Positions 1 through 64,000 of a stretch of DNA of 64,000 bases are shown here, piece by piece. Numbering within the stretch: the stretch's first letter is position 1; each line of letters opens with the position of its first letter. A program made the translations under genes and the position numbers. The DNA is from Saccharomonospora viridis DSM 43017. GTDB lineage: Bacteria > Actinomycetota > Actinomycetes > Mycobacteriales > Pseudonocardiaceae. The notes under the pieces were generated by a model. The model saw nothing but the letters and a program-made list of their open reading frames with translations, was not told where the DNA came from and searched no databases. The stretch covers positions 3,126,001 through 3,190,000 of the forward strand of contig NC_013159.1 in assembly GCF_000023865.1 (NCBI RefSeq), given 5' to 3'.

Positions 1-685
1 CTTCGCCACGTACTCCAACGTCGCGGAGAACAGTGTCGTCGTCGTGGACAAGGACGCACCGCTGGAATTGCTCGGCCCGCTCGGCTGCGGCCTCATGACC
101 GGCGCGGGAGCCGTCCTCAACGAGATGCGTCCCGAACCCGGATCCTCGATCGCCGTCTTCGGCACCGGCGCGGTCGGCTTCGCCGCGTTGATGGCCGCCG
201 CGGCGGCGTCGTGCACCACCGTCATCGGCATCGACGTCCACGACTCCCGGCTGGAACTCGCCCGCCGGCTCGGTGCGACCCACACCGTCAACCCCCGCAC
301 CCACGATCTTCGAACCGAGCTGAGGAAGATCACGGGCGGCAGGCGGGTGAACTACGCGCTGGACACCACCGGTGATCCCGCCGTCCTCCGGGCCGCCGCG
401 GACGTACTCGGCAAACGCGGCGAACTCGTCGCCGTGGGAGCCGCGACACCGGGAACCGAGGTCAGCTTCGAGATCGGCAACTCGCTGCTCAAAGGCTGGA
501 CCTTCAAAACCGTCGTCGAAGGCTCCTCGGTGCCACAGACCTTCATCCCCCGCCTGGTGAGCCTGTGGAAACAAGGCAGGTTCCCGTTCGACGAACTCGT
601 CAGGACCTACTCGCTCCAGGACATCAACCAGGGCTTCGCCGACTCCGAGTCAGGAAAGACCGTCAAACCGGTCCTCGTGTACTAG
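1..685 (+). CDS. Zinc-type alcohol dehydrogenase, C-terminal part (5' truncated by window)
   Basis: The reading frame is open from base 2 to the stop at 685 with no start in the window that fits, so the N-terminal catalytic domain lies to the left. What remains is the NAD(P)-binding half of a medium-chain dehydrogenase. It has the conserved GCGLMTGAG turn that leads into the coenzyme domain, a Rossmann glycine motif GTGAVG, and an acidic residue at the end of the second strand (GIDVHDSRLELARRLGA) that suggests NAD(H). The closest match by eye is the aryl-alcohol/benzyl-alcohol dehydrogenase group, which oxidises primary alcohols to aldehydes. Substrate is an inference. It is convergent with the nitronate monooxygenase gene, 28 bp apart. 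Confidence 0.85.
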   Translation, partial: FATYSNVAENSVVVVDKDAPLELLGPLGCGLMTGAGAVLNEMRPEPGSSIAVFGTGAVGFAALMAAAAASCTTVIGIDVHDSRLELARRLGATHTVNPRTHDLRTELRKITGGRRVNYALDTTGDPAVLRAAADVLGKRGELVAVGAATPGTEVSFEIGNSLLKGWTFKTVVEGSSVPQTFIPRLVSLWKQGRFPFDELVRTYSLQDINQGFADSESGKTVKPVLVY

Positions 686-713
686 ACCACCGGACCCCGG
701 GTACGACTCCGCC

Positions 714-2749
<2,036 letters not shown>

Positions 2750-2881
2750 ACCACCCGACCCACCCGATCGGCGTCCCCGGGGGACAATGCGGTCCAGAGC
2801 CGCTCGAGTCTTGATCGAGGAAGGCTGTTCGGCTCTCGCCAACCGGGCGCGTAACCACCGAGCGCCCGAACCGACGAGGAC

Positions 2882-3778
2882 GTGGTGTCGTTGTCACATG
2901 CATCCCCCGGTGAGGACCTCTCGGAGCAGCTACGGCGACTCAGGGCGGACTGCGCCCGTTGTGCGGGACTGTGCTGTGTCGCGCTGCCGTTTTTCGCGAC
3001 CTCGGGCTTCCCCGCCGACAAGGACGCCGGTACGCCCTGTCATCACCTCGACTCGGCGTTCCGCTGCCGAGTCCACGCCGAGCTGCGCCAGCGAGGCCTC
3101 ACCGGCTGCGCCGTGTTCGACTGTTTCGGAGCCGGTCAACGAATCACGCGGGACACCTTCGCCGGCCGCACCTGGTGCGACGACCCGGACCGGGCTCAAG
3201 ACGTGTTCGCCGCCTTCAACGTGGCCCGACAGCTGCACGAGGTGCTGTGGTACCTGGTGGAGGCTCTCAACCTGCCGGCCGCGGCGGAGCTGCATGCCGA
3301 ACTGCGACGGGTGTGCACGCGCGTCGACACACTCGTCGGCGACACCCCCGAGGCACTGAGCGCCACCGACGTGGCCTCCGTCCGACAGGAGGTCGGTGAT
3401 CTGCTGTCCCGGGTGAGTGAGTTGGTGCGTGATCGACATGGCCGCCGATGCGATCATCGGGGAGCCGATCTCGCCGGGGCGCGGTTGCGGGGCGCACCGC
3501 TGCGGGGTGCGACATTCCGCGGAGCCGTCCTCATCGCCGCCGATCTGCGGGACGCCGATCTACGCACGGTCGATTTCCTCGGCGCCGACCTACGGGACGC
3601 GGACCTACGAGGCGCCGATCTCTCGGGCGCTCTCTTCCTCACCCAGCCACAGGTGAACGCCGCCCGGGGCGATACGGCGACGCGGCTGCCCGCACACCTA
3701 CTGCGTCCCGCGCACTGGTGCGGGCCGGGGAACACGCGTCACGGCTCTTCGGGCAACAACAACCAGAGCGCGAGGTAG
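2882..3778 (+). CDS. YkgJ-like Cys-cluster domain fused to pentapeptide repeats
   Basis: 298 residues starting at a GTG behind a weak GAGG. Residues about 20-90 hold a cysteine cluster (CARCAGLCC, then PCHHL, FRCRVH, GCAVFDC) that resembles YkgJ-type CxxCxxCC proteins, which bind zinc or an iron-sulfur cluster. Residues about 210-265 form a run of A(D/N)LRx-type pentapeptide repeats (GADLAGARLRGAPLRG, DADLR, GADLRDADLRG), predicted to make a right-handed quadrilateral beta helix. The protein probably works in the cytosol, because no signal peptide is present. The last 40 bp overlap the convergent PspC gene. The role is unknown. Confidence 0.8.
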   Translation: MVSLSHASPGEDLSEQLRRLRADCARCAGLCCVALPFFATSGFPADKDAGTPCHHLDSAFRCRVHAELRQRGLTGCAVFDCFGAGQRITRDTFAGRTWCDDPDRAQDVFAAFNVARQLHEVLWYLVEALNLPAAAELHAELRRVCTRVDTLVGDTPEALSATDVASVRQEVGDLLSRVSELVRDRHGRRCDHRGADLAGARLRGAPLRGATFRGAVLIAADLRDADLRTVDFLGADLRDADLRGADLSGALFLTQPQVNAARGDTATRLPAHLLRPAHWCGPGNTRHGSSGNNNQSAR

Positions 3779-3933
3779 ATGAGGAACTGCGGACCCGGCA
3801 GCAGACACGACGCCACGAACGCCAGCCGCACGTTCCTGGAACGCCAGCCGTAGCGGCGCGCTATGCCGCCGCAGACTCCGGCGATCATGCGGTCCTCTCG
3901 GGACCGGGTCACGGTGGTGATGGATGAGGCCAT
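3739..3933 (-). CDS. PspC-domain small membrane protein
   Basis: About 64 residues. The segment REDRMIAGVCGGIARRYG is the signature opening of a PspC domain. It is followed by one hydrophobic span ending in LIYLALWLLLPEEP. PspC proteins sit in the inner membrane and take part in envelope-stress or phage-shock type responses. Two starts are possible: ATG at 3933, or GTG at 3912, whose GTGA overlaps the stop of the upstream methyltransferase and would give translational coupling. It is the last gene of a three-gene leftward operon with the methyltransferase and the four-TM protein. Confidence 0.85.
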   Translation of the reverse strand: MASSITTVTRSREDRMIAGVCGGIARRYGWRSRNVRLAFVASCLLPGPQFLIYLALWLLLPEEP

Positions 3934-4679
3934 GCATCCAGTGTCGGGCGGTCCCATCCCCGTCGCATCAGGGAAAACCCTGGAAGAACCACGGAATCGA
4001 CCCCGCGTCGGTACAGCGGCCTCCCCACCTCGGCCGAGACGGCGCGAGAAATCGGTGAGACATCACCTCCGAGCGCGCGTGCCAACACCCGAGTCGACCT
4101 GTGGGGCCGCAGTCCGGCGGTCTCCCCCGTGGCGGTCTCCAACAGCACCTCCCAGCCGGGTCCGAGAGCCGCTCCGAGGGTGCCGTGGCGCACCCGGAAG
4201 CGCGATGTCACCGCCGACCCGTCCTCATCCGTCAGGGCGAGCGCCTCCCAGCCGAGCAGCCCTCCGGGTGACACGGCTTCACGCGCGGCGTCGAACACGG
4301 CCGCGTCCCAGAAACGAGTCGCCAACACGAAAGCGAACATCCCGCGTGGGGGGACGAACGTCTCGAGGTCCGCCTGGACACAGGCCACACGAGCTGCCAC
4401 ACCACGGCGCTTCGCCTCCGTGGCGAGCTGCTGCAACGCCACGTCGGAGACGTCCACCGCGACGACTCGGCGCCCCGCCTCGGCCAACGCGAGCGCGCTC
4501 CCCGAACGGCCGCACGCCAACTCCAGTACCGGCCCGTCGACCATTCCGGCGGCGAACGCCTCGGCGACCAGCGGATGGGGGGTGAAATCCGGGGCGCTCC
4601 GCCGGTAGCGGGCGTTCCAGCGCAGTCGGTCGGACGGCCCGTCCCCGGCGGGGCCGGACCGGATTCCCTCACTCCTCAT
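3909..4679 (-). CDS. SAM-dependent methyltransferase (class I)
   Basis: About 256 residues from the ATG at 4679. The motif I equivalent is VLELACGRSGSALALAEAG, followed by the acidic end of strand 2 in VVAVDVSD and a motif near DLETF. This is the Rossmann fold of small-molecule methyltransferases. The substrate is unknown. The start overlaps the end of the upstream membrane-protein gene by 11 bp, so the two are probably translated together. An in-frame start at 4718 is further inside the upstream gene and less likely. The three-gene order (membrane protein, methyltransferase, PspC) suggests an envelope-related context. Confidence 0.82.
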   Translation of the reverse strand: MRSEGIRSGPAGDGPSDRLRWNARYRRSAPDFTPHPLVAEAFAAGMVDGPVLELACGRSGSALALAEAGRRVVAVDVSDVALQQLATEAKRRGVAARVACVQADLETFVPPRGMFAFVLATRFWDAAVFDAAREAVSPGGLLGWEALALTDEDGSAVTSRFRVRHGTLGAALGPGWEVLLETATGETAGLRPHRSTRVLARALGGDVSPISRAVSAEVGRPLYRRGVDSVVLPGFSLMRRGWDRPTLDAWPHPSPP

Positions 4680-5844
4680 GGTGTTCGCGTTCCTCCTGCT
4701 CCCGACGCTGGCGGGCATGTTGCCGTCGTTGCCGTTCCCGCCTGCTGTAGGCGGCGCGGTACACCGCGTCCTCGCTTTCGAGACTGGAGCCGAGTGCGCC
4801 CGCGAAGGTCCCCAGCGAGCTGGACAACCATGCCAGCTTCAGGTACTCGACGATCCCCGCGGGATGTCCCAACGACTGTCCCAGGTAGTCCGGTTCGATC
4901 ACCGTGAACGCTCCCACGAAACTCACGGCGAACAACACCAGGTAGGCCGCGGCGACACCGCACAGCAACGACGCCACCGTGGACGCGTTGTAGAGGATCG
5001 TCTTCTCTTTCGACGCCGAACGTCGCTCCCACAGCCGGTTGTACAGGATCAACCAGACGACCATCGAACCCATCGCCAGCAGACTGATGAACATCTGTCG
5101 AAGGGGACTCAGCGCGTCGGCGAGCGCCCAGATACTGCCGTAGAAGATGCCGAACGCCGCGGCCGCGGAACCGGCGGCCAGCGCCGTGGACAGTTCGGGT
5201 ACCAGTCGCCAGGGCTTGTTGTCCCGGATCATTCCGGCGAGCAGGCGTAGCCGTCCGCGCCAACCCACCAGCGCCAGGCTCACCTCGATCTCGGCGTCGG
5301 GATGGTCCACCCATCGCACCGGCCGCAGTTTGCCCCCCACCTCGCGGCGTTCCCGTCCTGCGGGCCTTTCCAGGATGCGACTTTTGCCCAGCTCACCGAT
5401 CAGGTAGAGCACCGTGTCGCGCAGCCGCTTGCGCAGCCGCCAGGCGCCGAGAGCGGGCAATGAGGCGAGGGCCGCCCCGCTGTCCACACTGATGTCGGCC
5501 ACGACCGGATTCGTCCCGAGCTGCCGTGGCAGGTCGGTAACGCACACCAGCAGGTCCCACCTGTACTTCGGCCGGACCAGTCTCGACAGGTTCACCAACG
5601 GGACCTGGTTCTCGGCGTCGATGCGCAGTGGCTCGGTCCGCATCCGCACGTCCCAGCCGACTTCGTCGGTGACCTGGGCGGACAGATCCGCTTCGAGGTC
5701 GTCGATGAACGTCCGCACGATGTCGCTCGGCAGGCCCGGGTCACACAGCAGCCCGACCACCACGGTCGGGCTGCTGTGTTCGTCGATCCGGTCGCCGTCA
5801 TACGCGGCCGACTCGTCCGCCCCCTCGTCGTGGACCGGTGCCAT
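4669..5844 (-). CDS. Hypothetical membrane protein, 391 aa, four predicted TM helices
   Basis: The N-terminal 200 residues are soluble. Four hydrophobic segments follow at about 213-238, 249-268, 284-310 and 335-355. The C-terminal tail is a highly charged Arg/Glu stretch (RRERQRRQHARQRREQEERE) likely to be helical. It is the first gene of the operon that continues with the methyltransferase and PspC genes. No family motif was recognised. The N-terminal part (TVVVGLLCDPGLPSDIV, DLLVCVTDLP) might be a small alpha/beta domain. The 5' flank holds a 22-bp tandem duplication at 5927-5970. Confidence 0.78.
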   Translation of the reverse strand: MAPVHDEGADESAAYDGDRIDEHSSPTVVVGLLCDPGLPSDIVRTFIDDLEADLSAQVTDEVGWDVRMRTEPLRIDAENQVPLVNLSRLVRPKYRWDLLVCVTDLPRQLGTNPVVADISVDSGAALASLPALGAWRLRKRLRDTVLYLIGELGKSRILERPAGRERREVGGKLRPVRWVDHPDAEIEVSLALVGWRGRLRLLAGMIRDNKPWRLVPELSTALAAGSAAAAFGIFYGSIWALADALSPLRQMFISLLAMGSMVVWLILYNRLWERRSASKEKTILYNASTVASLLCGVAAAYLVLFAVSFVGAFTVIEPDYLGQSLGHPAGIVEYLKLAWLSSSLGTFAGALGSSLESEDAVYRAAYSRRERQRRQHARQRREQEEREHHEE

Positions 5845-6268
5845 GCCCTTCCTTTCTCCCCGCCTCCTCGCCCGGGTTGACTACCCACGGGCCCCTGCGG
5901 CTACGCGAGGGACCGAGGCATCCCGTGCTTTTTGAAGGCGTGGTCGCCGCTTTTTGAAGGCGTGGTCGCCGAACACCGACACGGCCTGAGGGGTCCGTCG
6001 AAGGGGACACGGGACTCTTCGCCGTCGACACACCCTTCTTTGTCCACAAAAGACAGTCTATTGAGGATCGCACAAAGGCTTCCCGGCCCGTTTTCCCGGC
6101 GAGCCCACCGAGAGTGAGTCGTTGAAAAGACGGACGGGCAGAGCGAAACATCGAGCCCACCCATCGAAAGACAGGCCACACCACCCGACGTTCGGCCTCG
6201 CCCGGTCCTCCCCAAAAGTGACCTTCATTACATAGAGTGGGGGATTCACGGACGTGAGGAGGACAGCG
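5845..6268. other. Intergenic region with a 22-bp tandem duplication and divergent promoters
   Basis: About 420 bp between the leftward membrane-protein operon and the rightward acyl-CoA synthetase. It is lower in GC than the genes. A 22-bp unit (starts GCTTTTTGAAGG, ends TGGTCGCC) is present twice in perfect tandem at 5927-5948 and 5949-5970. No coding frame with normal codon use is visible. The right end carries the GAGGAGG ribosome-binding site of the synthetase at 6256-6262. Confidence 0.6.
5927..5970. repeat. Perfect 22-bp tandem repeat, two copies
   Basis: The two units are identical with no spacer. Two helical turns per unit and a T-tract in each suggest a duplicated protein-binding site, or a recent slippage product, in the promoter region of the leftward operon. 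Confidence 0.8.
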
Positions 6269-8107
6269 TTGACCACTCAGCCATCCGTCGCAGCCCAGAT
6301 CGAGGGCCAGACCATCGCCAAGCTGCTCCGCCGCAATGCCACCGAGTTCGCCGACCTACCGGCCCTGACCTCCCTGGACGATCCCGACAGCCCCACGCTG
6401 AGCTGGGCGGAAGTACGCGAACAGGCCGCCGCCGTCGCGCACGGACTCGCCGACCTCGGCCTCCGCTCGGGCCAACGCATGATCATCATGTCGCCCAGTC
6501 GCCCCGAGCACATCATCGCCGATCTGGCCGCCACCAACCTCGCGGCCATCCCCTGCACCGCGTACTCGACGTTGAGCAGCGAACAAATCCGTTACGTGGT
6601 CAACCACAGCGCCGCTCCGATCGCGGTCGTCGCGGGTGAGGAGGAACTGACTCGATGGCGCCCGGTGCTCGACGAGTTACCGGCCTTGCGCCACATCATC
6701 ATCCTCGATGACGACACCGACGACATCACTGCCGAGGATGAACGGTTCGTCTCCTATGCGAAGCTGCGGGAACGCGGAACCGCCCTCCACGCGCAATCCC
6801 CGTCGACGTTCGAACAGTGGACCGACGAGATCGGACCCGACGACCCGCTGTCGATGATCTACACGTCGGGCACCACGGGCACTCCCAAGGGAGTGGTGCT
6901 TTCCCACCGCAACGCCATTCACGAAGCCGTCGCCGTGTATGCGCTCCACAACGCGCCCCCACACATCTCGAACATCGCCTACCTGCCGCTCGCACACATC
7001 GCCGAACGCGAACTGTCGATCTACATGCCCGTGGTGCACGCCGGCCACGTCCACACGCTCGCCGACCCGGGCGACATCGCCAGCGCACTCAGCCGGGTTC
7101 GGCCCGACTCGCTCTTCGGCGTGCCCAGGGTGTGGGAGAAGATGGTGGCAGGGATGAAGAGCATGCTCACCGGCGTGCCCGGCGACCGGCGTGAAGCCCT
7201 GTTGGCCGCCAACGAACTGCTACAAACGGGCTACAAACTGCGTAGCGAGGGCAAAGAGGTACCGCAGGAGCTGGCGGACCGCATCGCGGAAACCGACCGC
7301 ACCGTGCTCGCCCCCATCCGGCAGATGCTGGGCCTGGACGGACTGATCTTCGCCTCCAGCGGCGCGGCCGCGCTCCCTCTCGAGGTGCTGTACTTCATCG
7401 CGGGTCTCGGGGTCGAGATCCATGAGGTGTGGGGCCTGTCGGAGACCGCGGGTGCCGTCACGAGCAACTGCGCCGACGCCTTCAAAGCCGGGACGGTGGG
7501 TCGCCCGATCGCCGATGTCGAGGTCAAAGTCGCCGACGACGGTGAGTTGTTGGTCCGGGGCCCCATCGTGTTCCTCGGCTACCTGCAGGAGGACGGAACG
7601 ATCGAATCGGCCACCGACGCCGACGGCTGGTTCGCCACGGGCGACATCGGTTCGATGGACGACGACGGGTTCGTCACCATCACCGACCGGAAGAAGGAAC
7701 TCATCATCACCTCCGGGGGCAAGAACATCGCCCCGACCAAGATCGAGAGCCTGCTCAAGGAACATCCGCTCATCGGCCAGGCCATCGCGATCGGCGACAA
7801 TCGGCCCTACCTCACGGCGCTCATCGTGCTCGACGACGAGATGGCCCCCTCCTGGGCGGCGGCCCGCGGCATCGAGTCGGACGACCTCGCCACGTTGGCC
7901 GAACATCCCGCCGTGCGCGCCGAGATCGACCGGGCGGTCGACGCGGCCAACGAACGGTTGGCCAGGGTGGAGCAGGTGAAACGCTATCGCCTGTTGACCG
8001 AAACGTGGACCCCCGACAGCGGCGAACTCACCCCGACACTGAAATTGAAACGCCGTGTCATCGTCGATCGGTACCACTCGGACATCGAAGCGCTCTACCG
8101 GAATTGA
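6269..8107 (+). CDS. Long-chain acyl-CoA synthetase (AMP-forming, FadD15-like)
   Basis: 612 residues. The start is a TTG at 6269, chosen because GAGGAGG lies 6 nt upstream; the in-frame GTG at 6254 overlaps that ribosome-binding site. The adenylate-forming signature YTSGTTGTPKGVV appears near residue 200. WGLSETAG follows near 388, then the TGDIG core and the hinge/A8 region (DRKKELIITSGGKNIAPTKIE), with a C-terminal lysine in TPTLKLKRRVI. The enzyme activates fatty acids with ATP and CoA for beta-oxidation or lipid synthesis. Its length and motif spacing match the actinobacterial FadD15 group. It stands alone on the plus strand. Confidence 0.92.
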   Translation: MTTQPSVAAQIEGQTIAKLLRRNATEFADLPALTSLDDPDSPTLSWAEVREQAAAVAHGLADLGLRSGQRMIIMSPSRPEHIIADLAATNLAAIPCTAYSTLSSEQIRYVVNHSAAPIAVVAGEEELTRWRPVLDELPALRHIIILDDDTDDITAEDERFVSYAKLRERGTALHAQSPSTFEQWTDEIGPDDPLSMIYTSGTTGTPKGVVLSHRNAIHEAVAVYALHNAPPHISNIAYLPLAHIAERELSIYMPVVHAGHVHTLADPGDIASALSRVRPDSLFGVPRVWEKMVAGMKSMLTGVPGDRREALLAANELLQTGYKLRSEGKEVPQELADRIAETDRTVLAPIRQMLGLDGLIFASSGAAALPLEVLYFIAGLGVEIHEVWGLSETAGAVTSNCADAFKAGTVGRPIADVEVKVADDGELLVRGPIVFLGYLQEDGTIESATDADGWFATGDIGSMDDDGFVTITDRKKELIITSGGKNIAPTKIESLLKEHPLIGQAIAIGDNRPYLTALIVLDDEMAPSWAAARGIESDDLATLAEHPAVRAEIDRAVDAANERLARVEQVKRYRLLTETWTPDSGELTPTLKLKRRVIVDRYHSDIEALYRN

Positions 8108-8618
8108 CCGATCGACCGCTTCGAACTCCATTCGAACCAGCCACTTTAGACATACTTCGCAGGACAGGGACGGCGTCGGTCCGGCCGTACGGGACCGGCG
8201 CCGTGACATCCGACCGTTTCCGACGCATGGTCCGGCAAACGACGGAATGCGCGCGACGAGCGCATCACTTCCGGCTCACCCACGGTCGATGACATCGCCG
8301 GAGCACATCGGTTCGCGCGTCCCCGCCTTCACCCCACCCGTCGCGCCGTACCGGGTGCGCCGAATCCATCCTTCGATCTCCACATTCCCGTGCGCTTCGA
8401 AGACATTTCACCCGAATGGGACAGTCACACGAACGAGGGATGACGACCGGTTGCGGAACCCGGGCAACGACGGGAATCCGTCGATGTTCGCAGTCCGGAC
8501 GAGTAAGGCACTCCCGCATTAGCCCGTTCCGGGCAACGTCCGATGTTCGACGCCACACCACCGCGAAGAAAACTAACGTGGGCGCCGACGTTGCAATCAG
8601 TGACCGATTCGGCACAGG
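8108..8618. other. Intergenic region, no gene; paired direct repeats
   Basis: About 510 bp between the acyl-CoA synthetase and the MFS gene. No open frame shows normal codon bias. Two direct-repeat pairs are visible: CGGGCAACG at 8461-8469 and 8530-8538, and CGATGTTCG at 8482-8490 and 8541-8549. The pair spacing differs by exactly 10 bp between the two copies. This is compatible with regulatory sites for the downstream transporter but is not proof. Confidence 0.4.
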
Positions 8619-9827
8619 ATGACGAAGTTGGTAACTACCACGACAGCGCCCCGGATGAGCGACGCTCTCCGCAACCGGGAGTTCCGTGCCCTGTGGTTCG
8701 CGGAGGCCCAATCAGTCCTCGGCGACCATCTGACGACGGTGGCGTTGTCCATCGTGGTGTACGGCCGCACGGGTTCGGCGTTATGGGCAGCCGTGGTGTA
8801 CGCGCTGACCTTCCTGCCCGCTCTCGCGGGTGGTCTCGGACTCTCCCAGATCGCCGACAGACGGCCCCGGAAAACCGTGCTCGTCGTGTCCTTCGTCATG
8901 CAGGCGGTGTTCGTGGGGACCATGGCGATCCCCGGAACACCGCTGGCCGTGCTGGTCACGCTGGTCGTGTTGGCCCGGCTGGCCGGAGCACCGGCCAACG
9001 CGGCACAAAACGCGTTGACCAGGGAGGTCTTCGCCGACGACGAGCTGTACCTGCGCAGTCAGGACCTGCGGGGTATCACCACCAACATCGGCATGCTCAT
9101 CGGTCTCGGCGGCGGGGGGTTGCTGGTCACGTCGCTCGGCCCCTCGTGGGCGCTGGCCCTTGACGCCCTGACCTTCCTCGTGGCCGCGGCGCTCGTGCAA
9201 TTCTCGGTGCGACAGCGTCCCGTTCCCGGCGACCCTGGCGACGGTTGGTTCAGCGCCGTGCGATGGGTATGGGGACAACGCCGCTTACGAGTGTTGCTGG
9301 CGCTGTCCTGGTTGGTGGGCCTCGCGGTGATCCCCGAAGGGCTCGCCGCTCCACTCGCCCACCAGATCGGCGCCTCAGAACAGGCCGTGGGGTGGTTGTT
9401 GGCCGCTGATCCCGTGGGCTTCATCCTCGGGACGTTCGTGCTTTCCCGGTTCGTCTCAGCCCAGAACCGCAAGCGCATCATGGGCGTGCTGGCCACACTG
9501 GCCGCAGCGGTCCTCATCGGTTTCGCAGCGACCCCCACTCTGCCCTTCGCTCTGTTGCTGTTGATGCTCGCTGGCGCCGCGGGTGCCTACATCATCACCG
9601 TGGGCGCCACCTTCATCACGTGGGTCCCCAACGAGTTACGCGGAGGCGCGGGCGGCGTCTACCGCACCGGCCTCCGCGTCGCACAGGGTTTGGGTGTCGC
9701 ACTCGGCGGCGTGATCGCGGATCTCGTCGGATCCGCGACGTTCACGATCGCCCTCGCCGGAATGGCGGGTGTCGTACTCACGATCCCGGTCGCCGTGTCC
9801 TGGGCGCGCATCCTGAAGACCCAGTGA
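8619..9827 (+). CDS. MFS transporter (drug/efflux type)
   Basis: About 402 residues with 10 to 12 hydrophobic spans. The N-terminal segment LRNREFRALWFAEAQSVLGD is typical of the MFS_3/enterobactin-exporter-like group, and the loop 2-3 motif is degenerate (QIADRRPRKTVL). It is an inner-membrane exporter driven by ion gradient, with unknown substrate. The start is uncertain: ATG at 8619 has no good Shine-Dalgarno, and ATG at 8655 (MSDALRNREF) fits the family start equally well. It ends convergently before the mini-ORF array on the other strand, so an export link to those peptides is only speculation. Confidence 0.88.
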   Translation: MTKLVTTTTAPRMSDALRNREFRALWFAEAQSVLGDHLTTVALSIVVYGRTGSALWAAVVYALTFLPALAGGLGLSQIADRRPRKTVLVVSFVMQAVFVGTMAIPGTPLAVLVTLVVLARLAGAPANAAQNALTREVFADDELYLRSQDLRGITTNIGMLIGLGGGGLLVTSLGPSWALALDALTFLVAAALVQFSVRQRPVPGDPGDGWFSAVRWVWGQRRLRVLLALSWLVGLAVIPEGLAAPLAHQIGASEQAVGWLLAADPVGFILGTFVLSRFVSAQNRKRIMGVLATLAAAVLIGFAATPTLPFALLLLMLAGAAGAYIITVGATFITWVPNELRGGAGGVYRTGLRVAQGLGVALGGVIADLVGSATFTIALAGMAGVVLTIPVAVSWARILKTQ

Positions 9828-9917
9828 CCCAACCGGCGACGGTGCGTCGAAACTCATCACGATCATCGCGGTGACCTCGCGGTCATCCGCGACGACCACC
9901 TGATTGTGCCGTGGCAT

Positions 9918-10001
9918 TCACGGCGTGAAGTCGGGCGAGAAGGGTTATTCGGTAATCAGAAGTTAGGTACCGAGAACGCGATACGCCTCACGCCGTGAAG
10001 T
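9918..10001. promoter_or_regulatory. Two TCACGSCGTGA palindromes, 70 bp apart
   Basis: TCACGGCGTGAAGT lies at 9918-9931 and TCACGCCGTGAAGT at 9988-10001. The 11-bp core is palindromic around a single central base, and the flanking AGT is kept in both copies. The 70-bp spacing suggests a dimeric regulator binding two sites. They lie downstream of the mini-ORF array on the minus strand and downstream of the MFS gene on the plus strand. Confidence 0.45.
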
Positions 10002-10114
10002 GACCAGGGGTGACTCGAGTGCGAACCACGACTACACGCCGAACGACACTCGGCCACCGTAGCCTGCCACGGCACATCTTTCGGATCATCGGTGATGACG
10101 ATTACCCTGCGGTT

Positions 10115-10135
10115 TCAGAAGTCGCGGTCGGTCAC
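10115..10135 (-). CDS. Mini-ORF 1 encoding MTDRDF
   Basis: Read on the minus strand, GTG at 10135-10133 is followed by codons for Thr-Asp-Arg-Asp-Phe and TGA at 10117-10115. A strong Shine-Dalgarno (AAGGGGG, 10150-10144) lies 8 nt upstream. This is the most downstream copy of a three-copy array. The last 15 nt (Asp codon to stop) are identical in all copies, while the linker to the ribosome-binding site differs. It ends in plain sight of a small hairpin (10098-10086). No known peptide family was recognised. Confidence 0.6.
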   Translation of the reverse strand: MTDRDF

Positions 10136-10207
10136 AGCAAACACCCCCTTGCGATAAGAGCGGAATCCCGCTCGGAAAACCGTGCGATCAACAATGGATC
10201 AGCGGTT

Positions 10208-10228
10208 TCAGAAGTCGCGGTCGGACAT
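10208..10228 (-). CDS. Mini-ORF 2 encoding MSDRDF
   Basis: ATG at 10228-10226 starts the hexapeptide Met-Ser-Asp-Arg-Asp-Phe, ending in TGA at 10210-10208. GGGGAGG (10241-10235) lies 6 nt upstream, close to ideal. A perfect 6-bp hairpin (GACGAC/GTCGTC, 10258-10244) sits just before the ribosome-binding site, and another (10173-10158) follows the stop. Only residue 2 differs from copy 1 (Ser for Thr), a conservative change that supports selection on the peptide. Confidence 0.62.
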   Translation of the reverse strand: MSDRDF

Positions 10229-10275
10229 CAGACACCTCCCCAGGACGACATCGTCGTCAGTGCCCCAGTTGTAGG

Positions 10276-10296
10276 TCAGAAGTCGCGGTCAGACAA
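10276..10296 (-). CDS. Mini-ORF 3 encoding MSDRDF
   Basis: TTG at 10296-10294 starts Met-Ser-Asp-Arg-Asp-Phe, with TGA at 10278-10276. GGAGG (10310-10306) lies 9 nt upstream. Serine uses TCT here and TCC in copy 2, so the peptide is the same with a synonymous change. Its start differs (TTG here, ATG and GTG in the others) but is at the same codon position. This is the most upstream copy; any shared promoter should lie right of 10310. Confidence 0.58.
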   Translation of the reverse strand: MSDRDF

Positions 10297-10533
10297 GGGA
10301 GAACACCTCCACTCGCGTCCGAGTTCGTACCGAGGTCGAAAACGGCTTCGGAGACCACGCACCAATACTGCCCCAACAGTACAGTCCGGTGGGCTTGTCT
10401 ACACGATTTTTCGGCGCGATGAGATGATACTGATCACTAACGATGTCTTGTCCCGTCGTGGACTTCGTCGGACCGGTCGTCCCGGCCGAGCCGACTTGGC
10501 CCACATGACCGACACGCGCGAGAGGATTGGCGA

Positions 10534-11922
10534 GTGCCGCTCATTCCACAGGATCGGCCGTCGCCAGGAATCGTTATGCCGGATATGGCGGACAGCGGGG
10601 CCGTGAGCAGGGAGTCGAGGCCCACGCGCCCACCGAGTGATCGCTCCGGGAGTCTCAAAGACCGCCGAGCGCTACTGCCTCGTAACTGGGCTTTGTGGAC
10701 CAGGCCGAGGCGGTTCATCGTCTTCCTGATCACCATGGAAGTGTTGTCGGTGGGCGGGTTCGCGGCGGCGTTCGCCCACTCGCCTCAGCCCACCGGCTCG
10801 GACTGGCTCGAGTTCACCATCCTCGCGGCCGGCGCGACAGTACACATACAATTGACCCGCCGCCAAGAAGAACGGCGTCGGAACCGTACGAAGACCGTCC
10901 TCATCGACCTCACCGCCGTATGGGTTTTCCCGGCGACGTTGGTGCTTCCCGCCACGGTCGCCGTGTTGTTGGTCGTCGTCATCCGGATCCAGCGTTGGTT
11001 CGTCGCGCGGAGACCCGCACACAATTTCATTTATTCGTCCCTTGCGCACGGTCTTGCGGCCGCATTGGCCAATCTCTGCTACATGGCGATGGGGCCCCGC
11101 GACTGGACCACGTTGACCGCGGCTGAGTCACTGCGGGAATTCGGGCTCATCCTGGCCACGGCCCTGGTGTACGAAGGAGTGCAGGTCCTCTACGTCGGCG
11201 GGATCCTCGCTCTCGGCTCTCCCTCCCCGACCGTCCGAACGGTCCTGGGCAGCAAGGCCGACAACCTGCTGGAGGCCATCACCACCGGACTCGGAGCCGT
11301 GACCGCGGTACTGGTGGTCACCATGCCCCCCGCCGTGGCGATCATGGCGGTGGTGACCGTGGTGTTCAACCGACTCGCCGAACTCGACCAGCTGCAGGAC
11401 GCGGTCGTCACCGACCCCAAGACAGGTCTGCTCAACATGCGCGGCTGGACGGAGTCGGCCGAGCGCGCCCTCAATCGTGTCCGGCGCTCGGGGAGCACAC
11501 TCGCCGTGCTCATGGTGGATCTCGACCACTTCAAACAAATCAACGACACGTTCGGACATCCTGCGGGGGACGACGCGCTCGCCGCGGTGGCGAATGCGCT
11601 GTCCAGCGTCACCCGGCCCGCCGACCTCGTCGGTCGGTTCGGCGGCGAGGAGTTCCTGCTGCTGCTTCCCAACGCCGATGCCGCGGCCGCCGAACTCGCG
11701 GCAGAACGGGTCCGGACCACCATCGCCGCGTTGCGAATCCCCACCACCGACAAACGAGGTGCCCAGGTCACCATCAGTGGTCGCACGGCGTCCATCGGTA
11801 TAGCGGTGTTCCCTCGACACGCCGACGACCTCGACGGCCTGCTCCAGGCCGCGGACACGGCGGTGTACGACGCGAAGGAAGCCGGACGTAACCGCATCAG
11901 CTTCGCACCCGTACCGCATTGA
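10534..11922 (+). CDS. Membrane-bound diguanylate cyclase (GGDEF domain)
   Basis: 462 residues from a GTG at 10534 (GAGAGG about 9 nt upstream; an ATG at 10576 is an alternative). Residues about 60-270 contain six to eight hydrophobic helices. The C-terminal GGDEF domain runs from about 290. It shows DLDHFKQINDTFGHPAGDD and the active-site loop GGEEF near residue 370, so it should be catalytically competent and make cyclic di-GMP from two GTP. An RxxD (RPAD) five residues before GGEEF is the product-inhibition I-site. The membrane part is presumably the sensor. It lies next to the mini-ORF array. Confidence 0.9.
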   Translation: MPLIPQDRPSPGIVMPDMADSGAVSRESRPTRPPSDRSGSLKDRRALLPRNWALWTRPRRFIVFLITMEVLSVGGFAAAFAHSPQPTGSDWLEFTILAAGATVHIQLTRRQEERRRNRTKTVLIDLTAVWVFPATLVLPATVAVLLVVVIRIQRWFVARRPAHNFIYSSLAHGLAAALANLCYMAMGPRDWTTLTAAESLREFGLILATALVYEGVQVLYVGGILALGSPSPTVRTVLGSKADNLLEAITTGLGAVTAVLVVTMPPAVAIMAVVTVVFNRLAELDQLQDAVVTDPKTGLLNMRGWTESAERALNRVRRSGSTLAVLMVDLDHFKQINDTFGHPAGDDALAAVANALSSVTRPADLVGRFGGEEFLLLLPNADAAAAELAAERVRTTIAALRIPTTDKRGAQVTISGRTASIGIAVFPRHADDLDGLLQAADTAVYDAKEAGRNRISFAPVPH

Positions 11923-12005
11923 TCCCGCCTCGTCGGGGTCGTCGGCGACGCATCGGGTGGGATTGAGCGGACGGCGAACGGCCTCGGGACAGCGGACACC
12001 GACGA

Positions 12006-12027
12006 ATTCGGTCGCGTAGTACCGAAT
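12006..12027. promoter_or_regulatory. 7-bp inverted repeat between the GGDEF and phospholipase genes
   Basis: ATTCGGT (12006-12012) and ACCGAAT (12021-12027) form perfect arms around an 8-nt centre. It lies 84 bp after the cyclase stop and 91 bp before the next start. It could be an operator or a weak terminator; there is no T-tract. Confidence 0.35.
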
Positions 12028-12117
12028 GGTGCATCCAGCACGTCAATGGTTGAAACCGCACACCATAACACGACCCCCGAGTGATCGCCCCATTCCACCG
12101 CTGTCACTCTTTCAGGT

Positions 12118-14295
12118 ATGTCCGTCCGCCGGAGACCGCATGCACGCTGCCGGAATCTGCTGGGCGGTGCCACCCGACTTCTCGTGTTGATGTTCGTGGT
12201 GGTGGGCTTCGGACTCGCGGCATCACGTTCCCCCGCCGTCCCCGAGACAGGTCCCGCCGAGGGGGACGTGGCCGACGCCGAACGAGCCATCGAGGCGCTT
12301 CTCGACCCCGACCGATCCGCGGAGGCACTGACCCTGCTGCCCTCCGACTTCACAGTGGTCACGGGGGTCCGAGTCGGGACACAGCCCGCGCTCGACGGCA
12401 CGGTCAGAGCCGTGCACGTCGGGGGCGGATGTTCCGCACCGTGGGGCGACGACAGCACCCGGTGGGACTTCGGCACGCCATGCCGCTCCCATGACCTCGG
12501 CTACGACCTGTTGCGCTACGCCGAGAAGAAAGGCAGTCCGCTCGAGCCGGACCTGCGGGAAGCACTCGATGAGCGGTTGTCCGAGGACATGTACGCCACG
12601 TGCGACATCAACCCGCAGGAATCACGGTCCCTGTGCCGAGGTGTCGCCGCGATCTACACGGCCGGACTCGTGGTGAACTCCTGGCACCAACGCTGGGGGC
12701 CACCCGTCGGCGAGCCCGTGTTGCCACTGCTGGCGGGTGTGGTGGCCATCGGGGTCCTCCTGTGGCACCGACTCCGTGACCGCCTCCTGTCCGCACCGGC
12801 CCGCACACCGCGAGCACGTCCGGAACGGACGGACCGGAAAAGTCCGGTGCTGTTCGCCACCCCTTGGACACTCCTCGGCGTCGGCAGTGTGGGAGTCCTC
12901 GTCCTCGGGGAGTCGGGGGTGGCGTTGGCCCAGTGGGCGGGAGCTCCCCCCTCCTGGCTATGGCCACTGACCTGGATCGCGCAGACCGCGGTGGTGTTCT
13001 TCTTCGCGGTGGGCCACACCAACGCCGCGACCTGGAACGCGATCGTCCGCGCAGGCGGTGGCGTCCGCGCCTATCTGGCCCACCGGGCCGGCTGGCTGCT
13101 GCAACTGGCGCTGGTGTTCGCGATCGTCGCCTTCGCCCTGCCCTTGGCGTTGGAATTGCTGCGCGTGCCCCCCTCGACCATCGACGCGGTGGTGCGGGTC
13201 GCGCTGCATCCGCTGTGGTTGCTCGGCTTCTACCTCCTCACGGTGTTCCTCACCCCGGCGATGCCGGCTCTGCAGCGACGAATACCCCGCCTGCTTCCCG
13301 TGACACTGACGGTCCTGCTAGCGGGGACTGAATGGCTGAGTACCCGCACGACCTCGTCATGGCCCCACCACGTCGGGACGTTGGCGCTCGCGCTGCTGGC
13401 CCAACACGCCGCGTTCGCCCATCGAAACGGCTTCGTACCTTCTCGTCTGCAGTTGGCCCTCAGCGGCGGGGCCGCGTTCGGCGCCTTGGTACTCGGTGTC
13501 GTGACGGGTGCGCTGCCCTTCGCGATGCTCGGGCTCGCCGAGGCCCCTCCCGCACTGGCGGGTCCGACGACGTCCGTGCTGCTGATCGGATTGGTGCAGC
13601 TTTCCCTCCTCGGGCTGTTCCGCTCCCGGCTGATGCGGACAGCGCACCGCCCGGAACTTCTGCGTGCGGCGGGTCTCGTCTCCCGCGTGCCGATGAGCTT
13701 GTACCTGCTCTTCCTCGTCGCCGTGCTGCTGCTCGTCTCGGCCGTCTACCTACCCCGTTTCGGCCTCGATCTCGGCCGGTTCGTGCAACCCCGCGCGGTG
13801 TTGGCCGTCGCGCTGCTCGTAGGCCCCGCCGTACTGGTGTTTTTCGGTTTCGAGCGGCACGTCTGGCACCGCCCTCACCTAGTGCCGATGTGGAATCCCG
13901 CACAGCATGGTCTCGACCGTGTGCTGTCCCACACCGCGACCGCCGCCGGACTGGGCTTCGCGGTCATCGGGCTCTTCGGTTTCGCACTCACCACACTCGG
14001 CACCGAATTGTCCGGTTTGCAGGGACTTCTGCTCGATCCGGTGCAGAGTCTGGTGCAACTGTTGCTGGGGATGTCGTTGTTGCACAGCGTGCGCACGGGT
14101 TCCACGAACGCCCCCAGCACATGGGTACTCACCGCCGCCGCCTGCATTCCACCGTTGCTGTCGGTGACCGCGACGTCCTCTCCCGACACACTCGGCCTAG
14201 CCGTGCACACCTCAGCCTGCCTGCTTGCCGCTGCCGCCGCTGCCGTGACGACGGCGGCCGCGCTGACATCGCCCGGTCGGCGAGCGAAGGTCTGA
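12118..14295 (+). CDS. Phospholipase A2-like domain fused to a polytopic membrane domain
   Basis: 725 residues. A basic N-terminus and a hydrophobic segment (LLVLMFVVVGFGLAA) form a signal sequence or anchor. Residues about 105-175 match the bacterial secreted phospholipase A2 fold: Cys-rich, with FGTPCRSHDLGYD holding the catalytic His-Asp pair, and later CDINPQESRSLCRGVA. From about residue 195 to the end come roughly 12 hydrophobic helices with no transporter motif that I recognise; the topology resembles acyltransferase-type membrane domains only loosely. The enzyme domain should face outside the membrane. Such a fusion is unusual, since typical bacterial PLA2 proteins are small and free. 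Confidence 0.72.
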   Translation: MSVRRRPHARCRNLLGGATRLLVLMFVVVGFGLAASRSPAVPETGPAEGDVADAERAIEALLDPDRSAEALTLLPSDFTVVTGVRVGTQPALDGTVRAVHVGGGCSAPWGDDSTRWDFGTPCRSHDLGYDLLRYAEKKGSPLEPDLREALDERLSEDMYATCDINPQESRSLCRGVAAIYTAGLVVNSWHQRWGPPVGEPVLPLLAGVVAIGVLLWHRLRDRLLSAPARTPRARPERTDRKSPVLFATPWTLLGVGSVGVLVLGESGVALAQWAGAPPSWLWPLTWIAQTAVVFFFAVGHTNAATWNAIVRAGGGVRAYLAHRAGWLLQLALVFAIVAFALPLALELLRVPPSTIDAVVRVALHPLWLLGFYLLTVFLTPAMPALQRRIPRLLPVTLTVLLAGTEWLSTRTTSSWPHHVGTLALALLAQHAAFAHRNGFVPSRLQLALSGGAAFGALVLGVVTGALPFAMLGLAEAPPALAGPTTSVLLIGLVQLSLLGLFRSRLMRTAHRPELLRAAGLVSRVPMSLYLLFLVAVLLLVSAVYLPRFGLDLGRFVQPRAVLAVALLVGPAVLVFFGFERHVWHRPHLVPMWNPAQHGLDRVLSHTATAAGLGFAVIGLFGFALTTLGTELSGLQGLLLDPVQSLVQLLLGMSLLHSVRTGSTNAPSTWVLTAAACIPPLLSVTATSSPDTLGLAVHTSACLLAAAAAAVTTAAALTSPGRRAKV

Positions 14296-14442
14296 AAAAC
14301 CGCAACAAGCGGGGTGGGTATCGGTGTCTTCACGTCCCCGTGTGGCACCCTACGACAACCGCACCCCGTTTCCACACGTCTGTTCCCGTAAGAGGACCGT
14401 GCAGGCACGTCGGGAAAGCAGCGACGGAAAGGAGCCGCTGGC

Positions 14443-16209
14443 GTGGAACGACCGCCGGGAGACGACCCGCGCCATCCCCGACCACCGCGCCGAGGGACAC
14501 GGCGCGATGCGGACGCGACTCGCCGTGTCCCGCCTCGCGGCGGCACGGACCGCGCACGGGGCAGACAGTCGGGGCGCAGGTCCTCTCCCCCGGTCCGGGA
14601 CAGCGGTCGCTCCCGCTCCGGAGCACGTGGGGCGGACGAGGTGCGACGTCGTCCCACGAGCACGCGTGGGGATCACCGGGGACGTCGGGCCGGGCGACCG
14701 GACGGAAGCTCCGTCAGGGCGGTTCCCGCTTCGGAGCAGAAGCGCAGCAAGGGCGGGACCGGGGCCCGGATCGTCCTGGCCATGGTCTCCGTGCTGGTGT
14801 TGACCATCACCGGCTACGCCTGGGCGGCCATGAAAGGTTTGGTGGACGGCCTCACGATGGCGGACGTCATCGGGGAGGACACGGGTGAGCTACCGGCGGA
14901 CGGGGCGCGTGACATCCTCCTCGTCGGCATGGACAGCCGGGTCGACGCACAGGGCAACCCGCTGCCGCAGGACATGCTGGCCAAACTGAACGCCGGTGTC
15001 GCCGACGGCGAGCTCAACACCGACACGTTGATCCTGGTGCACATCCCCAACGACGGCCGCAAGGCGGTGGCGTTGTCACTGCCGAGGGATTCGTACGTCA
15101 ACATCCCCGGCTTCGGCCAACACAAGATCAACTCAGCGTATGCGCGGGGTAAGGCCGCCGCGAAGGAACGGTTACGCCAGGAAGGCGTCACCGACGAGCA
15201 GGAACTCGAGGTCCGTAGCAACCAGGAGGGCGCCAAGACCCTCATCGCGACGGTCGAAGCGCTCACGGGACAGACCGTCGACAACTACGCCTCGATCAAC
15301 TTGTTGGGGTTCTACGAGATCACCAACGCCGTCGGCGGTGTCGAGGTGTGCCTGAACCAGGCGACCCGTGACCCGTATTCGGGCGCGAACTTCAAGGCCG
15401 GCAGGCAGTCGATCTCCGGAGTGGACGCGTTGGCGTTCGTGCGACAACGACACGGACTGCTACGCGGAGACCTCGACCGAGTCGTACGCCAGCAGGTGTT
15501 CCTGGCCGGATTGGCCAACAAGGTGTTGTCGGCGGGCACGCTCACGGACCCGGGGAAGTTGGAGCGACTGACCGAGGCCATCAAGAAATCGGTCGTGGTG
15601 AACAAGGGCTGGGACATCCTGTCGTTCGCCCAACAGATGAAGGATTTCACCGGTGGCCAGATCGAGTTCCACACCATCCCGATCGAGAATCCGGAATTCG
15701 AGACTCCGGACGGACTCGCCATCAAGATCAACCCCAGTGAGGTGCGGAATTTCGTGGCGAAGCTCTCCGGCAGGAAAGCCGAGGCGTCACCGACCCCCGC
15801 CCCCGAGGAGATCACCGTCGACATCTACAACACGTCGAACATCCAAGGCCTGGCCAGCAGTGTCTCGGAGGCACTGGTCGCACAGGGTTTCACGCAGGGC
15901 GAGGTGGCCAACGACACGCCGCGACAAAGCAGTGTGGTGCAGTCCGCCTCCGGTGAGCGGTCCTCCGCGGAGGCGGTGGCCGCGGCGTTGGGTAGGGAGA
16001 TCGCCGTGGAGGAGAACCCGGACGTCAGTCCCGGCCACGTACGCGTTCTGCTCGCCCCCGACTATCAGCAAAACGGTAACTCCACGCCGGGCGCTCCCGC
16101 CGGAGGCGGCAACACACCCGGGACCTCGGTGACGGGAGCCCCTCGACAAGCCGGTGAGGAGGCGGCCGAACAACCGATCACAGCCGATGGTGTGACGTGT
16201 GTGAACTGA
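14443..16209 (+). CDS. LytR-CpsA-Psr (LCP) family cell-wall glycopolymer ligase
   Basis: 588 residues from a GTG with AAAGGAG 8 nt upstream. The first 100 residues are a long, Arg- and Pro-rich cytosolic tail, followed by one membrane helix (VLAMVSVLVLTITGYAWAAM). The LCP catalytic domain then shows DILLVGMDSR, LILVHIPNDGRKAVALSLPRD, the HKINSAYARG segment and DALAFVRQRHGLLRGDLDRVVRQQ, whose Arg residues bind pyrophosphate. A LytR_C domain (VDIYNTSNIQGLASSVSEALVAQGF) lies near 445-530. The protein transfers polyprenyl-linked glycopolymers such as arabinogalactan to peptidoglycan outside the cell. Confidence 0.93.
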   Translation: MERPPGDDPRHPRPPRRGTRRDADATRRVPPRGGTDRARGRQSGRRSSPPVRDSGRSRSGARGADEVRRRPTSTRGDHRGRRAGRPDGSSVRAVPASEQKRSKGGTGARIVLAMVSVLVLTITGYAWAAMKGLVDGLTMADVIGEDTGELPADGARDILLVGMDSRVDAQGNPLPQDMLAKLNAGVADGELNTDTLILVHIPNDGRKAVALSLPRDSYVNIPGFGQHKINSAYARGKAAAKERLRQEGVTDEQELEVRSNQEGAKTLIATVEALTGQTVDNYASINLLGFYEITNAVGGVEVCLNQATRDPYSGANFKAGRQSISGVDALAFVRQRHGLLRGDLDRVVRQQVFLAGLANKVLSAGTLTDPGKLERLTEAIKKSVVVNKGWDILSFAQQMKDFTGGQIEFHTIPIENPEFETPDGLAIKINPSEVRNFVAKLSGRKAEASPTPAPEEITVDIYNTSNIQGLASSVSEALVAQGFTQGEVANDTPRQSSVVQSASGERSSAEAVAAALGREIAVEENPDVSPGHVRVLLAPDYQQNGNSTPGAPAGGGNTPGTSVTGAPRQAGEEAAEQPITADGVTCVN

Positions 16210-16261
16210 CTCCCGAGCCCTAATCACCCCTGAGTGACTCCGACCGACTCGGACTGGTGTG

Positions 16262-16300
16262 AACCGGCCGGTTGAATACTCCTTTCGGAGGATCTATAGC
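16262..16300 (+). promoter_or_regulatory. Sigma70-type promoter with overlapping palindromes upstream of the XRE regulator
   Basis: TTGAAT at 16272-16277 and TATAGC at 16295-16300 are separated by exactly 17 bp. A perfect 12-bp palindrome AACCGGCCGGTT (16262-16273) overlaps the -35 element, and CTCC/GGAG (16279-16290) sits in the spacer. The positions suggest repression, possibly autoregulation by the downstream XRE protein. The start codon is 100 bp further on, leaving a long leader. Confidence 0.55.
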
Positions 16301-16400
16301 GGGTCAGTGGGGTTTTCTCGGGTTCGCCGCGTAAGCGAAGGGCTCCCCGCCCATTCACATGTCGTAGGAACGACGTAGCCGAGACGGGCAGGGGGCACTG

Positions 16401-16865
16401 TTGATCGACACCGACGCTTACCAGAGGATCCTGGGCGAGGAGCTGCGCAAGCTGCGGACCGAGCGCGGTTGGACCCGTAAGGAATTGGGCGAGAAGCTCC
16501 AGAGCGGTATCTCACTGCAGACTCTGGCGACCTACGAACTGGGCACCCGACAGTGCTCGGTGGTCCGGTTGGCCGAGCTCTGTCTCGCGCTGGACGAACT
16601 TCCGCAGAACCTGCTCGCTCGCGTCCACAACAGGCTGTTCGCCCACGAGAACGGTCAGGTGCGGGTCAACCTGGCCGACGTCGTCGCGGACGAACAACCC
16701 GAGCTCCTGCCACTGCGCCGTTGGGCGAGAGGCAGGCTCGCCGCGGGCGGCTCCGCGGACGTCCGATTCGACCGGACCACGCTGGAACAGCTCGCGGCGC
16801 TGTGTGGCCTACGCACCGAGGAGCTACTCACCCGGCTGAAGAAGCTGTCAGCCGCCGCCCTGTAG
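16401..16865 (+). CDS. XRE-family HTH transcriptional regulator, 154 aa
   Basis: The TTG at 16401 follows an AGGGGGC Shine-Dalgarno. Residues about 8-70 form a lambda-repressor type helix-turn-helix (LGEELRKLRTERGWTRKELGEKL, SLQTLATYELGTRQCS). The remaining half is an actinobacterial extension without a known domain; it ends in a helical LRTEELLTRLKKL segment. Such small XRE regulators are widespread in Actinobacteria and often control development or metabolism. The gene's 3' end overlaps the convergent monooxygenase gene by 38 bp. Confidence 0.87.
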   Translation: MIDTDAYQRILGEELRKLRTERGWTRKELGEKLQSGISLQTLATYELGTRQCSVVRLAELCLALDELPQNLLARVHNRLFAHENGQVRVNLADVVADEQPELLPLRRWARGRLAAGGSADVRFDRTTLEQLAALCGLRTEELLTRLKKLSAAAL

Positions 16866-18345
16866 CGGCCGAGACCCGCCGGTGGAGCCGGAAATCACCG
16901 GGTTCGAGCTTGCGGGTCCGCATCCAGTACCGCCAGGTGAAGCCTGGCCATATGGTGCGGTTGACGCCCTGCGAGTCGAGATACCAGCTGGTGCAGCCAC
17001 CACGCGTCCAGACGCCTTTCGCGAGCTTGCGCTGGATGTCGGCGTTGAACTGGGCCTGCGTGTCGGCACGGACCTCGATGGCGTCGGCCCCGTGGTCCTC
17101 CACGTAACGTATGGCCTCGGCGATGTAGCGGATCTGCTGCTCGATCATGAAGACCACCGAGTTGTGCCCGAGCCCGGTGTTGGGGCCGAGGAGGAAGAAC
17201 AGGTTCGGGTAGCCGGTGACCGTGATGCCGAGGTGGGTCTGCATGCCCTGCTCGGCCCATTGCTTGCCGAGGTTGACGCCATGCGCGCCGACGATGTCGA
17301 GGTCGTCGAAGGCGTCGGTGACGCGGAAGCCGGTCCCGTAGATGATGGCGTCCACTTCGCGTTCCGTCCCGGCCTTGTCGATGATGCCGGTCTCGGTGAC
17401 CTCGGCGATACCGTCGGTGACGACTTCGACGTTGTCGCGCGCCAGCGCCGGATAGTAGTCGTTGGAGATCAGCACACGTTTGCAGCCCATCACATAGTCG
17501 GGCGTGAGCTTGGCCCGCAACACCGGGTCGGAGATGCTCTTCTCGATATGGCGCTCCGCGATCTTCTGCGCGAATTTCATGATGCGCGGATCACCGTTGA
17601 AGCCGACGGCCCGCAGCTCCAGCGACCAGTAGATCAGGTCCCGGTAGACGCGCTGAGCGAGTGGCACACGCTCGAACAGACGTTTGGCCCACTCGGGCAT
17701 GGCACGGTCCGGCTTCGGCATCACCCACGGCGGTGTGCGCTGGAACAGGTGCAGTTCCCGCACCTGTTCCGCGATCTTGGGCACGAACTGGATGGCGCTG
17801 GCGCCGGTTCCGATCACGGCGACCCGTTTGCCCCGCAGGTCGTAATCGTGGTCCCACCGGGCCGAGTGGAACGTCGTCCCCTTGAACCGTTCGATCCCGG
17901 GCAGCTGGGGAATCTGCGGGATGTGCAACGCCCCCACCCCGCACACGAGGTAGCGGGCCACGAACTCGTCACCGCTCGCCGTTGTAACGTGCCAGCGGTG
18001 TTCGTCGGTGTCCCAGCGCGCTCCCGTCATCTCCTGACCGAAGCGGATGTACCGGTAGAGTCCGTACTTCGTCGCGACGCCGCGCAGGTAATCGAGGATC
18101 TCCGGCTGCGGTGAGAAGGAGCGCGACCAGTGCGGATTCTGTTCGAACGAGAACGAGTACATGTGGGACTGGACGTCGCACGCACAGCCGGGATAGGTGT
18201 TGTCGCGCCACGTACCGCCGACCTCGTCGGCTTTCTCCAGCACGACGAAGTCCTCCCGTCCGTCTTTGATCAACTGGATCGCCATGCCGAGGCCGGAGAA
18301 TCCGGTTCCGACGACGACCACACCGGTCTCGGTGCGATTACCCAT
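16828..18345 (-). CDS. Flavin-containing Baeyer-Villiger monooxygenase
   Basis: 505 residues. The FAD Rossmann motif GTGFSGLG is near residue 13, the Baeyer-Villiger fingerprint FKGTTFHSARWD near 160, and the NADPH Rossmann motif VIGTGASA near 177. The enzyme inserts one oxygen atom next to a ketone using NADPH and O2, giving esters or lactones; the substrate is unknown. It is divergent from the TetR gene, with a perfect palindrome in the shared 80-bp promoter, so it is probably controlled by that regulator. The gene's last 38 bp overlap the convergent XRE gene. Confidence 0.93.
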   Translation of the reverse strand: MGNRTETGVVVVGTGFSGLGMAIQLIKDGREDFVVLEKADEVGGTWRDNTYPGCACDVQSHMYSFSFEQNPHWSRSFSPQPEILDYLRGVATKYGLYRYIRFGQEMTGARWDTDEHRWHVTTASGDEFVARYLVCGVGALHIPQIPQLPGIERFKGTTFHSARWDHDYDLRGKRVAVIGTGASAIQFVPKIAEQVRELHLFQRTPPWVMPKPDRAMPEWAKRLFERVPLAQRVYRDLIYWSLELRAVGFNGDPRIMKFAQKIAERHIEKSISDPVLRAKLTPDYVMGCKRVLISNDYYPALARDNVEVVTDGIAEVTETGIIDKAGTEREVDAIIYGTGFRVTDAFDDLDIVGAHGVNLGKQWAEQGMQTHLGITVTGYPNLFFLLGPNTGLGHNSVVFMIEQQIRYIAEAIRYVEDHGADAIEVRADTQAQFNADIQRKLAKGVWTRGGCTSWYLDSQGVNRTIWPGFTWRYWMRTRKLEPGDFRLHRRVSAATGRRLTASSAG

Positions 18346-18387
18346 GTCCGTGCCTCCATGCGACGGTTCGTGTTACCCGGCGTCCAC

Positions 18388-18402
18388 CTTACCAAGGGTA
18401 AG
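18388..18402. promoter_or_regulatory. TetR operator candidate CTTACC-AAG-GGTAAG
   Basis: A perfect inverted repeat with 6-bp arms and a 3-bp centre lies in the 80-bp gap between the divergent monooxygenase and TetR genes. Further GTTAC elements flank it. The position and symmetry are what is expected for a TetR dimer that represses both genes. Confidence 0.65.
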
Positions 18403-18425
18403 TTACTGGGAGTAGGATAGCGATC

Positions 18426-19043
18426 GTGAACACGTCTGGAAAGCCCCCTGCGCGGCGCAAACGGATGCCGCGCGCCGAACGCGAGCGGCAGATGATCGAG
18501 GTCGCCGAAAGCGTGTTCGCCGAACGCGGCTACGCCGCCGCGTCGATGGACGAGATCGCCGAACGGGTCGGCGTCTCGAAACCGATGCTGTACGAGTACT
18601 TCCAGTCGAAGGAAGGCCTACTGCTCGCCTGCATCCAGGCCGCCCGCGCGGAGCTACGCGAGGCCACCGAGAAGTCCGTGCTGGGCACGACAACGGCGGA
18701 AGACGCGCTCCGCCAGGGCCTTTTGGCGTTCTTCACCTTCGCGCGCGACCGCAGGCAGGCGTGGTCGCTGCTGCGCCACGAGATGAGCCTGATCGGCACC
18801 TCGGCCGCCGAGGAGCTCGAAGCCACCCGTCGGCAACAGACCGACCTGATCGCGCACCTCATGAGCAGCTACCTGAACGTCTCGGACCTCGCACTCACGC
18901 AGGCGATGGCGGAGTTCGTGGTCGGCGGCTGTGAACGGCTGGCCATCTGGTGTGAGCAAAACGAGGAAATCACACCGATTGCCGCAACGGACTATGCCAT
19001 GAACCTGCTGTGGGGCGGCCTCCGTCACCTCTCGCAGCACTGA
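18426..19043 (+). CDS. TetR-family transcriptional repressor
   Basis: 205 residues from a GTG. The N-terminal helix-turn-helix is clear: IEVAESVFAERGYAAASMDEIAERVGVSKPMLYEYFQSKEGLL. The ligand domain is the usual all-helical part with no distinctive motif. It is likely to repress the divergent Baeyer-Villiger monooxygenase and itself through the palindrome at 18388-18402, being released by a ketone or steroid-like substrate. The regulatory link is an inference from arrangement. Confidence 0.92.
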   Translation: MNTSGKPPARRKRMPRAERERQMIEVAESVFAERGYAAASMDEIAERVGVSKPMLYEYFQSKEGLLLACIQAARAELREATEKSVLGTTTAEDALRQGLLAFFTFARDRRQAWSLLRHEMSLIGTSAAEELEATRRQQTDLIAHLMSSYLNVSDLALTQAMAEFVVGGCERLAIWCEQNEEITPIAATDYAMNLLWGGLRHLSQH

Positions 19044-19045
19044 GC

Positions 19046-19104
19046 GACATTACGAGACATTAACTTCACTCTTTGTGGCGACCAATTGAGAGTGTTATCA
19101 CTCT
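19046..19104 (+). promoter_or_regulatory. Repeats upstream of the 19.2-kb hypothetical gene
   Basis: GACATTA occurs at 19046-19052 and 19056-19062, a 10-bp period. A perfect inverted repeat AGAGTG-TTAT-CACTCT lies at 19089-19104. They fall in the 185-bp AT-richer leader between the TetR gene and the next start codon. A binding-site role is likely, but the regulator is unknown. Confidence 0.4.
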
Positions 19105-19228
19105 GGGTAGCGTTTTCCGCCAAGTCCTGTTGCTGCGCCCCGGGCGCCGTTACAGACTTGAGTCATCGTCACAACGCCAGGGGAACGTTCCGCTGAACGC
19201 TGCCCTGTCGTGAGAGGGGATGAATCAG

Positions 19229-19792
19229 GTGGCGCAGACAATCACCGCGCAATACGTACGACGTGACGAGGACTGGATCGTCACCGTGTCCGGCCTCGGC
19301 AAGACACTGAACGGAGAAGCGTCCGGGCTCATCGCGGCGAGGGATCGAGCCGACCAGCTCGTGGAGCAGATCGCACCGGAGGGCACCCAGCCGACGGTGG
19401 TGCACCTGCTCAACGGCAGCGCCTACGAGTTCACCTCCGCCTACATGACCGCGCGCCTGTACCACAGCAACGAGGACAAGACGGCGGAAGAGGCCGAGGG
19501 CACCGACAAGCAGGCCCACGCCGAAGCGTCCCGGACACAGGCCGCTGACACCGCCGGCACCGAGGCCCCGGCCGACGAGGCCGGGCAGCAGAGCCGGGCA
19601 GACCAGGCGTACCAGGCCCAACAAGAACAGGGGGACCGGGAGAACCCGACGGACCAGGGGAACCTGGTGACCGCTGAAGCCCAGGAGGGCCAGGAAGGCA
19701 CCGCTCCTGCGGTGACTCCGACGGTTCCGCGTAAGGAACTGAGCCGCAGCCCAGAGGAAGCGGCACGTCACGACTATGCGCACGTCGGCTGA
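19229..19792 (+). CDS. Hypothetical protein with a low-complexity acidic C-terminal half
   Basis: About 187 residues from GTG at 19229. This start is preferred because GAGAGGGG ends 9 nt upstream; the ATG at 19220 lies directly on that Shine-Dalgarno. Residues 1-75 (QTITAQYVRRDEDWIVTVSG ... LVEQIAP) look like a small alpha/beta fold similar in size to HicB-like domains, though this is only a resemblance. The rest is rich in Ala, Gln, Glu, Thr and Asp and is probably disordered. The stop codon lies in the stem of a strong terminator shared with the convergent DUF3618 gene. Confidence 0.75.
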   Translation: MAQTITAQYVRRDEDWIVTVSGLGKTLNGEASGLIAARDRADQLVEQIAPEGTQPTVVHLLNGSAYEFTSAYMTARLYHSNEDKTAEEAEGTDKQAHAEASRTQAADTAGTEAPADEAGQQSRADQAYQAQQEQGDRENPTDQGNLVTAEAQEGQEGTAPAVTPTVPRKELSRSPEEAARHDYAHVG

Positions 19793-19825
19793 GACGTCAC
19801 TTCAGCCGGTCGTGACGTCTCAGCC
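19787..19825. terminator. Bidirectional terminator hairpin, 14-bp perfect arms
   Basis: GGCTGAGACGTCAC (19787-19800) and its exact complement (19812-19825) enclose an 11-nt loop. It lies between two convergent genes, ending at 19792 and 19840, and can serve both. Confidence 0.8.
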
Positions 19826-19839
19826 CGGCTCACCGCTGT

Positions 19840-20061
19840 TCAGCGCAAGAGTTTGCGCAGCAGCAGAACACCGAGTAGCAGCCCCGCACCGATCAGCGGG
19901 TATTTGATCTTCGGCTCGTCGAGCTTGGCCTGGACAGTGCTCCGCGCCGAGTCGGCGAGCTGTTTCGGATCCGCCTTCTCGCTGATGCGGTCCAGGGTGG
20001 CCGCAAGCGCCTCCCTGGCCTTCTCAATGTCGCGTTCGATCGTTTCCGGGTCGCGCGCCAC
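19840..20061 (-). CDS. DUF3618 small membrane protein
   Basis: 73 residues from GTG at 20061, chosen because GGGAGG lies 4 nt upstream and the family starts at ARDPETIERDIEKAREALAATLDRISEKADP. The N-terminal part is a helical, charged segment and the C-terminus is one hydrophobic anchor (YPLIGAGLLLGVLLLRKLLR). DUF3618 proteins are small actinobacterial inner-membrane proteins of unknown role. An upstream in-frame start at 20136 would add an unlikely extension. Confidence 0.88.
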   Translation of the reverse strand: MARDPETIERDIEKAREALAATLDRISEKADPKQLADSARSTVQAKLDEPKIKYPLIGAGLLLGVLLLRKLLR

Positions 20062-20238
20062 GTGTCCTCCCTGAAAAGCACTGTTCGCAGTGTTGTCACG
20101 GTAGATCACCACGGCGGCAGACGCCTCACCGGCCACGCCGACGAGTGTGTGACCCGATCGACAGCGACAGCGTGCTGGCTCACCAATGCCTTACCGCCCA
20201 CACGGGCCCTCGGGGCCAGGCGTTAGGCTGCACGTGTC

Positions 20239-20312
20239 GGGCCCGTAGCCCAATTGGCAGAGGCACACGGTTTAGGTCCGTGCCAGTGTGGGTTCGAGTC
20301 CCACCGGGCCCA
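20239..20312 (+). tRNA. tRNA with UAG anticodon, class I shape (nominally tRNA-Leu)
   Basis: A cloverleaf can be drawn. The acceptor arm is GGGCCCG/CGGGCCC, the anticodon stem CACGG/CCGTG around the loop TTTAGGT, the T arm GTGGG/CCCAC around TTCGAGT, and the discriminator base is A, followed by CCC rather than an encoded CCA. The anticodon is UAG (20273-20275), which reads the Leu codon CUA. The variable loop has only 5 nt, whereas bacterial tRNA-Leu is class II with a long variable arm. The D-stem is weak. It may be a specialised or decayed tRNA. Its 3' half is duplicated at 23356-23382. Confidence 0.75.
20276..20302 (+). repeat. attL-like 27-bp segment inside the tRNA 3' half
   Basis: The 27 bases from the anticodon stem to the T stem (begin GTCCGTGCCAGTG, end TTCGAGTCCC) recur exactly at 23356-23382. 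Integrases of phages and actinomycete integrative elements commonly use this part of tRNA genes. Confidence 0.75.
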
Positions 20313-20350
20313 CCCGACACGTTTCTAGCTGCACAAACACACCAGCGGAA

Positions 20351-20370
20351 ACGCGGCCTTCGGGCCGCGT
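20351..20370 (+). terminator. UUCG-loop hairpin downstream of the tRNA
   Basis: ACGCGGCC-TTCG-GGCCGCGT forms an 8-bp stem closed by the very stable UUCG tetraloop, 38 bp after the tRNA. There is no T-tract. It is likely to end or process the tRNA transcript. Confidence 0.6.
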
Positions 20371-20758
20371 ACAGCAGAAATGCAGCAAACCCCCGAAAAC
20401 GGAGGCGTCCTGCCCGAGAGGACACACCCTCGTGAGACCCAACTCACACCCTCGTCGATCGGGCGAACAGCCCGGGATTCAGGACGTCGCTGACACCGAA
20501 CGGGCGGTGGGCCGCAGGCAGCGGAAACTGCGCGCTGTACGGGGCGACCGGCTCACGGGCGAACGTGGCGAGACAGGTCATGACGCAAACTAGTCCTCTC
20601 TCGTCGTGGTTCAGTGCCACGCTGCCAGCGATCTCACGCCAATCAGGCCAACAGGGAGGGAGTCAGCCGATCGGGTGAACTACGCAGCTCGCATTTCTCG
20701 CTCTACATAGGCGAAACAGCCCCGGCACGGTGGGGTGCCAAGAGCCTTTGCTGTGCTG
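20371..20758. other. Non-coding stretch inside the element
   Basis: About 390 bp between the tRNA hairpin and the 3' end of the leftward XRE-TPR gene. No frame has convincing codon bias, and no integrase fragment was recognised. I see nothing else in it. Confidence 0.5.
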
Positions 20759-21907
20759 TCAGCCTGCCTTCAACAAACCCATGCGGGAGGCCAGGCCGCG
20801 TGCTTCTCGGGCAACGGCTTGGTGTCGCGCACGTTCCACCATTGTGGACACGATTTCGCGCACGAAGGCGTTGCTACGAGTGCGCACTGGCCCAAGCTTC
20901 TCGGCCTGAGTCAGTAGCGCAACCACTTCTTCGTCGGGTCGTCGCAGCCCCCACAGAGCACGGGCATAGTCGATGAAATACGTGGTACGCCGCGAGTTGA
21001 TTTCCAGCTCGGTCGGATGGATCGACTCCGCCAGTGTGGCGGCTCTCGCATAGTCACCCTGCTCAAGCGCGGTGGCCATGCGCCACAGAACCACGTTCGG
21101 CGCGGTGAACAGCAGGTGATGCCGGTTTCCATCCTCGACGTGGGCAACGAGTCCTTCGGCCTCATCGAGTGCGGCGGACGGATCACTGCCGACCACGGAG
21201 TCCGTGAGTGCAGTGGTGAGAGTGAGTGCGCCGCGGACGTCGACCGCATCATCGGGCACGATCTCCAGCGCGTTACGAGCGATCGTTCCAGCGCGACGGT
21301 GCGCGCCAAGGCCAGCGTGTGCCTGCGTGCGAGCGAACGCGGCCAGTGCGATCCAGTGCGGATCACCGAGTCGTTCAGCGGCTTCGTGGCCACGGTCAGC
21401 GGCGATCCACGCAAGATCGGGCGCACCTAATCCCTTCACGAGAAGCGAGGTGGTGTGCGCGACGCTGACGAGCGCACGCAACGCCTCAGCCTGCCGCGTA
21501 TGCGTGTGTAACGCGGTGATCAACGGTGGCAGGCGACGACCGGTCTCAGCCACCTGATTGGCCTGCCGCATGGCAGCCACCAACTGGGCTTCAGCAACCA
21601 ACGCTGACAGCTCACCTCTCGCCGGGCTGTCATCGAAATCGCTGTCAAGCAGAGCAGCGCGGATCGCCGGCACGGTGCTATCAGCTTCGGGGTCACGGAT
21701 TTCCAATCCGTCGCCGGTGATGTCGACAAGGCTCACCCGCAACGCGTCCGCGATAGCGACGAGGGTGCTGCGTTTATCGACTGCCACACGGCCGTTTTCG
21801 ATCTTTGACAAGTAACCCTTGGTGATCCCAGCGAGCCCGGCAGCCTGCTCGATCGTGAGGCCACGCCAGCGTCGTAGCCGACGGATAGTTGCCCCGATGG
21901 TGTTCAT
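20759..21907 (-). CDS. XRE-family regulator with TPR-like C-terminal domain
   Basis: 382 residues from ATG at 21907. The N-terminal HTH is clear: IGATIRRLRRWRGLTIEQAAGLAGITKGYLSKIENGR. Residues about 80-380 are a helical solenoid of paired helices rich in Ala and Leu, as in TPR-containing regulators of actinomycetes that sense peptides or partner proteins. It is divergent from the small gene at 22018. A direct repeat TACCTGC (21919-21925, 21930-21936) sits immediately upstream of its start and is a candidate autoregulatory site. It lies inside the tRNA-bounded element. Confidence 0.88.
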   Translation of the reverse strand: MNTIGATIRRLRRWRGLTIEQAAGLAGITKGYLSKIENGRVAVDKRSTLVAIADALRVSLVDITGDGLEIRDPEADSTVPAIRAALLDSDFDDSPARGELSALVAEAQLVAAMRQANQVAETGRRLPPLITALHTHTRQAEALRALVSVAHTTSLLVKGLGAPDLAWIAADRGHEAAERLGDPHWIALAAFARTQAHAGLGAHRRAGTIARNALEIVPDDAVDVRGALTLTTALTDSVVGSDPSAALDEAEGLVAHVEDGNRHHLLFTAPNVVLWRMATALEQGDYARAATLAESIHPTELEINSRRTTYFIDYARALWGLRRPDEEVVALLTQAEKLGPVRTRSNAFVREIVSTMVERARHQAVAREARGLASRMGLLKAG

Positions 21908-21918
21908 GTTGACGACAG

Positions 21919-21936
21919 TACCTGCTATTTACCTGC
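21919..21936. promoter_or_regulatory. TACCTGC direct repeat in the divergent promoter
   Basis: TACCTGC-TATT-TACCTGC places two 7-bp half-sites 11 bp apart, about one helical turn, 12 bp upstream of the XRE-TPR start. It is a plausible operator for that regulator and for the divergent small gene. Confidence 0.5.
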
Positions 21937-22017
21937 GAGTTTTCCCGCTTGGAAACCTTTCATGTGATTGCACCCATACGGTCCGTGAGTAGCCAACACG
22001 AAGGGACCGTCATACAG

Positions 22018-22401
22018 GTGGAACGGTACGTCTGGGCACGGTTTTTCTGGCAGCAAGCCCGCGACAAGCGAGGCGTGCCCCGGCGCCATGTGTGTGACAC
22101 CGCCCGGAACAACAACCGCCGCCCCGAAACCGGCACGGCGTTCACGGCCCTGTGCAGCACGACAGTCACCCCTCACCCGGACGACGACGACACCGTTAAG
22201 GGCACGTGCTTCGCGCCCGCATGTCAGGTCTGCACCATTCTCCTCGCACGGGCGATGAACTGGAATGACGGCGAACTCGGCCAACTCGTCCAAACCTTCC
22301 ACTGGACCCACGCCGACATTGCCCTGCTCGCCACAGCACTCGACATAACCCGCAGCGAGGCTCGCCGCCTACTCACCGCATGGACAGACGCCGCGAAATA
22401 A
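22018..22401 (+). CDS. Hypothetical protein of the integrated element, 127 aa
   Basis: I prefer the GTG at 22018, although an in-frame TTG at 21949 would add 23 residues. The protein starts ERYVWARFFWQQARDKRGVPRRHVCDTA. Its C-terminal part (FHWTHADIALLATALDITRSEARRLLTAWTDAA) resembles a small helix-turn-helix or helical bundle. It has several Cys and His residues (CDTA, CSTT, CFAPACQVC) that could bind metal. It is divergent from the XRE-TPR gene and followed by another small gene. No family was recognised. Confidence 0.6.
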   Translation: MERYVWARFFWQQARDKRGVPRRHVCDTARNNNRRPETGTAFTALCSTTVTPHPDDDDTVKGTCFAPACQVCTILLARAMNWNDGELGQLVQTFHWTHADIALLATALDITRSEARRLLTAWTDAAK

Positions 22402-22452
22402 CCGCTCGCACCGACGACACCGACCAGCCATCCACTATCGAAGCAGCCCCTG

Positions 22453-22719
22453 ATGTATGACTCGCCCATCGCCGTATACGCCCCGCCCGACGAACTCCCC
22501 GCCGAACGGACCGTGCCACTACGAACCTTCGACAGCATCCCGGCCGAACAAACCGCGCAACTGTGTATCGCCGGCCTGTGGCAGTGGCCCGACACCGACC
22601 CCGACAACCATCCCAAGATCATCATGGAAGCCCGCGCCGCGTTGCGATCCTGCGAATGCCCCACGCTGCCGGTGCTCGAATCCGTACTCGCCGGACTACG
22701 CAACCTGGTACCCCACTAG
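22453..22719 (+). CDS. Hypothetical protein of the integrated element, 88 aa
   Basis: 88 residues from ATG at 22453, 51 bp after the previous gene and probably in the same transcript. It is a small acidic protein with the segment TFDSIPAEQTAQLCIAGLWQWPDTDPDNHPKIIMEARAALRSCE and no membrane helix. It probably belongs to the cargo or regulatory set of the element. Function is unknown. Confidence 0.55.
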   Translation: MYDSPIAVYAPPDELPAERTVPLRTFDSIPAEQTAQLCIAGLWQWPDTDPDNHPKIIMEARAALRSCECPTLPVLESVLAGLRNLVPH

Positions 22720-22854
22720 CTACCGGGGGCACCGACCCACCATGTCCCCGGTGGAAGGACCGATGGAACCACGCACAGTCAGCGGTCACCGGCTGGTCCG
22801 AAACAGCCGGACGGTGACCTCCACGATTTCGCCCTAGTAGGGGTCGCCTAACTC

Positions 22855-22905
22855 CCCGGTCGACGCGGGAAGACTCTTCCCCATCCGCACCCCGCGTCGA
22901 CCGGG
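22855..22905. repeat. Inverted repeat with perfect 15-bp arms
   Basis: CCCGGTCGACGCGGG at 22855-22869 is repeated in reverse complement at 22891-22905 around a 21-nt loop. It lies downstream of the decayed phage genes. It may be a recombination or binding site, or a transcription barrier. Confidence 0.7.
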
Positions 22906-22918
22906 TTCCAACTGAAGC

Positions 22919-22951
22919 AAAAAGAGCCCCCGCGCCAGGGGCGGAGCTCTT
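22919..22951 (-). terminator. Intrinsic terminator downstream of phage genes
   Basis: On the minus strand AAGAGC...GCTCTT (22951-22922), with an inner CCCC/GGGG pairing, is followed directly by TTTTT (22923-22919). A T-tract hairpin is unusual for this high-GC chromosome and fits a phage origin. Confidence 0.75.
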
Positions 22952-23208
22952 ACCGAGAATGAAGAAGCGAGTCTGATCCGAAGCACCCGACGGTGAGGCC
23001 GGCACGTAACCCGAGGGTGGGCGAGGGAGACAGCACGGGCGAGTCCCTCATGTTGGCGCCAGATACGGTGACCGTGTTGTTGCCGGTCTGCCCGTCCCAT
23101 GAGGTGATCACGCCGGTATGGAAGGCAATGCCGTCGCCGCTGCTCTGGGCGATATCGCCTAGTAGCAGACCTAAATCCACGCGCCCCTCCCCTTTTACTC
23201 GAATCGGA
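22925..23208 (-). pseudogene. Decayed phage tail-region protein (frameshifted)
   Basis: A GTG preceded by AAGGGGAGGGG opens a protein beginning VDLGLLLGDIAQ. It continues with FHTGVITSWDGQTGNNTVTVSGANMRDSPVL. Such ~80-residue proteins (TG-VTAWD--TG-NTV-VGG) occur in the tail gene region of actinophages. The frame ends early at SDSLLHSR (stop near 22953). A neighbouring frame supplies the expected ending SDQTRFFILGK, so one base has been lost or gained near 22985. The intrinsic terminator follows at once. Confidence 0.6.
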
Positions 23209-23355
23209 TCGCTCGGGTAGTCGCGGTGATCGGAGAGTCGGGCCAAGGGGCAGGGTGAGCGTGTCGATTACATGTGTCTGTGCGGTGCCGTCGGTTCCAT
23301 AGGTGATTTCGATAGGATCGCCGACCTCCAAGGCGGGGTTGAGGACCATGCTGAA
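23208..23355 (-). pseudogene. C-terminal fragment of a DUF5047-like phage protein
   Basis: The frame entering from 23355 reads DFSMVLNPALEVGDPIEITYGTDG, then VIDTLTLPLGP. This resembles the end of phage DUF5047-type proteins. A frameshift near 23255 separates it from the expected ending DSPITATTRAIRFE and its stop just before the next ribosome-binding site. The N-terminal part is gone: the frame runs directly into the duplicated tRNA segment at 23356. The gene was therefore cut exactly at the att copy. Confidence 0.6.
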
Positions 23356-23382
23356 GTCCGTGCCAGTGTGGGTTCGAGTCCC
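23356..23382 (+). repeat. attR-like copy of the tRNA 3' half
   Basis: 27 bases are identical to 20276-20302 of the tRNA gene. The flanking bases differ on both sides, and no full tRNA can be folded here. It marks the right junction of the integrated element. Confidence 0.75.
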
Positions 23383-23724
23383 GGCATCAGTTCGACAACG
23401 ATCCAGACTTCCGGTCAGCGACGGTCACGGCAACCGCTGTCCCGCCTCGTCATGCCCCACGCCGCCGAAACACCGACACCCCGCTTCCGGACGAGCGTTG
23501 GAAGGGCTGCGGCAGCTACAGACCTCCCGATCGGCGCGGATCGGTCCGTCCGGCTTCGACCTCTCCGCGTCAGCCGAATCCCCTCGGGTCGGGTAGCCGC
23601 CGGTCCGTTCAGACACCTATCCAACAGGAGGGGAGCAACCGAAGGTCAAGAGGTTCATCGTGCTCCATCCGGGTAGTCAAACAGCCCGATGTACGTACAA
23701 ACGTCGCCCACTGGAGGAAGATGT
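23383..23724. other. Non-coding stretch right of the att copy
   Basis: About 340 bp with no frame of normal codon bias and no integrase fragment. It should contain the promoter of the coupled gene pair that follows. Nothing else was recognised. Confidence 0.5.
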
Positions 23725-23745
23725 ATGCAGAGAAGGGAGGTAAGA

Positions 23746-23934
23746 ATGACGGTCTCCGTAGTTGATGTCACGAAGGAGGACCTCCTGCGTAGCAGGGAGT
23801 CGCTGCTACAGCGTCTTCGCTTGTCGCCGGAGGAGCTGCGTGAACGAGTCGCCAACGAGACAGCCACCGCCGAGGAACGAGTAGCGTTGGAACGTCTCGA
23901 CGAAATCGCGTTTCTTCTGGGCGAGCAGGCGTGA
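23746..23934 (+). CDS. Small hypothetical protein, 62 aa, first of a coupled pair
   Basis: The ATG at 23746 has GGGAGG 5 nt upstream. A second start at 23725 also has GGAGG 7 nt upstream and would add seven residues. The protein is acidic and helical (TKEDLLRSRESLLQRLRLSPEELRERVANETATAEERVALERLDEIAFLLGE). Its stop overlaps the GTG of the next gene (GTGA), so translation is coupled. A short helical acidic protein followed by a larger one is the usual layout of an antitoxin-toxin pair, but no family match was recognised. Confidence 0.75.
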   Translation: MTVSVVDVTKEDLLRSRESLLQRLRLSPEELRERVANETATAEERVALERLDEIAFLLGEQA

Positions 23935-24638
23935 CGTTCGACCTCGACGAATCAACCACCGCATTCGCACAAGAAATTCAGGATCTTCTCCTCGCGGTCC
24001 TACCGGCACCCGACGGAGACTATGAGCAGCTACGGATCACCGTCATCCGCCAGGAAGACTGGCGGTCGATCCGCCCTGGCACCGCCGAGAAACCCGTCAG
24101 AATTCCCCTGCTGCACAACGGCGCGCACGTGGCGAACCTGGGCATCTACTACAGGTGCGTGCCCGATCAGTCCCGCTCCTACCTCGCGGTTCGGAGATCT
24201 CAGTTCGAAGTGCACTCACTGCAGGAGGGCACCCCACTGCTGAGATTCGATTACGCGTACGACGCCCACTCGGTCCCAGCCGCTCATTGGAACGTTCACG
24301 CCGAGCGCGGCGCCACTTCCGTGTTGTTGACACGATGCAACCCGAAACACCAAGGACTTCTGTCGAAGGTCCATCTTCCGGTCGGCGGGACCCGCTACCG
24401 CCCATGCCTGGAGGACTTCCTTGAGATGTTGATCGTTGAGTTCAACATCGACACACGCCCCGGCTGGAAAAAGGCTGTACAAGCCGGCCGTGAGCGATGG
24501 CGCACCTACCAGACCAAGGCGATCGTACGCGATTCGCCTGCGGTAGCCGCTGACGTGCTTCGACAACTGGGTTACCGAGTGGAGGAACCCAGCGACGGCG
24601 AGCCACAGCCGAAAGTCGGCATGTTGCACGGCAGATAG
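23931..24638 (+). CDS. Hypothetical protein, 235 aa, second of a coupled pair
   Basis: The GTG at 23931 overlaps the upstream stop. The protein has a conserved-looking centre with charged and aromatic residues (RFDYAYDAHSVPAAHWNVHAERGATS, LSKVHLPVGGTRYRPCLEDFLEMLIVEF) and a basic helical end (GWKKAVQAGRERWRTYQTKAIVRD, DVLRQLGYR). Repeated His and Asp/Glu residues could form a metal or nucleotide site. No membrane segment is present. It sits next to the att copy and the phage endolysin, so accessory or defence roles are possible. Function is not assigned. Confidence 0.75.
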   Translation: MTFDLDESTTAFAQEIQDLLLAVLPAPDGDYEQLRITVIRQEDWRSIRPGTAEKPVRIPLLHNGAHVANLGIYYRCVPDQSRSYLAVRRSQFEVHSLQEGTPLLRFDYAYDAHSVPAAHWNVHAERGATSVLLTRCNPKHQGLLSKVHLPVGGTRYRPCLEDFLEMLIVEFNIDTRPGWKKAVQAGRERWRTYQTKAIVRDSPAVAADVLRQLGYRVEEPSDGEPQPKVGMLHGR

Positions 24639-24814
24639 CGCCCCGAGCAACACAGCAACACGCCGGAAGGCCCCCGGCGATCTGCGTACTCGCCTCCGGT
24701 GCCGCAGCTTGCCGAGACCAAGACGTGGACCGTTCGCACGGAAGTCACCGGCGCCCGGAGAAACATCCAGCTCGACGACAGCGTCCGGCCACGCCCCGGA
24801 CTGAACCCTGACAC

Positions 24815-24852
24815 GACGGGGCACGACAGCGGGAAAGCCGTCGTGCCCCGTC
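24815..24852 (-). terminator. Strong hairpin downstream of the endolysin gene
   Basis: GACGGGGCACGAC (24815-24827) and its exact complement (24840-24852) form a 13-bp stem with a 12-nt loop, 12 bp after the stop of the leftward endolysin gene. Confidence 0.7.
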
Positions 24853-24864
24853 CACCCCCGAGAA

Positions 24865-25860
24865 TCAATACACGAAGTCCAGTGAGCCGTAGTACTCGTA
24901 GCGGCTGTCGGGTTTCGGATACTCGTAGTACAGCGCGCCACTGGTGGCGCCCTTGGGGATCTCGACCCGCCACGGCCGCAAGCGGTGGATCGTCTTCCCG
25001 CCGTCCGGCGTGGGATTGCCCTTGAAGTCGAACTTCGGCAGGCCGTCCGGTTCCTTTCCGCTCGGATAGCCGTTCCCGACGAACAGCAACGCCTTGATCT
25101 TCATCTCACCGTGCGGGCAGTTGATGGCGAGCTTGCTGGCGCCTTCCGGGATCTGGAAGCTCTGGGCATGGGTACCCATGGGCAACTTCACAGGCATGAT
25201 GTCCTCCTGTTGCGGGGTCGACGGGGCGCCACCTCCACCAGTGGAGTGGAACAGGGCGCGTAACTGCGCGAGAGTGCCTCGGAAAGCGTTGCCGTCGATG
25301 GGTGAACGCCCGGCCACCCGGGCCGAACTGGTGAACTGCAGCACGACGACCCGAAGACCGCCGTAACCGTCCCAGTAGTGGGCGGGAACGTCGGCGTACT
25401 CGTCACGGATGTCGCCGACCTCGTTGTCGGGGTACCGGGACGACCACAGCGGCGGCAAGCCCGCGAGAGAGGGCGATCCGAGCTGCTGCCAGTACCACCG
25501 CGGCAGATACAGCAGCGGCACGGAGTATCCCGCCGACCGCAGCCGGGAGACGATGTCGCGGGTGAGTGCGACTCCCCCACTGTTGGTCTCGACGTCCGGT
25601 ATGACGGGGATATCGCGCGACACCACTTTCTTGATGTGCGCCACCTGCGCCGCAGCGCTGATACCGCTGCGTTGATAGTGATATGCGGCGAAAGGTTTTC
25701 CGGTTTTACGAGCCTTCGCCACGTTCTCGGCGAAACGGGAATCGGTGAACCCGCTTCCCTCGGTGGCTTTGAAGATGAAGAAGTCGATGCCCTCACGGGC
25801 CGCCCGCTCCACATCGAAGCTGCCCTGATGATGTGAGATGTCGATCCCGAAAATGGGCAC
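24865..25860 (-). CDS. GH25 lysozyme-like phage endolysin
   Basis: 331 residues from ATG at 25860. Residues 1-200 are a glycoside hydrolase 25 domain: IFGIDISHHQG with the first catalytic Asp, FFIFKATEGSGFTD, and IPVIPDVET with the DxE catalytic pair. A Gly/Pro linker (STGGGGAPSTPQQED) near 205-220 leads to a C-terminal domain of about 110 residues (KLPMGTHAQSFQIPEGASKLAINCPHG) that may bind the cell wall. No signal peptide is present, which fits phage endolysins released through a holin. No holin gene is visible nearby. It degrades peptidoglycan between MurNAc and GlcNAc. Confidence 0.85.
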   Translation of the reverse strand: MPIFGIDISHHQGSFDVERAAREGIDFFIFKATEGSGFTDSRFAENVAKARKTGKPFAAYHYQRSGISAAAQVAHIKKVVSRDIPVIPDVETNSGGVALTRDIVSRLRSAGYSVPLLYLPRWYWQQLGSPSLAGLPPLWSSRYPDNEVGDIRDEYADVPAHYWDGYGGLRVVVLQFTSSARVAGRSPIDGNAFRGTLAQLRALFHSTGGGGAPSTPQQEDIMPVKLPMGTHAQSFQIPEGASKLAINCPHGEMKIKALLFVGNGYPSGKEPDGLPKFDFKGNPTPDGGKTIHRLRPWRVEIPKGATSGALYYEYPKPDSRYEYYGSLDFVY

Positions 25861-26358
25861 TGGTCACTCCCCACAGTCGTGCCGGCCACGCAGACCGACC
25901 GCGGTTTCGGTGCACTGGGCGCGGGTGTCCTCCTTCGCGGATTTGTATGGTTTCGTGTCCTTAATGTGATGAAACCCGCACCGAGAGTGTCAGGGCAAGC
26001 TGCTTTCTGGGTGAATGCGGGGAATGACCCACCCGAAATATGAATTTCTTTCCACGAACAGTGGTGCCGCCGGATGGGTGCCACAGCGGCCTCAACGGCC
26101 ACACAAGCCGCGAACACGCGTGATGACGAACCGCACCATCAGATGAGTTCCACCGCGTTCCACGAACACTGTTGACTAAATCTCGGGAACGCGGGGAGAA
26201 CCCTCGGTGAAAACAACGAGGACGGTGGGAATCACGTCCTGCGATCCTCGACCGACATGACCGCGAAAAACGAACGCGGGGCCACGACGCGGACTCACGG
26301 CCAACGAGGGCTCACGGCCGACGGGAGGACGGGGAAGCGACCGACGGAGGCCGGGAAT
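25861..26358. other. Intergenic region, no gene recognised
   Basis: About 500 bp of lower coding potential between the endolysin start and the Arg/Asn-rich gene. A short imperfect direct repeat (CTCACGGCC followed by AACG or GACG) occurs near 26295-26320. No hairpin with a T-tract and no phage holin frame was found. Confidence 0.45.
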
Positions 26359-26724
26359 TCAGCGGCGCTGCCTGGAACGGCGGGACCGTGACGAGCGGCG
26401 GGACGATCCGCCCCTGTTCCGGTTGTTCCTGTTCCCGGAGCCGTTGTTGCCGGGGTTACCGCCCTTGGGGTTGTTGTTCCTGGGCGCGGAATTCCCCGGA
26501 GCGGAACCCGACCCGACGGGTGGGGCGATGGGGGCGGGAGGTGCCTGGAACAGCGTGCTCGTGGTGCCGCCGATACCGGATTCCTGTGGTGTCAGCTCGC
26601 GGTAGTCGACCGGCTCCTCGTGGGTGGTGTGACTGAACCGCAAAGCAGCGGTGGCTTCGCGGACGTCACCCCGGCCGAGGGTGTCGAAACGGGACCTGAC
26701 GTTGGCTGAGTTGGATGAGGACAT
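26359..26724 (-). CDS. Hypothetical protein with Asn/Gly/Arg/Ser-rich C-terminal tail
   Basis: 121 residues from ATG at 26724. The N-terminal 60 residues look folded (RSRFDTLGRGDVREATAALRFSHTTHEEPVDYRELTPQE). The rest is low-complexity: Pro-rich, then NNNPKGGNPGNNGSGNRNN, then an Arg/Ser tail of about 18 residues. Such basic, disordered tails often bind RNA or DNA. The gene is leftward and 137 bp downstream of the cold-shock protein gene, so the two could be in the same transcript. Confidence 0.65.
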   Translation of the reverse strand: MSSSNSANVRSRFDTLGRGDVREATAALRFSHTTHEEPVDYRELTPQESGIGGTTSTLFQAPPAPIAPPVGSGSAPGNSAPRNNNPKGGNPGNNGSGNRNNRNRGGSSRRSSRSRRSRQRR

Positions 26725-26860
26725 CAAACGCGAAAAACTCTCTTATGTGCGACTCGGTCTGTGAAGCGGCCGCGAGAGCGGGGCACCGAGGATCTTCCGC
26801 AGTGCCCCGCCGACACCGTTCGTCGACGACGCTGGAAACGTCGACAACGCTCTAAGCGGT

Positions 26861-27064
26861 TCAGAGTGTGCGCACTCCTGTGGCCTGGGGCCCCTTGGCG
26901 CCTTGACCGACGGTGAAGACCACTCGCTGGCCGTCTTCGAGGCTGCGGAAACCCCGTCCGTCGATCTCGCTGTAGTGCACGAACACGTCGGCGCCTCCGC
27001 CATCGGGGGCGATGAAACCGAAGCCCTTCTCACTGTTGAACCACTTCACGGTTCCTTCGGCCAT
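26861..27064 (-). CDS. cspA: Cold-shock protein (CspA family)
   Basis: 67 residues from ATG at 27064, which has AAGGAG a few nt upstream. The single OB-fold cold-shock domain is complete: [17 protein letters not shown] with RNP1 (KGFGFI), then DVFVHYSEI with RNP2 (VFVHY). It binds single-stranded RNA and DNA and acts as an RNA chaperone. A perfect 8-bp-arm palindrome at 27092-27108 lies in its leader or promoter. The paralogue name is uncertain; the family is certain. Confidence 0.95.
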
Positions 27065-27091
27065 GTCGTCTCCTTCGCAAGGGATGTCGGC

Positions 27092-27108
27092 GACCACACC
27101 GTGTGGTC
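27092..27108. promoter_or_regulatory. Perfect palindrome GACCACAC-C-GTGTGGTC upstream of csp
   Basis: Two 8-bp arms surround one central base, 28 bp upstream of the csp start codon. It is either an operator or a leader hairpin that would hide or expose the ribosome-binding site. Confidence 0.6.
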
Positions 27109-27246
27109 ACCCGCAGCCGCGGGGCCGAGCAAGATCGACGTTTCTCACTTGCCGCGAGGAGACGTGACACGCCCGCACCGATCTTTCGCGGACGTGACAG
27201 AACACGAACACGCAAAACCTGCGACCGCCTAGGACAACGTCCTGGC

Positions 27247-27267
27247 GTGCCGGAGCATTCCCGGCAC
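27247..27267 (-). terminator. GTGCCGG/CCGGCAC hairpin between the binding-protein gene and csp
   Basis: Perfect 7-bp arms with a 7-nt loop lie 80 bp after the stop of the leftward substrate-binding-protein gene. It could end that transcript or belong to the csp leader. No T-tract is present. Confidence 0.45.
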
Positions 27268-27346
27268 ACCTCACACCCTACCCGAAAAGATCGACACCGA
27301 CATCGAGCGTGTCCTTCGGCGCCGTTGTTCCCGCCCGGGCGCCGCT

Positions 27347-28606
27347 TCAGTTGCTCGATTCCTCCCGGGTACCCACGACCTGCAGTTCACCCGACTCGTC
27401 GTAGGCGTAGACGTCGAAAACCCCTTTGTCGGGCTCGCCCTGTTCCGTGAATTCGAGTGGCCCGCTGACACCGTCGTAGTCGATGTCCTCACCGCGGTCG
27501 AGCAACTTCTTGCACTCGGCGAACGACGTGCATTTCTCGCCGTCCCGTGTGACCCGGTTGATCTCCGCGGCGAACACCGTCGGATCGTCGGACTGGGCGG
27601 CCTCAACGGCCAAGGCGATGATCGTCACGCAGTCGTAGGCCTGCGGCGCGAACTGGATCTCCCGCAGGTCGGGAGCGAACTTCCGCAGTCGTTCGCGGTA
27701 TTCGTCGTTGTCCGCCGTCGGTGCCGTGCCCTTCATACCGGCGAGCGCTCCCCGATCGTCCGCCGACACCATCTCCGGCAACTCGGTGTTACGGAGACCG
27801 TCGGCACCGTAGACGCCGAGGTCCCGAGGCCCCACCCCGGCTTCGATCATGGCCTGCAGCACCTTGGCGCCCTCCTCGAACGCCACGACCACCACCGCGT
27901 CCGGATCGGCATCTCGAAGCTTTCGGGTGAGCTGGTCGAAACTCTCGGACTCGGGAGCGTAGGTCTCCCCCAGCACCACGGTGGCACCCGAGGACTCCAG
28001 CGCCTTGGTGGTCGACTCCAGCAGCCCACGACCGTAGTCGTCGTCCCGGGCCACGACGGCGACCCGCTCGTGACCGTCGCCGGTGATCACCTTGCTGAGC
28101 GCGGCGGCCTGCAGGTTGTCGCTCGGGGCGGTGCGGAAGTACAAACCGCTGTCGGGGTAGTCGGTGAAGGTGGCGGCAGTGTTGGAAGCCGAACACTGCA
28201 CCACACCCGAACCGGTCACGTTGTCGATGATCGCGAGCGACATACTCGACGCCGCGGCACCGATGACCGCGTCCACGCCCCTCGACAGCACCTCACCTGC
28301 CGAGCGCACAGCGACCTTCGGCTGTCCGCCCTCATCCGTCGACACCGCCTCGGGGATCGGCTGACCGAGCACACCACCCGCGTCGTTGATCTCCTCGATC
28401 GCGAGCTTCACCGACTCGATCTGCGGCGCCCCCAAGGAAGCGAGCTGGCCCGTCTCCGGCAGCACGTACCCCAGGTTCAGCACGCCATCGCCACCGTCGC
28501 CGATGCCGCCACCCCCTCGCCCGGCTCCCCCACCGCCGCACGCGGTGAGCACGAGAGCGATCGCGCTCAGCAAGACCGCCGATCGCCGCATCGCTGGCGC
28601 TCGCAT
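27347..28606 (-). CDS. Branched-chain amino acid-type ABC substrate-binding lipoprotein
   Basis: 419 residues from ATG at 28606, which has GGAGG upstream; a longer in-frame start at 28750 is not plausible. A lipoprotein signal ends in LVLTAC with the lipidated Cys at about residue 23, followed by a Gly-rich linker. The rest is a periplasmic-binding type I fold of the LivJ/leucine-binding family (LNLGYVLPETGQLASLGAPQIESVKLAIEEINDAGGVLG). No permease or ATPase genes are near, so the binding protein is an orphan here. The ligand may be an amino acid, amide or urea. Confidence 0.9.
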   Translation of the reverse strand: MRAPAMRRSAVLLSAIALVLTACGGGGAGRGGGGIGDGGDGVLNLGYVLPETGQLASLGAPQIESVKLAIEEINDAGGVLGQPIPEAVSTDEGGQPKVAVRSAGEVLSRGVDAVIGAAASSMSLAIIDNVTGSGVVQCSASNTAATFTDYPDSGLYFRTAPSDNLQAAALSKVITGDGHERVAVVARDDDYGRGLLESTTKALESSGATVVLGETYAPESESFDQLTRKLRDADPDAVVVVAFEEGAKVLQAMIEAGVGPRDLGVYGADGLRNTELPEMVSADDRGALAGMKGTAPTADNDEYRERLRKFAPDLREIQFAPQAYDCVTIIALAVEAAQSDDPTVFAAEINRVTRDGEKCTSFAECKKLLDRGEDIDYDGVSGPLEFTEQGEPDKGVFDVYAYDESGELQVVGTREESSN

Positions 28607-28824
28607 CCGCCGCCTCCGTTCGTCGACACTGTGCCGCCACCGATGTTCCCATCCCCTCGGCCGAACGAACGACCTCATGCACTGGATCGCCGTCGGTCGA
28701 CGGTGGACAATGCGACGCCGGGTGACACATCGCTTCGACCCGCTCGCCACCGGCCCTCTCCGAGGGGAGTCCGAGGGAAGTATGCGGCCACGGCGCGGCG
28801 GGCGATGGAACGGAAGGATGACGC

Positions 28825-29007
28825 ATGGCCGGACGACGCCTGCTCCGCTGGCCGAACCGGTGGGCCGACTGGTTCGAAAAGCGCGGTGTCTACGTGCCCG
28901 GCGAGGACAACCGGGTGGTCGATCCGTGGCGGGACTGGGGCTGGGTGATCGTCATCTGGCTGGCCGGTTTGGCGGTGTTCATCCTCGTTTTCGCCATCGC
29001 CGTGTGA
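28825..29007 (+). CDS. Small membrane protein, 60 aa
   Basis: The ATG at 28825 has GGAAGG upstream. The first 38 residues are Trp- and Arg-rich (RRLLRWPNRWADWFEKRGVY) and the last 22 form one membrane helix (WVIVIWLAGLAVFILVFAIAV). It is a single-span protein, probably inside-in at the N-terminus. It is divergent from the substrate-binding gene. Function is unknown. Confidence 0.75.
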   Translation: MAGRRLLRWPNRWADWFEKRGVYVPGEDNRVVDPWRDWGWVIVIWLAGLAVFILVFAIAV

Positions 29008-29213
29008 TCCCCTCCCACTCCCCGCCTCGTGACCGTCACCACCCGATAGGGCCGTGCGCATTACGGCGAGGACACAGGCGGGCTCCGACTCTGCCTCAAC
29101 CACTCGATCCGGCTGGCTTGCCCGAGTCCACGTCGCCACAGTGGACGTGGGGCGGCATGAGCGCGCGCCCAAATGGACCAACGTCGCGCTGCGATCGGAG
29201 CAAGGAGCAGCCT

Positions 29214-29753
29214 GTGTCTACGGCGAGGGCGGTAGCCGCCGTGTGCGCGGTATTCGCACTGGGCGCGTGCGGCACGTCGACGGCGGGTGGCGATACGGAG
29301 ACCACCGCGATCCCGGAAGCGGCATCGGCCCAGCCGTCACCGACGACGACACTGCCCGCCGGGTCCCTCGAATTCGGCTCCGAACACCGCTTCCCCTCCG
29401 GACTCGTGGTGAGGGTTTCCTCACCCAGCGTTTTCGAACCGAGTGAGAACGCCTATCCGCGATCGGAACGGGCCGCCGCTTTCAGCATCTCGCTGCTCAA
29501 CGAGGGCGAGGAGCCGTACCGGCTGTCGGGTTTCTCGGTAGAGGCCAGGATCGACGGCGAGGAGATCGAGCAAGTGAACGACTCCACTCGCGGTTACAAC
29601 GGCATCACCGAACCCGACCGCGACATCTCCGTGGGGGAATCGACGGAGATGACGGTCGCGTTCGCGCTGGAACCGACCCCGAGGCAGCTGGAGCTCACCC
29701 TGCACCCCGACGCCACCAAGCCCACCAAGGCCGTGTTCGTCGGATTGGCGTGA
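29214..29753 (+). CDS. Secreted lipoprotein, DUF4352-like
   Basis: 179 residues from GTG at 29214, with AAGGAG 6 nt upstream; the larger open frame to the left is not coding. The signal ends in ALGAC, giving a lipid-anchored Cys near residue 19. After a Thr/Pro/Ala-rich linker, a beta-rich domain (HRFPSGLVVRVSSPSVFEPSENAY ... TVAFALEPTPRQLELTLHP) resembles the immunoglobulin-like DUF4352 fold. It sits on the outer face of the membrane. Function is unknown. Only 22 bp separate it from bcp. Confidence 0.82.
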   Translation: MSTARAVAAVCAVFALGACGTSTAGGDTETTAIPEAASAQPSPTTTLPAGSLEFGSEHRFPSGLVVRVSSPSVFEPSENAYPRSERAAAFSISLLNEGEEPYRLSGFSVEARIDGEEIEQVNDSTRGYNGITEPDRDISVGESTEMTVAFALEPTPRQLELTLHPDATKPTKAVFVGLA

Positions 29754-29775
29754 GGACACGGGTTACGCTTCGGCC

Positions 29776-30255
29776 ATGACCGACCGCATCCGTCTCGCCG
29801 AAGGCGACCCGGCCCCCGACTTCACCCTGCCGGACAGCGAGGGCAACCCCGTGTCGCTGTCCGACTTCCGCGGCCAGTCCGTGGTGGTGTACTTCTACCC
29901 GGCCGCGGGCACCCCCGGCTGCACGAAGCAGGCATGCGACTTCCGCGACAACCTCGCCCAGCTCAACGACGCCGGATACCAGGTGCTCGGGATCTCCCCG
30001 GACAAGCCGGAGAAACTGGCGAAGTTCGTCGAGAACGAGAAGCTCACCTTCCCGCTGCTGTCCGACCCCGACAAGAAGGTCCTCACCGAGTGGGGCGCCT
30101 TCGGTGAGAAGAAGAACTACGGACGCATCGTGCAGGGCGTGATCCGTTCGACGTTCGTGGTGGACCCCGAGGGCACGATCGCGGTGGCGCAGTACAACGT
30201 CCGTGCCACCGGCCACGTCGCCAAGCTGATGCGGGACCTCAAGCTCACCGCGTAG
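29776..30255 (+). CDS. bcp: Thioredoxin-dependent peroxiredoxin (Bcp/PrxQ)
   Basis: 159 residues. The motif FYPAAGTPGCTKQACDFRD holds the peroxidatic Cys (about residue 49) and the resolving Cys five residues later, as in atypical 2-Cys PrxQ enzymes. It reduces H2O2 and organic peroxides with electrons from thioredoxin in the cytosol. It may be read with the lipoprotein gene 22 bp upstream. A terminator hairpin follows at 30271. Confidence 0.95.
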   Translation: MTDRIRLAEGDPAPDFTLPDSEGNPVSLSDFRGQSVVVYFYPAAGTPGCTKQACDFRDNLAQLNDAGYQVLGISPDKPEKLAKFVENEKLTFPLLSDPDKKVLTEWGAFGEKKNYGRIVQGVIRSTFVVDPEGTIAVAQYNVRATGHVAKLMRDLKLTA

Positions 30256-30270
30256 CGGCCACGGCATCGG

Positions 30271-30299
30271 GGCGCCCTCTCACAGACGTGGAGGGCGCC
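30271..30299 (+). terminator. Hairpin terminator after bcp
   Basis: GGCGCCCTC (30271-30279) and GAGGGCGCC (30291-30299) form a 9-bp stem with an 11-nt loop between the convergent bcp and rdgB genes. Confidence 0.7.
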
Positions 30300-30414
30300 G
30301 CGCCGGAGCCGGGAAGCGGTGGGGTAGCCGTCCACCACCTTGTTCCCGGCTGTAGCGCCGGGACGAGCGTCGTCGAGGCCCCGCCGGCCGAGGCCGGCAC
30401 CGGTGGAAAGCGAT

Positions 30415-31035
30415 CTACTGCTGAGCCAGTTCCCGTAGGTGCGACACCAGGGCGCGCAGGGCCTGCCCACGGTGGGAGACGGCGTCCTTCTCCTCCGGCG
30501 CCAATTCCGCCGCCGTCCGGGACCCGCCTTCGGGCACGAAGATCGGATCGTAGCCGAAGCCGTTCTCGCCACGCGGCTGCCTGGCCAGCGTGCCCCGCCA
30601 TTCGCGCCGCAGCACCACCTCGCGTGGTCCGGCGTCGCCCGGGACGACGAGCGCCACCGCGCACACGAACGCCGCACCTCGACGCTCGTCCGGCACGTCC
30701 GCGAGCTGTCCGAGCAGCAACCGCAGGTTCGCCGCGTCATCACCGTGCGCACCGGACCACCGCGCCGAGAGCACACCCGGCATGCCGTTCAGCGCGTCGA
30801 CGGTCAACCCGGAGTCGTCCGCCACGGCGGCCAGCCCCGTGGCCTTCGCCGCGTCCCTGGCCTTGGCGAGCGCGTTCTCCTCGAACGTCGCCCCTGTCTC
30901 GGGGGCCTCGTCGAACGGCTCCACGTCCGACATCCCGACGACCTCGAGGCCGTCTACCCCGGCCTCGGCCAGAATGCGACGCAACTCCTTGAGTTTGCTC
31001 GCGTTCCGCGTCGCCAACAGCACCCGCGTACTCAC
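30415..31035 (-). CDS. rdgB: RdgB/HAM1 non-canonical purine NTP pyrophosphatase
   Basis: 206 residues. The N-terminal substrate motif [18 protein letters not shown] and the later FGYDPIFVP and [18 protein letters not shown] are diagnostic. It hydrolyses ITP, dITP and XTP to monophosphate and PPi, keeping deaminated purines out of nucleic acids. Its GTG overlaps the rph stop (GTGA), so the two are coupled. The same rph-rdgB pair is known in mycobacteria. Confidence 0.95.
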
Positions 31036-31808
31036 TTGGAACCCTTCTTCTTCGGCTGCGGCGGCTCCGGCAGCTCACCCGGATACGGCGCGGCGAGCGC
31101 CTCGGCCTGGATCCGCGCCAGCTCGGCACACCCGGCCTGCGCGAGGTCGAGCATCTTGTCCAGCGTGGACCGCGTGAACGTGGCGCCCTCACCGGTGCCC
31201 TGCACCTCGATCAACGTCCCCGCGTCGGTGGCGACGACGTTCATGTCGACCTCGGCGCGCGAATCCTCCTCGTAGGGCAGGTCCAACCGGACCCGACCGT
31301 CCACGACACCGACACTGACCGCCGACACCGCCGCCGACAGCGGCTTCGGATCGGCCAGTCGCCCGGCCGCGCCCAACCACGTGATGGCGTCGGCCAAAGC
31401 CACGTACCCACCGGTGATCGCCGCCGTGCGCGTCCCACCGTCGGCCTGGATCACGTCACAGTCGATCACGATTGTGTTCTCGCCGAGGGCGGCGAGATCG
31501 ATGCACGACCGCAGCGAACGACCGATCAGCCGGCTGATCTCGTGGGTACGGCCCCCGATCCGACCCTTGACCGACTCTCGGTCACCACGCGTGTGAGTGG
31601 CCGACGGCAACATCGAGTACTCGGCCGTCACCCAGCCCAAGCCGGAGCCGTTACGCCAGCGCGGCACTCCCTCGACGACGCTCGCGGCGCACAGCACCCT
31701 GGTGTTGCCCACCTCGATGAGCACCGAGCCCGCCGGCCATTGCTGGAATCCGCGGGTGATCCGCACCTCGCGGAGCTGGTCATCGTCTCTGCCGTCTACT
31801 CGCACCAC
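31032..31808 (-). CDS. rph: Ribonuclease PH
   Basis: 258 residues. The N-terminal [19 protein letters not shown] and the phosphate/RNA site [23 protein letters not shown] are typical. A later [27 protein letters not shown] matches the family. This phosphorolytic 3'-5' exoribonuclease trims tRNA 3' ends and rRNA using inorganic phosphate, as a hexamer. The C-terminal tail (PQPKKKGSK) is basic. It is the penultimate gene of the leftward cluster. Confidence 0.96.
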
Positions 31809-31934
31809 ACCCGGCAGCCTAATGAAGCCGGCCGGACACCGGGTGAGAAGGGCGTGACCTCGCCGTGAAGTCCAGGTCCAGCGCGCGGCCGCGGCAGGTC
31901 ACGCCACTCGCGCGTCAGGGACTAGGGTATCCCG

Positions 31935-32567
31935 GTGACTGGCCTCTTCCCCTCTTTGCGCGCGACCGCGGACGCCTACGACGCCGTCGCCATCCGCTAC
32001 GCCGAGCTCGTCAGGGACGGGCTGGACAACCTGCCACTGGATCGCGCGACGCTCGCCGCCTTCGCCGAGTACACGCCCACCGCCGGTCCTGTCGCCGAGC
32101 TGGGTTGCGGACCCGGCTACGTGGCGGCCCATCTGCACGAGCTGGGATTGGACGTCTTCGGCGTCGACCTGTCGCCGGCCCTGATCGAGCTGGCCCGCAA
32201 GCGTTACCCGTTGCTGCGGTTCGAGGTCGGTTCGATGGACGCCCTGGAAGTGGCCGACGGAACCCTACACGGCATCGTCTCCTGGTATTCGATCATCCAC
32301 GCCCCGCCGCGGGAGTTACCCTCCTACCTCACCGAGTTCCGCCGTGTGCTGGTACGTGGCGGCACCCTGCTGCTCGCTTTCTTCGAATCCGAAGGTGGGC
32401 CGGTGGAGGCGTTCGACCACAAAGTGGTGACCGCCTACCGGTGGCCGATCGACGATCTCGCCGACCTAGCGGGCGAGGCGGGATTCGAGGAGATCGGCCG
32501 CGTACTTCGTCAACCTCTCGCCGAGGAGCGCTACCGCCGCGGTCACCTGCTCCTGCGGGCACGCTGA
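31935..32567 (+). CDS. SAM-dependent methyltransferase (type 11)
   Basis: 210 residues from GTG at 31935. The SAM-binding motif I is VAELGCGPGYVAAHLHELG, followed by the acidic VFGVDLSPALIELAR and RRVLVRGGTLLLAFF. It is a cytosolic class I enzyme with unknown small-molecule substrate. It is read against the surrounding leftward cluster and interrupts the rph-MBL synteny seen in mycobacteria, so it is probably an insertion in this lineage. Confidence 0.88.
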   Translation: MTGLFPSLRATADAYDAVAIRYAELVRDGLDNLPLDRATLAAFAEYTPTAGPVAELGCGPGYVAAHLHELGLDVFGVDLSPALIELARKRYPLLRFEVGSMDALEVADGTLHGIVSWYSIIHAPPRELPSYLTEFRRVLVRGGTLLLAFFESEGGPVEAFDHKVVTAYRWPIDDLADLAGEAGFEEIGRVLRQPLAEERYRRGHLLLRAR

Positions 32568-32607
32568 CACCCGGTGGCCGCCTGGACAGGACCGGACCGA
32601 ACGGTGC

Positions 32608-33378
32608 CTAGAACTCGTACACGGCCCCCTGGGTCACGCGTTCCGTGGGGCCGTCGAACGCCGCCTCGGCCTCGGCGAGGATCGCGTCGCCGTCCGACCA
32701 CGGTGGGATGTGCGTGAGCAGCAGCCGTCCCACCCTCGCCCGCGCGGCGAGCTCCCCCGCCTGCGCGCCGGACAGATGCAGCCCGTCGGGCCGGTCGGGT
32801 CCGCTGGTCCAGCTCGCCTCGCACAGCAACACGTCGACGCCGTCGGCGAGCTCGTCGAGAGCGGCGCACAGCCCCGTGTCCCCGGTGTAGGCGAAGCTGA
32901 CGTCGCCGTACGTGATCCGCACCCCGAACGACTCGGTGGGATGCAGAACCGGTACCGGGGTGACCGTGAACGGGCCGATGCGCCGCGGTTCGGGGCTCAA
33001 CGTACGGAAGTCGAACACGTCCGACAGGTCGGTCTCCTGACGCTCCGCCTCGTGAGGGGCGTACGCGTTGGCCAACCGGGTCGGGGCCTCGGCGGGGGCA
33101 TGGACGGGCAGTCTGTGCCGACGCGGATCGTAAGGCGGATTCGGATGGTAGCGACGTAACACGGTGAGAGCGCTGAAATCGGCGCAATGGTCCGGATGGA
33201 GGTGCGACAGGACGAGCGCGTTCAGCTCGAACGGGTCGCACACCGTCTGCAGGCGCGCCAACGTGCCGTTACCGAGGTCCAGGCCCAACCGGAACCCGTC
33301 GGCCTCCAGCAGGTAGCCGGACGCGGCCTGATCGGGACCGGGGATGCTGCCACAACAGCCGAGGATGGTCAGTCGCAC
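32608..33378 (-). CDS. MBL-fold hydrolase (Rv1339-like cyclic-nucleotide phosphodiesterase family)
   Basis: 256 residues from GTG at 33378, which has AAGG 8 nt upstream; GTG at 33387 sits too close to that site. The metal-binding motif is LSHLHPDHCADF (HxHxDH), with later HPTE, GDTG and a HIPPW end. Position in the murI-rph neighbourhood matches M. tuberculosis Rv1339, which is reported to degrade cAMP; that activity is inferred here by synteny and fold. It could also be an RNase Z-like enzyme, but the tRNase exosite is absent. Confidence 0.88.
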   Translation of the reverse strand: MRLTILGCCGSIPGPDQAASGYLLEADGFRLGLDLGNGTLARLQTVCDPFELNALVLSHLHPDHCADFSALTVLRRYHPNPPYDPRRHRLPVHAPAEAPTRLANAYAPHEAERQETDLSDVFDFRTLSPEPRRIGPFTVTPVPVLHPTESFGVRITYGDVSFAYTGDTGLCAALDELADGVDVLLCEASWTSGPDRPDGLHLSGAQAGELAARARVGRLLLTHIPPWSDGDAILAEAEAAFDGPTERVTQGAVYEF

Positions 33379-33417
33379 GATCAACACCTTGCCACGGCTG
33401 ATCGCGAGATGCCCTCC

Positions 33418-34215
33418 TCACGTGGCGGCGAGCACTGTGCCGAGCCCCATGAACCGACGCGCCAACTTGGTGAACGGCTCCGCGGGCCCGGTGGCGATGA
33501 ACTCGTGCTCCGGCGGCTCGTCACGGTCGGCCAACAGATCCAGCTCGGTGAGGACACGAACGACGTCCTTGGCCGTCTCCTCAGCACTGGACACCAACGT
33601 CACGTCCGGCCCCATGACGGTCTGCAGGACACCTGTCAGCAACGGATAGTGCGTACAGCCGAGGATCAGCGTGTCGACGTCCGCACGGGTCAGCGGTTCG
33701 AGGTAGCCCTGGGCCAGCCCGAGGATCTGTCGTCCGGAGGTGACACCCCGCTCGACGAACTCGACGAACCGGGGACACGCCACGCTGCTGAGCCGGACCC
33801 CGGTGGCGGCCAAGGCGTCGTCGTAGGCGCGGGACCGCACCGTGCCCTCGGTTCCGATGAGTCCGACGTGACCGTTACGGGTCGTCGCCACGGCTCGCCG
33901 CGCCGCCGGGAGTACGACCTCGAACACCGGGATGTCGTAGCGTTCCCTGGCGTCGCGCAGGCAGGCCGCCGATGCGGTGTTACAGGCGATGACGAGGGCC
34001 TTCACCCCGTCGGCGACGAGACCGTCGAGGGCCCGCAACGCCAGTTCCCGCACGCGGGCGATGGGCAACGGGCCGTAAGGCGCGTGCAGGGTGTCCCCCA
34101 CGTAACGGAGGCGTTCGGCGGGGAGTTGATCGGCCACGGCGCGCGCGACCGTCAACCCACCGACGCCGGAGTCGAAGATCCCGATCGGAGCAGCGTTCGA
34201 ACTGGCCGTGGTCAC
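33418..34215 (-). CDS. murI: Glutamate racemase
   Basis: 265 residues. [12 protein letters not shown] holds the catalytic Asp-Ser pair, [10 protein letters not shown] the first catalytic Cys and [10 protein letters not shown] the second Cys with His. It converts L-glutamate to D-glutamate for peptidoglycan precursor synthesis. It lies between the rhomboid and MBL genes, as in mycobacteria, and is 20 bp downstream of the rhomboid gene, so they are probably cotranscribed. Confidence 0.96.
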
Positions 34216-34235
34216 ACCCCGAGATTACCCGGCGG

Positions 34236-34874
34236 TCATGATGAGACCGCCGACCTCGACCTGTCCGCCCTCGCCACGAGCCAAGCCGCGAGGACCCCGC
34301 CCAGCGCGCCGAACAGGTGACCTTGCCAGGAGACACCGGGCGTGCCGGGGAACACCCCCCACAACATGCCGCCCCACAACGCCAGGAGCACGAAAGCCAC
34401 CGCGAGCTGGGCGATACTTCGCGAGAACACGCCACGAACGAGCAGGAACGCCAACCAGCCGAAGGCGAGCCCCGACGCGCCCACGGTGACGGTGAGATCG
34501 GGTGCGGTCAGCCACACCCCCAGACCACCGATCAACCAGATCGTGGCGGTCACCATCAGCCACTGTCCGATGCCACCGGCCATCGCCAGGAAGGCGAACA
34601 CCACCACCGGACCCGTGTTGGCGAACAGATGTTGCCAATCCGCGTGCAACAACGGTGCCCACACGATCCCGTCGAGACCGTCGAACGAGCGTGCCACGAT
34701 GCCGTAACCGTCGAGGTTCACCGGCAGGAGCACGTCGATGAGCTCGACGAGGTAGAGCAGGGTCACGAAGGAGATCGCCAGCACGGCCGACGCCAGCGGC
34801 TTGCGGGGGAGCACACGCTTGGCGGGGTCACGTCGCGTGCGCGGCGCCGGCGAGGAAGTGCCTGAGAAGTCCAC
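34236..34874 (-). CDS. Rhomboid-family intramembrane serine protease
   Basis: 212 residues from GTG at 34874, with six hydrophobic helices. HADWQHLFANTGP contains the conserved HxxxN-type loop. GASGLAFGWLAF in the fourth helix holds the nucleophile Ser, and SWQGHLFGALGGVLAAWL in the sixth holds the catalytic His. It cleaves membrane-protein substrates within the bilayer; the substrate is unknown. Synteny matches Rv1337, upstream of murI. Confidence 0.92.
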   Translation of the reverse strand: MDFSGTSSPAPRTRRDPAKRVLPRKPLASAVLAISFVTLLYLVELIDVLLPVNLDGYGIVARSFDGLDGIVWAPLLHADWQHLFANTGPVVVFAFLAMAGGIGQWLMVTATIWLIGGLGVWLTAPDLTVTVGASGLAFGWLAFLLVRGVFSRSIAQLAVAFVLLALWGGMLWGVFPGTPGVSWQGHLFGALGGVLAAWLVARADRSRSAVSS

Positions 34875-34954
34875 GGTACGCAGGCTAACTCAGCGCCTCA
34901 CCCCGTCACCTCGGGCGAAAACCCTGAGATACCGGCGTCAGGGCCTCGCTCACC

Positions 34955-36235
<1,281 letters not shown>

Positions 36236-36263
36236 TCAGCGGCGATGTTGTTCCCGGGCCTGG

Positions 36264-36722
36264 TCAGCGCCCGTCGGGGACGTCGTCGCTGCCGGTGTTG
36301 GCGAACATGTACGACTCGACGATTTCCACCGGCTCTTCGGTGACCTCACCGTCGACGATGCGGAACGACCGGAACTCGTAATTCTCCGGGTCTCGGGTCG
36401 ACACCACCACGTAGTGGGCGAACGGCTCCTGCGCGAGCTTGATGTCCGTCCGCGACGGATACGCCTCTGTCGCGGTGTGCGAGTGGTAGATCACCACAGG
36501 CTTCTCGCCGCGAGCGTCCATCTCCCGGTACAGCCGGAGCAGGTCGCCCGAATCGAATTCGTAAAAGGTGGGTGAGCGCGCCGCGTTCACCATCGGGATG
36601 AACCGCTCAGGACGGTCTGTCCCGTCGTCGGGACCCGCGATCACGCCACACGCCTCATCCGGATGATCTCGGCGGGCGTGTTCGACGATCGCGTCCACGA
36701 GGTCACGGCGGATCTGTAGCAC
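36264..36722 (-). CDS. mec: Mec, JAMM/MPN+ metallopeptidase (CysO-cysteine peptidase)
   Basis: 152 residues. The JAMM zinc motif is complete: EACGVIAG with the catalytic Glu, then YHSHTATEAYPSRTD with HxH and the Asp. The enzyme releases cysteine from CysO-cysteine and restores the carrier. Here it may also remove the two extra residues of CysO. Gene order mec-cysO-cysM matches mycobacteria. Confidence 0.94.
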   Translation of the reverse strand: MLQIRRDLVDAIVEHARRDHPDEACGVIAGPDDGTDRPERFIPMVNAARSPTFYEFDSGDLLRLYREMDARGEKPVVIYHSHTATEAYPSRTDIKLAQEPFAHYVVVSTRDPENYEFRSFRIVDGEVTEEPVEIVESYMFANTGSDDVPDGR

Positions 36723-36774
36723 GCCCCCATTCTACGTCTCCGCAAGGGGGTGTCCACATCGTGAGAAGCGCAGG

Positions 36775-37320
36775 TCAGGCGGTGGAAACCTGCACGTCTT
36801 CCGACTCCTCGGGCTCGGTGAGCGCCGCCTCCGCCAACGCGGTCTGACACGTGACCAGCCACGTGAGCTCCCGCCCGCCACGCAGCAACGGCACCGTGGG
36901 CCAATCCACCCGCGCGTTCCATCGCGGCCGGGACAGATACGGGGCCTGCGCATGGGCGAAGGCACAGAACACGTCGGGCACCGCGTCCTCGGACACCGGC
37001 ACCACCACCGGCTCGTCCCCCGCCTCGTGGGCATGGCCGACGAGCAACAGCGTGCGCCGCACCGCGTCGAGCACCCGGCGCCGCATGAGATCACCGTGGC
37101 GCGCGCGGAACTCCTCACTGGCCTCGCGATCGAAATAGGCGTCGGGGAACAGCCGCCGATCGGGCAACGGGCGAGGACGGCGCCAGAACGGGCCCTTGCG
37201 CTGGCCGGTGAGCGCGCACTCGAGCTCGTCGAGAACGGTGAGCAGACCTTCGGACACCGTGCGCGACACGGCCAGGCACACCACCCGACCGCTGCGCCAA
37301 GCGCGGACGTAATCCCCCAT
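36775..37320 (-). CDS. Hypothetical protein, 181 aa, within the mec-clpS cluster
   Basis: ATG at 37320 has GAGGAG 8 nt upstream. The protein has no signal peptide or membrane helix. It is Arg-rich in the middle (KGPFWRRPRPLPDRRLFPDAYFDREASEEFRARHGDLMRRRVLDAVRRTLLL). A segment HEAGDEPVVVPVSEDAVPDVFCAFAHAQAPYLSRPRW looks conserved. The C-terminus is acidic. It is not part of the mycobacterial gene order as I recall it, and no family was recognised. Its place in a tight operon suggests a link to the protein-quality or sulfur genes around it. Confidence 0.72.
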   Translation of the reverse strand: MGDYVRAWRSGRVVCLAVSRTVSEGLLTVLDELECALTGQRKGPFWRRPRPLPDRRLFPDAYFDREASEEFRARHGDLMRRRVLDAVRRTLLLVGHAHEAGDEPVVVPVSEDAVPDVFCAFAHAQAPYLSRPRWNARVDWPTVPLLRGGRELTWLVTCQTALAEAALTEPEESEDVQVSTA

Positions 37321-37375
37321 CTTCCGTACTCCTCGTCGTGCCGGCCCCTCGTCCCACCCGTCGACGCGGCCGACC

Positions 37376-37642
37376 TCAACCGGCGTCTTCAGAGGCCACG
37401 CTCACAGTGGCCCGCACACCGAGCAACTGGATCTCCGCCACGATCCGCTCGGCGTCGTCGCGGGTGTCGCAGGAGAGCACCCGGGCCGTCCCGTGGCGCT
37501 GCGCCTCGTCGGCCAACGCGACTCCCGTCTCCTTATCCAGACCGCACACGTGTCGCAACACGAACGCCATGCCGGGATAGCGGTTCACGTCGTCGTGGTG
37601 GAGATCGACATGCCATCTCCCACGTGCGGTGCGCTCAGTCAC
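37376..37642 (-). CDS. ClpS-like adaptor paralogue
   Basis: 88 residues from GTG at 37642, which overlaps the stop of the P1 peptidase gene by 8 bp. The core WHVDLHHDDVNRYPGMAFVLRHVCGL ... ALADEAQRHGTARVLSCDTRDDAERIVAEIQLLGVRATV follows the ClpS fold. The usual NDD of the N-degron pocket is HDD here, while the downstream His-Gly is kept. It would bind Clp ATPase or N-degrons differently from the classical ClpS encoded 1.6 kb upstream in the same cluster. The much longer in-frame reading to 37963 is a shadow of the peptidase gene. Confidence 0.8.
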   Translation of the reverse strand: MTERTARGRWHVDLHHDDVNRYPGMAFVLRHVCGLDKETGVALADEAQRHGTARVLSCDTRDDAERIVAEIQLLGVRATVSVASEDAG

Positions 37643-38672
37643 GGACGACCACCTCCGGCCACACGTCGGAATAGGCGGGCAGACCCGGAACCCCCGTCGC
37701 GGCCAGCACACCGCGCACCATCGCGCGAGCGAACACCCGCGACGCCGCGGCACACAGGCGGTCGAGCGCCGTCGCCGCGTCCGCCTCCCCGACGGGGCCC
37801 TGCCCCTTCGGCAACTCCTTCCGTCCCGTCGCGAGGGCGAACACGGTGTCACCGTCGAACATCGTGTGCGAAGGCCGCACGGCCCACGCGAGACCGTCCT
37901 GCGCTGCCACGGCCAACCGTCGACACTGCGCCTTCGACAACGCGGCGTCGACCGCCACCACACCGATCGTCGTGTTCAACCGCTTGTCCGCGGTGCCCGT
38001 CCCCGCGGAGGGGAACTCCCCCGGCCGACGAGGCCAACGCGTGACCCCGAACTCACCGCCGTGCTCGTACTCCACGGCGTACGGCTCCCCGGTGTCGGGG
38101 CGTACGACCTCACCGGCCGCGTTCACCACGGCCAGCGCCCCCACCACGAAACCGTCGACCTGCTCGCTGGCGGAGCCGACACCACCCTTCAGCGAACCGG
38201 CCTGCGCACCCGCACCCGCACCCACCGTGCCCTGGGCGACGGAACCGTCCGTGGCCGCCTCGCACGCCGCGTACCCGAACGCGGCATCCGGCCGACGGCC
38301 CCATTCCCCTCGGGGCAGATCGAAGATGACGGCCGCGGGCACGATCGGCACCACCTGCGACGGCTCCGCTCCCACGGGCAATCCGCGCTGCCGCTCCTCC
38401 AGCCAGCGCATCACCCCGTCGGCCGCGGCGAGACCGAACGCGCTACCACCCGCCAGACACACGGCGTCCACCGTGCTCACCAGGTTCTCCGGCAGCAGTA
38501 GGTCCGTCTCGCGTGTCCCCGGAGCCCCGCCCCGCTGATCCACCGCGCCCACGGTTCCCTCGGGCGGCAGCACCACCGTGGCACCGCACAGCCAGCCGTC
38601 CTCCGTGCGTTCGTACTGGCCCACCAGGACGCCGGGCACATCCGTGATCGCGTTGTACTCGCCTGTCGCCAC
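37635..38672 (-). CDS. P1-family (DmpA/NylC-type) self-processing aminopeptidase
   Basis: 345 residues. The N-terminal ITDVPGVLVGQYERTEDGWLCGATVVLPPEG and the GGSAFGLAAADGVMRWLEE segment are typical of the P1/DmpA family. The autocleavage site with the new N-terminal nucleophile is RLNTTIGVVAVDA (Asn-Thr) near residue 240. Such Ntn-hydrolases cleave amides and peptides. Position matches M. tuberculosis Rv1333. It overlaps the downstream ClpS-like gene and follows the DUF2017 gene by 12 bp, so it is cotranscribed. Confidence 0.92.
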   Translation of the reverse strand: MATGEYNAITDVPGVLVGQYERTEDGWLCGATVVLPPEGTVGAVDQRGGAPGTRETDLLLPENLVSTVDAVCLAGGSAFGLAAADGVMRWLEERQRGLPVGAEPSQVVPIVPAAVIFDLPRGEWGRRPDAAFGYAACEAATDGSVAQGTVGAGAGAQAGSLKGGVGSASEQVDGFVVGALAVVNAAGEVVRPDTGEPYAVEYEHGGEFGVTRWPRRPGEFPSAGTGTADKRLNTTIGVVAVDAALSKAQCRRLAVAAQDGLAWAVRPSHTMFDGDTVFALATGRKELPKGQGPVGEADAATALDRLCAAASRVFARAMVRGVLAATGVPGLPAYSDVWPEVVVRD

Positions 38673-38684
38673 CGATACCCCGCC

Positions 38685-39242
38685 TCAACCGGTGAGAGCC
38701 TGCACGAGGGTGTCCTGCACCCACGTCAGCCAGTGGTACACCCCCAGGTGCGGGGCACGGGGATCGTCCGGCGGAAGCTCATCGGGCACGTCCTCGGTGA
38801 CGTCCAGCGCCGTGCCCAGGGCCAGCCGCACATCGTTCAACGCCGACAACCAGGCATCGGCCTGTTCGTACGTCAGCCGCACCTCACCGCCGCCCGGCGG
38901 GAGTGTCTGCAACACCACCTCGGCCACACCGATCTTCGCGTCCAGCACCTCCGGCTCGTACAGCGAACGCAGTGCGGCGGCCGAGTCCAGGGTCTCCTTG
39001 GACGGCGTGTCCGGGTCGATCTTGTGGAAGTCCGGCAACAACCGTCCCAGCACCGGATCGTCGGGTCCCTTCGAGGGGCCCGTACGGATGCCCGTCAGCT
39101 CGGCGAGCTCGTCCTGCGGGGCCTCCTCCGCGCGCGCCTTCAACATGTCCTCGACCTGGCTCACCAGGCCGCGCAGCACGGCCGCCTCCTGTTGCTCGAA
39201 CCCGCCGACCACCTTGCCGCCTTTGCGGCGCCATTCCCTCAC
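38685..39242 (-). CDS. DUF2017 protein (Rv1332-like)
   Basis: 185 residues from GTG at 39242, which forms a GTGA overlap with the clpS stop; longer readings are out of keeping with the family. Conserved segments include [31 protein letters not shown] and [59 protein letters not shown]. The family is mostly actinobacterial and always seen beside clpS, so it may regulate or cooperate with N-degron proteolysis. Exact role unknown. Confidence 0.9.
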
Positions 39243-39523
39243 GGCTGTTCCATCGTTGCCCACAGGCCCGCCGCGTGGAGCTTCGCGACGTCGCCTTCCA
39301 CCTTCTCCTTGGTCCCGGACGACACGACGGCCCTCCCCTTGTGATGGACGTCGAGCATCAGCTTCGTCGCATGTTCCTTGCTGTATCCGAAGATCTTCTG
39401 GAACACGTACGTCACGTAGGACATGAGGTTGACCGGGTCGTTCCACACAATCGTCTGCCACGGTCGGTCCTCGGAGCCCACATCGGCACCGAGTGCTTCT
39501 TCGGCCTCGACGGGTGTGGTCAT
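39239..39523 (-). CDS. clpS: ATP-dependent Clp protease adaptor ClpS
   Basis: 94 residues. [67 protein letters not shown] is a full ClpS domain with the WNDPVN pocket and the VHHKG histidine. It delivers N-degron proteins to ClpC/ClpP. It is first of the leftward cluster and divergent from pncB with a 162-bp gap holding both promoters. Confidence 0.95.
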
Positions 39524-39685
39524 ACGACCATGGTGTCACGAACGGCCACGACGCCGAGCCACCAGGTCGGCCGCGCGAGTGAGCACGGTGGAGTGCCGCC
39601 GAAAGACCGGCCACGGATCCCTCGACGGCACCACCGCCGAGGGCGGCTCCCCGCGCACGATCCCCTTAGCGAATAATCTTTCGGC

Positions 39686-40987
39686 ATGTCCTCCTCGGCG
39701 AGCGGGAGCAGCACCAGCACCGCGCTGCTCACCGACCATTACGAACTCACGATGCTGGCCAGCGCGCTCCGCGACGGGACGGCCGAACGCGAGTGCGTGT
39801 TCGAGGTGTTCGCACGGAGGCTGCCCGCCGGTCGGCGATACGGTGTGGTCGCGGGCACTCAGCGGATCCTCGACGCCATCGCCGACTTCCGCTTCACCGA
39901 CGCCGAACTGGCCCAACTGGAGCAGACGGCCGTCGTCGACTCCGCCACGCTCGACTGGCTCGCCGACTACCGCTTCACCGGTGACATCGACGGTTACCCC
40001 GAAGGTGAGCTGTACTTCCCCGGCTCCCCCGTCCTCACCGTGCGCGGCACCTTCGCCGAGAGCGTGCTGCTGGAGACCCTGGTGCTGTCGATCCTCAACT
40101 ACGACAGCGCCGTCGCCTCCGCCGCCGCGCGGATGTCGGCCGCGGCCAACGGGCGCCCCATCATCGAGATGGGTGGCCGCCGTGCCCACGAATACGCCGC
40201 CGTCGCCGCCGCCCGCGCCGCCTACCTCGCCGGATTCGCCACCACCTCGAATCTCGAAGCGGGCCGCCGCTACGGCATCCCCACACGCGGCACCGTCGCG
40301 CACGCGTTCATCCTGCTGCACGACACCGAGGAAGCCGCGTTCCGCGCCCAGATCGAGAAGATGGGCACCGACACCACCCTGCTGGTGGACACCTACGACA
40401 TCACCCGCGGTATCGAGACCGCCGTGCGCGTCGCCGGCCCGGAGCTCGGCGCCATCCGCATCGACTCCGGCGACCTCGGTGTCCTCGCCCGCCAGGCCAG
40501 GGAGCAACTCGACGCGCTCGGGGCCAAGGACACCCGCATCGTCGTCTCCGGTGACCTCGACGAACACGCCATCGCCGCGTTGCGCGCGGAGCCCGTGGAC
40601 GCGTACGGCGTCGGCACTTCCGTGGTCACCGGCTCCGGTGCCCCCACCGCGGGCATGGTCTACAAACTGGTCGAGGTGAACGGCAGGCCCGTGGCCAAAC
40701 GCAGCGAGCACAAGGCCTCCCGCGGGGGCCGCAAGGCCGCGCTGCGTCGCCACAAACCGACCGGGACGGCACTGGAGGAGATCGTCTACCCGGTCAACAA
40801 CCCACCTGAGCCCGAGGAACACGACAAGCAGCTGCAGATTCCGCTGATGCGTGCTGGACAACCGGTGGACGACCTGCCCACCCTGGAAGACGCAAGGCAG
40901 CGGCTGCGGCACGGGCTGGTGAGCCTTCCGTGGGAAGGACTGAAGTTGTCGAGCGGCGACCCCGCCATCCCCACGACCTTCTTGTAG
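39686..40987 (+). CDS. pncB: Nicotinate phosphoribosyltransferase
   Basis: 433 residues. LTDHYELTMLASAL opens the protein. EMGGRRAHEYAAVAAARAAYLAGFATTSNLEAG, DTYDITRGIETAVR, IRIDSGDLGVLARQAR and DAYGVGTSVVTG are the family motifs. It condenses nicotinate with PRPP to nicotinate mononucleotide, coupled to ATP, in the Preiss-Handler route to NAD. The nicotinamidase gene lies 37 bp downstream and supplies its substrate. Confidence 0.96.
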   Translation: MSSSASGSSTSTALLTDHYELTMLASALRDGTAERECVFEVFARRLPAGRRYGVVAGTQRILDAIADFRFTDAELAQLEQTAVVDSATLDWLADYRFTGDIDGYPEGELYFPGSPVLTVRGTFAESVLLETLVLSILNYDSAVASAAARMSAAANGRPIIEMGGRRAHEYAAVAAARAAYLAGFATTSNLEAGRRYGIPTRGTVAHAFILLHDTEEAAFRAQIEKMGTDTTLLVDTYDITRGIETAVRVAGPELGAIRIDSGDLGVLARQAREQLDALGAKDTRIVVSGDLDEHAIAALRAEPVDAYGVGTSVVTGSGAPTAGMVYKLVEVNGRPVAKRSEHKASRGGRKAALRRHKPTGTALEEIVYPVNNPPEPEEHDKQLQIPLMRAGQPVDDLPTLEDARQRLRHGLVSLPWEGLKLSSGDPAIPTTFL

Positions 40988-41024
40988 CCGGCGTGTGGGC
41001 TCACAGTCGATCCTGGAGGTGAAC

Positions 41025-41615
41025 ATGGCTACCGCGCTGATCGTGGTGGATGTGCAAAACGACTTCTGTGAGGGAGGCGCGCTCGCGGTCGCCGGAGGGA
41101 CCGAGGTGGCCGAGGCCGTCTCGACGTATCTGCGGCGCGGCGCTTCCGACTCCGGCACCACGTACGACCACGTCGTCGCCACGCGTGACTACCACATCGA
41201 CCCGGGTGAGCACTTCAGCGACAACCCCGACTTCGTGCGCTCGTGGCCGCGGCACTGCGTCGCCGACACACCGGGCGCGAGTTTCCACCCCCGGTTGGAC
41301 ATCACCCCCATCACGGCGGTGTTCTCCAAGGGGCATTACAGCCACGGTTACTCCGGTTTCGAGGGCAAGACCGACACGGGTGAGCAACTTGTCGACTGGC
41401 TGACCGACCGGAACGTGACGAAGGTGGACGTCGTCGGCATCGCCACCGACCACTGCGTGCGGGCCACCGCGCTCGACGCCAAGCGGCACGGCCTCGAGGT
41501 CCGGGTCCTCGCCGATCTCACGGCGGGCGTTTCGAAGTCCACAGTGGACAAGGCACTGAGCGAGTTGCGCGAAGCGGGCGTGACCGTGGTCGGGACTCCG
41601 AAGGTAGCTTCGTGA
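41025..41615 (+). CDS. pncA: Nicotinamidase/pyrazinamidase
   Basis: 196 residues from ATG at 41025, with GGAGGTG just upstream. ALIVVDVQNDFCEGGAL carries the catalytic Asp, ATRDYHIDPGEHF the metal-binding residues, and GIATDHCVRATALDA the nucleophile Cys. It hydrolyses nicotinamide to nicotinate for PncB. The next gene overlaps by GTGA. Confidence 0.96.
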   Translation: MATALIVVDVQNDFCEGGALAVAGGTEVAEAVSTYLRRGASDSGTTYDHVVATRDYHIDPGEHFSDNPDFVRSWPRHCVADTPGASFHPRLDITPITAVFSKGHYSHGYSGFEGKTDTGEQLVDWLTDRNVTKVDVVGIATDHCVRATALDAKRHGLEVRVLADLTAGVSKSTVDKALSELREAGVTVVGTPKVAS

Positions 41616-42547
41616 GCGGTACGGGACTGCTGACCTTCGGCGAGGCGCTCGCGGTGTTCAGCACGCAGTCGGGGAAGCTGCGGCACGCGAGGACGGTCGA
41701 CGTGGGTATCGCAGGGTCCGAGGCCATGGTCGCCATCGGTGTGGCCAGGCTGGGCGCACCCGCGGCTTGGGCCGGTCGGCTCGGTGCCGACGAGCCGGGC
41801 GCGATGGTGCTGCTACGACTGCGCGAAGAGGGGGTGGACACCTCGGCGGTGCGCACGGACCGGCAAGCCCCCACCGGCCTGATGCTCAAGGATTTCCGCA
41901 ACGCGGACGTCACTCGGGCGGCCTACTACCGCAACGGCAGCGCGGGGACCCGGCTGTGCCCGGAGGACATCCCCGAGGACCGCATCCGCTCGGCCGGGGT
42001 GTTGCACCTCAGCGGCCTCACCCCCGGCCTCTCCGACTCGGCGGCCAAAGCCGCGTTCGCCGCGGCCGAGGTGGCCAACGACGAGGGCGTCCCCGTGTCC
42101 CTGGACATCGACTACAGCCACGCCCTCTGGTATCCGGAGGACGCCGCGGACATCCTCTACGACCTCGTGTCACTGTGCGACATCGTGTTCGCCGGGGACG
42201 ATGCGGCCCGGCTTCTGGGACTCGACGGTGATCCGCAGGAACTCGCCGCGGGTCTGGCCGAACTGGGACCGGAACAGGTGATCGTGGAACTGGGCCCGCG
42301 TGGCGCGGTGGCCGAACTGCACGGTTCCCGGTACGACGTGCCGCACTATCCCGTGCGGTCGGTGGACACGGACGGCGCCGACGACGCCTTCGTCGCGGGC
42401 TACCTCGCCGAGTTCTTGGCCGGGGCGTCACCGGATCGGAGGCTGCGTACGGCCGCCGCATGCCGCGCCTTCGCCCTCACCGTCCCGGGCGAGTCCACGG
42501 GTCTTCCGGACCGCGAGGAACTGAAGACCCTCACCCGCACCCGCTGA
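41612..42547 (+). CDS. PfkB-family carbohydrate kinase
   Basis: 311 residues from GTG at 41612, overlapping the pncA stop. LLTFGEALAVF, GIAGSEAMVAIGVARLGA and WAGRLGADEPGAMVL are N-terminal ribokinase-fold motifs of the 2-keto-3-deoxygluconate kinase group. The C-terminal signature reads DTDGADDAFVAGY, where the family has GAGD: the catalytic Asp is kept but the second Gly of the anion hole is Asp. Activity may be changed. The substrate is uncertain, and coupling to NAD salvage genes is puzzling. Confidence 0.87.
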   Translation: MSGTGLLTFGEALAVFSTQSGKLRHARTVDVGIAGSEAMVAIGVARLGAPAAWAGRLGADEPGAMVLLRLREEGVDTSAVRTDRQAPTGLMLKDFRNADVTRAAYYRNGSAGTRLCPEDIPEDRIRSAGVLHLSGLTPGLSDSAAKAAFAAAEVANDEGVPVSLDIDYSHALWYPEDAADILYDLVSLCDIVFAGDDAARLLGLDGDPQELAAGLAELGPEQVIVELGPRGAVAELHGSRYDVPHYPVRSVDTDGADDAFVAGYLAEFLAGASPDRRLRTAAACRAFALTVPGESTGLPDREELKTLTRTR

Positions 42548-42555
42548 CCCCCGGT

Positions 42556-42618
42556 GTGTCCGCAGCCTGTGCAGCCGTGTCCGCAGCTCGCGTAGCCGTG
42601 TCCGCAGCCTGTGCAGCC
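42556..42618. repeat. Three tandem 21-bp repeats (locus 1)
   Basis: Three units of 21 bp, each starting GTGTCCGCAG and ending in a GTGCAGCC- or CGTAGCC-type tail, lie between pfkB and dinG. Units 1 (42556-42576) and 3 (42598-42618) are identical; unit 2 (42577-42597) differs at a few bases. The same family occurs at 59681-59753. They begin 9 bp after the pfkB stop and may be a terminator-associated or protein-binding array. Confidence 0.85.
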
Positions 42619-42649
42619 ACGGATCGGGCCGGGGGTAACGTCTCGGCTC

Positions 42650-44704
42650 GTGACCGATGTCCCTTCGGAACTGCCCAGTGTCCGCGAACTCCTCTCCCAC
42701 GCCGTCGAAGCGGTGGGCGGTACCGAACGTGAAGGCCAGCTACGCATGGCCGACGCCGTGGACCACGCCATCCGCACGGGCGAACACCTCGCCGTGCAGG
42801 CGGGTACGGGTACGGGGAAGTCGCTCGCCTACCTGGTTCCGGCGATCCGTCATGCCGTGGCCTGCGACACCACCGTGGTGGTCTCGACGGCGACGATCGC
42901 ACTACAGCGCCAGCTGGTCGACCGTGACCTCCCCCGGCTGGCCAAGGCGCTGAAGAAACCACTCGGCGTGGAACCGACGTTCGCGATCCTCAAAGGCAGA
43001 CGCAACTACCTGTGCCTGTATCGCGTGCACAACGGGGTCGAGGACGACCCCGAGGACACCGCCCTGTTCGATCCGTTCGCCGTCTCCCGTCTGGGCCGCG
43101 AGGTCAAGCGACTCCACCAGTGGTCGTCCGACACCGAAACGGGTGATCGCGACGAGCTGGTCCCCGGTGTCTCCGAACAGGCGTGGCGGCAGGTGTCGGT
43201 GACCGCGAAGGAGTGTCTCGGCGCGACTCGCTGTCCCGTCGGTGACGACTGCTTCGCCGAACTCGCCCGCGCGGAGGCGAGCAGAGCCAACATCGTGGTC
43301 ACCAACCACGCGCTCCTGGCCATCGACGCGCTGCAGGACTACCAGGTGCTGCCCGAACACGACGTCACGATCATCGACGAGGCCCACGAACTGGTGGACC
43401 GCGTGACGTCGACGGCCACGGCCGACCTGTCACCCGCCATGGTGTCGACGGCGGCACGCCGGTGCGGCAGGCTCGTCGACGCCGACATCGCCGACCGGCT
43501 GCTGGAAACCGGTGAGGGCCTGTCGCTGATGTTGGAGGACGTGCCGGCGGGTCGACTCGATGTCCTGCCGGACGCTCTGGGTGGCGCGCTCGCGGCCGTG
43601 CGCGACGCGGCGCACGCCTGTATCACCGCGCTCGGCTCCGACCGCAGGGAGGACCCCGAGGAGGCCGCCAAGCGTAAACTCGCCCGCTCCGCGCTCGACG
43701 ACGTGCACGACACCGCCGTCCGGTTGTTGGAGGCGTTCGAGGACGAGCTCTCCGAACGCCGTGACGTGGTGTGGTGTTCGGGTGGCCGGCACACGGCGTC
43801 CCCGAGGCCGCCCGCCCTGCACATCGCGCCGCTGAGTGTCGGGGGTCTGCTGCGTGAACGCGTCTTCGGCACGAGCACGACGGTGCTCACCTCGGCGACA
43901 CTCGCGCTCGGCGGCACGTTCGACACACTGGCCCGGCAGTGGGGGCTGCCGCCGGTTTCACAACCCACCGAACAGGCACAGGGCGCCGCCACGGAGAAAC
44001 CACCACCGTCGGACGTCGACCCCGGGCCACGCTGGCGCGGATTGGACGTCGGATCGCCGTTCGACTACCGCCGCAACGGCATCCTCTACATCGCGGGGCA
44101 TCTGCCCCGACCGGGCCGCGACGGACTCAGCCAGGCCGCCTTGGACGAGATCGCGGAGCTGATCGACGCGGCGGGCGGTCGCACCCTCGGATTGTTCTCG
44201 TCCATGCGGGCCGCCAAGCAGGCCACCGAGGAGCTGCGCGACCGGGTCGCACATCCGATCCTGTGCCAGGGGGAGGACTCCACCTCGCTGCTGGTCAACA
44301 AGTTCGCCGAAGACCCTCGAACGTGTCTGTTCGGCACTTTGTCGCTGTGGCAGGGTGTGGACGTCCCGGGGCCCTCGCTGTCGCTCGTCATCGTGGACCG
44401 GCTGCCGTTCCCCCGACCCGATGATCCGGTGGCCTCGGCACGACAGCGCGCGGTGGAGGCACGCGGCGGCAACGGCTTCCTCACCGTCGCCGCCACCCAC
44501 GCCGCACTGCTGTTGGCCCAGGGCGTGGGCAGACTGCATCGCGCCAGCAGCGACAAGGGCGTGGTGGCGGTGCTGGATTCCAGGCTTGCCACGGCCCGGT
44601 ACGGCGGATTCATCCGGGCTTCACTGCCCCCGTTGTGGCCGACGCAACGGGCCGACGTCGTCCGCGACGCACTGCGCAGACTCGACGCCGCGGCCCCGGC
44701 CTGA
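42650..44704 (+). CDS. dinG: DinG-type ATP-dependent DNA helicase
   Basis: 684 residues from GTG at 42650; GTG at 42611 is an alternative inside the tandem repeats and less likely. Walker A is QAGTGTGKSLAYLVPA near residue 55, and the DEAH box is TIIDEAHELVD. A four-Cys set (NYLCLYR, ECLGATRCPVGDDCF) between them matches the iron-sulfur cluster of XPD/DinG helicases. Late motifs (LGTLSLWQGVDVPGPSLSLVIVDRLPF, LLLAQGVGRLHR) are present. It unwinds 5'-3' and probably resolves R-loops or replication-blocking structures. Synteny matches Rv1329c. Confidence 0.94.
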   Translation: MTDVPSELPSVRELLSHAVEAVGGTEREGQLRMADAVDHAIRTGEHLAVQAGTGTGKSLAYLVPAIRHAVACDTTVVVSTATIALQRQLVDRDLPRLAKALKKPLGVEPTFAILKGRRNYLCLYRVHNGVEDDPEDTALFDPFAVSRLGREVKRLHQWSSDTETGDRDELVPGVSEQAWRQVSVTAKECLGATRCPVGDDCFAELARAEASRANIVVTNHALLAIDALQDYQVLPEHDVTIIDEAHELVDRVTSTATADLSPAMVSTAARRCGRLVDADIADRLLETGEGLSLMLEDVPAGRLDVLPDALGGALAAVRDAAHACITALGSDRREDPEEAAKRKLARSALDDVHDTAVRLLEAFEDELSERRDVVWCSGGRHTASPRPPALHIAPLSVGGLLRERVFGTSTTVLTSATLALGGTFDTLARQWGLPPVSQPTEQAQGAATEKPPPSDVDPGPRWRGLDVGSPFDYRRNGILYIAGHLPRPGRDGLSQAALDEIAELIDAAGGRTLGLFSSMRAAKQATEELRDRVAHPILCQGEDSTSLLVNKFAEDPRTCLFGTLSLWQGVDVPGPSLSLVIVDRLPFPRPDDPVASARQRAVEARGGNGFLTVAATHAALLLAQGVGRLHRASSDKGVVAVLDSRLATARYGGFIRASLPPLWPTQRADVVRDALRRLDAAAPA

Positions 44705-44759
44705 ACCGTCGGCGGCGAGGGGCTACGGTGGACGCCGACCCGACCCGAGGGAGATCTCG

Positions 44760-45107
44760 TTGCCCCCCGAATCGTCCAGCGCCCGTTCTCGTTCCGTCAG
44801 CGTCGACGACACGGGCGTCCGCCGCCTGTTGGCCGACGGCACCGAAGAGTCCGTGACCTGGTCCGATCTGTCCGCCGTCGTTGTGCGGGTGATCCCCGAA
44901 GGACCGTGGAAGGAGGACGTCTTCCTCATGTTGGCGGCCTCCGACGGCACCGGTACCGCAGTGCCCAGTGGGGATCCGGCCGCCGACGCGTTGATCGAAC
45001 GCCTGCAGACGCTACCCGGGTTCGATCACGACACGTTCGTGGAGGCCATGACCACCGACGCCGACAAGGCGTACGTGGTGTGGAAGGCGGACTCGGCCGG
45101 GTCGTGA
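44760..45107 (+). CDS. Hypothetical protein, 115 aa
   Basis: TTG at 44760 has GAGGGAG 7 nt upstream. The protein is small and acidic with a beta-rich first half (SVSVDDTGVRRLLADGTEESVTWSDLSAVVVRVIPEGPWKEDVFLMLAASDGTGTAVPSGDPAADALIERLQTLPGFDHDTFVEAMTTDADKAYVVWK). This pattern is common in actinobacterial proteins annotated as hypothetical. It follows dinG by 55 bp. Function unknown. Confidence 0.82.
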   Translation: MPPESSSARSRSVSVDDTGVRRLLADGTEESVTWSDLSAVVVRVIPEGPWKEDVFLMLAASDGTGTAVPSGDPAADALIERLQTLPGFDHDTFVEAMTTDADKAYVVWKADSAGS

Positions 45108-45113
45108 CGATCG

Positions 45114-48956
<3,843 letters not shown>

Positions 48957-49237
48957 TGAAGCCTCCTGCACTCGTAACCCCGCGAATCTTGCTGTCGCCA
49001 CGGGCGGGGACCCACGTTGGCTACGGGAGATCGTATCTCTCACCCTTTTGATACCGACGCACTGGGAGTACCAGATCACGTCGCCCCTTCTGAGGTGATG
49101 CAGCTCAATTCACGGCCAACGCCATCGCGGTACGCACAAAAGCGCAGGTGGGAGCGCGTATCCCCGCTTCGTCACCGGCTTTGCGGGCAACGCGTTAGCT
49201 ATGTCACTATTCTGCTTTTGCCCTGGTCAGGAGGGGA

Positions 49238-49984
49238 TCAGCCCAGCACACGAAAGACCGCGTCGACCACTCCTTCGGGGGCCTCCAACGGCGTCAGGTG
49301 GCCCGCTTCGGGAAGCACGACAAGCTCCCCACGAGGCAGAATGTCGGCAATATCACACGCCGCCTGGGGCGGGGTCACGGTGTCCTCCTCGCCCACGACC
49401 ACCACGGCCGGCACGTCCGTTGCACGCAGGACGTCCGTGGCGTCACGGCGTGCGGCCATCGCTCGTTGCGCCCACGCCACCCCGGCGGGCGGTTGTTGCT
49501 CGATGAGTCCACGCACGTGCTCGACCAGTTCGGGACGACGGCTGCGGGTGGTCTCGCCCAGTAGGTTCGGCAGCATCGAATCGGCCAGCCAACCGTGGAT
49601 GCCCTCGGTCTCGGCCCGTCGAGCCACCGCCAACCGGTTCTTTCGCGCCGCGTCGGTGTCGGCCTCCGCCTTGGTGTCGATGAGCACGAGTCCTCCCACG
49701 CGTTCGGGCGCGAGTCGCAACACGGCGAACGTCACGTAACCGCCCATCGAACAGCCGCCGAGCACGACCTTGTCGAGGTCGAGGCGGTCCAGCAGCGCCA
49801 CGACGTCGCGGGCGGCATGGTCGAGGTCCGGTTCGGCAAGGTCCGAAGGCAGTGGTGAGCGCCCCAGGCCGCGCTGATCCGGTGTGATCAACCGGGTCCG
49901 CTCGGCCAGCGGCGCCCGTACGGAGTTCCACATACGGGCGTCGAGGGGATAGGCGTGCAGCAACACCAACGGCAGATCCGACAT
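49238..49984 (-). CDS. Alpha/beta hydrolase
   Basis: 248 residues from ATG at 49984. LVLLHAYPLDARMWNSVRAPLAERTRLITPDQRGLGRS has the oxyanion loop and strand-turn. VVLGGCSMGGYVTFAVLRLAPERVGGLVLIDTKAE holds the nucleophile Ser in GxSxGG, and GHLTPLEAPEGVVDAVFRVL the catalytic His. The substrate is unknown. It starts 38 bp from the divergent acetyltransferase gene, and no Shine-Dalgarno is evident, so it may be leaderless. Confidence 0.9.
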   Translation of the reverse strand: MSDLPLVLLHAYPLDARMWNSVRAPLAERTRLITPDQRGLGRSPLPSDLAEPDLDHAARDVVALLDRLDLDKVVLGGCSMGGYVTFAVLRLAPERVGGLVLIDTKAEADTDAARKNRLAVARRAETEGIHGWLADSMLPNLLGETTRSRRPELVEHVRGLIEQQPPAGVAWAQRAMAARRDATDVLRATDVPAVVVVGEEDTVTPPQAACDIADILPRGELVVLPEAGHLTPLEAPEGVVDAVFRVLG

Positions 49985-50022
49985 GCGGCCATTGTCGAAC
50001 GAAACCACTAGATTCGAAGGAC

Positions 50023-50547
50023 ATGACACGGCGGCCGACCTTCCTACGCACACAGCGGCTGGTGCTACGGCCGTTCACCGACGACGACCTACCCGTGGTC
50101 GTCGGTCTGCAATGCGCGCACCAGACCCACCCTTACGAGCTCTCCCCTCGCACCCCGAGCGAAGCGCAGGCACAGTTCGTCTCCTGGCGACGGCACTGGG
50201 CCGAGCACGGTTTCGGCTATCTGGTGGTGGAACACGCCGAGACCCACACCGTGCTCGGTGTGGGCGGGGTACAGCTCAGCTCGCTCGACGGCGAACAAGT
50301 GCTCAACCTGTACTACCGCTTCTTCCCCGACGCCTGGGGTCACGGTTACGCCTCGGAGATGGGCGCGGCGGTGATCGACTGGTCCGAGCACGCGGTCCCC
50401 GAGAAGCCCGTGGTCGTAGTCACCGCCGTGAACAACGCCCCGGCGAGGAGGGTGGCGGAGAAGCTGGCGTTCTCCGAGTACCGAAGGGACCACTTCCTGG
50501 GCGTGCCCACCGTGTACTACCGCAGAGACCCCTCGACCGCCGACTGA
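50023..50547 (+). CDS. GNAT-family N-acetyltransferase
   Basis: 174 residues. LRTQRLVLRPFTDDDLPVVVGL is the N-terminal GNAT strand-helix, and NLYYRFFPDAWGHGYASEMGAAVIDW holds the Gly-rich acetyl-CoA site typical of RimJ/RimL-type enzymes. VTAVNNAPARRVAEKLAF is the usual NxxSxxVxEKxGF end. It probably acetylates an amine on a protein or small molecule. It is divergent from the alpha/beta hydrolase. Confidence 0.9.
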   Translation: MTRRPTFLRTQRLVLRPFTDDDLPVVVGLQCAHQTHPYELSPRTPSEAQAQFVSWRRHWAEHGFGYLVVEHAETHTVLGVGGVQLSSLDGEQVLNLYYRFFPDAWGHGYASEMGAAVIDWSEHAVPEKPVVVVTAVNNAPARRVAEKLAFSEYRRDHFLGVPTVYYRRDPSTAD

Positions 50548-50564
50548 GCCGAGGCCGGTCACGG

Positions 50565-50855
50565 TCACCAGCGGCGACGGGTAGGCATCCGACGGGTCCG
50601 GGCCTGCCAACAGCCCTGATGCCAGTGTCGCCGATCGGTGACGGAACCGTATTCATCGGCGGGCCAGGCGACGACGTGGGCCACGCCGGGGCGGATCTCG
50701 TGATCACAGCCGGGACAACGGTAGGTCTTGACCGCCCGCGCTCCCGGCACGGTACGGACCAACCAATCGCCGTCCGGCCCCGATTCGGCACGCGCCCACC
50801 CCGTGGACGAGCCGAGCCGAGGCTCGATACGGCGCGCGCGATTCCTTCGGGGCAT
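50565..50855 (-). CDS. Small zinc-site protein (actinobacterial conserved hypothetical)
   Basis: 96 residues from ATG at 50855; longer in-frame reading upstream is not supported. The basic N-terminus (PRRNRARRIEPR) precedes TYRCPGCDHEIRPGVAHVVAWP ... RRHWHQGCWQARTRR, a CxxC plus HxxC pattern likely to bind one zinc. Such proteins are widely annotated as ATP/GTP-binding in actinobacteria without evidence. It is convergent with the acetyltransferase. Confidence 0.78.
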   Translation of the reverse strand: MPRRNRARRIEPRLGSSTGWARAESGPDGDWLVRTVPGARAVKTYRCPGCDHEIRPGVAHVVAWPADEYGSVTDRRHWHQGCWQARTRRMPTRRRW

Positions 50856-50914
50856 ACTTCCACGGTAGCCGCCGTTTCGGAGCGACCGTCCGCACGGTGA
50901 CCATGAGCACGGGC

Positions 50915-52054
50915 TCAGTCCCTCACCGCGAGCGCGAACGGCACGAGCTGTTCGGCCCGCGTCAACGAACCGTGCTGGCCGATCAGCCTCGACTCGCGCG
51001 GTTCCTGGCGTCGCCGCAGCACGCCCGAACGCCCTCGAGCCGCCACCACGATGTCGCCGATACGTGGCAGTACGTGCTCGGCCACCACCGGTCCGAACCA
51101 GCCCCGCTCCACGGCCTCCTGGCGGCGCATCACCCACGCCCGGTCACCCAGCGTCTCGCGCCAGGCGGCGAACACATCGTCCGACGCGCCGTCCGCGGCG
51201 TAGACGTGTCGGGCCCTGACTTCACCCGCCAACGCCCGCACCCCCACTCGCAGGTCGGGCTCGGCGTCGACGTCGACGACGGTGGTCTCATCGAGCGCGA
51301 CCATGCCGTGGTCGGCGACGACGGCCAGCGCCGCGCCTCGGGGAAGGTTCTCGACCAACGACTCCACCAGCCGGTCGACCTGCCGTAGTTGCAGCCGCCA
51401 TGGCACCGAACCCGGTCCGTACAGATGCCCGATGAAGTCGAGATCGCCGTGATAGGCGTAGCAGAAACCACGGCGCTCCCGCAGCGCCGTCGACACCGCC
51501 GCCGCGAGGTCCCCCAACGCGTGCACGCCCACATAGGTCCCGCCCGAGAGCACGGCCCGGGTGAGGGGAGTGCCCTCGAACTGAGCCTCCGACACGACGG
51601 TGGTGGCCACGCCCGCCTCGGCGGCGACGGCGAACAGCGTGGGTCTGGTTTGCACCTCCTCGGGCGACACGACGTCGTACAGATACTCGCCGTCCGGGTG
51701 CCGGCGCCAGCGCAGGACGTTCAACACCCCCACCTCGGGCACCTCGAACGAGTAGCCCACCATGCCGTGTTCGCCCGGGGGGACACCGGTGCCGATGGCC
51801 GCCAGTCCCGCCGCGGTCGTGGCGGGGTATCCCACCCGGAGGGGTCGCTTCCGCAGTTCGGCCAACACCGGCGCGTCGGCGGCGTGGGCGTCCAACAACT
51901 CCCAACCGAGACCGTCGACCAGCAACACACAGATGCTCGTCCGGGCACCGAAGCCGAGGCCGTCGACGAAACCGCTCACCCCGAGCGCACCGAGCGCCGA
52001 GGGGGTGACCTCACTCAACGTGGGTGTCTGCGCATCGATCACAGGCGCGTCCAT
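50915..52054 (-). CDS. Type I phosphodiesterase / alkaline-phosphatase-superfamily protein
   Basis: 379 residues from ATG at 52054. ICVLLVDGLGWELLDAHAADAPVL with metal-binding Asp, VGYPATTAAGLAAIGTGVPPGEHGMVGY with the nucleophile Thr, and ALAVVADHGMVALD with the DHG motif are the nucleotide pyrophosphatase/phosphodiesterase hallmarks. No signal peptide is visible. It hydrolyses phosphodiester or pyrophosphate bonds; substrate unknown. It is divergent from the fmdB-like gene by 45 bp. Confidence 0.88.
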   Translation of the reverse strand: MDAPVIDAQTPTLSEVTPSALGALGVSGFVDGLGFGARTSICVLLVDGLGWELLDAHAADAPVLAELRKRPLRVGYPATTAAGLAAIGTGVPPGEHGMVGYSFEVPEVGVLNVLRWRRHPDGEYLYDVVSPEEVQTRPTLFAVAAEAGVATTVVSEAQFEGTPLTRAVLSGGTYVGVHALGDLAAAVSTALRERRGFCYAYHGDLDFIGHLYGPGSVPWRLQLRQVDRLVESLVENLPRGAALAVVADHGMVALDETTVVDVDAEPDLRVGVRALAGEVRARHVYAADGASDDVFAAWRETLGDRAWVMRRQEAVERGWFGPVVAEHVLPRIGDIVVAARGRSGVLRRRQEPRESRLIGQHGSLTRAEQLVPFALAVRD

Positions 52055-52099
52055 ACCGGCAGCCTCCCACGTCACGCGTGTGCTGGCGATAATCGAGGC

Positions 52100-52303
52100 A
52101 TGCCGACCTACGCCTATCGCTGCCGTGTGTGCGAGGAGTCGTTCGAGCTGCAGCGCCCCATGAGTGAGTCGAGTGCACCCGCGTCGTGTCCCGAGGGGCA
52201 CGACGACACGGTGAAGCTGCTGACCACGGTCGCCCTGACCGGTTCGGCACAGGCGCCCGCGCCGGCGGGTGGCTGCTGCGGTGGCGCCTGCGGGTGCGGG
52301 TGA
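52100..52303 (+). CDS. FmdB-family zinc-ribbon protein
   Basis: 67 residues from ATG at 52100. PTYAYRCRVCEESFELQRPM is the FmdB/CxxC zinc ribbon start, and CPEGHDD replaces the usual second CxxC. The C-terminus is a Cys-rich tail (GGCCGGACGCG). These small proteins are regulatory or RNA-associated in Actinobacteria; the exact role is unknown. Confidence 0.88.
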   Translation: MPTYAYRCRVCEESFELQRPMSESSAPASCPEGHDDTVKLLTTVALTGSAQAPAPAGGCCGGACGCG

Positions 52304-52493
52304 CCTCACCCCACTCGTATCCGGAGGCCGTGCGAGCGGCCGCTCGCACCGCCCGGCCACCCGTCGGGAACCATCCGATCGACGTAACGCGTCGTGTGGG
52401 ACCGAGGCCGTGCCGACTCGCGTTCGCGTCCCGCCGACGGCCCGCCACGGCGACGCCGGAACCGAGCACGCACAGGGCACACCGGTCCGTCCC

Positions 52494-53189
52494 TCAGCCT
52501 TCCTCGAAATTGCGCTCGACCAACGCCTCGATACGGTCGATCGCCTCACGCGCCTGTGGTCCGGTGGCCTCGACACCGATGCGGTCCCCCTGACGCGCGC
52601 CCAGCGACATGATGGCCAGAACACTGTGCCCGTCGGCCTCATCGTCACCGAACCGGAGCCGGACGTCCGCTTCCACACCGGCGATGGCCCGCACCAACAA
52701 CGCCGCGGGCCGCGCGTGCAATCCGATCTCGTTGCGCAACGTCAACTCGGTTCGCACCACGTCGGACGCGGTCTCCTCGGCCGCCTCCGCGATCGGCGCC
52801 TCTCGTTGCTCGGCACCCCGACCGGCGTCGATCGCGGCTTGTGCCACACCCGCTCGATCAGCGCCGCCCTGTGCGGCCACCGCCGCCGCCACGGCGCCCT
52901 CCACCAAGGGTGCGTCCACCACCACAGCCGCACCGGGATCGTCGAGCGACTCCACCACCAGTTCGGCCGTCATCTGCGCACTCCCGAGGTCGTACAGCAC
53001 CACGACACCGGCCCCGCCGTCGGCCTGGCGCACAGCGGAGACCACGGAGTCGTAGTCGGTGCCGATGCCGCCGTCTGGCGTCCCCCCTGCGGGTAGCACG
53101 GTGACGTTCGGCGCCATCTGCTCGGCGACCTCGGCGAGTCCCTCGGCGAGCTTGGCGCTGTGGGACACCAGGACGAGGCCGACCCTCAT
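52494..53189 (-). CDS. dhaM: DhaM: EIIA-mannose-like domain fused to HPr
   Basis: 231 residues. The N-terminal domain VGLVLVSHSAKLAEGLAEVAEQMAP has the phospho-accepting His (SHS) near residue 10 and GGTPDGGIGTDYDSV. A linker leads to an HPr domain with NEIGLHARPAALLVRAI, whose His is phosphorylated by Enzyme I. There is no fused Enzyme I, so general PTS EI must supply phosphate. It re-phosphorylates ADP on DhaL. It overlaps dhaL by ATGA. Confidence 0.93.
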   Translation of the reverse strand: MRVGLVLVSHSAKLAEGLAEVAEQMAPNVTVLPAGGTPDGGIGTDYDSVVSAVRQADGGAGVVVLYDLGSAQMTAELVVESLDDPGAAVVVDAPLVEGAVAAAVAAQGGADRAGVAQAAIDAGRGAEQREAPIAEAAEETASDVVRTELTLRNEIGLHARPAALLVRAIAGVEADVRLRFGDDEADGHSVLAIMSLGARQGDRIGVEATGPQAREAIDRIEALVERNFEEG

Positions 53190-53809
53190 CGCGCCGCCTC
53201 CGCGAACGCGCGCAGCAACAACGCCGTGGAACGCGCTCCCGGGTCCAGATGCCCGATACTGCGTTGACCGAGATAGGAGGCCCGCCCCTTACGCGCCACG
53301 AGCGGCTTCGTCGAATTCGCCCCCTCGTCGGCGGCATCGGCGGCGGCGGACAACATGGCCGCCACTCCGTCCTTCTTGGCGGCCTGCGCCGCTTCGACGG
53401 CCGGCTTCAGAGCGTCGACCATCGTGGCGTCACCGACCTCCGCCTTGCCTCTGGCCACCACACCGTCCAGCCCGGCGTTCAACGCGGCGGCGATCGTCGC
53501 CGCATCCAGTTCGGTCGACTGCCCCACGGCCGTGGCCGCACGCAGGAAAGCCGTGCCGTACAGCGGTCCGGCGGCACCGCCCACCTTCGAGATCAGCGTG
53601 GTGGCCGCGACCTTGAGTACGGCGGCGGGTGTCTCCGGCACGGCGTTGTCGAGACTCGCCACCAGCGCCTCGAACCCCCGCTTGAGGTTCTCCCCGTGGT
53701 CACCGTCGCCGATCGGCCGGTCGAGATCGGTCAGTTCGGCGCTGTGTTCGGCGACGGTCTCGGCAGCGACGCGCAGGGCGACGGCGACGTCATTCGCGGT
53801 GCAACCCAT
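53186..53809 (-). CDS. dhaL: DhaL: ADP-binding subunit of dihydroxyacetone kinase
   Basis: 207 residues from ATG at 53809, overlapping the dhaK stop by one base. LDRPIGDGDHGENLKRGFEAL holds the magnesium-binding Asp residues and GGAAGPLYGTAFLRAA the nucleotide site. It carries a tightly bound ADP that DhaM phosphorylates, then passes the phosphate to dihydroxyacetone held by DhaK. Confidence 0.95.
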   Translation of the reverse strand: MGCTANDVAVALRVAAETVAEHSAELTDLDRPIGDGDHGENLKRGFEALVASLDNAVPETPAAVLKVAATTLISKVGGAAGPLYGTAFLRAATAVGQSTELDAATIAAALNAGLDGVVARGKAEVGDATMVDALKPAVEAAQAAKKDGVAAMLSAAADAADEGANSTKPLVARKGRASYLGQRSIGHLDPGARSTALLLRAFAEAAR

Positions 53810-54807
53810 CACATCCCCCAACGCAGCGCGGGCGTCCGCACCGGAGCGTCCCACAGTTCGGTCAGTTGATCGTCCATCCGCAGGATCGTCATGCTGATCC
53901 CCTGCATCTCCAGACTCGTGATGTACGGGCCGACCAACCTGCGGACCACGTTGATCCCCCGATCGGCGAGCAGTCGTTCGGCGATGCCGTGCGCCAGGTA
54001 CACCTCCAGCAGGGGCGAACCACCCATCGAATTGGTGAACAGCAAGACGTCTTCCCCGCCGTTCAGCGGGAAATCCTCGACGATCGCCGACACCATGCGC
54101 TCCACGAGCGCCTGCGCGGACTCGACCGGAAGGCGTTCCCTACCCGGTTCACCGTGGATACCGATACCGAACTCGATCTCGTCGTCACCGAGGTCGAAGC
54201 TCGGCTCCCCGACGTGCGGCACGGTCGGCGCCGTCAGGGCCACCCCGATGGAACGCACCCGCTCCACCACGGTACGGGCCACCGACTCCACGGCGTCCAG
54301 ATCATCGCCGCGTTCGGCCGCCGCCCCGACGATCTTCTCCAACAACACCGTGCCGCCCACCCCGCGGCGCCCCGCGGTGGCCGTGGAATCGACCACGGCC
54401 ACGTCGTCGTCGATCACCACGGTGCGCACGTCCAACCCCTCGGCTGAGGCGAGTTCCGCGGCCGTCTCGAAGTTCAGCACGTCGCCGGTGTAGTTCTTCA
54501 CCACCAACAACGCCCCCGCGTCACCCGTGGTGGCCGTGATCGCCGCCTGCACGGCGTCCGGTGTCGGCGACGTGAACACCGCCCCCGGCACGGCCGCGTG
54601 CAACATCCCCGGCCCCACGAATCCCGTGTGCAAGGGCTCGTGTCCCGAACCGCCTCCCGAGATCACCGCCACGCCGCGTGCCGGTGAATCGGCACGCACC
54701 ACGATGTTCGGGTCGTACTCCACCCGCACCAGATCGGCATGGGCGGCGGCCAAACCACGGAGCGAATCGGCGACCACGGCCGCCGGATCATTGATGATCT
54801 TCTTCAT
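53809..54807 (-). CDS. dhaK: DhaK: dihydroxyacetone-binding subunit
   Basis: 332 residues from ATG at 54807, with GGAGGTC upstream. KKIINDPAAVVADSLRGLAAAH begins it. SGGGSGHEPLHTGFVG, LLVVKNYTGDVLNFE and GIGIHGEPGRER follow, the last with the His that binds dihydroxyacetone covalently. It belongs to the PTS-dependent dihydroxyacetone kinase used in glycerol or dihydroxyacetone use. It leads the leftward operon dhaK-dhaL-dhaM. Confidence 0.96.
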   Translation of the reverse strand: MKKIINDPAAVVADSLRGLAAAHADLVRVEYDPNIVVRADSPARGVAVISGGGSGHEPLHTGFVGPGMLHAAVPGAVFTSPTPDAVQAAITATTGDAGALLVVKNYTGDVLNFETAAELASAEGLDVRTVVIDDDVAVVDSTATAGRRGVGGTVLLEKIVGAAAERGDDLDAVESVARTVVERVRSIGVALTAPTVPHVGEPSFDLGDDEIEFGIGIHGEPGRERLPVESAQALVERMVSAIVEDFPLNGGEDVLLFTNSMGGSPLLEVYLAHGIAERLLADRGINVVRRLVGPYITSLEMQGISMTILRMDDQLTELWDAPVRTPALRWGM

Positions 54808-54870
54808 GCCGACCTCCGAGCGCGGCGACGGATGGCGGGTATCGGCTTTCAACGTAACCAACTTCCCGGG

Positions 54871-55863
54871 CTATGGCAGGGCCTCGACCAAGCCCTCCGC
54901 CAATGCGGTCACCTTTTCGCACGCCTCCGCGACGTCGACCGACTCGGAGTAGTTGTAGTAGTTCAGGCTGACGACCTCCGCCTCGCTCTGGGAGCGGCCG
55001 AGGTGGTTCCACGACACATCGCATTCGGCCGTGTCCGTGGTACCCGGCCTCATCACGGCCGGGATCTCCTCGGTCAGCTCGATCTCCTCCGTGCCTTCGA
55101 CGACGGACACGGGGAAACCGATGCGGGCATTGACGTGGACCACGATGTCGTCCTGCACGTACTGGCAGGAATTCAGCCCTCCCGGGCGCACACTGACGTC
55201 GCCTTCCTCGAACGCCGCCTTCAGGTGCTCCGCCTCCAGGACACCGCAGAGGTCGACCTCCCGCAGCGACCGTTCCTCCGCCGGCGGGAGCAGCGGCGGG
55301 TTCTCGCGCAGCTGCTTGACCACGCTCTGGAGCACCAGGTAGCCGCTCTCACACGGCGTACCCCCGCCCTGCTCGTGCTGCGCGAGCACGCTGATGCCCA
55401 TATCGGGGTCGCGACGCGTCACCGCCACCGAGTAGCAGGTCTTCTCGTCGCTGCTCGTCTCGATCAACGGCAGTCCCTCGACACCGGTGGTGGCCTGATC
55501 GGCGAAGATCCCGGCCGAACCGAGCACCAGCATGATGCTGACGGGTTTGCCGCCCGCGTCGACGAAGTCCCGCACACACGTTCCCCAGTCACTGTTCCGC
55601 CCCTCAGAGTCCGGCGTGAAGGTGCCGACGACGTCGTCGTGCAGCAGCCCGCACGGATCCACCGAACGCAGAGCGGGCAACGACAGGGCTTGTTCGTCGG
55701 TCGGCGCCGAGGGCACGTTCCCCTGCCCGCTTCCCGGTTCGGCCTTCACCGTGGTGCGTTCGAAATTGGCCTTGGCCAGGTCCTCACCCGAACATCCGGC
55801 GAGCAACGTGAGCGCGATGACGCAACAAGCGGTTATCCGACGCGATACAGCACGAGTCAACAC
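54871..55863 (-). CDS. Secreted lipoprotein, DUF3558-like
   Basis: 330 residues from GTG at 55863. The lipoprotein signal ends in LTLLAGC with the Cys at about residue 24. Two copies of a similar unit follow, each with DPCGLLHDD or DLCGVLEAE and later paired Cys (GTCVRDF, NSCQYVQDD), as in actinobacterial DUF3558 proteins that carry disulfides outside the cell. Function is unknown. It stands upstream of the DHA kinase operon by 64 bp on the same strand. Confidence 0.85.
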   Translation of the reverse strand: MLTRAVSRRITACCVIALTLLAGCSGEDLAKANFERTTVKAEPGSGQGNVPSAPTDEQALSLPALRSVDPCGLLHDDVVGTFTPDSEGRNSDWGTCVRDFVDAGGKPVSIMLVLGSAGIFADQATTGVEGLPLIETSSDEKTCYSVAVTRRDPDMGISVLAQHEQGGGTPCESGYLVLQSVVKQLRENPPLLPPAEERSLREVDLCGVLEAEHLKAAFEEGDVSVRPGGLNSCQYVQDDIVVHVNARIGFPVSVVEGTEEIELTEEIPAVMRPGTTDTAECDVSWNHLGRSQSEAEVVSLNYYNYSESVDVAEACEKVTALAEGLVEALP

Positions 55864-55982
55864 GTGTGCACGGTATCCACCCCGCTTCGCGGTCGTGCAC
55901 GGTTCCCGCGCTTCGTGACCTCGTCGTCGCCGTCGTCGCCGCCGTCTCCGCCGTCGTCGCTGTCGCCGCCCGGCGGGAACGG

Positions 55983-56642
55983 TCAGAACAACGTGAGGTC
56001 GTTGCTCTCGATACCGCGGAGCTTGTCGTAGTCCAGGGTCACGCAGCGAATCCCCCGGTCCTCGGCCAACGTCCGGGCCTGGGGCCGGATCTGCTGCGCG
56101 GCGAACACCCCTCGCACGGGCGCCAACAGCGGATCGCGGTTCAGCAGTTCCAGATACCGCGTCAGCTGCTCCACGCCGTCGATCTCACCGCGTCGCTTGA
56201 TCTCCACGGCGACGGTCCCCCCCTCGGCGTCCCGCGCCAGGATGTCCACCGGGCCGATGGCGGTCGGATACTCGCGACGCACCAGGGTGTAGCCGTCCCC
56301 GAGCGTGGTGATGTGCTCGGCGAGCAATTCCTGCAGATGCGCCTCCACACCGTCCTTCACCAGGCCGGGCTCAGCTCCGAGGTCGTGCTCGATCTCGTCG
56401 ATGATCTGCTCGATCGTGATGACGAGTTTCTCGCCCGCCTTGTTCTCCACGATCCAGAGATTGCCGTCCTCGATCAGCCAGCACGGCGGACTCATCCAGT
56501 TCAACGGCTTGTAAGCGCGGTCGTCGGAATGGACCGACACCGAGCCGTCGGCCTTGACAAGCAACAAACGCGTGGCCATGGGCAGATGAGCCGTCAACCG
56601 GCCCGCGTAGTCCACCTGGCACCGAGCGATCACTAAGCGCAC
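55983..56642 (-). CDS. nucS: NucS/EndoMS mismatch-specific endonuclease
   Basis: 219 residues from GTG at 56642. [21 protein letters not shown] begins the N-terminal DNA-binding domain. [39 protein letters not shown] holds the catalytic Asp, ExK and Gln of the PD-(D/E)XK core. The C-terminus NDLTLF resembles the sliding-clamp-binding end. It makes double-strand cuts at mismatches and is the actinobacterial replacement of MutSL. The lipoprotein gene lies 119 bp downstream. Confidence 0.95.
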
Positions 56643-56736
56643 GCCGAGAGGGTATGCGACTCCGTTCCGCGAATACTCGCCCCCCGTAGGCGTCCCCCGT
56701 TAGGGTCATCTTTCACCCCTGACGAGAGGTTAACCG

Positions 56737-57462
56737 GTGAATGACATTCCGACCCTGCTCGACTGGACAGACAACCTCGTTCGCGGACTCGGCATCACAC
56801 TGCTCGTCACGGCTCTCGGCACAGTTCTCATGCTGCTGGTTTCGGTATTCCTGGGCCTGTTGGCCCGTTCGTCGAATCTGCTCTCGCGTGGTTCCGCCAG
56901 AGTCGTGATCGAGTTCTTCCGTGGGACCTCACTACCCATCCAACTGTGGTGGCTGTTCTTCGCCCTGCCGCTGTTGGGGATCAAATTCGATCCGATTCTG
57001 GTGGGTGTATTGGCCTTCGGACTGAATTACGGCGCATACGGAGCCGAGGTCGTCCGCGGATCACTCGAAGCCGTGCCCCGCCCCCAGTGGGAGGCCGCGG
57101 TCGCATTGAACCTGTCCCCCACACAACGCATGACACGGGTCGTCTGGCCGCAGGCGATCGCGCTGATGATCCCGTCGATGAACAACCTGTTCATCCAGCT
57201 CCTCAAGAGCACCCCGCTGCTCTACACGATCTCGCTGGTCGACCTGATGACCATGGGCGAGAGCTTCCACGAGGCCGGTGGCGATCGGACCCTCATCTAC
57301 CTCGTGCTGATGGCGATCTACTTCGTGCTCGCCTACGCCGTGACACTTCTGTCCAATATGGCCGAAGTCGCCGTCAAGGCGAGGCTCGGCAGGCACGAGG
57401 GCCTCCGCAGCGTGTTCCGACTCCGCAAGCCCGTCCCCCAGGAAGAGGTGACGATCCGATGA
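56737..57462 (+). CDS. Amino acid ABC permease (HisM/EhuC-like), set 2
   Basis: 241 residues from GTG at 56737. Five to six membrane helices and the EAA loop QWEAAVALNLSPTQRMTRVVWPQAIALMIPSMNNLFIQLLKSTPLL identify an inner-membrane subunit of a polar amino acid importer. FFRGTSLPIQLWWLFFALPLLGI is also typical. It overlaps the second permease by ATGA. Neither gene has an ATPase beside it; the ehuA product at 60.6-61.4 kb might serve. It is divergent from nucS. Confidence 0.9.
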   Translation: MNDIPTLLDWTDNLVRGLGITLLVTALGTVLMLLVSVFLGLLARSSNLLSRGSARVVIEFFRGTSLPIQLWWLFFALPLLGIKFDPILVGVLAFGLNYGAYGAEVVRGSLEAVPRPQWEAAVALNLSPTQRMTRVVWPQAIALMIPSMNNLFIQLLKSTPLLYTISLVDLMTMGESFHEAGGDRTLIYLVLMAIYFVLAYAVTLLSNMAEVAVKARLGRHEGLRSVFRLRKPVPQEEVTIR

Positions 57463-58118
57463 ACTGGGACTGGGACTACACGTTCGAGATCCTTCCCGAA
57501 CTGCTCGAGCACTTCGTCCGATACACCTTGGTCGCCACGGTCCTCGGTATCACGGTCGCCGCGGCGCTCGGACTGGTCTTCGCGATCATCCGTCGGTCCC
57601 GGGTCCCGGTACTGGCGCAGGTGACGACGGCGTTCATCGAGTTCGTCCGCAGCACACCGCTGTTGATCCAGCTGTTCTTCCTGTTCTACGCGCTGCCGGG
57701 AATGGGGATCACGTTGTCACCGATGGTCGCGGGTGTCCTCGGCCTCGGCGTGCACTACGCGTGCTACTGCGCCGACGTGTACCGGGCCGGCATCGAAGCC
57801 GTTCCGAAGGGACAGTGGGAGGCCTCGCTCGCCCTCCAGCTCCCGGCGCACATCACGTGGCGCAGGGTGGTCCTGCCTCAAGCCGTGCGTAACGTCCTAC
57901 CCGCTTTGGGTAACTACGCCATCGCGATGTTCAAGGAAACGCCGTTCCTGGCACTCATCACCGTGCCCGAGCTACTGCGCACCGCGCGCACCATCGGCGG
58001 GGACACCTACGAGTACCTGGAGCCGTTGACCCTGGCCGGGCTGATCTTCCTCGCGGCCAGCTATCCGACGGCGCTGCTGTTGCGCAAGCTGGAAAACCGC
58101 ATGCAACCCGCGAAATGA
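57459..58118 (+). CDS. Amino acid ABC permease (EhuD-like), set 2
   Basis: 219 residues from ATG at 57459. The segment EFVRSTPLLIQLFFLFYALPGMGITLSPM and the EAA loop QWEASLALQLPAHITWRRVVLPQAVRNVLPALGNYAIAMFKETPFL match the EhuD paralogue encoded at 61.4-62.1 kb. Together with the preceding gene it forms the membrane heterodimer. The matching substrate-binding protein gene is convergent just downstream. Confidence 0.9.
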   Translation: MNWDWDYTFEILPELLEHFVRYTLVATVLGITVAAALGLVFAIIRRSRVPVLAQVTTAFIEFVRSTPLLIQLFFLFYALPGMGITLSPMVAGVLGLGVHYACYCADVYRAGIEAVPKGQWEASLALQLPAHITWRRVVLPQAVRNVLPALGNYAIAMFKETPFLALITVPELLRTARTIGGDTYEYLEPLTLAGLIFLAASYPTALLLRKLENRMQPAK

Positions 58119-58169
58119 ACCGGAAGCGGAGGTCGTGCGTGGCCCGGCGCCGCACACGACCTCCCGTCC

Positions 58170-59063
58170 TCAGCCTTCGGTCGCGCAGAGCTCCTCGGTC
58201 GTCGCCTCACGGGAGGGCTCGGCGTCGAAACCCCATTGCTCCAGGATCCGGGCGAACTCCTCGGTCTTTTTGAACTCCCGCAGTTCCGCGTCGAACTTGG
58301 CATGGAAGTCCGAATCGGACTTACGGAACGCGGCTCCCGCCCCGGTGACGGGGAACGACTCCAACGGATCGGTGATCTCGAAATCGCCACCGTACTGCTC
58401 CTTGTGTGACCTCAACGTCAACGTCGGCAGCAACACGGCGTCCACCCGCCCGTCGCTCATTCCCTGCATCGCGTCCGGCGCCTTCGGGTACGTCTGAAGC
58501 TTGCCCTCCTCGATGCCCAGCGATTTCGCGGTCTTCAACTCGTAGCTGCCCGCGAGCACCGCCACGACGACATCGGAGCGCTTCACGTCGTCGACCGTGG
58601 TCAGCCCCTTCGGATTCCCCGCGGGCACGGCGAAGGACTCGGTCGAGACGATGTCGGGGGAAGCGTAGAGGACCTTCGAGCAGCGGGTCTTGTTCATGAA
58701 CAGGCCCGCGCTGACGATGTCCCACCGATCCGCTCCCAGACCGGGGATCATCGAGTCGTAATCGGTCTGGACTCCTTTGACGGCGGAGACACCCATACGC
58801 TCCAGAACCGCCTTGGTGACGTCGGGCGAGGCACCGGACAACTCGCCGTCGGCACCCAACTTCGTGTACGGCGGTTCGTTCGCCACGGCGATACGCACAG
58901 GCTGACCGGAGTCGATTCGCTGCTGGATACCCGCACCCTCGGCCTGCCCGGTGTCGGGATTCGTCACCTCGCACGCGGCGAGCAACGACCCACCGCCCAC
59001 CGCGGCGAGTCCGACGGCCGAGTACCGCAACAATGTTCGACGAGAGAGGTTCGGTTTCGACAC
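58170..59063 (-). CDS. Amino acid ABC substrate-binding lipoprotein (EhuB-like), set 2
   Basis: 297 residues from GTG at 59063, which has GGAGTG 6 nt upstream; the frame opening at 59198 lies across the divergent NUDIX start. It has a twin-arginine motif (SRRTLLRYSAVGLAAVGG) and a lipobox LLAAC, so it should be exported folded and then lipidated. The solute-binding type 3 fold follows (VRIAVANEPPYTKLGADGELSGASPDVTKAVLERMG, WDIVSAGLFMNKTRCSKVLYASP). It is an EhuB paralogue and convergent with its permeases. Confidence 0.9.
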   Translation of the reverse strand: MSKPNLSRRTLLRYSAVGLAAVGGGSLLAACEVTNPDTGQAEGAGIQQRIDSGQPVRIAVANEPPYTKLGADGELSGASPDVTKAVLERMGVSAVKGVQTDYDSMIPGLGADRWDIVSAGLFMNKTRCSKVLYASPDIVSTESFAVPAGNPKGLTTVDDVKRSDVVVAVLAGSYELKTAKSLGIEEGKLQTYPKAPDAMQGMSDGRVDAVLLPTLTLRSHKEQYGGDFEITDPLESFPVTGAGAAFRKSDSDFHAKFDAELREFKKTEEFARILEQWGFDAEPSREATTEELCATEG

Positions 59064-59136
59064 GAGATCACTCCGTTCAACAGACAGCGGACCGTGCGAC
59101 CCTAACCCCTTCGAGTGACTGAAGGAGAATGCGAAA

Positions 59137-59676
59137 ATGGAGAGGCTCGACTCGCGCGAGGTGTACACCAATAATTGGATGACGGTGCGCGAGGACAAAA
59201 TTCGCAGAACAGACGGCTCACACGGGGTCTACGGCGTCGTCGACAAACCGGACTACGCACTCGTCATTCCACTGTCCGGAAACTCGATCCAACTCGTCGA
59301 ACAATTTCGTTATCCACTCGGTATTCGACGTTGGGAGTTCCCGCAGGGGACGGCTCCCGAACGTGCCGAACTCCCGCCCCGCGAACTCGCGGCACGCGAA
59401 CTCCGGGAGGAGACCGGACTGTCGGCCGGCAAGCTGGTGGAGATCGGTCTGCTCGACGTCGCGCCGGGTATGTCGAGTCAACGGGGACGGGTGTTCCTGG
59501 CGACGGATCTCACCGAGGGCGAGCCCGAGCGGGAGCTCGAGGAGCAGGACATGCGTACGGCATGGTTCGAGCGGGGTCAGATCGAACGGATGATCGCCGA
59601 CGGTGAGATCACCGACGCACAATCGGTCGCCGCCTACACCCTCCTGCTCCTCTGGGAACGCCGACACGCCCACTGA
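59137..59676 (+). CDS. NUDIX hydrolase (ADP-ribose pyrophosphatase-like)
   Basis: 179 residues from ATG at 59137, with GAAGGAG upstream. The NUDIX box GTAPERAELPPRELAARELREETGLSAG is complete, preceded by VEQFRYPLGIRRWEFPQG, which is typical of ADP-ribose or nucleoside-sugar pyrophosphatases. It acts in the cytosol on a nucleotide diphosphate. It is divergent from the set 2 binding protein, 73 bp apart. A 21-bp tandem repeat array follows its stop. Confidence 0.92.
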   Translation: MERLDSREVYTNNWMTVREDKIRRTDGSHGVYGVVDKPDYALVIPLSGNSIQLVEQFRYPLGIRRWEFPQGTAPERAELPPRELAARELREETGLSAGKLVEIGLLDVAPGMSSQRGRVFLATDLTEGEPERELEEQDMRTAWFERGQIERMIADGEITDAQSVAAYTLLLLWERRHAH

Positions 59677-59680
59677 CACC

Positions 59681-59753
59681 GTGCCCGCAGCCTGCGTCAC
59701 CGTGTCCGCAGCCTGTGCAGCCGTGTCCGCAGGACACGTCGCCGTGTCCGCAG
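59681..59753. repeat. Three and a half tandem 21-bp repeats (locus 2)
   Basis: Units at 59681-59701, 59702-59722, 59723-59743 and a partial GTGTCCGCAG at 59744-59753 repeat every 21 bp. The second unit is identical to units 1 and 3 at 42556-42618. The array lies between the convergent NUDIX and enoyl-CoA hydratase genes. It is the same dispersed family as locus 1. Confidence 0.85.
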
Positions 59754-59774
59754 TTCCGCGAACACGGGGCCGGT

Positions 59775-60548
59775 TCAGTCCGGCCATTCGGGCGTTCGCT
59801 TCTCCAAGAACGCCGCCATCCCCTCACGTGCGCCCGGCAGCTGCGACGCCGCCGCCATCACTTCGAGCGCGATGGCGTACGCATCCTGTTCCGGGCGGTC
59901 CAGCTGGGCATACAGCGTCTGCTTGCCGAGCGCCTTCGCCGCCCGACTACCCCGCGTGGCACGTCCGAGGAGATCGGCGACCGCGTCGTCCAACTCCGCG
60001 TCGGGCACCACACGGTTGACCAGCCCCCATTCCAACGCCGTCGCCGCGTCGATGGTGTCACCGGTCAAGGCCAGTTCCATGAGCCGCTTACGTCCCACGG
60101 ACCGCGCCACCGGCACCGCCGGGGTGTGACAGAACCAGCCGCCCTTCCCCCCGGGAAGCGCGAATCCCGCCGACTCCCCGGCCACCGCGAGATCGCACGA
60201 CGCCACGAGCTGACACCCCGCCGCCGTCGCGAGACCGTGCACGCGAGCCAGCACCACCTGGGGCACCGACTGCATCGTCCGCATCAGCTCGGTGCACAGG
60301 CGCAACAGCTCCCGCACCCCCGTCAGATCCCGCGCGGCGACGTCGGCGAAGTCGTGGCCGGCGGAGAACACCGGCCCCGCACCGGCCAACACGATGCCCG
60401 TGGCATCGCTGTGCCCCACCTCGGTGAAAGCGGCGAGCAACTCCCGCAGGTGTGGCTCGGACAGCGCATTACGCCGCGCGGGCCGGTTCATGGTGATCGT
60501 CACGGTGTCGTCCTCGCGTGTGACGAGAACGTGTTCGTAGTCACCCAT
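59775..60548 (-). CDS. Enoyl-CoA hydratase/isomerase family protein
   Basis: 257 residues from ATG at 60548. VTITMNRPARRNALSEPHLRELLAAF, GIVLAGAGPVFSAGHDFADVAARD with the oxyanion Gly and VHGLATAAGCQLVASCDLAVAGESAGFALPGGKGGWFC are crotonase-family motifs. GLVNRVVPDAEL and KALGKQTLYAQLDRPEQDAYA follow. In place of the first hydratase Glu there is ATAAGCQL, and the second Glu region reads PGGKGG. It may be an isomerase or another crotonase rather than a hydratase. Location: cytosol. Confidence 0.85.
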   Translation of the reverse strand: MGDYEHVLVTREDDTVTITMNRPARRNALSEPHLRELLAAFTEVGHSDATGIVLAGAGPVFSAGHDFADVAARDLTGVRELLRLCTELMRTMQSVPQVVLARVHGLATAAGCQLVASCDLAVAGESAGFALPGGKGGWFCHTPAVPVARSVGRKRLMELALTGDTIDAATALEWGLVNRVVPDAELDDAVADLLGRATRGSRAAKALGKQTLYAQLDRPEQDAYAIALEVMAAASQLPGAREGMAAFLEKRTPEWPD

Positions 60549-60594
60549 GCCGCGACCGTAATCCCCCGCGACGCTTCCGCCAAGCCGCCTCACA

Positions 60595-61404
60595 TCACGC
60601 CCGATCGAGCACCGCTTGCAGGAATTCCCTGGTCCTGGCGTGGGAGGGATCGGTGAACAGCTTCTCCGGATGACCGTCCTCGATGATCCGCCCCGAGTCG
60701 AACATCATCACCCGGTCCGACACGTCGCGGGCGAACTGCATCTCGTGGGTCACGCACAGGAACGTGATGTCGGTGGTGCTCGCGATCTCCCGCAGCACAC
60801 CCAACACCCCAGCCACGAGTTCCGGGTCGAGCGCCGAGGTCACCTCGTCCAACAGCAACACGTCGGGTTCCATCGCCAACGCCCGCGCGATGGCCACACG
60901 CTGCTGCTGCCCCCCGGACAGCTGCGACGGGTGAGCGTCGACCTTGTCGGTCAGGCCGACCATCTCCAGCAGTGACCTCGCCTTGTCCTCGGCTTCGTCC
61001 CGGGACTTGCCCAGGACCCGCATCGGGGCCTCGGTGATGTTCTGCAACACCTTCATGTTCGGGAACAGGTTGAACTGCTGGAACACCATTCCGATACGGC
61101 GTCGCACCTTGCGCAGGTGTTTCTCGTCGGCGGGAACGAGCTTGCCGTTCTTCTTCATGTGGCTCAGCGGTTCGCCACCGACCTCGATCATGCCCCCGTT
61201 GACCCGTTCCAGGGTCATCAGCAGCCGTAAAATGGTTGTCTTACCCGATCCACTGGGCCCGATGAGGGTGACGAACTCGCCTGCTTCGGTGCTGAAACTG
61301 AGGTCGCGCAGAACGACATTGTCACCGAATCTCTTGACCACCCGGTCGAAGCGGATCATCACGTTGTCGGCCGGGGGACTATACGGATTGCTTTGCGAGT
61401 CCAA
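60595..61404 (-). CDS. ehuA: Ectoine/amino acid ABC transporter ATP-binding protein
   Basis: 269 residues from a TTG at 61404 that overlaps ehuD by 26 bp. Walker A is LIGPSGSGKTTILRLLMTLE, the signature SQLSGGQQQRVAIARALA, Walker B VLLLDEVTSALDPE and the H-loop FLCVTHEM. It energises uptake by EhuCD, and may also serve the ATPase-less set 2. It is last in ehuB-ehuC-ehuD-ehuA. The ectoine name is inferred from gene order and relatives; the ligand could be another small solute. Confidence 0.92.
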   Translation of the reverse strand: MDSQSNPYSPPADNVMIRFDRVVKRFGDNVVLRDLSFSTEAGEFVTLIGPSGSGKTTILRLLMTLERVNGGMIEVGGEPLSHMKKNGKLVPADEKHLRKVRRRIGMVFQQFNLFPNMKVLQNITEAPMRVLGKSRDEAEDKARSLLEMVGLTDKVDAHPSQLSGGQQQRVAIARALAMEPDVLLLDEVTSALDPELVAGVLGVLREIASTTDITFLCVTHEMQFARDVSDRVMMFDSGRIIEDGHPEKLFTDPSHARTREFLQAVLDRA

Positions 61405-62050
61405 AACGACGCTCCAAATATCGGACGAGTAGCGAGGACGGGTAGCTCAGGAGAAGGAAGAGAATACCGGCGATAGTGATCGGTTCGACGTATCGGAATG
61501 CCAACGATGCTTCTTCCTGGGCCGCGCCGACGATGTCGAGCACTCCGATCGCCAACAACAGCGGGGTCTCCTTGAACATCGAGATCGTGTAGTTGCCCAA
61601 TGCGGGCAACACTCGCGTGATCGCCTGCGGCAGGATCACCGCGGTCCAGGTGCGTGTCCGTGGCAGGCTCAACGCGGTCGCGGCCTCCCACTGTCCCTTG
61701 GGCACGGCCTCGATACCCGCGCGGTACACCTCGGCCGTGTACGTGGCGTAATGCAGTCCGAGACCGATCACCCCGGTCACCATCGGCGACAGCGTGATCC
61801 CGACCAGCGGCAGGACGTAGAAGAGGAAGAACAGCTGCACCAGCAGGGGCGTGCTGCGCACGAACTCCATGAACAGCCAGACACCCCCGCTGACCAGCCG
61901 GATCGGTGATCGGCGCAGCAGCGCGAACACCAAGCCCAGGACGTACGCGAGCGCGGAACCGAGCACCGTGGCCTGGATGGTGACCAGTAGCCCGTGGAGG
62001 ATGGCGGGCAGGACCTCGAAGGCGAATTGCCAATCCCATACCGAGTTCAC
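61379..62050 (-). CDS. ehuD: Ectoine/amino acid ABC permease EhuD
   Basis: 223 residues from GTG at 62050, overlapping the ehuC stop (GTGA). EFVRSTPLLVQLFFLFYVLPLVGITLSPMVTGVIGLGLHYATYTAEVYRAGIEAVPKGQWEAATALSL and VILPQAITRVLPALGNYTISMFKETPLLLAIGVLDIVGAAQEE are typical. Membrane helices number about five. It partners EhuC in the inner membrane. Confidence 0.92.
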   Translation of the reverse strand: MNSVWDWQFAFEVLPAILHGLLVTIQATVLGSALAYVLGLVFALLRRSPIRLVSGGVWLFMEFVRSTPLLVQLFFLFYVLPLVGITLSPMVTGVIGLGLHYATYTAEVYRAGIEAVPKGQWEAATALSLPRTRTWTAVILPQAITRVLPALGNYTISMFKETPLLLAIGVLDIVGAAQEEASLAFRYVEPITIAGILFLLLSYPSSLLVRYLERRFGLAKQSV

Positions 62051-62757
62051 GCGACACCACCGCCTCGGGCGATGGCGGTCTCCCGCTTGGGCGGCGTTCT
62101 GCCGACCTTCACCGAGGCCCACCGCTCCAGCCCCCGCATCACCAATGTGATCACAATGGACACGAGCAGGTAGAACACCAGCAGGATGCTGAAGATCAAC
62201 GCCACTTCCCCGGTGTAGGCCGGCACGAGCACGACCTGCGCTTGGTGGGTCATCTCGGGCACCGTGATGAACGTCAGCAGCGAGGTGCCCTTGAGCAACT
62301 GGATGAACAGGTTGTTGAACGGCGGCATCATCTCCACGAGCGCCTGGGGCAGGATCACTCGCCGCAACCGCTGTGAGGTGGAGAAGTTGAGCGCGACCGC
62401 ACCCTCGTGCTGCTCCTTCGGCACCGCCTGCACCGCGCCGCGCACGATCTCGGCACCGTAGGCACCGAAGTTCAGACCGAGCACCACGATGCCCGCCCAA
62501 AGCGGCAGGAGTTGGAAGCCGGTCAGTATCGGCAAGACGAAGTAGATCCAGAACAGCTGGACGACTTCGGAGGTGCCCCGCCAGATCTCGACGTATGTCC
62601 GCGCGACGACCCGTACGGCGACAAACCGCGACAGCATCGCCAGACCGGCCACAAAGGACAGTATCGTGGCGAAGACGATGCCGCCCACCGTCGCCTGCAG
62701 TGTCACCAGTAGGCCGTCAGCGATGACGGAGACGAAATGGGCAGTGTTGTCGAACAT
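62047..62757 (-). CDS. ehuC: Ectoine/amino acid ABC permease EhuC
   Basis: 236 residues. EIWRGTSEVVQLFWIYFVLPILTGFQLLPLWAGIVVLGLNFGAYGAEIVRGAVQAVPKEQHEGAVALNFSTSQRLRRVILPQALVEMMPPFNNLFIQLLKGTSLL contains the EAA loop. It lies 26 bp downstream of ehuB and is coupled to ehuD. Confidence 0.92.
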   Translation of the reverse strand: MFDNTAHFVSVIADGLLVTLQATVGGIVFATILSFVAGLAMLSRFVAVRVVARTYVEIWRGTSEVVQLFWIYFVLPILTGFQLLPLWAGIVVLGLNFGAYGAEIVRGAVQAVPKEQHEGAVALNFSTSQRLRRVILPQALVEMMPPFNNLFIQLLKGTSLLTFITVPEMTHQAQVVLVPAYTGEVALIFSILLVFYLLVSIVITLVMRGLERWASVKVGRTPPKRETAIARGGGVA

Positions 62758-62783
62758 ATTCTGTTACCGGGTTCCGTGCGGCA

Positions 62784-63689
62784 TCACTCGCCGGAACACA
62801 ACTGTTCGGTGGTGACGTCCTTCGGCGGCAGGTTGTCTTCCGTGAATCCGAACGGCTCGACGATCTCCAGCCATTGGCCGCTGTCGTGCAGCTTGGTGAG
62901 CTCCTCGTTGAAGGCGTTCACCAGCTCGGTCTCACCCTTGCGGAACACGAAGCCGCCCGCCTGGATCTGCTCCTTACCGTCCACCACGGGTACGAAACCT
63001 TCGGTGACCTCGAACTTGACCCCCGGATTCTGGTCCAACAACGCGCGCAACGAGATGTCGGTGAGCGCACCGGCGTAGGCTCTGCCCGCCTGCAACGCCT
63101 GCAGCATCTCGGACTGTCCGCCGTAGGTCTGGATCTCGCCGACGTTCAAGGCTTGGGCCACTTGTTGTTCGATCGTGCCCGACAGCACCGCGAGCCCCAG
63201 CCCCTTCTCCTTGATGTCCTCGAACGACGTCACGTCCTGCGGATTGCCTTGGGGGACCAGGAACGCCGTGTTGGTGACGTAGTCGACGGTGGAGAACTGC
63301 GCTTGTTCACACCGTTTGGGAATGATCGCCATGCCCGCGGCGACCATGTCGTACTGACCCGCCTGGAGCGCGGGGATCAGCTGATCGAACTCGACTTGGG
63401 TGGCCTCGACGTTCTCGACGCCGAGCGCCTTGAAGACCGCCTTCGCGACCTCGGGTGACTCACCCGTCACCTCACCGCCCTGCGTGAATCCGTAGGGGAT
63501 CTCCCCGGCGATGCCTACTTTCACGGTGCCGGCGTCACGTATTCGCTGGAGTGTGTTTCCGCCGCCCTGACCACCCATTTGTGGTGCTTCCGTGCACGCT
63601 GCCAATGACGCGGCGAGACCGACCGCCATCGCGCCTTTCATAGCCGTTCGTCGAGACAAAACACGTCTCGTCCACTCACCTTGAGCCAT
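62784..63689 (-). CDS. ehuB: Ectoine/amino acid ABC substrate-binding lipoprotein EhuB
   Basis: 301 residues. The N-terminus has twin Arg motifs (RRVLSRRTAMKGAMAVGLAASLAAC), so Tat export with a lipobox LAAC is likely. The solute-binding fold shows AGTVKVGIAGEIPYGFTQGGEVTGESPEVAKAVFKALGVENVEATQVEFDQLIPALQAGQYDMVAAGMAIIPKRCEQAQF. It captures an osmoprotectant such as ectoine outside the membrane. It leads the leftward operon ehuBCDA. Confidence 0.92.
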   Translation of the reverse strand: MAQGEWTRRVLSRRTAMKGAMAVGLAASLAACTEAPQMGGQGGGNTLQRIRDAGTVKVGIAGEIPYGFTQGGEVTGESPEVAKAVFKALGVENVEATQVEFDQLIPALQAGQYDMVAAGMAIIPKRCEQAQFSTVDYVTNTAFLVPQGNPQDVTSFEDIKEKGLGLAVLSGTIEQQVAQALNVGEIQTYGGQSEMLQALQAGRAYAGALTDISLRALLDQNPGVKFEVTEGFVPVVDGKEQIQAGGFVFRKGETELVNAFNEELTKLHDSGQWLEIVEPFGFTEDNLPPKDVTTEQLCSGE

Positions 63690-64000
63690 GATCGCACCCC
63701 AATCGATTGGGTCGGTTCGCCAACTCAGGCGAACGATGAAAGGTCTACATAGTCACCGAACGTAGGGGGCGCGCGCGATTGGGTCAAAACCGTAATGATC
63801 GTCCGTTATCAGAACGAGATCAACATCATGCCTCCGAAAATACCGCCAGCTGGCCTATTGACCACGCTCTTCGATCGCGACGACGACGATTTCGTCCCCG
63901 TTGCCGAGAATGCGGGAATCCCACTTCCGACGCTAGAACCAGCCCGCTGATTCCGCAGCTCAGCGGTGTCGCCCAGGAGAATTAAGGCAAGGGCGAGCAC
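63690..64000. other. Right-edge region, no gene supported
   Basis: About 310 bp upstream of ehuB with AT-richer stretches that should contain its promoter. Frames of about 60-70 codons run on both strands to the window edge (minus 63809-64000; plus 63779-63985). They lack the strong GC bias of the third codon position seen in real genes here. Either could be the edge of a gene continuing to the right. Confidence 0.4.

Follow-up and report, generated by a model that had tools for sequence, protein, structure and literature searches.

Tandem mini-genes for six- to seven-residue peptides beside a putative membrane diguanylate cyclase gene in Saccharomonospora viridis and other Actinomycetes

Genetic organization of the locus

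The window, i.e. the whole 64,000-nucleotide stretch of Saccharomonospora viridis DSM 43017 analysed here (contig NC_013159.1, positions 3,126,001 to 3,190,000), carries an array of three minute open reading frames on its minus strand, set between a convergent MFS transporter gene (8619..9827, plus strand) and a divergent gene for a membrane GGDEF protein (10534..11922, plus strand). As a preliminary description of the region had noticed, the array is marked by a 15-nt block, GACCGCGACTTCTGA, and an exact search of the window retrieves three matches to it, all on the minus strand (10115-10129, 10208-10222 and 10276-10290) and at spacings of 93 and 68; allowing up to two mismatches leaves the number at three, which none of 100 shuffles reaches. 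Coordinates and translations likewise bear out that each block closes a seven-codon unit of six codons and a stop: mini-gene 1 (10276..10296) reads MSDRDF from a TTG start, mini-gene 2 (10208..10228) MSDRDF from ATG and mini-gene 3 (10115..10135) MTDRDF from GTG, all on the minus strand and all ending in TGA. The strong Shine-Dalgarno sequence previously credited to every copy is present before the first two, as GGAGGTG at 10304..10310 and as GGGAGGTG, which contains GGAGGTG, at 10233..10240 (both minus strand), but the Shine-Dalgarno-like site of the third (AAGGGGGT, 10143..10150, minus strand) is weaker, with the core AAGGGGGTG.

The hairpins described between the copies proved to be nothing special, as the RNA fold of the window array has a z-score of +1.61 and 190 of 200 shuffles fold at least as well; Rfam has a single match in the window, a tRNA at 20239-20312, and none at the array. 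A sigma-70 scan found no promoter-like site. A promoter-like block, GTATCATC, lies before the first mini-gene (10423..10430, minus strand). Of 84 dereplicated arrays, window orthologues included, 28 have it 25-230 nt ahead of their first mini-gene, where shuffles give an expectation of 0.17. On the plus strand, an open frame of 198 aa (10010-10606) crosses the array and contains SEVAVGH twice; we set this candidate protein aside in favour of the minus-strand codon evidence given below, because that codon pattern already accounts for the repeats.

The start of the GGDEF gene is uncertain, with codon bias favouring position 10693 and the match to the sensor profile introduced below beginning at 10690. 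The GGDEF domain itself (Pfam E 1.3e-46) carries a GG[DE]EF site, here GGEEF, and an RxxD I-site, and residues G370, G371, E372 and E373, together with R361 and D364, are invariant in 38 sequences; the protein is a putative diguanylate cyclase, a membrane enzyme of the c-di-GMP-making kind. Membrane-anchored diguanylate cyclases, of the MASE type and others, combine a membrane input domain, a linker helix and a GGDEF domain with an I-site, and the window protein follows the same plan, with the difference that its input or sensor domain (window 10534-11388, translated) is nameless in Pfam. A predicted model of this domain appears to resemble the S-components of ECF transporters (RibU, ThiT), a ligand-binding-like fold; a sequence search against solved chains in the PDB, with E values up to 1 allowed, gave no match. 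The domain differs from S-components in being fused to GGDEF, and its computed topology, in which positive-inside counts place loops 1, 3 and 5 (net +2.7, +2.7 and +0.7) in the cytoplasm, seems inverted relative to the orientation of known S-components. E112, R115, R116, R159 and N244 lie in or beside these three loops.

The convergent gene encodes an efflux-like MFS_1/MFS_3 protein that stands near the efflux transporters MFS_3 and EntS in Pfam and NCBIfam, below the curated NCBIfam cut-offs, and that has relatives of 86-87% identity in Saccharomonospora sp. NB11 and S. piscinae. A Pfam scan of ten window proteins, which left two without a family, showed no P450, ThiF, radical SAM or histidine kinase. 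Genes for a methyltransferase and an FMO-like protein are found at a distance of 5-7 kb from the array, and the gene at 12184-14295, adjoining the GGDEF gene, encodes a large protein that contains a prokaryotic phospholipase A2 domain.

Arrays with the same and with other peptides recur in related genomes

A strict pattern for the window peptide finds nothing in the host genome beyond the window's own matches. It has two to three matches each in 8 of 12 genomes of the genus, with synonymous changes, and a match in 25 of 200 genomes of the family Pseudonocardiaceae, with GAC/GAT, CGC/CGT and TGA/TAA exchanged, and the reversed-pattern control gives 0 matches. One family match, ATGAGCGACCGGGACTTCTGA in L029, is a single copy with no second and may be due to chance. 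The peptide is thus found again in relatives with varied synonymous codons, which the preliminary description had proposed as a check. At the orthologous place, Amycolatopsis anabasis carries four copies of MSNRDF, A. antarctica eleven of MSDREA and Actinophytocola arrays of the form MxDRDL/M.

A more general pattern, derived from DR/NR peptides and such that other peptides would escape it, has matches in 93 of the 259 family genomes scanned and in 19 of 46 genera. A class sample of 296 genomes gives two with a match, the window's own genome being one of these. Array peptides elsewhere include MSSRDF in ten copies, MRNRAW in eight, MxSRDN in seven, MxNRDN in twelve, peptides ending in SWDW in eleven and MRSRDW/MSRDW in 16. 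Heptapeptide arrays occur in other families of the class (e.g. f34), with twelve copies of MRDTTWS and eight each of MRDNTWT and MRDNNWN.

Selection acts at the level of the peptide

To describe conservation within arrays, we compared 387 copies from 98 arrays in 804 copy pairs, after dropping 115 pairs whose downstream 30 nt were more than 50% alike; copy pairs and genomes are related, and the figures are counts rather than independent events. Over the last four codons, the first and second positions show an identity of 0.96-1.00 and the third positions one of 0.66-0.93; in the 30 nt past the stop it is 0.19-0.37, with a mean of 0.28. Since the flank filter itself lowers post-stop identity, we repeated the comparison on all 919 pairs and obtained a mean of 0.31 (range 0.20-0.39). 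Upstream of the start, conservation rises to 0.66-0.79 in the Shine-Dalgarno region, and within arrays none extends beyond reading frame and Shine-Dalgarno, with or without the filter, an outcome that favours the preliminary description, which had named equal conservation outside them as a refuting result.

Codons -1 to -3 define the families and hence cannot change meaning; codon -4 is free to do so, and is identical in 566 pairs, synonymous in 234 and non-synonymous in 4 (653, 261 and 5 unfiltered), codon -5 being variable with 254 non-synonymous pairs. Serine codons switch between TCN and AGY and arginine codons between CGN and AGG inside arrays. The 387 copies start with ATG (212), GTG (152) or TTG (23) and stop with TGA (377), TAG (6) or TAA (4); their spacing has a median of 73 nt (IQR 69-78), and 377 of them encode 6-7 residues, lengths that the start rule favours in a scan limited to 9 residues. 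Because conservation stops at the stop codon and codons vary synonymously, we read this pattern as the mark of a translated peptide rather than of a DNA or RNA motif, and the earlier suggestion of selection on the peptide or on its translation gains strong support.

Arrays are linked to a family of membrane GGDEF genes

In 52 of 56 wide loci the array is divergent from a gene of one and the same cluster, that of the membrane GGDEF protein; the exceptions are L109, L113 and L112, considered below, and L150, where the contig ends before the GGDEF gene. The 54 GGDEF genes of the wide loci comprise 52 distinct central segments. Of 54 loci, 42 have a homologous MFS gene no more than 3.5 kb from the GGDEF start. 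Of 20 further loci, other families included, 17 have one within about 4.3 kb, at times in a different orientation, the remaining three being L331 (a 4.6-kb contig), L332 and L339. The GGDEF and MFS clusters are the only ones to recur both in most loci and in paralogous cassettes. Other recurrent neighbours (SDR, AMP-binding, LytR and others) reach at most 27 of 54 loci and are largely missing from paralogous cassettes; the SDR, AMP-binding and LytR genes belong to a locus common to close relatives. An FMO-like gene, part of the shared neighbourhood, occurs at up to 5 kb in 8 of 54 loci, and 25 of 54 have cluster c3, at the position of the phospholipase A2-domain gene, close to the GGDEF gene.

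A sensor profile (A1) built on the N-terminal part of the GGDEF protein matches 95 of 100 family genomes and 45 of 46 genera, a single genome holding as many as 10 matches, and 33 of 197 class genomes. For a sample of 246 genomes from the phylum, some of them belonging to the order and class, only the window's own appears among the matches listed. From 153 distinct sensor-domain genes, 152 with at least 900 nt upstream were scanned by a rule blind to the peptide (Shine-Dalgarno, NTG, 3-8 codons and a stop), an array being two or more mini-ORFs with the same last three residues. Arrays were found on the divergent strand in 98 of the 152 regions, on the opposite strand in 0 of 152 and in 1 of 1520 shuffled regions. 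Where regions had been found by the protein profile alone, 44 of 81 held an array (31 of 53 regions from the family and 13 of 28 from the rest of the class) and 0 of 81 did so on the opposite strand, in test sets that are partly dependent because the profile derives from loci found by pattern or MFS protein. The rows contain at least two pairs of double records (L165/L193 and L219/L293, one gene each), and near-identical genes are each counted singly. Beside other genes, arrays appear in 3 of 651 regions, one of these being a cassette missed by masking. The rest of the 152 regions comprise 49 with one best candidate, which is also common in shuffles, and 5 with none, and the array is therefore frequent but not universal. 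On the window shuffles, the family scan with the general pattern, the shuffled upstream regions and the other-gene regions, a chance origin of the array is rejected.

Paralogous cassettes carry different peptides

With single-copy peptides counted only if like the motif, a peptide could be called in 111 family cassette rows, which come from 87 genomes and yield 35 C-terminal tetrapeptides; cassettes lacking a genome handle (e.g. L049-L055) and single candidates unlike the motif were left out of the pairing rows. Where a genome contributes more than one row, the peptides differ in 30 of 31 pairs, and the equal pair is one gene listed twice, such that all 30 real within-genome pairs differ, with MSSRDF, MRSRDW, MRNRAW and MRDTTWS among the paralogue peptides. 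A partial Mantel analysis of 72 dereplicated rows gives 0.09 for the sensor (permutation p 0.011) and 0.18 for the catalytic domain (p 0.0015), and so does not show sensor-specific co-evolution of the peptide. The 34 C-terminal tetrapeptides of arrays have no residue common to all, and Asn comes last in some arrays only.

Comparison with known small-peptide systems

Microcin C production involves the heptapeptide MccA, the ThiF-like adenylyltransferase MccB and the MFS exporter MccC, the peptide ending in Asn. The cassette shares with it a gene of heptapeptide size and an adjacent MFS gene that might export the peptide, and differs in that the ten window proteins include no ThiF-like protein and the last residue is Phe in the window and varied elsewhere. 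RRNPP quorum sensing (Rap-Phr, PlcR-PapR, Rgg-SHP; cf. PMC10075063) similarly places a short peptide gene beside a presumed receptor gene and has diversified peptide-receptor pairs. In contrast to a processed pro-peptide with a secretion signal, the window reading frames comprise six residues, each with its Shine-Dalgarno site, and occur as tandem mini-genes, and a membrane GGDEF protein takes the place of the cytosolic TPR receptor; the window has no HTH/TPR receptor, and among the contexts examined an HTH-NB-ARC-TPR partner occurs only in L109/L113. An adjacent histidine kinase, as in Agr or ComQXP, is likewise absent from the ten window proteins scanned with Pfam. The actinomycete biarylitide precursor gene bytA, a pentapeptide gene of 18 bp (PMC8549240), matches the mini-genes in being a peptide gene of few codons in actinomycetes, but is there a single precursor gene with a P450, whereas the present loci have arrays with GGDEF and MFS genes and no P450 was seen. 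Peptide quorum-sensing systems, bytA and microcin C thus each resemble parts of the cassette, and each departs from it in a defining feature.

Among the open-access papers listed, judged by title and abstract start, none describes a cyclase with a cis-encoded mini-gene peptide or such a cassette system as a whole, and those listed for the peptide strings of the arrays are unrelated by title. Small open reading frames in Streptomyces are reportedly the topic of one published study (PMC10654065). The arrangement, with its other peptides in related bacteria, looks like an undescribed kind of peptide signalling.

A proposed peptide-cyclase signalling cassette

The preliminary description had offered three roles for the peptide, namely a signal, a minimal RiPP precursor or a translation-sensing leader, and the context that it had missed is decisive here: the membrane GGDEF gene, the MFS gene and the paralogue-specific peptides. 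A signal or ligand fits this context best. We therefore propose, with a probability of about 0.6, a three-part signalling cassette in which the array peptide is the private ligand of the adjoining cyclase and the MFS protein moves the peptide. Once transcribed, each mini-gene would be translated from its own ribosome-binding site into a finished peptide of 6-7 residues (in the window fMSDRDF and fMTDRDF), with neither precursor nor signal sequence, and the multiple copies would increase the peptide dose. The peptide would then bind the N-terminal membrane domain, with its predicted ECF S-component fold, of the cyclase encoded back-to-back and set its c-di-GMP synthesis, and the MFS protein would carry the peptide across the membrane, such that its level could report export, neighbours or cell state.

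A cell-autonomous version of this proposal, which we hold only tentatively, keeps the peptide inside the cell, where it would bind the cyclase on the cytoplasmic side and be cleared by the MFS protein, the signal reporting translation or growth state and not neighbours. A product of 6-7 residues with no secretion signal would suit such a role, as would the predicted cytoplasmic placement of loops 1, 3 and 5 and the residues named above; however, that topology is computed, the adjacent efflux-type MFS protein suggests export, and paralogue-specific peptides fit cell-cell exchange equally well.

The mini-genes could instead serve regulatory translation, as start-stop leader elements whose translation or stalling controls the divergent RNA while the free peptide has no target. 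Very short reading frames with Shine-Dalgarno sites, their narrow spacing and the preference for TGA would be expected of such elements, yet we consider this unlikely: the next gene after the array is convergent rather than in the same direction in the window and in most loci, little besides Shine-Dalgarno, reading frame and stop is conserved between copies, and the window array has no special RNA fold. Furthermore, peptides differ between paralogues and agree within arrays, and a generic translation sensor needs neither. The leader role fits less well than a ligand because no same-direction gene, as attenuation would have it, follows the window array.

We regard it as improbable that the hexapeptide is modified and exported by the MFS protein as a minimal RiPP or peptide-conjugate antibiotic of biarylitide or microcin C type, with c-di-GMP regulating production. 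The adjoining MFS gene and the precedent of the 18-bp bytA (PMC8549240) speak for it. It fits less well than a ligand because paralogous cassettes have no modifying enzyme after them; GGDEF and MFS genes alone recur in most loci and paralogous cassettes, FMO-like genes being confined to the 8 of 54 loci already mentioned, the window proteins scanned include none of the expected enzymes, and the array tetrapeptides share no residue. Finally, DNA or RNA elements with incidental reading frames, i.e. an operator array or a protein or ribosome sponge, would account for repeats of about 73 nt beside a regulatory gene and for SD-like GGAGG in many copies, but judged by the codons are nearly excluded and largely refuted by variable wobble positions with constant amino acids, by the TCN/AGY and CGN/AGG switches and by the use of three start and three stop codons.

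Returning to the private-ligand cassette, we lean towards seeing in it a large, undescribed family in Actinomycetes, in which tandem mini-genes would yield mature, leaderless peptides of 6-7 residues, each private to the adjoining membrane cyclase, and a genome with several paralogues would feed c-di-GMP through several orthogonal peptide channels, each with an ECF-S-like membrane receptor, perhaps facing the cytoplasm, to read it. If true, this would be a new architecture of bacterial peptide signalling, with mature peptides encoded directly by arrays of 21-24 bp genes, below the reach of ordinary gene finding. The missing input signals of actinomycete membrane GGDEF enzymes would thereby be supplied; c-di-GMP controls development in these bacteria. 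Peptide-cyclase pairs that are paralogue-specific and numerous would be of use in synthetic biology and would let the evolution of peptide-receptor specificity be tested directly. With the rule known, such arrays are easily found, and the idea is therefore testable in many strains.

Loci with deviating arrangements

Two of the exceptional loci, L109 (7970-7990) and L113 (8030-8050), carry one MRDREM mini-gene each, which diverges from the gene of an HTH_31-NB-ARC-TPR regulator, assigned by Pfam on L109's copy; the GGDEF gene is about 4 kb away. This would reflect either a cassette split by an insertion or a second type of receptor; the MRDREM pattern occurs in nine genomes among the matches listed, two contexts of which were examined. 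In L112 (8004-8024, genome G186), an orphan MRNREY mini-gene lies near an HxlR-type regulator and an 80-aa protein with no Pfam match, and there is no GGDEF partner nearby. Conversely, L341, on plasmid p1 of Pseudonocardia sp. DSM 110487, holds a distant GGDEF relative with no mini-gene array.

The MxNRDN array of genome G046, with 15 pattern matches in total, is split over the ends of contigs C10 and C12 (L151 and L150), because the repeat probably breaks the assembly; L149 holds an MxNRDN array of 12 copies in one piece. In L037, L038, L035 and L036, degenerate copies such as MSGRNF and MSGCDF lie upstream of the first called copy. These may be decaying or have another role, and they keep the TTG start, the TTCTGA end and a similar flank (TCTAGAAC or CTACAAC).
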